In this document: piece after piece, positions 1 through 20,951 of the stretch
Layout: each line of letters begins with the position of its first letter
Numbering within the stretch: the first letter of the stretch is position 1
DNA from: a virus
Virus record (IMG/VR): IMGVR_UViG_3300020385_000077
Span: 1-20,951 of that record
DNA length: 20,951 nucleotides
Strand: one strand, 5' to 3'
Position numbers and translations under genes: made by a program
Notes under the pieces: generated by a model
Databases searched by the model: none
Seen by the model: the letters and a program-made list of their open reading frames with translations, nothing else
Told to the model about the DNA's origin: nothing

Positions 1-1
1 T

Positions 2-226
2 ATCAGAGGAGAAGTTGCTGCTTCCTTGATAAATAAGAAACAAGTGGACTTTTCCGTAGGTTATTCCAAACTTATACACAGTTACATTCCGAGTAACATG
101 GGTGATATGTATGCTATTCCAGTTGATGGAAACGAGTATCGTGATGTCGCAAAATTAGTCACTGAAAATTTTGTAGACAAGACAGGAATATTTGTGGGTC
201 CAGAAACAGCGTGGGACAGTATTTAA
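2..226 (+). CDS. C-terminal end of an unidentified protein, probably virion structural (5' partial)
   Basis: The frame is open from the first complete codon of the window to a TAA directly before the gp48 start, so this is the last 74 codons of a gene that begins upstream. I do not recognise it. The fragment is soluble-looking, with no membrane segment or cysteines, and ends in a PETAWDSI tail. The stop and the next ATG are adjacent (TAAATG), so it is probably co-transcribed with gp48 and gp53. By position it is likely a baseplate or tail component, but this is inference from context only. Confidence 0.6.
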   Translation: MRGEVAASLINKKQVDFSVGYSKLIHSYIPSNMGDMYAIPVDGNEYRDVAKLVTENFVDKTGIFVGPETAWDSI

Positions 227-2137
227 ATGTCAGCAAGCACAGACGCCAGAGTATCACCACAAGATAAGAATAGGATTCTATCCAGTATTGGTGGTAAAGA
301 TAAAAACTGGGTCACTAAAATTAATAACAAGACCTTCTTTATGCAAGTTAGACTTGCAGAGAGTGGTGAAATACAATTAATGGCAGTAGAGAAGGCAGGT
401 ACTATTGAACGTCCATACCTATTAGCTAACCTAGAAGATGGACAATGGAATTATGGTGGTTCTGGTAGAATATTTGATAGTTCATTGGGGACTGGTCTAG
501 GATCTCTATTGCAACCAGTTCAGGCAGTGGTATCAAATGATGAAACAACTGCAAAAGCAATCATAAATGCGGCAACAGTAGATGGTAAGGATATTTCATT
601 AGATGATCAATTACTCTTAGCAAGTCAAACAGCACAGCAACTGTATACTAATAGATCAACCAATCAACAACCAGGGCAAGCAGTTCCCAATCCCAATGCC
701 TTTTTACCTAGCAGTGTAACAGGTGGTCCACAAGCCATAGCAACACAACCATTTAATCCAGGCGCACAAGCTACAGTTGTACCTGGTAATGCAGTTGCAG
801 AAAATAATGAACCCGGAGTAGAGGGAGAAGAGAATATAATTGAGGAAGTAGGTGATAAATTAAAGGTAATAGCAAAAAGTGCTATTGATACCATTGGTGG
901 AATATTAGAAGATCTGAAAATAACTGAAGAGGACATTGCAAAGTTTGACGCAATGTTTGAAGCAGGTGGTGGCGATGCAATTAAAAGTGCAATGTATCCA
1001 CTTGATAACACCTACGGTGAAATTCGAGGACAGGACTTTGTTACCATTGACCAGTTCATATATCAACCTCCAAGAAAAGATCAAATCCTTGGTACAGACA
1101 CAGATGGAAATAGGATAAATCCAGTTACAACAATAACTAAAGGTCAATATAGACTTACACCATTGAAAAAGTTTGTGGCACGGGTCAGTTTGCCTATGCC
1201 AAATAATATTACAGACTCCAACAATGTTGCTTGGGGTGATGATGCGATGAATAATCTTGCTGCAGCACTCACCGCTTCTGTTATGAGAAATCCAACTGCT
1301 GGATTAATTGGTGGAGCAGTATCAAGTATGATTAATGGTCCTCTAGGACAAATGCTTACTCTTGGATTGGTTGGTCTAGACAATGATGGTATCGTGGGTC
1401 CTAATGGGGAGCAATTAAATGATCTCCAAGCAAGAATAATAGCACTGGCTAAATCTTTGGAAGCAGAAGGTGCCCAGACACTACTGAAGACAAATCAAGG
1501 TGCAGCGTCTTTGGGCATGTTGGGTGTCAATGTTTCACCAGAATCAATTCTTTCCAGAGGTTTTGGTGTTGTTCCAAATAGTAATTTAGAATTACTGTTC
1601 AATAATGTAACACTTAGAGACTTCCAATTCAGTTGGAGAATGAGTCCAAGAGATGAAAGAGAAGCACGAGAAGTCAAAAAAATTATTCGTTTCTTCAAGC
1701 AAGGAATGGCAGCAAAGACCATGCAAAACACAGCAGGAGAAAGAAGCATCTATCTAGGATCACCAAACGTCTTTAGACTTCAGTATCGAACTGCTGGTGG
1801 AAGAATCATTGAAGGTGTAAATAGAATCAAACCTTGTGCTGTTGTTGGCACATCAGTCAACTACACACCAGATGGTCAATGGTCAGGATATGATGAAGGT
1901 CAACCAGTGAGTTGCACATTCTCAATTCAAATGAAAGAACTCGAACCTGTATACGCATCTGATTATAGTAAGAATGTGATTGGATCTAGGAGAAGTCAAG
2001 ATAGAATAGTTGAAACTTTTGGAGAAACAGAGACAGTATTTGATGGAGGTGACGTAACATCAACAACCAGAACATTTGATCTTGCTGCAGGTGACGGAGA
2101 TCTTTATCCAATTAGACCCAACGAGGTAGGTTACTAA
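227..2137 (+). CDS. 48: Baseplate tail tube cap protein gp48-like
   Basis: The 636-residue product resembles T4 gp48, the cap of the baseplate hub on which the tail tube polymerises. The signature is in the C-terminal third: LRDFQFSWRMSPRDEREA, then KKIIRFFKQGMA, then SVNYTPDGQWSGY and MKELEPVY. This is the segment shared by the tube cap and tube initiator proteins. The middle (about residues 100-270) is rich in Gln, Asn, Pro and Gly and looks like a flexible insertion; T4 gp48 is much shorter (about 364 residues). The start follows directly on the preceding stop, and the stop overlaps the gp53 start by one base (TAATG). Late expression is expected for a structural gene. The paralogue gp54 is a less likely alternative. 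Confidence 0.75.
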   Translation: MSASTDARVSPQDKNRILSSIGGKDKNWVTKINNKTFFMQVRLAESGEIQLMAVEKAGTIERPYLLANLEDGQWNYGGSGRIFDSSLGTGLGSLLQPVQAVVSNDETTAKAIINAATVDGKDISLDDQLLLASQTAQQLYTNRSTNQQPGQAVPNPNAFLPSSVTGGPQAIATQPFNPGAQATVVPGNAVAENNEPGVEGEENIIEEVGDKLKVIAKSAIDTIGGILEDLKITEEDIAKFDAMFEAGGGDAIKSAMYPLDNTYGEIRGQDFVTIDQFIYQPPRKDQILGTDTDGNRINPVTTITKGQYRLTPLKKFVARVSLPMPNNITDSNNVAWGDDAMNNLAAALTASVMRNPTAGLIGGAVSSMINGPLGQMLTLGLVGLDNDGIVGPNGEQLNDLQARIIALAKSLEAEGAQTLLKTNQGAASLGMLGVNVSPESILSRGFGVVPNSNLELLFNNVTLRDFQFSWRMSPRDEREAREVKKIIRFFKQGMAAKTMQNTAGERSIYLGSPNVFRLQYRTAGGRIIEGVNRIKPCAVVGTSVNYTPDGQWSGYDEGQPVSCTFSIQMKELEPVYASDYSKNVIGSRRSQDRIVETFGETETVFDGGDVTSTTRTFDLAAGDGDLYPIRPNEVGY

Positions 2138-2877
2138 TGTCTTATTTTAGAGAGTTACCAAATATATCTGCTGTCTCATTACTACCAGGTAGACAGAGAA
2201 GCAATGAGAGAGTTCTAGTCAAGAACATCTATAAGAGAGCAAAACTTAGAACTGATGTTGATTATGCGATTACTGCATTTGATTTTAGAATGATCAAGGA
2301 AGGTGATAGACCTGACACTATTGCTGCTTCTTTATATGGAGATCCAGAATTAGACTGGGTAGTTCTAATCACCAATAACATTATCAATATTAGAGACCAA
2401 TGGCCCCTGAGTAACAATGACCTTCATGATTATTTGTTAGATAAGTATGGTTCTGAGGCAGCACTTCTTGAACCACATCATTATGAAACAAGAGAGATCA
2501 GAGATGCTTTTAATAGAACCGTTTTAGAACCAGGACTTGAGGTTGATTCAGATTTTACATTTACATATGCAACACTGCAGGGCAACACTGTAACCACAGA
2601 CAAAGCAAATTACGATGCCATCCAAGCAAGCACCGAATTTGATGATGCATACAAAAAAACTTTTATACTATTAAGTGCATCTGCTGCGGGTCCAGTCAGT
2701 AACTTTAAGTTTGAAACACAGCAAAATGATGCTAAGAGACTCATTCGTGTTTTGAAACCAGACTTCCTTGGTGGGTTCATATCTGATATGAGAAACATCA
2801 TGAAGTACGAGACTTCTTCTCAGTATATCAACAGAACTACCAAGGCAGCATACAACCCAAGAGAATCTGGGGTATAA
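2137..2877 (+). CDS. 53: Baseplate wedge protein gp53
   Basis: The 246-residue product matches the T4 gp53 pattern. Its N-terminus is MSYFRELPNI, followed by a LysM-like core (about residues 45-105) containing FDFRMIKEGDRPDTIAASLY, GDPELDWVVLITNNI and the WPLS motif. In T4, gp53 joins neighbouring wedges during baseplate assembly. It is somewhat longer than T4 gp53 (about 196 residues), with the extra length in the C-terminal half. The ATG overlaps the gp48 stop, which suggests translational coupling. The stop codon lies at the edge of the A-tract of the terminator that serves gp32 on the other strand, so the two transcription units converge with almost no spacer. Confidence 0.88.
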   Translation: MSYFRELPNISAVSLLPGRQRSNERVLVKNIYKRAKLRTDVDYAITAFDFRMIKEGDRPDTIAASLYGDPELDWVVLITNNIINIRDQWPLSNNDLHDYLLDKYGSEAALLEPHHYETREIRDAFNRTVLEPGLEVDSDFTFTYATLQGNTVTTDKANYDAIQASTEFDDAYKKTFILLSASAAGPVSNFKFETQQNDAKRLIRVLKPDFLGGFISDMRNIMKYETSSQYINRTTKAAYNPRESGV

Positions 2878-2899
2878 AAAAACCCTCCTTTCGGAGGGT
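2876..2899 (-). terminator. Rho-independent terminator of the gp32 transcription unit
   Basis: On the minus strand a perfect 7-bp stem (ACCCTCC/GGAGGGT) closed by a GAAA tetraloop is followed directly by a T run of seven. It lies 8 bases past the gp32 stop. On the plus strand the hairpin has no T run after it, so it should work mainly for leftward transcripts. It touches the gp53 stop codon. Confidence 0.88.
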
Positions 2900-2906
2900 G
2901 GAAAGA

Positions 2907-3866
2907 TCAGGAGTTGACCAGTTTAGCAAAGTAGTTGAGGGAATCATCTTCCTCTTCTGTGCTACTGCTTGGAGTGATGTCAGGGTCATTGAATGACTTA
3001 CTGCGACCTTCACTCAGATCCTCATAGGATGCACCAGCGGCACTGGGTTCAGTGTAATCGCCACGACGCTCACGCTCCCATTGTGCTTCTTGCTCTTGGG
3101 TTTCACGGTCCTGCATCTTAGGTGTGCCCTTGAGTCCAAGAGCATACTGCAGACGCTTTTCAAGTGCAGCGTAGTCCTTGAAGTTCTTGGGATCAAGGAA
3201 CTCATTCAGGTCATGGAGATTGTTATAGAGTTTCTCCAGACGGTCGTCATCATCGAACAGTGCGCTAGGTTTGTCGAACTCAGACTTGTCGTAGTTCTGG
3301 TAACCTTCTACCTTACGGATCTTCAGTTTGAAGTTAGCACCAGTCCAGAAGTCGAAAGGATTGATAGGTTCTTCGTCATCAAACTCAGGCTTCATTGCTT
3401 CCATGATTTTGTCATGGATCTTCTTACCATACTTGTATAGGAAGACTTTGCCTTCGTTGTCAGGGTTAGCAGGATCGCTAACGACAAAGATGTTGCTGTA
3501 GTAGGACAGCTTACGCTTTTGCTTACGTGCTTGCTCCTTACCAGAGTCGGTGCCGTTGTTCCAAAGAGTAGAGTTGTACTCAGAGATAGGGCACTTCTGT
3601 CCCAAAGTAGTCAAAGAGTTCTCGATAAACCATCCACCTGGACCTTGGAATGCATGGGTATAGACTCGTGCCCAAGGCAGTTCGTTACCTTCTGCTTCAG
3701 GGAGGAAACGAATGACAGCGTAACCATTACCAGTCTTATCGACTGATGGTTTCCAGATACGCTCGTCTGCACCGTTACCTTTTTCGTTGAGCTTCTCGAC
3801 AGACTTGATCAGTTTGTCAGTAAGGGAACCAGTGCGGGATTGCTTTTTAAGATTTGCGAAAGACAT
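2907..3866 (-). CDS. 32: Single-stranded DNA binding protein gp32
   Basis: The 319-residue protein coats ssDNA in phage replication, recombination and repair. It follows T4 gp32 throughout: a short basic N-terminal LAST-like stretch (LKKQSRTGS, residues 6-14), an OB-fold core with FIENSLTTL, KRKLSYYSNIFVV, NEGKVFLYKYGKKI and FWTGANFKLKI, and an acidic Asp/Glu-rich C-terminal tail that in T4 recruits partners such as gp59. The T4 zinc site (His64, Cys77, Cys87, Cys90) is mostly missing: the matching positions are His71, Ser84, Cys92 and Ser95. The gene has its own consensus promoter and a leader of short repeats without a Shine-Dalgarno sequence, which suggests autogenous translational control as in T4. 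It is terminated at 2876-2899. Confidence 0.93.
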   Translation of the reverse strand: MSFANLKKQSRTGSLTDKLIKSVEKLNEKGNGADERIWKPSVDKTGNGYAVIRFLPEAEGNELPWARVYTHAFQGPGGWFIENSLTTLGQKCPISEYNSTLWNNGTDSGKEQARKQKRKLSYYSNIFVVSDPANPDNEGKVFLYKYGKKIHDKIMEAMKPEFDDEEPINPFDFWTGANFKLKIRKVEGYQNYDKSEFDKPSALFDDDDRLEKLYNNLHDLNEFLDPKNFKDYAALEKRLQYALGLKGTPKMQDRETQEQEAQWERERRGDYTEPSAAGASYEDLSEGRSKSFNDPDITPSSSTEEEDDSLNYFAKLVNS

Positions 3867-3909
3867 AGGATTGATTGGATAGATTAGGATGAATTAGGAT
3901 TCGTTGGAT
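3867..3909 (-). promoter_or_regulatory. gp32 mRNA leader with five spaced ATCC repeats, candidate autoregulatory site
   Basis: Read on the minus strand, ATCC occurs five times with regular 9-10 nt spacing (plus-strand GGAT at 3868, 3877, 3887, 3897 and 3906), usually as ATCCTAAT or ATCCAAT. The last copy abuts the gp32 ATG. There is no purine-rich ribosome binding site. T4 gp32 is known to repress its own translation by binding an unstructured leader. A repetitive, weakly folding leader here fits that role, but binding is inferred. Confidence 0.6.
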
Positions 3910-3921
3910 AACGACAAGTGT

Positions 3922-3950
3922 ATTATAGGACACGAGGTCTCACTTGTCAA
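3922..3950 (-). promoter_or_regulatory. Consensus sigma-70 (early-type) promoter of gp32
   Basis: A perfect -35 TTGACA (3945-3950) and a perfect -10 TATAAT (3922-3927) are separated by 17 bases. The -35 box lies in the last codons of the upstream DUF1825 gene (Leu-Asp-Lys-stop). An 8-bp inverted repeat, GACAAGTG at 3913-3920 and CACTTGTC at 3941-3948, brackets the -10 region and could be an operator. Confidence 0.88.
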
Positions 3951-4269
3951 GTGTTTTTTCTAGTTTTTGGATAGTGTGATCAAGTTGCTGGAAGAATTTC
4001 TCCATGCCGTCGATCTCGGAGTAACCGAACATCTTTGCTGCTTCGACCACCTTTGCCTTGATTTGCAAAGCATCAGGGTCATCCGACAGAGAGATACGGA
4101 AAAAGAAAATCTTTTGCTTCTCAAGGAATGTCTTGAGTCGCTTTAAGTGTTCTCTCCTTTCTTCAACACTATACTTACCAAGGTTCATAAGATCCATGGT
4201 GAGTTCTTGTTGTAGTTCCTCAAGATCCATGATGGTATCACGAACTTGATCGGAGTCAAAAAATCTCAT
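3940..4269 (-). CDS. DUF1825 family protein
   Basis: The 109-residue helical protein resembles the DUF1825 family of cyanobacteria and their phages. It starts MRFFDSDQV, has a helical region with LEELQQEL, then a conserved centre FLEKQKIFFFRISLSDDPDA (the LSDDP motif), and a C-terminal amphipathic helix. The function is unknown. It is coupled to gp59 (ATGA overlap) and its 3' end carries the -35 box of the gp32 promoter, so it sits inside the replication module, a place where T4 has no equivalent. It may be a host-derived protein recruited to replication or transcription; that role is inference. Confidence 0.75.
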   Translation of the reverse strand: MRFFDSDQVRDTIMDLEELQQELTMDLMNLGKYSVEERREHLKRLKTFLEKQKIFFFRISLSDDPDALQIKAKVVEAAKMFGYSEIDGMEKFFQQLDHTIQKLEKTLDK

Positions 4270-4856
4270 ACTACTTGCTCTTTAAGAATCGACTTGTACT
4301 TGTTCACATTAATATTTAGGAATGGTTTATATTTCTTTATCTTGAGAGATACGGTTTCCCAGACCGGATCTTCGAGTTTCTTATCAAAGTTCTTCACGTA
4401 TTCTAGAATAATATCTAGAATCACCATGGTCTCAATAGACAAAGCACCCTGCAGATATTTCTTCAATACCTCAGGGTGTGACTGTCCCTTAATAGAGAAC
4501 AGTTTTTGAAAGTTTTCTCTGTTGACAAAGACTTCTACCTCAGTCTTAAACATATAACTCATAGTCTGGGATCGTTTCCTCCAAGACTTTAAGTTATCCT
4601 CACCGCTGGATATGATCTCTCCAATCCACAGTCGGTCAGGGTCATCGCATTCAACAAAGTTTGCTAGGAAATAATCTTTGATCTCCTCATCAGTCTTCTT
4701 ACGAGACATCCGCTCAAAGAAATAACGATCCTTGCGTTTGTTATATGCTTGAACAGATGCTTTAGATTTACCACCATACTTAAAGTAGTTGTAACTCTTC
4801 TTGGTGAAATGATTTTTGAATGCTAGGTATGTTTTGTATACATCAATGGGAGTCAC
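4266..4856 (-). CDS. 59: Loader of gp41 helicase, gp59
   Basis: The 196-residue product matches T4 gp59, which binds forked DNA and gp32 and loads the replicative helicase. Shared features are VYKTYLAFKNHF near the N-terminus, YNKRKDRYFFERMS, WIGEI, SIETMVILDIILEYV and VSLKIKKYKPFLNI near the C-terminus. I place the start at the GTG at 4856 (giving MTPIDVYKTYL), because the ATGs at 4883 and 4871 would extend deep into the upstream ORF and the family homology begins at about VYK. Its stop overlaps the DUF1825 start. It lies two genes upstream of its protein partner gp32. Confidence 0.88.
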   Translation of the reverse strand: MTPIDVYKTYLAFKNHFTKKSYNYFKYGGKSKASVQAYNKRKDRYFFERMSRKKTDEEIKDYFLANFVECDDPDRLWIGEIISSGEDNLKSWRKRSQTMSYMFKTEVEVFVNRENFQKLFSIKGQSHPEVLKKYLQGALSIETMVILDIILEYVKNFDKKLEDPVWETVSLKIKKYKPFLNINVNKYKSILKEQVV

Positions 4857-5025
4857 GGCGTTCTCTTTCATCAAGTGCTTCATTAATAATTTGCTTTAAC
4901 TCGATACGTTCTTCTGGTGTGAAGATTGTCCTTACCTTGACAGGCATAGGATCATAACTACTTGGTTTCTTTGAAACATACTTTCCGGGAACACTCATTC
5001 CCTGTGTGTCAATCTTGTCCTTCAT
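4843..5025 (-). CDS. Small conserved-looking phage protein, function unknown
   Basis: The open frame codes for 60 residues from the ATG at 5025. The middle contains KKPSSYDPMPVKVRTIF, and the charged helical tail reads IELKQIINEALDERERR. The start is uncertain: the frame runs upstream to 5115, but the start near 5025 leaves only a 17-nt overlap with the preceding ORF, as is usual here. It sits between gp33 and gp59 and overlaps the gp59 start by 14 nt. I do not recognise the family. The basic SYDPMPVKVR stretch followed by an acidic/basic helix could suit a small protein-protein adaptor. Confidence 0.6.
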   Translation of the reverse strand: MKDKIDTQGMSVPGKYVSKKPSSYDPMPVKVRTIFTPEERIELKQIINEALDERERRDSH

Positions 5026-5200
5026 CATCAACCCTATCGAATCCTTCAATTTGTTCTGCCATAACTTCATGCTCACCCTTGATGAGATACCAATGGTGTC
5101 CTTCTCGTTCACCAAGATACTTTAATTCCTCATCCATCCATGAATGCTCACGCATTGCTGCTTGAATTTTATAATGTAATAATTCACTTTTAGAAATCAT
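5009..5200 (-). CDS. Small protein of unknown function downstream of gp33
   Basis: The 63-residue ORF has an ATG that overlaps the gp33 stop in an ATGA, the commonest junction in this window, which supports it as a coupled gene. It is acidic with several aromatic and His residues (MREHSWMDEELKYL, then EGHHWYLIKGEHEVM). There is no cysteine, signal peptide or membrane segment. Not recognised. Confidence 0.65.
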   Translation of the reverse strand: MISKSELLHYKIQAAMREHSWMDEELKYLGEREGHHWYLIKGEHEVMAEQIEGFDRVDDEGQD

Positions 5201-5451
5201 AATGGAAGTTTTGCTCGTGTAGTTTTCTTCAGGAAGTTAAGTTGAGTAGCATCATACTTAAGTTTTTCCTTCAGTGGTTTTGATATCAGTTTACCAACAG
5301 ATTCCATCTCGATCTTGTTCTCTTCACAAAATGTGAGGATAGCATCGATGTAATTGAATTTATATTCCTTGACCAGGTTCTCAACCTCTTGTGCAAACTT
5401 TGCTTGGCACAAGAACTTCTCCTTGATCAGGTCATCAACTTGATTCTCCAT
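5197..5451 (-). CDS. 33: Late promoter transcription accessory protein gp33
   Basis: The 84-residue product resembles the second half of T4 gp33, the small protein that binds host RNA polymerase and bridges it to the sliding clamp and gp55 for late transcription. The matching core is VENLVKEYKFNYIDAILTF followed by CEENKIEMESVGKLI, which parallels the T4 segment MVEEFGMSYLEATTAFLEEN and its continuation. The ATG at 5451 follows a clear AGGAG and overlaps the exonuclease gene by 17 nt; the in-frame extension to 5574 only shadows that gene. A T4-like C-terminal clamp-binding motif is not obvious. Its presence agrees with the NATAAATA late promoter motifs in the window. Confidence 0.72.
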   Translation of the reverse strand: MENQVDDLIKEKFLCQAKFAQEVENLVKEYKFNYIDAILTFCEENKIEMESVGKLISKPLKEKLKYDATQLNFLKKTTRAKLPL

Positions 5452-6121
5452 GTTCTCCTGTTTTGTAATCGACGAACTTTTTGATGTACTCTGTGAGAAG
5501 TTTAATATAGTAACTCTTGTTTGTTTTTTCATAGACTTTGCATTCTCCGTTTTCGGCAACCATAATAGTAACAATTTTCTTGACTGGGATACCAGTCATT
5601 TCAAAATACATGCAAGCGTAAGCAGTCTCTTGCACGAAATAATTTTCAATCCATTCCTCGGGTTTAATCTTGGCCGAGGTCTTAAAGTCGATGACTGCAA
5701 GTTCTCCATCGTACTCTGCGATGCAGTCTACTCGTCCTGCGAGACCAAGATAGTCGCTATACAGCGACTGTTCTATAACATGTATGTTATTTATACGATC
5801 CAAATCTTTCTTTGCTGATAGAAGGAGGAACTTCGTAGCAGGAAGCATCTCAATATCCTTGATAGGAACATTCTTAATGTATTGTTCTACTGCATCATGG
5901 AACTTTGTCCCACGAAATGTAGACTCTCTAAGAACTTTATTTGCTTCATCGTTCCCAACTTTCTTTCTCCACTTAACGAAGACTTCACGGTTGTAGAAAC
6001 TTGTGACAGATGTGATAGATGGATACATCTTTCCTGACGGGACTTCATAGAAACGAGTCCCGTCAATCATGGTTGCTGTTAAATCAGTCTCACCTTTTAA
6101 ATTATCTAAATGGACAAACAT
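5435..6121 (-). CDS. PD-(D/E)XK exonuclease (Mgme1-like/RecB-like)
   Basis: The 228-residue nuclease of the PD-(D/E)XK superfamily is similar to the Mgme1-type exonucleases common in T4-like cyanophages. Visible motifs are RGTKFHDAVEQYI with a conserved His (residue 75), a Glu at 117 in VIEQSL, GLAGRVDCIA (Asp132) and AVIDFKTSAK (Asp145, Lys147). Together these form the metal and catalytic site. Its role is probably DNA end processing during replication, recombination or host DNA degradation. It begins at a TAATG overlap with phoH and overlaps gp33 by 17 nt, so it belongs to the replication operon. Confidence 0.83.
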   Translation of the reverse strand: MFVHLDNLKGETDLTATMIDGTRFYEVPSGKMYPSITSVTSFYNREVFVKWRKKVGNDEANKVLRESTFRGTKFHDAVEQYIKNVPIKDIEMLPATKFLLLSAKKDLDRINNIHVIEQSLYSDYLGLAGRVDCIAEYDGELAVIDFKTSAKIKPEEWIENYFVQETAYACMYFEMTGIPVKKIVTIMVAENGECKVYEKTNKSYYIKLLTEYIKKFVDYKTGEHGESS

Positions 6122-6888
6122 TAAATACCGAGTGCAATTTTAGTCATGATATAGTTACGGACAAATCCAGACCTAACAATATCATTAACGTCATACTCCA
6201 CACAGGTAAAGTCGTCGGTCATTGCTTGGATGATTTTCATGAAATCGAGGATTCCGTTTCGTTCGTTGGTCTTCACGAGGTCAGACTGTGCTGCGTCACC
6301 ACAGAAAACAATCTTACAGTTTTCACCAACTCTGGTTATTATACTATCAAGTTCATGAAAATTCAAGTTTTGCATTTCATCAACGATAATAATACAATTA
6401 TCCATGGTGGTTCCACGAAGGAATGATGTAGACCAGAAGCGAATAGTCTCCTGTGCCTTGAGTGCTCCGTAAAGCATCTCAAACTCATTCTCATCCTGCA
6501 TCTCAAACATATACTTTACCATATTCTTGTACGGAATCTGGTACAGTGCTGCCTTATCTTCATGATCACCTGGAAGGAAACCAATCTCACGAGTAGCAAC
6601 GAGAGAACGAACCACATACACCTTTTCATAAGGTGTGAATTGATCTAATACATCTTTGAGTGCAAGATAAAGAGCAATGAATGTCTTACCTGTACCTGCT
6701 GCACCATAAGCAAACATGTTCTTGCCTGCTTTGTATGACTCAAAGAACTTTTCTTGGTTATCTGTCAATGGTTTAATATCAACCATCAGATCAGAATTGA
6801 TTGGTTTCTTTCTCTTCAGTTTTCGGGAACTCATACTACCAATGCCACTAATGGCATCACTGTTTCCTTTTCTTTTTCTTGCTGGCAT
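6121..6888 (-). CDS. phoH: PhoH-like ATPase
   Basis: The 255-residue P-loop ATPase of the PhoH family has Walker A GAAGTGKT (residues 62-69), Walker B IIIVDE followed by MQN (166-173), RSLVATREIGFLPGD and CGDAAQSD. The N-terminal 35 residues are strongly basic (KRKG, RKLKRKK) and may contact nucleic acid. PhoH is widespread in marine phages. Its biochemical role is not established, although the family relates to RNA or nucleic-acid remodelling, and a Pho-regulon link applies only to some hosts. It starts 2 bases after the 82-aa ORF and is coupled to the exonuclease. Confidence 0.92.
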   Translation of the reverse strand: MPARKRKGNSDAISGIGSMSSRKLKRKKPINSDLMVDIKPLTDNQEKFFESYKAGKNMFAYGAAGTGKTFIALYLALKDVLDQFTPYEKVYVVRSLVATREIGFLPGDHEDKAALYQIPYKNMVKYMFEMQDENEFEMLYGALKAQETIRFWSTSFLRGTTMDNCIIIVDEMQNLNFHELDSIITRVGENCKIVFCGDAAQSDLVKTNERNGILDFMKIIQAMTDDFTCVEYDVNDIVRSGFVRNYIMTKIALGI

Positions 6889-6890
6889 AC

Positions 6891-7139
6891 TTAGATTTTA
6901 GTGATGTTAGAACCTGGGGTTTTCTTGACTTTAGATAGAACATCGTTCCATCCTGGATTCTTCTTGCGAAGTTTATCTTTCCATTCACCGACTTCACCGG
7001 ACTGTGGACAGGTAGATGGATCACTCCAATCTCTGTGCCAGTCAGGATTATCTGTACACCACTGAGACCATTCAGTGACACTCATCACGACTTCTTTCTG
7101 TTCGCCAGTCTCTTTATGGACTACTGGGTATGTTGCCAT
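6891..7139 (-). CDS. Conserved cyanophage protein of unknown function upstream of phoH
   Basis: The 82-residue ORF starts at MATYPVVHKETGEQKEV; the longer in-frame extension runs into thyX and is unlikely. The sequence is rich in Trp, Asp and Pro (WCTDNPDWHRDWSDPSTCP), with two Cys and one His that could bind a metal, and ends in KKTPGSNITKI. I recognise the pattern as a small protein usually found beside phoH in cyanophages, but know no function. A late promoter motif (AATAAATA, 7160-7167) lies about 20 nt before its ATG, so it and possibly phoH can be transcribed late. Confidence 0.72.
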   Translation of the reverse strand: MATYPVVHKETGEQKEVVMSVTEWSQWCTDNPDWHRDWSDPSTCPQSGEVGEWKDKLRKKNPGWNDVLSKVKKTPGSNITKI

Positions 7140-7159
7140 AGTTACAAAACTCAATGAAT

Positions 7160-7167
7160 TATTTATT
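7160..7167 (-). promoter_or_regulatory. Candidate T4-like late promoter (AATAAATA)
   Basis: This matches the NATAAATA late motif of T4-like cyanophages, overlaps the thyX stop codon and lies about 20 nt before the ATG at 7139. The motif is short, so chance is possible, but its position directly ahead of a gene supports it. Confidence 0.5.
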
Positions 7168-7801
7168 AGACCCACTCAAGGGCTTCGGAAACAGTAGGGA
7201 ACTGTTCGATGAATACTTTCTTAGCATCCTCTGCGACTTGCATATGCTCCTTCTGAGTGCCGTTAGCAGTCCTCAGAGTTATGTAATGTATCCATGACCT
7301 ACATGAACCTGTCATGTAAATTTTAGTGGGCGTACACAGTGGAAGCACATTTCTTGCACATTCCTTTGCCACACCTCTTTCAAGCATCTGCTGATACAGA
7401 GCCATTGATGAATCAAACAGAGTCTGCATCTGAAGTTCCAAGTTCTGAGTCAGGAAAGGATCGAGATCATCAATAGAGTTTTGACGATTCTTTGTATCTT
7501 GACGGCGTAATTCAGGTAAAGGAATTTTATTACTAAGCAGAGATGAATCTGCATACCGTTGAGAAAATTCTTGATAGGTGAAACTACGGTGCCTTAAAAT
7601 TTGAGCCGCAATTGCACGGGTAGTATCAATCTCTAAAGTCATTGTAGACTGCTCAAAGACAGACCAATGATTATGCTTAATACAATAACGTAAAAGACCT
7701 GCATACTTATCATTTTCCTGGTTACTTGGGTTGGAAACCCTGGCGATATATGCCATGGTCTTTTCTGCGTCAGGAGTAACGCTTACTAGTTGTACTCTCA
7801 T
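7166..7801 (-). CDS. thyX: FAD-dependent thymidylate synthase ThyX
   Basis: The 211-residue flavin-dependent thymidylate synthase makes dTMP from dUMP using methylene-THF and NADPH. The signature RHRxxSxxxxSxR motif appears as RHRSFTYQEFSQRY at residues 70-83, with Thr where the first motif Ser usually is. Other family features are ARVSNPSNQE near the N-terminus and a C-terminal catalytic region with ARNVLPLCTPTKIYMTGS and RSWIHYITLRT. It supplies dTMP for phage DNA synthesis and complements the purine genes further along. It begins 3 nt after the stop of the 55-aa ORF, so the two are probably co-transcribed from the promoter at 7995-8023. Confidence 0.94.
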   Translation of the reverse strand: MRVQLVSVTPDAEKTMAYIARVSNPSNQENDKYAGLLRYCIKHNHWSVFEQSTMTLEIDTTRAIAAQILRHRSFTYQEFSQRYADSSLLSNKIPLPELRRQDTKNRQNSIDDLDPFLTQNLELQMQTLFDSSMALYQQMLERGVAKECARNVLPLCTPTKIYMTGSCRSWIHYITLRTANGTQKEHMQVAEDAKKVFIEQFPTVSEALEWV

Positions 7802-7804
7802 AGT

Positions 7805-7972
7805 TCAGTCGGGATAACCATCATCGTCTTCAAAAACCTCATCGTAGTCTCCTACAAGTGTAGTATTTCTTTCATATGTATATGCATCTATATCTGAGTA
7901 AACCTCAGACTCCAGAGCATCTACAAGAGATTTGAGATTACGTACAATGAGTTTTAATTTTTCTTTGTCCAT
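7805..7972 (-). CDS. Small acidic protein of unknown function upstream of thyX
   Basis: The 55-residue ORF runs from the ATG at 7972 (MDKEKLKLIV), with an N-terminal helix and a very acidic C-terminus (DYDEVFEDDDGYPD). The frame is open to 8023, but a longer start would be a TTG inside the terminator hairpin. The first gene after the compact terminator/promoter element, it is followed after 3 nt by thyX. It is not recognised; the acidic tail could mimic DNA or bind a basic partner, which is speculation. Confidence 0.65.
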   Translation of the reverse strand: MDKEKLKLIVRNLKSLVDALESEVYSDIDAYTYERNTTLVGDYDEVFEDDDGYPD

Positions 7973-7994
7973 AAACTCAATACCGTATGCTACT

Positions 7995-8031
7995 ATTTTA
8001 CACAAAAAAAGCGTGTCTGTCAAGACACGCT
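7995..8031 (-). promoter_or_regulatory. Fused terminator and promoter: -35 box forms the terminator loop
   Basis: On the minus strand an 8-bp perfect stem (AGCGTGTC with GACACGCT) encloses a 6-nt loop that reads TTGACA, a perfect -35 box (8018-8023). The stem is followed by a T run of seven, and exactly 17 bases after TTGACA comes TAAAAT (7995-8000), a good -10 box. The hairpin lies 7 nt past the stop of the 56-aa ORF and the -10 about 22 nt before the ATG at 7972. One element can therefore end the upstream transcript and start the thyX one. Confidence 0.75.
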
Positions 8032-8037
8032 GTAGAA

Positions 8038-8208
8038 TTAACCTAGTAATCTCCTACATATTCGTTTGCAACTGGACTGTGAGTCATCGCACTCTATTAA
8101 ACAATCAAAGTAGTCGTTTGTTAAATCTATTTCGTCATTGTATAGATTTAAGTTGTGTCCAATATTCCTCCATTCTGCTAATTGGTTACTTGACATAACA
8201 TTATGCAT
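8038..8208 (-). CDS. Small cyanophage protein of unknown function (56 aa)
   Basis: The short ORF from the ATG at 8208 gives MHNVMSSNQLAEWRNIGHNL and then an acidic helix with DLTNDYFDCLIEC and a Cys/Arg-rich end (SSCKRICRRLLG). It has four cysteines in the last 21 residues, which may bind metal or form disulfides. An alternative start is the fifth residue (ATG at 8196). The stop lies just before a strong terminator, as expected for the last gene of a unit. I recall similar small proteins in other cyanophages, but no function. Confidence 0.62.
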   Translation of the reverse strand: MHNVMSSNQLAEWRNIGHNLNLYNDEIDLTNDYFDCLIECDDSQSSCKRICRRLLG

Positions 8209-8264
8209 GGTTTAATCCGTAAGAGTTTGCTTCATAATATTAAATTAGGGGTTTCAGATCATTG

Positions 8265-8300
8265 GCAGTATTTTAATTCTATACTATCTAGTCAGCGTAT
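8265..8300 (-). promoter_or_regulatory. Weak candidate early promoter for the 56-aa ORF
   Basis: On the minus strand CTGACT is followed after 17 bases by AATACT, and the core GACTAGATAG resembles GACTAAATAG in the stronger promoter at 8805-8833. A perfect 7-bp inverted repeat (CTAACTT/AAGTTAG, 8302-8319) lies just upstream. The boxes each miss one consensus base, so this is tentative. Confidence 0.35.
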
Positions 8301-8331
8301 GCTAACTTAATGAAGTTAGTGTAATGTTTAC

Positions 8332-8358
8332 AAAAAAAGACAGGCAGTAAAGCCTGTC
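8332..8358 (-). terminator. Rho-independent terminator after the DUF4278 gene
   Basis: A 7-bp perfect stem (GACAGGC/GCCTGTC, extended by A-T pairs) with a 6-nt loop TTTACT is followed on the minus strand by a T run of seven. It starts 9 nt past the DUF4278 stop. Confidence 0.87.
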
Positions 8359-8366
8359 TTTAAAAT

Positions 8367-8534
8367 TCACTTAGCGTAGGTCTTACCACGATAACAGAAT
8401 GTACCGTGGGTTTCCTTGCTTTCTACACAACGAGTATCATACTCAACACCACGATAGGTGGTGTGAAGAACTTGTGCGTTGTGGATTGCAGATGCCTTTT
8501 GGATCTGCCTGCGAATCAGGTTTAAGGTGTTCAT
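8367..8534 (-). CDS. DUF4278 domain small protein
   Basis: The 55-residue ORF has the two short repeats of the DUF4278 domain: TTYRGVEYDT (residues 25-34) and CYRGKTY (47-53). This domain is frequent in cyanobacterial and cyanophage small proteins and its function is unknown. The N-terminal half is a basic helix (MNTLNLIRRQIQKA). An AGGAG lies 11 nt before the ATG. It is the second gene after the strong promoter at 8805-8833 and is followed by its own terminator, so the pair with the 53-aa ORF forms a short early-type operon. Confidence 0.75.
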   Translation of the reverse strand: MNTLNLIRRQIQKASAIHNAQVLHTTYRGVEYDTRCVESKETHGTFCYRGKTYAK

Positions 8535-8577
8535 AGTAGGTTACTCCTAAAGTAGTTGGATTTTTAGGTCCGTTCCT

Positions 8578-8739
8578 TTAGTCGTTTGCGTCCCAAGGAC
8601 ATTCAGGAGTTGCCTCCTGAATTGTCAAAACTATTTCATCTTTTATAGCACCCATCATTTCTTCCTGTCTTTTGACACGCTGAATAATTTCAGATGCATC
8701 TTCACAGGTGATAGTTGCGTATAATAATAAATCAATCAT
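8578..8739 (-). CDS. Small conserved cyanophage protein (53 aa), function unknown
   Basis: The ORF starts MIDLLLYATITCEDASEIIQ and ends EATPECPWDAND. I recognise the overall pattern (a helical protein beginning with a YA.ITC segment and ending in PEC.WDAND) from other T4-like cyanophages, where it is annotated as hypothetical. It is the first gene after the promoter at 8805-8833. Its 3' part encodes a strong 9-bp RNA hairpin (8601-8622). The start has no good Shine-Dalgarno sequence; a hairpin and a repeat occupy the leader instead. Confidence 0.68.
   Translation of the reverse strand: MIDLLLYATITCEDASEIIQRVKRQEEMMGAIKDEIVLTIQEATPECPWDAND
8601..8622 (-). other. Perfect 9-bp hairpin with GCAA tetraloop inside the 53-aa gene
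   Basis: ATTCAGGAG and CTCCTGAAT form a perfect 9-bp stem closed, on the mRNA strand, by GCAA (a GNRA loop). It lies in the coding sequence near the 3' end and has no T run, so it is not a terminator. It may be an RNA processing or stability element ahead of the DUF4278 gene. Confidence 0.55.
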
Positions 8740-8804
8740 GGGATGAACGCTCCGTTCCGCGACTTACTTGCGTCCCGCCCTAGAGCGGGATGAACGACAG
8801 GTCT
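8740..8804 (-). promoter_or_regulatory. Structured leader of the small-gene operon
   Basis: Between the promoter and the ATG at 8739 is a stem of TCCCGC/GCGGGA (8773-8790, 6-nt loop) and a 10-bp direct repeat, CGTTCATCCC on the mRNA strand (8740-8749 and 8787-8796). One copy overlaps the hairpin and the other abuts the start codon. The function is not known. Confidence 0.5.
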
Positions 8805-8833
8805 AGTATAGACCATTATCTCTATTTAGTCAA
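8805..8833 (-). promoter_or_regulatory. Sigma-70 (early-type) promoter of the small-gene operon
   Basis: TTGACT (8828-8833) and TATACT (8805-8810) are separated by 17 bases. The -35 box includes the last codons of the upstream 63-aa ORF. A palindrome GGTCTA-3nt-TAGACC (8800-8814) covers the -10 box and could be an operator. Confidence 0.8.
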
Positions 8834-9017
8834 GCAGTTTTGTATCATCAGATACAGAATTTTCCTTTAACAGGTTGGAGACTACCTTCTCCGTACCGTC
8901 CATAACCTTGATCTGATACAGGTTGGACTTCATATACTTTTTAATTTTCTTGTACTTCTTCTTGACTTGCTCGATACCATCAAAGTTGATATCAACATTC
9001 AGACTCTTGTCACTCAT
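8826..9017 (-). CDS. Small lysine-rich protein of unknown function
   Basis: The 63-residue ORF is coupled to the preceding gene by an ATGA overlap. The sequence has an acidic N-terminus (MSDKSLNVDINFDG), a strongly basic helix (VKKKYKKIKKYMKS) and an acidic tail ending KLLD. The basic patch suggests nucleic-acid or membrane contact. I do not recognise a family. The last codons contain the -35 box of the next promoter. Confidence 0.65.
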   Translation of the reverse strand: MSDKSLNVDINFDGIEQVKKKYKKIKKYMKSNLYQIKVMDGTEKVVSNLLKENSVSDDTKLLD

Positions 9018-9292
9018 TTCTTTTTCTTTTCTTCTTTCTTAGGTTCGCTACCAGGAGCGTTCCACATCTTAGGGTTGACGTTACCACCAGACTGCCTCAT
9101 GGTAACAAACCTATCGTGATACTTATCCCAGTAGTGATCAAAGATATCTACTTGCTTGTTAGCGACAGCCAAATCAAACTTTGAGTTACCTTCCTCATCC
9201 TTGTATTCAATGATGTAACATGTATATGGGAGAGACTTATCATTTCCCATTTCAACATCAACATCTTCTTGGAGGATTCTTATCTTAGTCAA
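9014..9292 (-). CDS. Conserved-looking phage protein with TTG start, function unknown
   Basis: I place the start at TTG 9292, giving about 92 residues: a strong GGAGG lies 6 nt upstream, and the TTGA overlaps the stop of the DUF6433-like gene just as ATGA does elsewhere. A GTG at 9307 is the alternative. Visible features are IRILQEDVDVEMG, then TCYIIEYKDEEGNSKFDLAV, DHYWDKYHDRF and a lysine-rich tail (PKKEEKKKK). It looks like a small globular protein with a basic tail. Not recognised. Confidence 0.7.
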   Translation of the reverse strand: MTKIRILQEDVDVEMGNDKSLPYTCYIIEYKDEEGNSKFDLAVANKQVDIFDHYWDKYHDRFVTMRQSGGNVNPKMWNAPGSEPKKEEKKKK

Positions 9293-9909
9293 CTGCGACC
9301 TCCCCACTTAATATCAGGATATGCCTCAGAAACAATCTCCTTGTTAATACTATACTTCTCTTCCAGGTTCTTATCCTTTACCAGGCACAGAATCTCTGCG
9401 TCAAGTGGATGCAGACCTTCAAGCATATTAATAAACATTGTCTCTCTACGAAGAGACTTCAGTTGGTCGTTACCACCCTTACAGAAGTTATAGAACCTTT
9501 GGTATTCCTTGCGGATAGTGGTCTTACCCGCCTTCAGGTCACTCATACCCAGAGAAGCACTATCAAGATATTCCATAGTACCAACTGCCTGAGCAATTTT
9601 GGTGCTCAAAGTGCCAGTGGTGATCTGTTCATCTTTCATGCTGGAGTATGGGACTTCTCCAGGGGGGAGCAGAGAGATTACACTTGGGTCAAAGTTCCAA
9701 ATGAATAATGCTTTAAGTGAATCGTGCTCGTATTTCCTCAGGACTTCTACCTTCTTTGCTCTTGTCTTCTGTTTATTGACAAGAGCAAAGATTTCAAAGA
9801 CAAAAGGATTGGGTGGCAGTTCCATTGTTGCTGGTACTGCCTTTCTTCTAGGAGGGTTCGCTTTCTTAATCGTCGCCTTCCTCGTCGTGGTCTTGGGTTT
9901 CGTAGTCAT
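9289..9909 (-). CDS. DUF6433-like phage protein
   Basis: The product of about 206 residues has a Lys/Thr-rich basic N-terminus and a helical body. Motifs include FVFEIFALVNKQKTRAKKVE, LRKYEHDSLKALFIWNF, LPPGEVPY, RRETMFINMLEGLHPLDAE and IKWGG near the C-terminus. This order resembles the DUF6433 family of T4-like marine phages, whose function is not known to me. The ATG at 9909 overlaps the upstream gene by 44 nt; an ATG at 9825 (MELPPNPF) would give a protein without the basic tail and no overlap, and I cannot decide between them. It is transcribed with the 75-aa, 92-aa and 63-aa ORFs. Confidence 0.72.
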   Translation of the reverse strand: MTTKPKTTTRKATIKKANPPRRKAVPATMELPPNPFVFEIFALVNKQKTRAKKVEVLRKYEHDSLKALFIWNFDPSVISLLPPGEVPYSSMKDEQITTGTLSTKIAQAVGTMEYLDSASLGMSDLKAGKTTIRKEYQRFYNFCKGGNDQLKSLRRETMFINMLEGLHPLDAEILCLVKDKNLEEKYSINKEIVSEAYPDIKWGGRS

Positions 9910-10093
9910 TTTCAAATCGTACTGCTAAAATTTCATCTGGTAATACATTACCATATTCATCCAACATTTCAGGATGCATATATGGCATGGTCTGTCGCTG
10001 AAGCACTTCTCTTGTAAGATATCCAACTACTAATCCAAGGAGTAGGAATTGAATTGTAACAAGAGAGAAAAGGGTTATAGTTGCGGCAGTCAT
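9866..10093 (-). CDS. DUF2973-like small membrane protein
   Basis: The 75-residue protein has one N-terminal membrane helix (ITLFSLVTIQFLLLGLVVGY) and a short soluble part with MHPEMLDEYGNVLPDEILAV and an acidic tail. The HPE(M/L)LD-x-x-GN-x-x-x-(D/E)-x-(I/L)L-x-V-R pattern resembles the cyanobacterial DUF2973 family, of unknown function. A second, more divergent member lies in the psb cluster (14047-14283). The ATG overlaps the preceding stop (ATGA) and has an AAGG before it. A late motif at 10245-10252 may drive it. Confidence 0.7.
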   Translation of the reverse strand: MTAATITLFSLVTIQFLLLGLVVGYLTREVLQRQTMPYMHPEMLDEYGNVLPDEILAVRFENDYETQDHDEEGDD

Positions 10094-10173
10094 AGTCCTT
10101 CTCCGAGAGATTTCTTTTTGATTAGTAATGATATCTCAAAACTAAAATGAATCTCCCTTCCGAAGAGAGAGAC
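10090..10173 (-). CDS. Very small ORF between nrdC and the DUF2973-like gene (doubtful start)
   Basis: From the only ATG in frame this gives 27 residues (MVSLFGREIHFSFEISLLIK and a basic end), with an ATGA junction to the next gene that supports translation of the frame. The frame is open to a TTG at 10311, but that start would overlap nrdC by 53 nt and the candidate late promoter at 10245-10252 would be inside it. A strong AGGAGG near 10220 has no start codon at the right distance. The call is tentative. Confidence 0.35.
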   Translation of the reverse strand, partial: VSLFGREIHFSFEISLLIKKKSLGEGL

Positions 10174-10244
10174 CATTTTGGCAAACTTAATATAGTTTCC
10201 CTTTCGAGGTTTGCGTCTCCCTCCTATTAGTAATTCTACACCTT

Positions 10245-10252
10245 TATTTATT
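10245..10252 (-). promoter_or_regulatory. Candidate T4-like late promoter (AATAAATA)
   Basis: The AATAAATA motif lies a few bases after the nrdC stop and upstream of the DUF2973-like and DUF6433-like genes. It matches NATAAATA. Its placement exactly between a metabolic operon and genes of another kind supports it, but the motif is short. Confidence 0.5.
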
Positions 10253-10258
10253 GTTATC

Positions 10259-10495
10259 TCAGAGAACTTTGTTTTCCCTGAGGAACTTGATCGTTTCACT
10301 ACATCCTCCAATCTTTTTTTGATCCGCTAGGATTTGAGGAAATGATGTACCTTGTCCGAACTCACCATAGAATTCGTTTGCGGTAAAGTCTCTTCCAAGT
10401 TTATACTCTACAAACTTCTGTTCAGTTAATGAGAGCACCTGAACTACCTTATCACAGTAAGGACATCCTGGTTTGGAATATACAATGAATGTCAT
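10259..10495 (-). CDS. nrdC: Glutaredoxin
   Basis: The 78-residue glutaredoxin is the expected electron donor for ribonucleotide reductase and for general disulfide reduction. The active site is CPYC (Cys11, Cys14), followed by the cis-proline loop TSFPQI (50-55) and the GG-C turn (IGGCSET, 62-68) that binds glutathione. Length is typical for phage NrdC-type glutaredoxins. The start overlaps the talC stop in ATGA, so it is coupled to transaldolase. No nrd genes lie in the window, but the enzyme fits the nucleotide-supply theme. Confidence 0.92.
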   Translation of the reverse strand: MTFIVYSKPGCPYCDKVVQVLSLTEQKFVEYKLGRDFTANEFYGEFGQGTSFPQILADQKKIGGCSETIKFLRENKVL

Positions 10496-11136
10496 TTCTG
10501 TGCCTCTGCCCAGTCATGATCAAAGATTGCAAGACCCATATCGGTGAGGATATGATCGTACATCTTATCAAACACGGAGGGTGGCATAGTCACGACGCTA
10601 GCACCATTATACCAGGAGCGGACTGCACGGTGGACACTGCGGATAGAAGCAGAGAGCACCTGCGTAGGAGCACCCGTGATACGATACAGTTCAGAGATAG
10701 ACCGAACTACCTCCAGACCTGCCACTGATTGGTCATCCAGACGCCCCACAAAGGGCGAAACATAATATGCGCCTGCCCTAGCGGCAAGCACTGCCTGAGC
10801 GGCAGAGAAGATCAGAGTGACGTTTACGCGAATGTTGTTGTATGAGAGTTGTCTGCATGCCTCAATACCATCACGAGTCATAGGGACTTTGATGGTAGCA
10901 GGGAATCCAAACTCCTCAACCAAACGACGACCTTCTGCGATCATCTCATCAGCAGTTCCAACAACTTCCATACTGATATCATTGATACCCATATCTTTGA
11001 TCTCTTGATAGACATCATCAGGTTTCCGACCACTCTTCATAATCAGAGTGGGGTTAGTGGTAATGCCGTCAATCAATCCAGTGTCATTATATTTACGGAT
11101 TAGTTCTGTATCTGCGGTATCCAGAAAAATCTTCAT
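10492..11136 (-). CDS. talC: Transaldolase TalC
   Basis: The 214-residue small transaldolase of the TalC/fructose-6-phosphate aldolase type is a hallmark of cyanophages. It starts MKIFLDTADTELIRKY, has ITTNPTLIMKSG, and the Schiff-base lysine is Lys83 in ATIKVPMT. VNVTLIFSAAQA, ARAGAYYVSPFVGRLDD and SVFDKMYDH complete the barrel. In infected cyanobacteria it is thought to increase pentose phosphate flux, giving NADPH and ribose-5-phosphate for nucleotides. A perfect consensus promoter lies about 30 nt upstream, inside the 66-aa ORF, so talC-nrdC can be expressed apart from the purine genes as well as with them. Confidence 0.95.
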   Translation of the reverse strand: MKIFLDTADTELIRKYNDTGLIDGITTNPTLIMKSGRKPDDVYQEIKDMGINDISMEVVGTADEMIAEGRRLVEEFGFPATIKVPMTRDGIEACRQLSYNNIRVNVTLIFSAAQAVLAARAGAYYVSPFVGRLDDQSVAGLEVVRSISELYRITGAPTQVLSASIRSVHRAVRSWYNGASVVTMPPSVFDKMYDHILTDMGLAIFDHDWAEAQK

Positions 11137-11333
11137 TTAAGTCCGTCTAATAGTTCTCTTTCGTCATTATATAGAAAATTCATATCTTTGTCAAGAAAAT
11201 ATTCGATTCCCATCACAACATCAGGCACCAACCATTCATGAACTGGAAGACAATACTGCCAGTTCACAGGTTGAACACAATTCATAACCACTACTGACCA
11301 AAAGGCAGTAGTGTAATTGATAATACTTGTCAT
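11133..11333 (-). CDS. Small hydrophobic protein between purM and talC, function unknown
   Basis: The 66-residue ORF starts MTSIINYTTAFWSVV. Both ends use ATGA overlaps (with purM upstream and talC downstream), which supports it. It is rich in Trp, Val, Tyr and Cys (VQPVNWQYCLPVHEWLVPDV) and may be membrane-associated. The C-terminal part (FLDKDMNFLYNDERELL) also carries the talC promoter, so this coding sequence is constrained twice. Not recognised. Confidence 0.65.
   Translation of the reverse strand: MTSIINYTTAFWSVVVMNCVQPVNWQYCLPVHEWLVPDVVMGIEYFLDKDMNFLYNDERELLDGLK
11166..11194 (-). promoter_or_regulatory. Perfect consensus sigma-70 promoter of talC-nrdC
   Basis: TTGACA (11189-11194) and TATAAT (11166-11171) with a 17-base spacer. 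The whole promoter is inside the 3' end of the 66-aa ORF, about 30 nt before the talC start. Confidence 0.85.
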
Positions 11334-12259
11334 GTTACTTTCCCAATCACCCATGACCTCAGTCCATGTGGTACATCTGAAATAATTTCTTGCGACAATT
11401 GAACTGCATCCTCAGGTACAACTATACAGAATCCAATACCAAGATTGAATACATTACGCATCTCATCCTCAGCAATATCTCCTGCTTCCTGTATCTTATT
11501 AAAGAGTTCTGGTCTTTCCCAAGAGTTATAATCAACATCAACAGTTAGACCTTTAGGGAGACACCTAGGAAGATTCTCTGGGATACCACCACCAGTGATA
11601 TGTGCCATACCGAGGATAGGAACCACATCCAACATATCCTGAATAAGAGGAGAATAAATTGTAGTTGGTTTTAGCAACTCTGGCATCTCTTTATACTTAA
11701 TATAATTCCTCCACAACATATCATTGACAAGAGTGTATCCATTACTATGAAGACCGCTACTCTCAATACCAATGACTACATCACCTGCTCTGATATTTTT
11801 ACCATCAACGATATCAAACTTCTCTACAATACCAGTACAGAAACCAGCAAGGTCATAGTCAGTTGCTCTAAAATGTTCGGCAGTCTCACCACCTAGGAGA
11901 TCCATCTGAGCAATCTCACAACCTTTAGCAATACCACTCACAATGTCACTGACATTAGCATCCAGTGATTTGGTAGAGATATAGTCTAGAAAATATAATG
12001 GTTTAGCGCCAGAACATATAACGTCATTGACGCACATAGCAACGAGATCCTGACCAATAGTGGTGTAATCATCAGCAATTCTACAAATATTAATTTTAGT
12101 TCCAACACCATCAGCACCAGATACCAGCACAGGTTTCTCGTATCCTAATGGAATCTCCATCATTCCATTGAATCCACCAATACTAGGCGATAATGTCTTA
12201 ATATACTCTACAAAGGATCGACCCTTTTGAATATCAACGCCAGAAGTTTTATAGTCCAT
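11330..12259 (-). CDS. purM: Phosphoribosylformylglycinamidine cyclo-ligase (AIR synthetase) PurM
   Basis: The 309-residue PurM uses ATP to close FGAM to AIR in purine synthesis. Motifs are SGVDIQKG near the start, SGADGVGTKI (the family SGTDGVGTK signature), GQDLVAMCVNDVICSGAKPL, LLGGETAEH, GIESSGLHSNGYTLVN and HITGGGIPENLPRCL. The protein is somewhat shorter than E. coli PurM (345 residues). The start at 12259 (MDYKTSG) is set by homology and by an 11-nt overlap with the 46-aa ORF; the frame extends 7 codons further up but without homology. It is part of the purS-purC-purM set. Confidence 0.93.
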   Translation of the reverse strand: MDYKTSGVDIQKGRSFVEYIKTLSPSIGGFNGMMEIPLGYEKPVLVSGADGVGTKINICRIADDYTTIGQDLVAMCVNDVICSGAKPLYFLDYISTKSLDANVSDIVSGIAKGCEIAQMDLLGGETAEHFRATDYDLAGFCTGIVEKFDIVDGKNIRAGDVVIGIESSGLHSNGYTLVNDMLWRNYIKYKEMPELLKPTTIYSPLIQDMLDVVPILGMAHITGGGIPENLPRCLPKGLTVDVDYNSWERPELFNKIQEAGDIAEDEMRNVFNLGIGFCIVVPEDAVQLSQEIISDVPHGLRSWVIGKVT

Positions 12260-12389
12260 CTTTCGACAACTCCTTGACATGTTTCTTCAATCGTTCTTTC
12301 TCTTCTGGGTTTCCAGGTCTCTTTGCATTACCTTTGTTATGCATTTTTTGATACTGTTCAGCACCCAGGTTGTCTAGAAAGTCATTCAT
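12249..12389 (-). CDS. Very small ORF upstream of purM (46 aa), function unknown
   Basis: The ORF has an ATGA overlap with the 90-aa gene before it and an 11-nt overlap with purM after it, filling the gap exactly. The product is hydrophilic and helical: MNDFLDNLGAEQYQKMHNKG, then a Lys/Glu-rich part with RPGNPEEKERLKKH. It contains no Cys or hydrophobic stretch. The tight coupling argues for real translation. Not recognised. Confidence 0.6.
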   Translation of the reverse strand: MNDFLDNLGAEQYQKMHNKGNAKRPGNPEEKERLKKHVKELSKDGL

Positions 12390-12658
12390 CCTACAATCTC
12401 TCCTGCTCTAATTTTTTGTAGTTGGTCAAGTTTCCATATAATATATTCAATACTTGGAATACACTGAGGATTCCAACCAACGAACCCATATGTCTCACCA
12501 GAATTCATCACCCAACAGGGAGCATCATCATTATCAAGGTCCAATGATGCTCTGTATGCTTCTTCACCCATCAGTACAACTGCTCTCTCACTTTCAGTCA
12601 ATACACTGAAGCAGGTGAAGGCATGTTTTCTGATTTCATCTGGGAGATAATCTTTCAT
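12386..12658 (-). CDS. Protein of unknown function between purC and purM
   Basis: The 90-residue ORF starts MKDYLPDEIRKHAFTCF and is coupled to purC by a 4-nt overlap. It contains LTESERAVVLMGEEAY, DDAPCWVMNSGETYGF, VGWNPQCIPSIEYIIW and a basic/acidic end. It looks like a compact soluble protein with three Cys and three Trp. I know no family. Its position in the purine operon suggests expression with it, not necessarily a purine role. Confidence 0.7.
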   Translation of the reverse strand: MKDYLPDEIRKHAFTCFSVLTESERAVVLMGEEAYRASLDLDNDDAPCWVMNSGETYGFVGWNPQCIPSIEYIIWKLDQLQKIRAGEIVG

Positions 12659-13353
12659 GTAACTGCTAGTGGTTGTAACTTATCTAGAATCTGACGATAG
12701 GCAGGAACAATATCACCCTCATCCTTTCTGAATAGATCCTTATCGAATCTTTCCTCCCCACCAATCTTCCATAGTCTCATACTATCAGGACTGATCTCAT
12801 CAGCGAGATACAGATCACCATGAGCATCATATCCATACTCAACCTTGAAGTCAACGAGATCAATACCTAGGATATAAAATAACGAACGAAGAATGTCATT
12901 GATACGCAATGTCATTTCAATAAAAGGTTTTGGATCATATCCCATGAGACGCACACGGTCAGGTGTGAGCAGAGGATCATGTTTACTGTCATCCTTCAAA
13001 AAGAATTCAACGATAGGTTGTGGAAGTGGTTGACCTTCATTGAGGGTTGTCTCACGAACAATAGATCCAGCAGCACGATTTCTACAAATAACTTCCAAGG
13101 GAACGATATCTACCTTCTTACAGATCATCTTATTAGCACCAACCATATTGATATAATGAGTTGGAATAAGTTCCTTAGCAAGTTTCTCAAAGATGAGAGC
13201 AGAGATACTACAACAGAGAGATCCTTTACCTAACGGATGATCTTCCTTCTCACCGTTGCCTGCCGTTACCTTATCATGATATTCAATAATAACTTGTTGT
13301 GAATCATCACCTTGATAGACAGTTTTGACTTTGCCCTCAATGATCACTTCCAT
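12655..13353 (-). CDS. purC: Phosphoribosylaminoimidazole-succinocarboxamide (SAICAR) synthase PurC
   Basis: The 232-residue PurC joins aspartate to CAIR using ATP to give SAICAR. Motifs are EGKVKTVYQGDD at the N-terminus, GKGSLCCSISALIFEKL, the ICRNRAAGSIVRE signature, DKHDPLL-like KHDPLLTPD, LVDFKVEYGYD and LADEISPDSMRLW. Length is close to bacterial PurC (about 237). It starts in a 10-nt overlap with the 50-aa ORF, with GGAGG a few bases upstream of the ATG. It is the second recognised enzyme of the purS-purC-purM operon. Confidence 0.95.
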   Translation of the reverse strand: MEVIIEGKVKTVYQGDDSQQVIIEYHDKVTAGNGEKEDHPLGKGSLCCSISALIFEKLAKELIPTHYINMVGANKMICKKVDIVPLEVICRNRAAGSIVRETTLNEGQPLPQPIVEFFLKDDSKHDPLLTPDRVRLMGYDPKPFIEMTLRINDILRSLFYILGIDLVDFKVEYGYDAHGDLYLADEISPDSMRLWKIGGEERFDKDLFRKDEGDIVPAYRQILDKLQPLAVT

Positions 13354-13496
13354 GTTTTTACCTCCGTTTGATACTCAATAACAATTTTCTTACTGAATTT
13401 ACCTGACTGTTGGTATATATTCCACTCCGTAGATGTAGCACCATCCATCTGGTCTACCATCTGTTGAATCACTCTGAGACGATCATCATCATTCAT
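13344..13496 (-). CDS. Very small ORF between purS and purC (50 aa), function unknown
   Basis: The ORF begins in an overlap with the purS stop and ends 10 nt inside purC, filling the whole gap between them. The product is MNDDDRLRVIQQMVDQMDG followed by TSTEWNIYQQSGKFSKK and IVIEYQTEVK, apparently a helix and a two-strand hairpin. It carries the GGAGG used by purC near its 3' end. Not recognised. The coupling on both sides argues for translation. Confidence 0.6.
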   Translation of the reverse strand: MNDDDRLRVIQQMVDQMDGATSTEWNIYQQSGKFSKKIVIEYQTEVKTWK

Positions 13497-13770
13497 TACC
13501 AATACCCTCCGGGAACTTTTCGATTTCAGTCAATTCATAATCCCAGTCTTCCATGACTGTGTTAGCAAGGAATCTATCAGATAACATTTCAAGTTCCTTC
13601 TCAGCATATTCTCTAGTTTCTGCTTCTAACCAAATATCAACTACTTTACCCAATCTCAATTTCTTGATGTCTAACTTAGACAATCTTTTACAGGCATCTC
13701 TGACAGCATTACCAGGAGAATCATCAACCTGTGCTCTCAGGCGAATGAATATCAATGCTTTGAACTTCAT
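13489..13770 (-). CDS. purS: PurS subunit of phosphoribosylformylglycinamidine synthase
   Basis: The 93-residue protein matches PurS, the small dimeric subunit of FGAM synthetase (PurS-PurQ-PurL). It has KALIFIRLRAQVDDSPGNAV, KRLSKLDIKKLRLGKVVDIW and the C-terminal strand region with ANTVMEDWDYEL. It acts with PurL and PurQ, which are not in the window and may be elsewhere in the phage or supplied by the host. The ATG follows directly on the T run of a terminator and has no Shine-Dalgarno sequence. Its own promoter seems to lie at 13797-13825. Confidence 0.88.
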   Translation of the reverse strand: MKFKALIFIRLRAQVDDSPGNAVRDACKRLSKLDIKKLRLGKVVDIWLEAETREYAEKELEMLSDRFLANTVMEDWDYELTEIEKFPEGIGNE

Positions 13771-13796
13771 AAAAAAAGAGGGTCTTTAACCCCCTT
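13771..13796 (-). terminator. Terminator of the photosynthesis unit, touching the purS start codon
   Basis: On the minus strand an imperfect stem (AAGGGGGT against ACCCTCTT with one mismatch, 5-nt loop) is followed by a T run of seven that runs directly into the purS ATG. It would end transcripts coming from the 42-aa ORF. Confidence 0.7.
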
Positions 13797-13825
13797 AGTA
13801 TACCATATTCAGAGCATTCCTGCAA
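13797..13825 (-). promoter_or_regulatory. Candidate sigma-70 promoter of the purine operon
   Basis: TTGCAG (13820-13825) and TATACT (13797-13802) with a 17-base spacer. The -35 is in the end of the 42-aa gene and the -10 abuts the terminator hairpin, so a transcript started here begins inside the hairpin and would escape it. Confidence 0.6.
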
Positions 13826-13937
13826 GCATTATCAGGAAGCAGATGAGGGTGAATGCAAATACTACTGCACAACCAATTATCAATTCTTTTATGGTTGTGC
13901 TTTCACCGTTTGGTTCATGATGTGAATGATCTGACAT
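13809..13937 (-). CDS. Small single-pass membrane protein (42 aa), function unknown
   Basis: The product has a His-rich N-terminus (MSDHSHHEPNGESTTIKE) and one membrane helix of about 20 residues (IIGCAVVFAFTLICFLIMLA). The start overlaps the PsbN-like stop (TAATG). It is the last gene of the psbD-DoxX-DUF2973-PsbN set and ends just before a terminator. Its size and single helix resemble small photosystem or cytochrome b6f subunits, but I find no match to a particular one. Confidence 0.62.
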   Translation of the reverse strand: MSDHSHHEPNGESTTIKELIIGCAVVFAFTLICFLIMLAGML

Positions 13938-14050
13938 TAGTCTTCGTGATCGTCAAAAGGGTCGTCTAGTCCTTTTGAGGGAGGACCAAACCCTAGGTAG
14001 ATACCATATACTGTCAGTGCAAGGACTGATAAACTAATTCCAACAATCAT
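13937..14050 (-). CDS. psbN: PsbN-like photosystem II assembly protein
   Basis: The 37-residue product has an N-terminal membrane helix (IVGISLSVLALTVYGIYLGF) and the hallmark C-terminal segment FGPPSKGLDDPFDDHED. PsbN of cyanobacteria and plants has FG(P/Q)PS-x-x-LRDPF-(D/E)-(D/E)-H-(E/G)-D after a single helix, so the match is nearly complete, apart from Asp for the usual Arg after Leu. It is about 6 residues shorter at the N-terminus; an in-frame stop just upstream fixes this start. PsbN is needed for assembly and repair of the PSII reaction centre rather than being a lasting subunit. It is coupled by ATGA to the upstream gene and lies with psbD. Confidence 0.78.
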   Translation of the reverse strand: MIVGISLSVLALTVYGIYLGFGPPSKGLDDPFDDHED

Positions 14051-14283
14051 TGTTCTTCAAATAATTTTTCTAATCTTTGTTTTTGATCATTGAATTGTTC
14101 ACTGTTCATAGCAGAGACATCCACATACATAACTTCTTCACCAGGTTCTGGTGCTTCTGGATGCCTTCTGGTTATGGTGGGTCTGTTCATCTCACTGATG
14201 GACTGGATGTTCCTATACATCAGTGCAAATGCTGCTCCACCAATACCAAATAAACAAGCAAAGTAGAGTAATCCGATTAGCAT
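14047..14283 (-). CDS. Small membrane protein, divergent DUF2973-like
   Basis: The 78-residue protein has an N-terminal membrane helix ([20 protein letters not shown]) and a soluble part with RRHPEAPEPGEEVMYVDVS and a charged C-terminal helix (DQKQRLEKLFEE). The TM-HPE-(acidic)-V order and C-terminal helix recall cyanobacterial DUF2973 proteins and the phage paralogue at 9866-10093, but the match is loose. It starts in a TAATG overlap with the DoxX gene and ends in an ATGA with the PsbN-like gene, so it is firmly in the psbD operon. Confidence 0.68.
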   Translation of the reverse strand: MLIGLLYFACLFGIGGAAFALMYRNIQSISEMNRPTITRRHPEAPEPGEEVMYVDVSAMNSEQFNDQKQRLEKLFEEQ

Positions 14284-14711
14284 TATGACCCCATAAGATC
14301 GAAGTTTTCTTTTAGTACTGTACCGTATCTGGTCTTAATTAAATGATCTACCGAGAACATTCCGGGTCCACATAGTAAGACACAGAGTGCTCCTCCCCAA
14401 TACAGACCTAGGAGTTCCAACAGATAAATGTTGAATCCACTAGTCATAACTGCATGATAGATTGCAATCGACATGGTGCCTACGATTGATAGAGCACCGA
14501 GTCTAGCACCCACCCCTACAATCAATGCCCAACTACCTGCGATCTCAGAGAAAGCAGCAATGTAGGACAAGAAGATTGGGAATGGTAAATGCAATGGTCT
14601 TACGAACGCATTTGCAAAGTTCTCAATGTCATTTAATTTTTCATATCCATGATGGATAAGAAGCACCCCGACACAGAGTCGGAGTGCGAGGAACCCGAAA
14701 GAGTTTATCAC
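14283..14711 (-). CDS. DoxX family membrane protein
   Basis: The 142-residue protein has four hydrophobic segments and the DoxX pattern: [19 protein letters not shown] near the N-terminus, [20 protein letters not shown] in the second helix, then [18 protein letters not shown] and [15 protein letters not shown]. DoxX-type proteins are linked to quinone or thiol redox processes and to oxidative stress, but the substrate is not known for cyanophages. It begins in an ATGA overlap with psbD, so the phage expresses it with D2; a role in protecting PSII or the quinone pool is inference. Confidence 0.82.
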
Positions 14712-15763
14712 AGAGCGTTACCCCTTGGTAATACTTCTTCAGGGAATACAAAGTTCTCATGTGGTTGGTCGGCAGGTGCCATCCAAGCACGGAGACCTTC
14801 ATTGAGCAGAATGTTCTTAGTGTAGAACGTTTCAAACTCAGGATCTTCTGCTGCTCTAATTTCTTGTGATACGAAGTCGTAAGCACGAAGGTTAAGAGCA
14901 AGTCCAATGATACCAATTGATGAAGTCCAGAGACCCATCACAGGTACGAACAACATAAAGAAGTGCAACCAACGCTTGTTACTGAAAGCAACACCGAAGA
15001 TCTGTGACCAGAAACGATTGGCAGTAACCATCGAATAGGTTTCTTCTTCTTGAGTTGGTTCAAATGCTTTGAATGTGTTTGCCTGTTCTCCATCCTCAAA
15101 CAGTGTGTTCTCTACAGTAGCACCGTGAATGGCACAGAGCAGAGCACCACCAAGGATACCGGCGACACCCATCATGTGGAACGGGTTGAGCGTCCAGTTA
15201 TGGAATCCCTGGAGGAAAAGTAAGAAGCGGAAAATAGCGGCAACCCCAAACGATGGCGCGAAGAACCAGGACGACTGTCCCAGAGGATATAAGAGAAAGA
15301 CGCTGCAAAAGACAGCAATAGGACCAGAGAAAGCAATAGCATTGTAGGGTCTAATTCCGACGAGACGAGCGATTTCAAACTGCCTGAGCATGAAACCTAT
15401 GAGAGCGAATGCACCGTGTAGCGCGACGAAAGGCCAGAGTCCACCGAGTTGGACCCAACGGACGAAACTGCCCTGAGCCTCAGGACCCCAGAGAAGAAGA
15501 AGGCTATGACCCATAGCGTCAGCAGGAGTCGAAACTGCTGCTGTAAGGAAATTCGCGCCCTCAAGATACGAACTTGCCAGACCGTGGGTGTACCAGCTGG
15601 TGACGAAAGTTGTCCCAGTAAGCCACCCGCCAATAGCAAGATAAGCTGTAGGGAAGAGCAAAATACCAGACCAGCCCACAAAAACGAACCGATCGCGTTT
15701 AAGCCAGTCATCCAGGATATCAAACCATCCCCTCCTTTGTTGAGTTAAAGTTGATGCGACCAT
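14708..15763 (-). CDS. psbD: Photosystem II reaction centre protein D2
   Basis: The 351-residue D2 pairs with D1 to hold the PSII cofactors. It begins after a short variable N-terminus with [20 protein letters not shown] and ends in the typical [17 protein letters not shown]. Tyr159 equals TyrD (Tyr160, numbering shifted by one), His196 the P680 ligand (197), His213 and His267 the iron ligands (214, 268). All needed residues are present, so the protein should work in the host photosystem. GGAGG lies 12 nt before the ATG, at the end of the 76-aa ORF. Five genes, DoxX to the 42-aa ORF, follow without gaps. Confidence 0.97.
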
Positions 15764-15765
15764 GA

Positions 15766-15996
15766 TTATTTAAAACCTCCATTTGTTTTTTTCTTTTTGT
15801 CGAGCACTTCCACATGTGATTTGAAGAGTGGTGGAGTGCTAAACCATTGTTCCATTACCTCTTCATAACTCTTAAAGATTATACTCTCTTGGTTAGAAAA
15901 GATAAATCGGTATTCATGCCTATCGTAAGGCACATCAGAAGTTTGAGCGAACCAATCAGGTAACACTTTTTCTTCTGGATCTAAACTGCCATGCAT
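15766..15996 (-). CDS. Protein of unknown function between psbA and psbD
   Basis: The 76-residue soluble ORF starts [15 protein letters not shown] and contains [30 protein letters not shown] and a Lys-rich end ([11 protein letters not shown]). The aromatic-rich strand/helix pattern suggests a compact domain. It ends directly before psbD and contributes its Shine-Dalgarno sequence. It begins after the psbA terminator, so its transcript comes from terminator read-through or from an unseen promoter. Not recognised. Confidence 0.7.
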
Positions 15997-16018
15997 AAAA
16001 CTTTACAATTGTAGAGAT

Positions 16019-16044
16019 AAAAAAAAGGAGGTCCGTAGACCTCC
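16019..16044 (-). terminator. Terminator after psbA
   Basis: A perfect 7-bp stem (GGAGGTC/GACCTCC) closed on the mRNA strand by C(TACG)G, a stable UNCG-type loop, is followed by a T run of eight. It lies 19 nt past the psbA stop and separates psbA from psbD. Confidence 0.9.
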
Positions 16045-16063
16045 CACATTATAGCAGATTTTA

Positions 16064-17143
16064 TCAACCGACGCTAGGAGCAATCAGAGCCACAGGAGTG
16101 GACTCAGCAGCAGCGAGGTCGAGTGGGAAGTTGTGAGCATTACGCTCATGCATTACTTCCATTCCGAGACCTGCACGGTTCAATACGTCAGCCCAGGTAT
16201 TGACTACACGACCTTCGTTTTCGAGGATCGACTGGTTGAAGTTGAAACCGTTGAGGTTGAATGCCATGGTGCTTACGCCCAGGGCGGTGAACCAAATACC
16301 CACGACGGGCCATGCAGCAAGGAAGAAGTGCAAGGAACGTGAGTTGTTGAATGATGCGTATTGGAAGATCAGGCGACCAAAGTAACCGTGTGCGGCGACG
16401 ATGTTGTACGTCTCTTCTTCTTGACCGAACTTGTAACCATAGTTCTGGGACTCGCTCTCAGTTGTTTCACGAACAAGTGAGGAAGTAACGAGACTTCCGT
16501 GCATAGCAGAGAAAAGAGATCCACCGAATACCCCAGCAACACCGAGCATGTGGAACGGGTGCATAAGGATATTGTGTTCTGCTTGGAATACAAGCATATA
16601 GTTAAAAGTACCAGAGATACCAAGAGGCATAGCATCAGAGAAAGAACCTTGACCGAAAGGATATACGAGGAATACTGCACTTGCTGCAGCGACTGGTGCT
16701 GAGTAAGCAACCATGATCCATGGACGCATACCTAAGCGGTAGGAAAGTTCCCACTCACGACCCATGTAGCAGTAGATGCCGATGAGGAAGTGGAAAATTA
16801 CGAGTTGGAAAGGACCACCATTATACAGCCACTCGTCAAGCGATGCGGCTTCCCAGATGGGATAGAAGTGAAGACCAATTGCGTTGGAAGAGGGAACAAC
16901 TGCACCAGAGATGATGTTGTTACCATACATGAGTGAACCAGCGACGGGTTCACGGATGCCATCGATGTCCACAGGGGGAGCAGCGATGAAGGCGACGATG
17001 AAGCAAGTAGTTGCTGCCAACAGAGTTGGAATCATCAGCACGCCGAACCAACCGACATAGAGGCGGTTATTGGTAGAAGTTATCCACTCGCAGAAATTCT
17101 GCCAACTGGATTGTGATTGTTGTTGTCTTGAAAGTGTTGTCAT
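16064..17143 (-). CDS. psbA: Photosystem II reaction centre protein D1
   Basis: The 359-residue D1 replaces the fast-turnover host D1 during infection. All key residues are in place: Tyr161 (TyrZ), Asp170, His190, His198, His215, His252, Ser264, His272, His332, Glu333, His337 and Asp342, with processing expected after Ala344. Residue 130 is Glu (MGREWELS), the high-light D1:2 type. I start at [10 protein letters not shown] (17143); the frame extends 12 codons upstream without homology. The gene has a long leader with a hairpin, a promoter that combines early and late motifs, and its own terminator. There is no intron. Confidence 0.98.
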
Positions 17144-17192
17144 TTTTGAAAAAGGGTTATGTATGAGTGCGGGGAACACTGATTATAGTATT

Positions 17193-17215
17193 CCTGACCT
17201 ACCCTCCAGGTCAGG
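17193..17215 (-). promoter_or_regulatory. Hairpin in the psbA mRNA leader
   Basis: An 8-bp perfect stem (CCTGACCT/AGGTCAGG) has a 7-nt loop GGAGGGT on the mRNA strand, about 50 nt before the psbA ATG. The loop resembles a ribosome binding sequence but has no start codon close by. No T run follows, so it is not a terminator. It may protect the mRNA or bind a regulator. Confidence 0.6.
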
Positions 17216-17307
17216 TATGAGAGACTGTTGTTTATACACGCTGTTTAGTCTCGGTGAGGCGTGTGAAGAATAGTTAAGAGATGTGTTGGTCTCGTAACTT
17301 ACTGACT

Positions 17308-17341
17308 TATTTATAATACTACGGTTTCCCGTATTCGTCAA
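17308..17341 (-). promoter_or_regulatory. Overlapping early and late promoters of psbA
   Basis: TTGACG (17336-17341) and TATTAT (17313-17318) are 17 bases apart, an early-type promoter. The -10 overlaps TATAAATA (17308-17315), a perfect T4 late promoter sequence. The spacer holds the palindrome TACGG-GAAA-CCGTA. The -35 overlaps the stop of the 49-aa ORF. The leader is about 160 nt. Confidence 0.8.
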
Positions 17342-17487
17342 GCCCCTGATGACGGTGCATAAAGTGGTTGCATCATGCCACCATCGGAACCATCATCATC
17401 TTCATCCTTACTTGCCAACGCAAGCATCAGAAAGTAAGGAGTGATGATAAAAATTAAGGTCTGTAGTAGTGTCCAATCGTAACTCAT
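17338..17487 (-). CDS. Small single-pass membrane protein (49 aa) upstream of psbA
   Basis: The product is MSYDWTLLQTLIFIITPYFL with a helix running to about residue 25, then an acidic stretch (KDEDDDGSDGG) and a short end. It starts in an ATGA overlap with the 21-aa ORF, and its TGA stop is part of the psbA -35 box. One helix plus an acidic tail is the shape of several small photosynthetic subunits, but I recognise no specific one. It is probably expressed with the hli genes. Confidence 0.62.
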   Translation of the reverse strand: MSYDWTLLQTLIFIITPYFLMLALASKDEDDDGSDGGMMQPLYAPSSGA

Positions 17488-17549
17488 GATTTTTTCACTA
17501 CTGCAGCAATTGGAATCAGCATGACTATTGCTGCTACTACAAATGCCAT
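17484..17549 (-). CDS. Micro-ORF: 21-residue membrane peptide
   Basis: The ORF lies between the short hli and the 49-aa gene, with a one-base TGATG overlap upstream and an ATGA overlap downstream. Apart from two terminal lysines and a serine the peptide is a single hydrophobic helix (MAFVVAAIVMLIPIAAVVKK). It may be a true mini-subunit or a coupling ORF that carries ribosomes to the next gene. The exact fit on both sides favours translation. Confidence 0.45.
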   Translation of the reverse strand: MAFVVAAIVMLIPIAAVVKKS

Positions 17550-17656
17550 CAGAAAATGCCGGGGATGATTTGTCCGGTGGTTGCGTATGCGCCCATTGCT
17601 GCGACTACACCCAGCATTGCTGCCCAACCATTAATACGTTCTGCTTTTTCGTTCAT
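17549..17656 (-). CDS. hli: High-light inducible protein, minimal 35-aa form
   Basis: The 35-residue Hli has a single chlorophyll-binding helix: AERINGWAAMLGVVAAMGAY followed by the conserved end TTGQIIPGIF. The usual ExxNGRxAMLG motif has Trp instead of Arg, so the Arg that normally pairs with Glu in the helix dimer is missing. GGAG lies 7 nt before the ATG. Hli proteins bind chlorophyll and carotenoid and protect PSII under light stress. It is the second hli in a row, near psbA. Confidence 0.85.
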   Translation of the reverse strand: MNEKAERINGWAAMLGVVAAMGAYATTGQIIPGIF

Positions 17657-17699
17657 TTGATTTCTCCGTTTAAGTATTGTGTGTTTAAAAATTCAGTCT

Positions 17700-17918
17700 T
17701 CAGATGCCGAAGGCACCAAAAAAGAAAAGACTACCGGTTGTTGCATAAGACAGGAGTCCAGCAACGAACCCAAGCATCGCCACGCGACCATTCAGTTTCT
17801 CAGCTTTCTCGGCATAGGTCTCATAACCATAGCGTTCTGCTGCAGTTTGATCAATGTACATTCTTGGCTCAGTAGCCCACATATTCTGTTGTCCACGGTC
17901 GTTGCTTGTTACGGTCAT
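17700..17918 (-). CDS. hli: High-light inducible protein, 72-aa form
   Basis: The 72-residue Hli has a hydrophilic N-terminal part (MTVTSNDRGQQNMWATEP and following) and one chlorophyll-binding helix with AEKLNGRVAMLGFVAGLLSY, keeping Glu, Asn and Arg of ExxNGRxAM. It ends TTGSLFFFGAFGI, unlike the usual TGQ-IPG end. The start at 17918 is preferred because the upstream in-frame extension crosses the promoter. A perfect consensus promoter lies about 30 nt upstream. It should protect PSII complexes built with the phage D1 and D2. Confidence 0.9.
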   Translation of the reverse strand: MTVTSNDRGQQNMWATEPRMYIDQTAAERYGYETYAEKAEKLNGRVAMLGFVAGLLSYATTGSLFFFGAFGI

Positions 17919-17945
17919 TAGTCTTGTATGAAGAACTGTTACAAT

Positions 17946-17974
17946 ATTATATAGGAAATGTAAAGTTCTGTCAA
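17946..17974 (-). promoter_or_regulatory. Perfect consensus sigma-70 promoter of the hli genes
   Basis: TTGACA (17969-17974) and TATAAT (17946-17951) with a 17-base spacer, about 30 nt before the 72-aa hli start. No terminator is visible before psbA, so the same transcript may run through the micro-ORFs into psbA. Confidence 0.9.
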
Positions 17975-18055
17975 CCCCCTGCAACGGTATACTGGTATAC
18001 AAGGGGGGTTTTCTCAGGAATCTCTAATCTAAATAGATTTACATGCGTATATACT
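17973..18055. promoter_or_regulatory. Divergent control region with nested inverted repeats
   Basis: AACCCCC (17973-17979) and GGGGGTT (18004-18010) enclose two copies of the palindrome GTATAC (17987-17992 and 17995-18000). Further right, AATCTA-2nt-TAGATT (18026-18039) overlaps CTAAATA, which resembles a phage late motif, and TATACT (18050-18055) could be a -10 box for the rightward genes. No clear -35 accompanies it. The region serves genes on both strands. Confidence 0.45.
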
Positions 18056-18062
18056 ATCCCTT

Positions 18063-18551
18063 ATGAAACGAGCGTTAGTGCTTTTTGCTATGTTTGGTTT
18101 GGCGGCACCAGCACATGCCGATATTACCCATAAGTTAAGTTCCAGCGTTCAGCTCAATGTTAACTCTGCTGCAACCCAGGCAACTAGGATCGGTTCCTCG
18201 TACAGTGTGTCAGGTAGTGGAGTAGATACTACGGATGGTACGACAGCAAATACTATTTCTGCTGGTACTATCACTAGTGGGGTTTATGCTCCAGGAGCAA
18301 TCTCAGCAACTCAGGATACCCCTGGTGCTGCGTTCTCGTATTCTGCTACTTACATACAGGCTGATGCTGTCCCAACCTCTGCTCCTAGTGTAGGTGCTGT
18401 GCAGAACTTCGGTTCGATGACCAGTAATGCTGCTGGTGTTGCTGGAGACCTGGCAGGTACTATCACCACTGCTGGTGCTATGACGATCGTTGGTGGTGGC
18501 GCTGGTACTCAGGCAACCGGACAATTTGTCACCGAGTTGACTGTGAGGTAG
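18063..18551 (+). CDS. Secreted or virion protein with signal peptide, function unknown
   Basis: The 162-residue protein has a clear signal peptide (MKRALVLFAMFGLAAPAHA, cleavage after AHA). The mature part is almost free of charge and rich in Ser, Thr, Ala and Gly, with alternating small and beta-branched residues (SSSVQLNVNSAATQATRIGS; ATGQFVTELTV), suggesting a beta-rich fibre-like or repeat fold. I recall similar proteins in other T4-like cyanophages as conserved hypotheticals. It is the first of three genes in tandem, all exported. Confidence 0.75.
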   Translation: MKRALVLFAMFGLAAPAHADITHKLSSSVQLNVNSAATQATRIGSSYSVSGSGVDTTDGTTANTISAGTITSGVYAPGAISATQDTPGAAFSYSATYIQADAVPTSAPSVGAVQNFGSMTSNAAGVAGDLAGTITTAGAMTIVGGGAGTQATGQFVTELTVR

Positions 18552-18553
18552 AA

Positions 18554-18997
18554 ATGAGACGCCTATATAAATCAATAGGTGTCTTGGGACTGGTCTTCGG
18601 ACTAGTCTCACCTTCCCACGCAGTACCAGTAGTTCCAAACTTCACTCAGGGCTCGATGACTTCCACGACGGAGACAACGAGCACTATTAATGAAACTATT
18701 AATTCTATGGATTATAACACAGGATATCAGTATTCTGTGACTGGAACAAATCTGCAATCGTCTGGGGGATTAGCACCTAATTCTGTAACCAATCAACAAA
18801 ATACCAATGAGGGCGTGATTTCGACATGGACCGGACTCAATATGAATTCAAGACCAACCTTCACTCAAAGGAATGTGGGAGCACCGTTTCAGTTCACGGA
18901 GACGTATCAGGCACCAGGTCTTTCAAATCATACAATAATACAAAGAGAACAAACAATAGAAAGCATCACCACAACAACAAGTATCTTCGCACAATAA
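18554..18997 (+). CDS. Secreted protein with signal peptide, function unknown
   Basis: The 147-residue ORF begins 2 nt after the preceding stop, with GAGG at good distance. It has a signal peptide (MRRLYKSIGVLGLVFGLVSP, cleavage near SHA) and a Ser/Thr/Asn/Gln-rich mature part (TSTTETTSTINETINSM, NYNTG-like YNTGYQYSVTGT). Composition resembles the preceding protein, pointing to related structures or a joint assembly. Its TAA stop shares bases with the probable ATA start of the next gene. Confidence 0.75.
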   Translation: MRRLYKSIGVLGLVFGLVSPSHAVPVVPNFTQGSMTSTTETTSTINETINSMDYNTGYQYSVTGTNLQSSGGLAPNSVTNQQNTNEGVISTWTGLNMNSRPTFTQRNVGAPFQFTETYQAPGLSNHTIIQREQTIESITTTTSIFAQ

Positions 18998-19863
18998 AAG
19001 CATTATGTCTATCTGCACTGTCTGCGGTTGTAACTGTCCCTGCTCATGCAGCAGATGTAGGGGGTGTAAGTGCAACAGCAAATCCCGTCGCTAATTCATC
19101 TGGCTCAGTGACCAACCAGGCCATTCAGGTCTTACAGGGTCCTTACATCACCAACACATACGGTGACGGTATCAGTTGTCAAGGACCCACTATGAATGTG
19201 ACCCCGTATGTAACAGGGTCTCTTTCTCAACAAAAACCATTTGAACCCTACTTCAATGACCCTGTATATGATATGAGGGACTTGAATGAAGATGGTTCAT
19301 TAGATAACCCAGGTGGTATTCTGTACTATGTTCCTACGAGAACTGGACAGAAGGATAATCAGAACTTGTCTATAGGTTTCAGTGCAACACTGTCTGTGCC
19401 TATGAATAAAAAGCAGCAAAGATTATGTGAAGAAGCAGCAACCACACATAATGAGTATCGTGCTCAACTACTTGCCAATAAGCGCCTCGACTTTGAGATA
19501 GCCAGACTCAAGAATTGTGGAGAATTAAAAAGGAATGGAATTTCTTTCCATCCCAAGAGTCCTTACTATGCGGTGTGTGCTGATGTCATGGTGAATAATG
19601 TCACCTACATCAAAGATCACGTTCATTCTATTCCTACTTCTTCATCGGTCGAACAGAGCGTAGTACCTTCACAGCCTGATTCCGCTGTCGTTGCTCCGCA
19701 ACCCGCTCCGCCTGCGATTGTACCGGGATCTTCTTTCCCCGTATCGACGCCACCTTCTTCAGCACCTTCTTCACAGTCGGTTTCACAACCTTTAACAGTA
19801 GATCAGCAAGAGGCTTTGCGAGCAGTGCGGAAGATGTCGCTACCACAGCGATACTCGCGGTAG
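18994..19863 (+). CDS. Secreted protein with probable ATA start and overprinted C-terminus
   Basis: From ATA at 18994 the product has 289 residues and a textbook signal peptide, (M)KALCLSALSAVVTVPAHA, closely matching the one of the first gene. The ATA overlaps the preceding stop as ATAA, where ATGA would be usual. No ATG, GTG or TTG lies in frame between 18826 and the signal peptide, and starting at 18826 would put 56 unlikely residues before it. The mature part has Cys-containing segments (DGISCQGPTM, LKNCGELKR, YAVCADVMV). The last 75 or so residues are Ser/Pro/Val-rich and lie opposite the end of the minus-strand gene. Function unknown. Confidence 0.68.
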   Translation: MKALCLSALSAVVTVPAHAADVGGVSATANPVANSSGSVTNQAIQVLQGPYITNTYGDGISCQGPTMNVTPYVTGSLSQQKPFEPYFNDPVYDMRDLNEDGSLDNPGGILYYVPTRTGQKDNQNLSIGFSATLSVPMNKKQQRLCEEAATTHNEYRAQLLANKRLDFEIARLKNCGELKRNGISFHPKSPYYAVCADVMVNNVTYIKDHVHSIPTSSSVEQSVVPSQPDSAVVAPQPAPPAIVPGSSFPVSTPPSSAPSSQSVSQPLTVDQQEALRAVRKMSLPQRYSR

Positions 19864-20407
19864 TAGCAGCAACCTGAGGAGCAGGTAAATACTGTGCCTG
19901 CCAAGGTATATCCTCATAGAGAGTTACACATATCTCATTTCCATTTACAATCTGCAATTCATAACCGGATACCCTTTCCTTTTTATTCTGTGCCACATCA
20001 CCAACTCGTGGTGCATTAGGACCAGGGCATTCGGTTTCTTCTTTTTTTACACCAGGAACAGGAGTATTCGGCACCTCTGGTGCTGCAGGAATATCTTCTG
20101 GTGCTTTTACCGGAGGAACAGGTGCTTCCTGTGTATAGATTAAATCTTCAGGTGTATAGTCCATCGCATCATATGATGGATATTCACCAGAGCATAAAAT
20201 TCTTGTCCCTTTAGGATCATCGACAGTCAGTTGCTCGTCACCGTCACGGTGATCTTCTACGCAACCAGGCATCTCAATGATGGGAACACCCAATTGTACT
20301 GTTACAGGAACAGGTATTGAATAAACAATAGGTGGTGCTACATCGACATTAAAAATATTAGTCGGTGGAATCCGTAGATTAGTAACACCTATTTCACGAA
20401 TCTCCAT
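19634..20407 (-). CDS. Proline-rich conserved cyanophage protein, probably virion or envelope associated
   Basis: The 257-residue protein has a Val/Pro-rich N-terminal part (FNVDVAPPIVYSIPVPVTVQ), a central Pro/Glu-rich linker (PVPPVKAPEDIPAAPEVPNT), a hydrophobic helix near residue 190 (TTASIAVVATSSALLAKPLA) and a strongly basic C-terminus (KVVKPTVKKVLKK, then RNQAVKVLRSVRPMKK). I recall this order in other T4-like cyanophages, without a known function. The helix and basic tail suggest membrane insertion or DNA contact. It starts 2 nt after the stop of the 86-aa gene. Its last 230 nt are opposite the end of the + strand gene. Confidence 0.75.
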   Translation of the reverse strand: MEIREIGVTNLRIPPTNIFNVDVAPPIVYSIPVPVTVQLGVPIIEMPGCVEDHRDGDEQLTVDDPKGTRILCSGEYPSYDAMDYTPEDLIYTQEAPVPPVKAPEDIPAAPEVPNTPVPGVKKEETECPGPNAPRVGDVAQNKKERVSGYELQIVNGNEICVTLYEDIPWQAQYLPAPQVAATTASIAVVATSSALLAKPLADLLLKVVKPTVKKVLKKVASIRGKKIPVQSQAERVAEQRQRNQAVKVLRSVRPMKK

Positions 20408-20409
20408 CT

Positions 20410-20670
20410 TCAGAAGGGCAGTGCTCCAGCGTCAACGCCGCCGACACCACTAGGAATTGCTCCACCAGTTGCGCCAGGGAGTTCAGGCATAGCACCGTTC
20501 ATCATACCAGGAAGTGAATCAGTGACCGCGCCCATGACTGCTTTGGTTACATTTGCTTTGATACCTTCGACTATGTTATCCTTATTAAGAAAAACATAAG
20601 CGCCGCTGCCGACAACGGCAGTAGATACAGCAAAAGACGCGAGAGCGAGTACATTAATGACTTTTTGCAT
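20410..20670 (-). CDS. Small protein with signal anchor, function unknown
   Basis: The 86-residue ORF has an N-terminal hydrophobic segment (INVLALASFAVSTAVVGSGA) that is a membrane anchor or signal peptide, an amphipathic helix, and a Gly/Pro/Met-rich end (LPGMMNGAMPELPGATGG). The same kind of pair with the following Pro-rich gene occurs, as I recall, in other cyanophages. TGTAAATA, one base off the late motif, lies about 15 nt before the ATG. Confidence 0.7.
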   Translation of the reverse strand: MQKVINVLALASFAVSTAVVGSGAYVFLNKDNIVEGIKANVTKAVMGAVTDSLPGMMNGAMPELPGATGGAIPSGVGGVDAGALPF

Positions 20671-20744
20671 GGTCTTTTTTTATTTACAGTAGTTTTACCA
20701 TCCGCGACTAGTTTTTGTAACAGATGATAAAACTATGTATCACT

Positions 20745-20951
20745 TTAATAAAGCATCTCCTCTGCTTCTGCTTGAACAACACAATCGCTAGTAGGATATG
20801 ATACACAAAGTAGTGCAAATCCCTCTTCGATCTGGTCATCATCCAGGAATGATTGGTCTTCCTGGTTTACAGTGCCTTCCAATACTTTACCAGCACATGT
20901 AGAACATGCACCAGCACGACAGGAGTATGGAAGATCGAGTTCTGCTTCGTC
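20745..20951 (-). CDS. petF: Plant-type [2Fe-2S] ferredoxin, C-terminal part (gene continues beyond the window)
   Basis: Sixty-eight codons run from the window edge to a TAA. The cluster ligands are all visible: CRAGACSTC gives C-x4-C-x2-C and a fourth Cys follows 29 residues on (ALLCVSYP), the exact spacing of photosynthetic ferredoxins. The preceding [13 protein letters not shown] and the end AEAEEMLY are typical. It takes electrons from photosystem I and could feed phage reductases such as bilin reductases or ribonucleotide reductase. The N-terminal third is missing because the window ends. Confidence 0.93.

Follow-up and report, generated by a model that had tools for sequence, protein, structure and literature searches.

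A 2014 article by Comeau et al. is reportedly entitled 'Composite conserved promoter-terminator motifs' and is said to deal, together with the work of Arbiol et al. from 2010, with the PeSL (promoter-early stem-loop). Two papers in which they are cited (PMC4503421, PMC3950731) present the PeSLs of T4-type phages as composite terminator–promoter motifs, and the first of them reports few PeSL-like features in the part of S-PM2 that it covered. Like a PeSL, the locus described here would close one unit with a stem-loop terminator and open the next with a same-strand promoter of the sigma-70 early type; a composite of this kind was found between units of a fragment that matches Synechococcus myoviruses in its DNA and its genes.

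The window, i.e., the whole stretch of DNA that was analysed, is a 20,951-bp IMG/VR virus record, from an ocean cyanobacterial virus. Its ORF list includes psbA-, psbD-, transaldolase-, purS-, phoH- and thyX-like genes; the identities of thyX, phoH and purS were obtained by profile search, while those of psbA, psbD and transaldolase are presumed from our own reading of the ORF list. The gene order past the element is phrog_878, thyX, a small ORF and phoH. The features of the locus, in the direction of reading, are as follows.

8038–8208, minus strand: upstream ORF phrog_665 (profile), whose transcript the terminator would end
7995–8031, minus strand: the whole putative fused terminator–promoter element (scans, fold and relatives' loci)
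8010–8031, minus strand: terminator hairpin AGCGTGTC-TTGACA-GACACGCT (terminator scan and RNA fold)
8031–8024, minus strand: 5' stem arm AGCGTGTC
8018–8023, minus strand: -35 box TTGACA at the hairpin apex (promoter scan; conserved in relatives)
8017–8010, minus strand: 3' stem arm GACACGCT
8004–8010, minus strand: T run (T7), also inside the promoter spacer; RNA from the upstream unit is predicted to end here
7995–8000, minus strand: -10 box TAAAAT, 17 nt from the -35 (promoter scan; relatives have TATAAT, TAAAAT or TAGAAT)
7988, minus strand: predicted transcription start, 7 nt past the -10 (from sigma-70 promoter geometry)
7805–7972, minus strand: 55-aa ORF phrog_878, the first gene past the element (ORF list and profile)
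7166–7801, minus strand: thyX, thymidylate synthase (Pfam Thy1; ORF list and profile)
6891–7127, minus strand: hypothetical ORF between thyX and phoH (ORF list and profile)
6121–6888, minus strand: phoH-like ATPase gene in the same direction (ORF list and profile)

Read from the sequence, the minus strand from 8031 to 7995 is AGCGTGTC-TTGACA-GACACGCT-TTTTTTGTG-TAAAAT. The promoter scan scored TTGACA-17-TAAAAT at 11/12 consensus matches with a spacer of exactly 17, as the preliminary description had it in placing TAAAAT 17 bases beyond TTGACA, past the T run; a -35 TTGACA and a TATAAT-like -10 therefore lie within the 16–18 bp spacing of sigma-70 promoters. The terminator scan called a hairpin plus T run at this very position, namely a stable, GC-rich RNA hairpin with the T run directly after it, as in an intrinsic terminator, and the claim that the folded RNA and the DNA promoter share bases is borne out by both scans marking the same letters. 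Folding of the hairpin gave -13.5 kcal/mol (z = -3.9, with no shuffle as good) and revealed that the outer T and A of TTGACA pair, resulting in 9 pairs and a UGAC tetraloop, so that the -35 box comprises the free loop plus its closing base pair. The loop had been described as exactly TTGACA; TTGACA does stand at the apex, but the free loop is UGAC. The 37-letter element appears to be a stop for one gene group and a start for the next, since the loop of the stop hairpin doubles as the -35 box of a promoter; we infer both termination and initiation from the sequence. A neighbouring terminator had been said to carry a -35-like TTTACT loop and a poor -10, and AACATT was indeed found there at spacing 17.

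8336–8361, minus strand: plain terminator with loop TTTACT and no usable -10 at matching spacing (scans)

Three perfect 12/12 TTGACA-17-TATAAT promoters also occur on the minus strand of the 21-kb window (17974–17946, 11194–11166 and 3950–3922), none of which sits on a terminator hairpin.

We consider it about 80% probable that the element is an intrinsic terminator fused to a host-type sigma-70 promoter on one strand, forming a compact insulated promoter. RNA polymerase travelling leftward through the upstream small genes would make the hairpin and release its RNA in the T run (8010–8004). As a duplex, the same DNA would be read by a sigma-70-type holoenzyme as a near-consensus promoter, in which TTGACA at the apex is followed by a spacer consisting of the 3' arm and the T run, and then by TAAAAT. 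The new RNA would start near 7988 and serve phrog_878, thyX, the ORF and phoH, with a predicted leader of ~16 nt that lacks the hairpin; as it would begin past the hairpin, it could not be stopped by it. The element would act as a one-way punctuation mark, which insulates and starts an operon within 37 bp, a fusion that fits because the 17-bp spacer holds a 6–9-nt arm, a 6–7-nt T run and a short linker. Compact insulation is the benefit that we infer from this arrangement.

The thyX loci of 80 relatives were compared, with the reservation, valid for all site counts over relatives, that these are not independent owing to shared ancestry. A hairpin-first scan requiring at least 4/6 matches in each of the -35 and -10 boxes found the fused layout at 47 of the 80 loci, with 35 distinct stems and a spacer of 17 in 44/47, which supports the proposal that a single element would stop the upstream transcript and start the thyX transcript. 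Selection independent of the hairpin, based on the promoter alone with a 17-nt spacer containing T5, recovered 42 thyX loci with 37 distinct sites, and the hairpin was present in 34/37; 1000 trials with swapped upstream halves gave 11.8 on average and never more than 21. Since GGGG and CCCC arms occur frequently, this null is a high one, and the test is therefore conservative. Over the 37 sites, the -35 columns T, T, G, A and C were kept in 37, 36, 33, 33 and 27, the T-run columns in 36–37, and the A and last T of the -10 in all 37, while the stem columns vary, the inner positions using three or four Watson–Crick pair types (counted by script, since a MAFFT alignment of 16 elements mis-gapped the arms). 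The stems thus diverge by paired substitutions, whereas TTGAC, the T run and the -10 hardly vary. Relatives that keep the stem and lose TTGACA had been named beforehand as evidence against the element: the comparison showed the reverse, with the loop and the -10 retained and the stem altered, but a minority, i.e., S-PM2 and a clade with GAAA or GTGA loops, do keep the hairpin without TTGACA, and most of this clade have a promoter just upstream instead. Some of the 80 relatives lack the element or have the hairpin only, and BLAST of the intergenic stretch matched mainly neighbouring sequence rather than the element. Because the layout is retained in many relatives despite changed stem letters, it looks like real, compact genetic punctuation.

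Compensation of a weak -35 by an extended -10 is established sigma-70 behaviour. Loops with fewer than 5/6 matches to TTGACA were accompanied by an extended TGn -10 in 11/16 cases and good loops in 6/28 (Fisher p = 0.003, a value obtained over relatives that are not independent). Since such compensation is characteristic of sigma-70, selection probably acts on the boxes in their promoter role.

The layout had been expected to recur, and it was found at other genes and in other viruses. A hairpin-blind pattern, TTGACA-N4-9-T6-N1-6-TATAAT, was searched in IMG/VR and GTDB genomes; among the matches listed, 35/123 IMG/VR sites bore a hairpin (null 3.1, maximum 8 in 500 trials), as did 2/117 sites in GTDB genomes. 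Among the matches listed, the hairpin was present on 21/35 cyanomyovirus-like contigs versus 4/46 unrelated ones, and a few hairpin-bearing sites come from contigs whose relationship to the phages sampled is distant. In isolates, the element precedes the phrog_878 gene in S-RSM4 (3664, minus) and SynMITS9220M01 (187364, plus), whose copies are syntenic, and in S-T4 (upstream of 89336, minus), where the stem is imperfect. The same position in S-PM2 holds a hairpin with another loop; the element was not found before the phrog_878 gene of Syn9, S-ShM2 or P-HM1, and the scan of Syn9, a cyanophage whose infection transcriptome has reportedly been described, yielded no fused element. The S-T4 genome (MH412654, 89172–89400) carries the phrog_878 gene and the element at 89 kb and thyX at 42 kb; as this pair lies 47 kb from thyX, the element is read as tracking phrog_878 rather than thyX, and the small gene and the element seem to move as a unit. 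The initial strict tie of the element to thyX was loosened on this basis. Other copies precede different genes; one, for instance, is located just downstream of the hsp20 frame of S-RSM4, and another precedes a helicase in S-ShM2. Only a minority of cyanophage terminators have the fused layout (0–2 per sampled genome), and the stems of the copies differ. The fused sites of S-RSM4 include one at 51394 (minus), and a relative with a different gene order (L522) has a fused GCACTCC-TTGAC-TGGGGTGC-T6-ATTG-TATAAT upstream of purS.

It is possible, and we put it forward tentatively, that the overlap is itself a regulatory device, in which a just-terminated polymerase would restart in place or block the site, the output of one operon would set the start rate of the next, and the coupled site would have been kept or remade many times with different stems. 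Two forms of such coupling may be distinguished, which predict opposite effects of upstream transcription. The first, which we regard as rather unlikely, is that polymerase terminated in the T run would stay over the promoter and restart with sigma, such that upstream transcription feeds the thyX operon. Once it has terminated at an intrinsic terminator in vitro, Escherichia coli RNA polymerase mostly stays bound to the DNA and is able to start again at promoters close by, an effect expected by the authors to depend on the terminator–promoter distance (PMC6978380); this distance is zero here, and the layout is retained across many stems. However, restart was shown in vitro with the E. coli enzyme only, conservation alone does not distinguish this reading from simple compactness, and the tandem copies of T4-type phages keep terminator and promoter apart. 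The second form, somewhat less likely again, is that upstream polymerases pausing in the T run would block the promoter, the thyX operon going up only when upstream early transcription falls. By geometry, any polymerase that elongates or terminates here has to lie over the stretch from the -35 to the -10, but a near-consensus promoter would compete well, and the occurrence of the layout before several unrelated genes is more in keeping with general punctuation than with a timed switch.

It is improbable that the site is a promoter only, with the palindrome acting not as a terminator but at the DNA level, as a hairpin that protects the mRNA or as a cassette for recombination. PMC4503421, citing Arbiol 2010 and Comeau 2014, implicates the PeSLs of T4-type phages in gene shuffling, and the joint placement of the phrog_878 gene and the element in S-T4, away from thyX, points in the same direction; yet a GC-rich stem followed at once by six or seven T is a textbook terminator, and as the stems vary from copy to copy, recombination would have only ~20 common bases to act on.

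Whether the fused terminator and promoter could arise from composition was assessed with hairpin and promoter scanners that apply simple consensus rules and overlook stems with bulges. When the window was dinucleotide-shuffled 60 times, each shuffle contained 0.17 terminators on average versus 4 in the real window, the latter counted by a near-identical scanner and not the same one, and the fused element was absent from all 60 shuffled windows at both the 9/12 and the 11/12 cut-off. Around 99 terminators from nine cyanophage genomes, strong promoters (at least 10/12) concentrate at two offsets: the -35 on the loop (9/99), with the bins adjoining this peak empty, and the -35 ~40 nt upstream with the -10 against the 5' arm (5/99). 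The same scan of RB49, T4 and KVP40 found a strong promoter at either of these offsets for 0/99 terminators and nine strong promoters 25–50 nt downstream of them, so that the fused layout stands at 9/99 in cyanophages versus 0/99 in these phages (p = 0.003); the looser 9/12 cut-off added one weak loop match in RB49. Furthermore, a TTGA-type loop occurs in 7/33 cyanophage terminators with a well-placed -10 versus 4/96 others (p = 0.006). Cyanophage gaps are short and AT-rich and T runs favour any -10 match, but the explanation that the fused layout is chance or a by-product of short intergenic gaps is scarcely credible and was rejected, being contradicted by the shuffles, the arm swaps, the null models and bacterial control of the hairpin-blind scan, the lack of fused copies among the 99 terminators of the T4-type controls RB49, T4 and KVP40, and the trade-off between box strengths.

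The second offset corresponds to another way of overlapping the two signals, of which the window holds two copies.

13770–13805, minus strand: second layout at purS, with TGG-TATACT at 13805–13797, hairpin at 13796–13776, T run, and ATG at 13770 (scans)
16018–16056, minus strand: second layout just past psbA, with TGC-TATAAT at 16056–16048, hairpin at 16045–16026, and T run (scans)

At purS, the start codon adjoins the T run and the 5' arm of the hairpin adjoins TGGTATACT; the preliminary description had noted a promoter box abutting this terminator, and TATACT lies directly against the 5' arm of the 13796–13776 hairpin. Among relatives, only the closest one (L470) shares this copy, and the purS element was consequently rejected as a conserved site. 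The copy at psbA has its extended -10 (TGCTATAAT) directly past the stop codon, touching the 5' arm of the terminator hairpin. Similar arrangements follow psbD in S-PM2 and S-RSM4 and a phosphate-transport gene in SynMITS9220M01. In the thyX operon of eight relatives (L025, L028, L030, L032, L036, L049, L072 and L079), TTGACT-like and TAGAAT-like boxes are present, and the -10 lies directly against the hairpin's 5' arm; upstream of their small ORF stands ATGGGAGG-GAAA/GTGA-CCTCCCAT-T7, or a similar loop, directly before the ATG, L079 having a stem variant. A GGAGG lies inside the hairpin of this clade, and a role in translation is therefore also possible. In the second layout, transcription would begin within the 5' arm, and the new RNA could therefore not fully form its own hairpin; both layouts, as read here, place the start where its own stop signal would be disarmed. 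P-HM1 (GU071101, ~157700–157763) has before its phrog_878 homologue a TGCCCTT...AAGGGCA-T7-ATG hairpin, whose long loop contains TATAGT; this may be a third form of promoter–terminator overlap.

In dozens of cyanophages, the bases of the fused element would carry two signals of different chemistry at once, a folded RNA and a duplex DNA, and each base change must therefore satisfy both. Such sites are natural test sites for the restart of a terminated polymerase at a zero-distance promoter, a process seen in vitro and not yet observed in vivo at the date of PMC6978380. For the engineering of cyanobacteria, they also provide the design of an insulated promoter of 37 bp, and they warn annotators that cyanophage terminators can hide promoters.

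Unlike the PeSLs of RB49, T4 and KVP40, which have their promoter arranged in tandem behind the hairpin, the parts of the cyanophage element overlap, and the loop is the -35 box. The seven strongest RB49 copies have their -35 29–46 nt from the loop centre, and the hairpins of RB49, T4 and KVP40 have TTCG-type or other loops, with the strong -35 boxes outside the loop. A promoter separate from, and downstream of, the stem-loop was not what the element showed, its -35 being in the loop, and plain membership in the PeSLs, with their tandem layout, was rejected because the RB49, T4 and KVP40 copies are tandem. The virion RNA polymerase promoters of phage N4 likewise carry promoter information within a hairpin; these, however, are extruded single-stranded DNA hairpins used by N4's own polymerase, whereas the T run and the -10 indicate a duplex sigma-70 promoter here. 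The pf16-type bidirectional or overlapping phage terminators (PMC5587285) also assign two transcriptional jobs to one palindrome, but there the palindrome additionally terminates transcription on the opposite strand, and here it would additionally initiate it on the same strand. In synthetic yeast terminator–promoter bifunctional elements (PMC10298055), one part similarly ends and starts transcription, but these are engineered eukaryotic fusions of unrelated signals. A literature search, in which coverage of subscription journals was incomplete, found no earlier report of a -35 inside a terminator loop. The terminator–promoter cassette is thus already known from the PeSL, and the overlap of the two, with the -35 box in the terminator loop, is, stated with due care, the new part.
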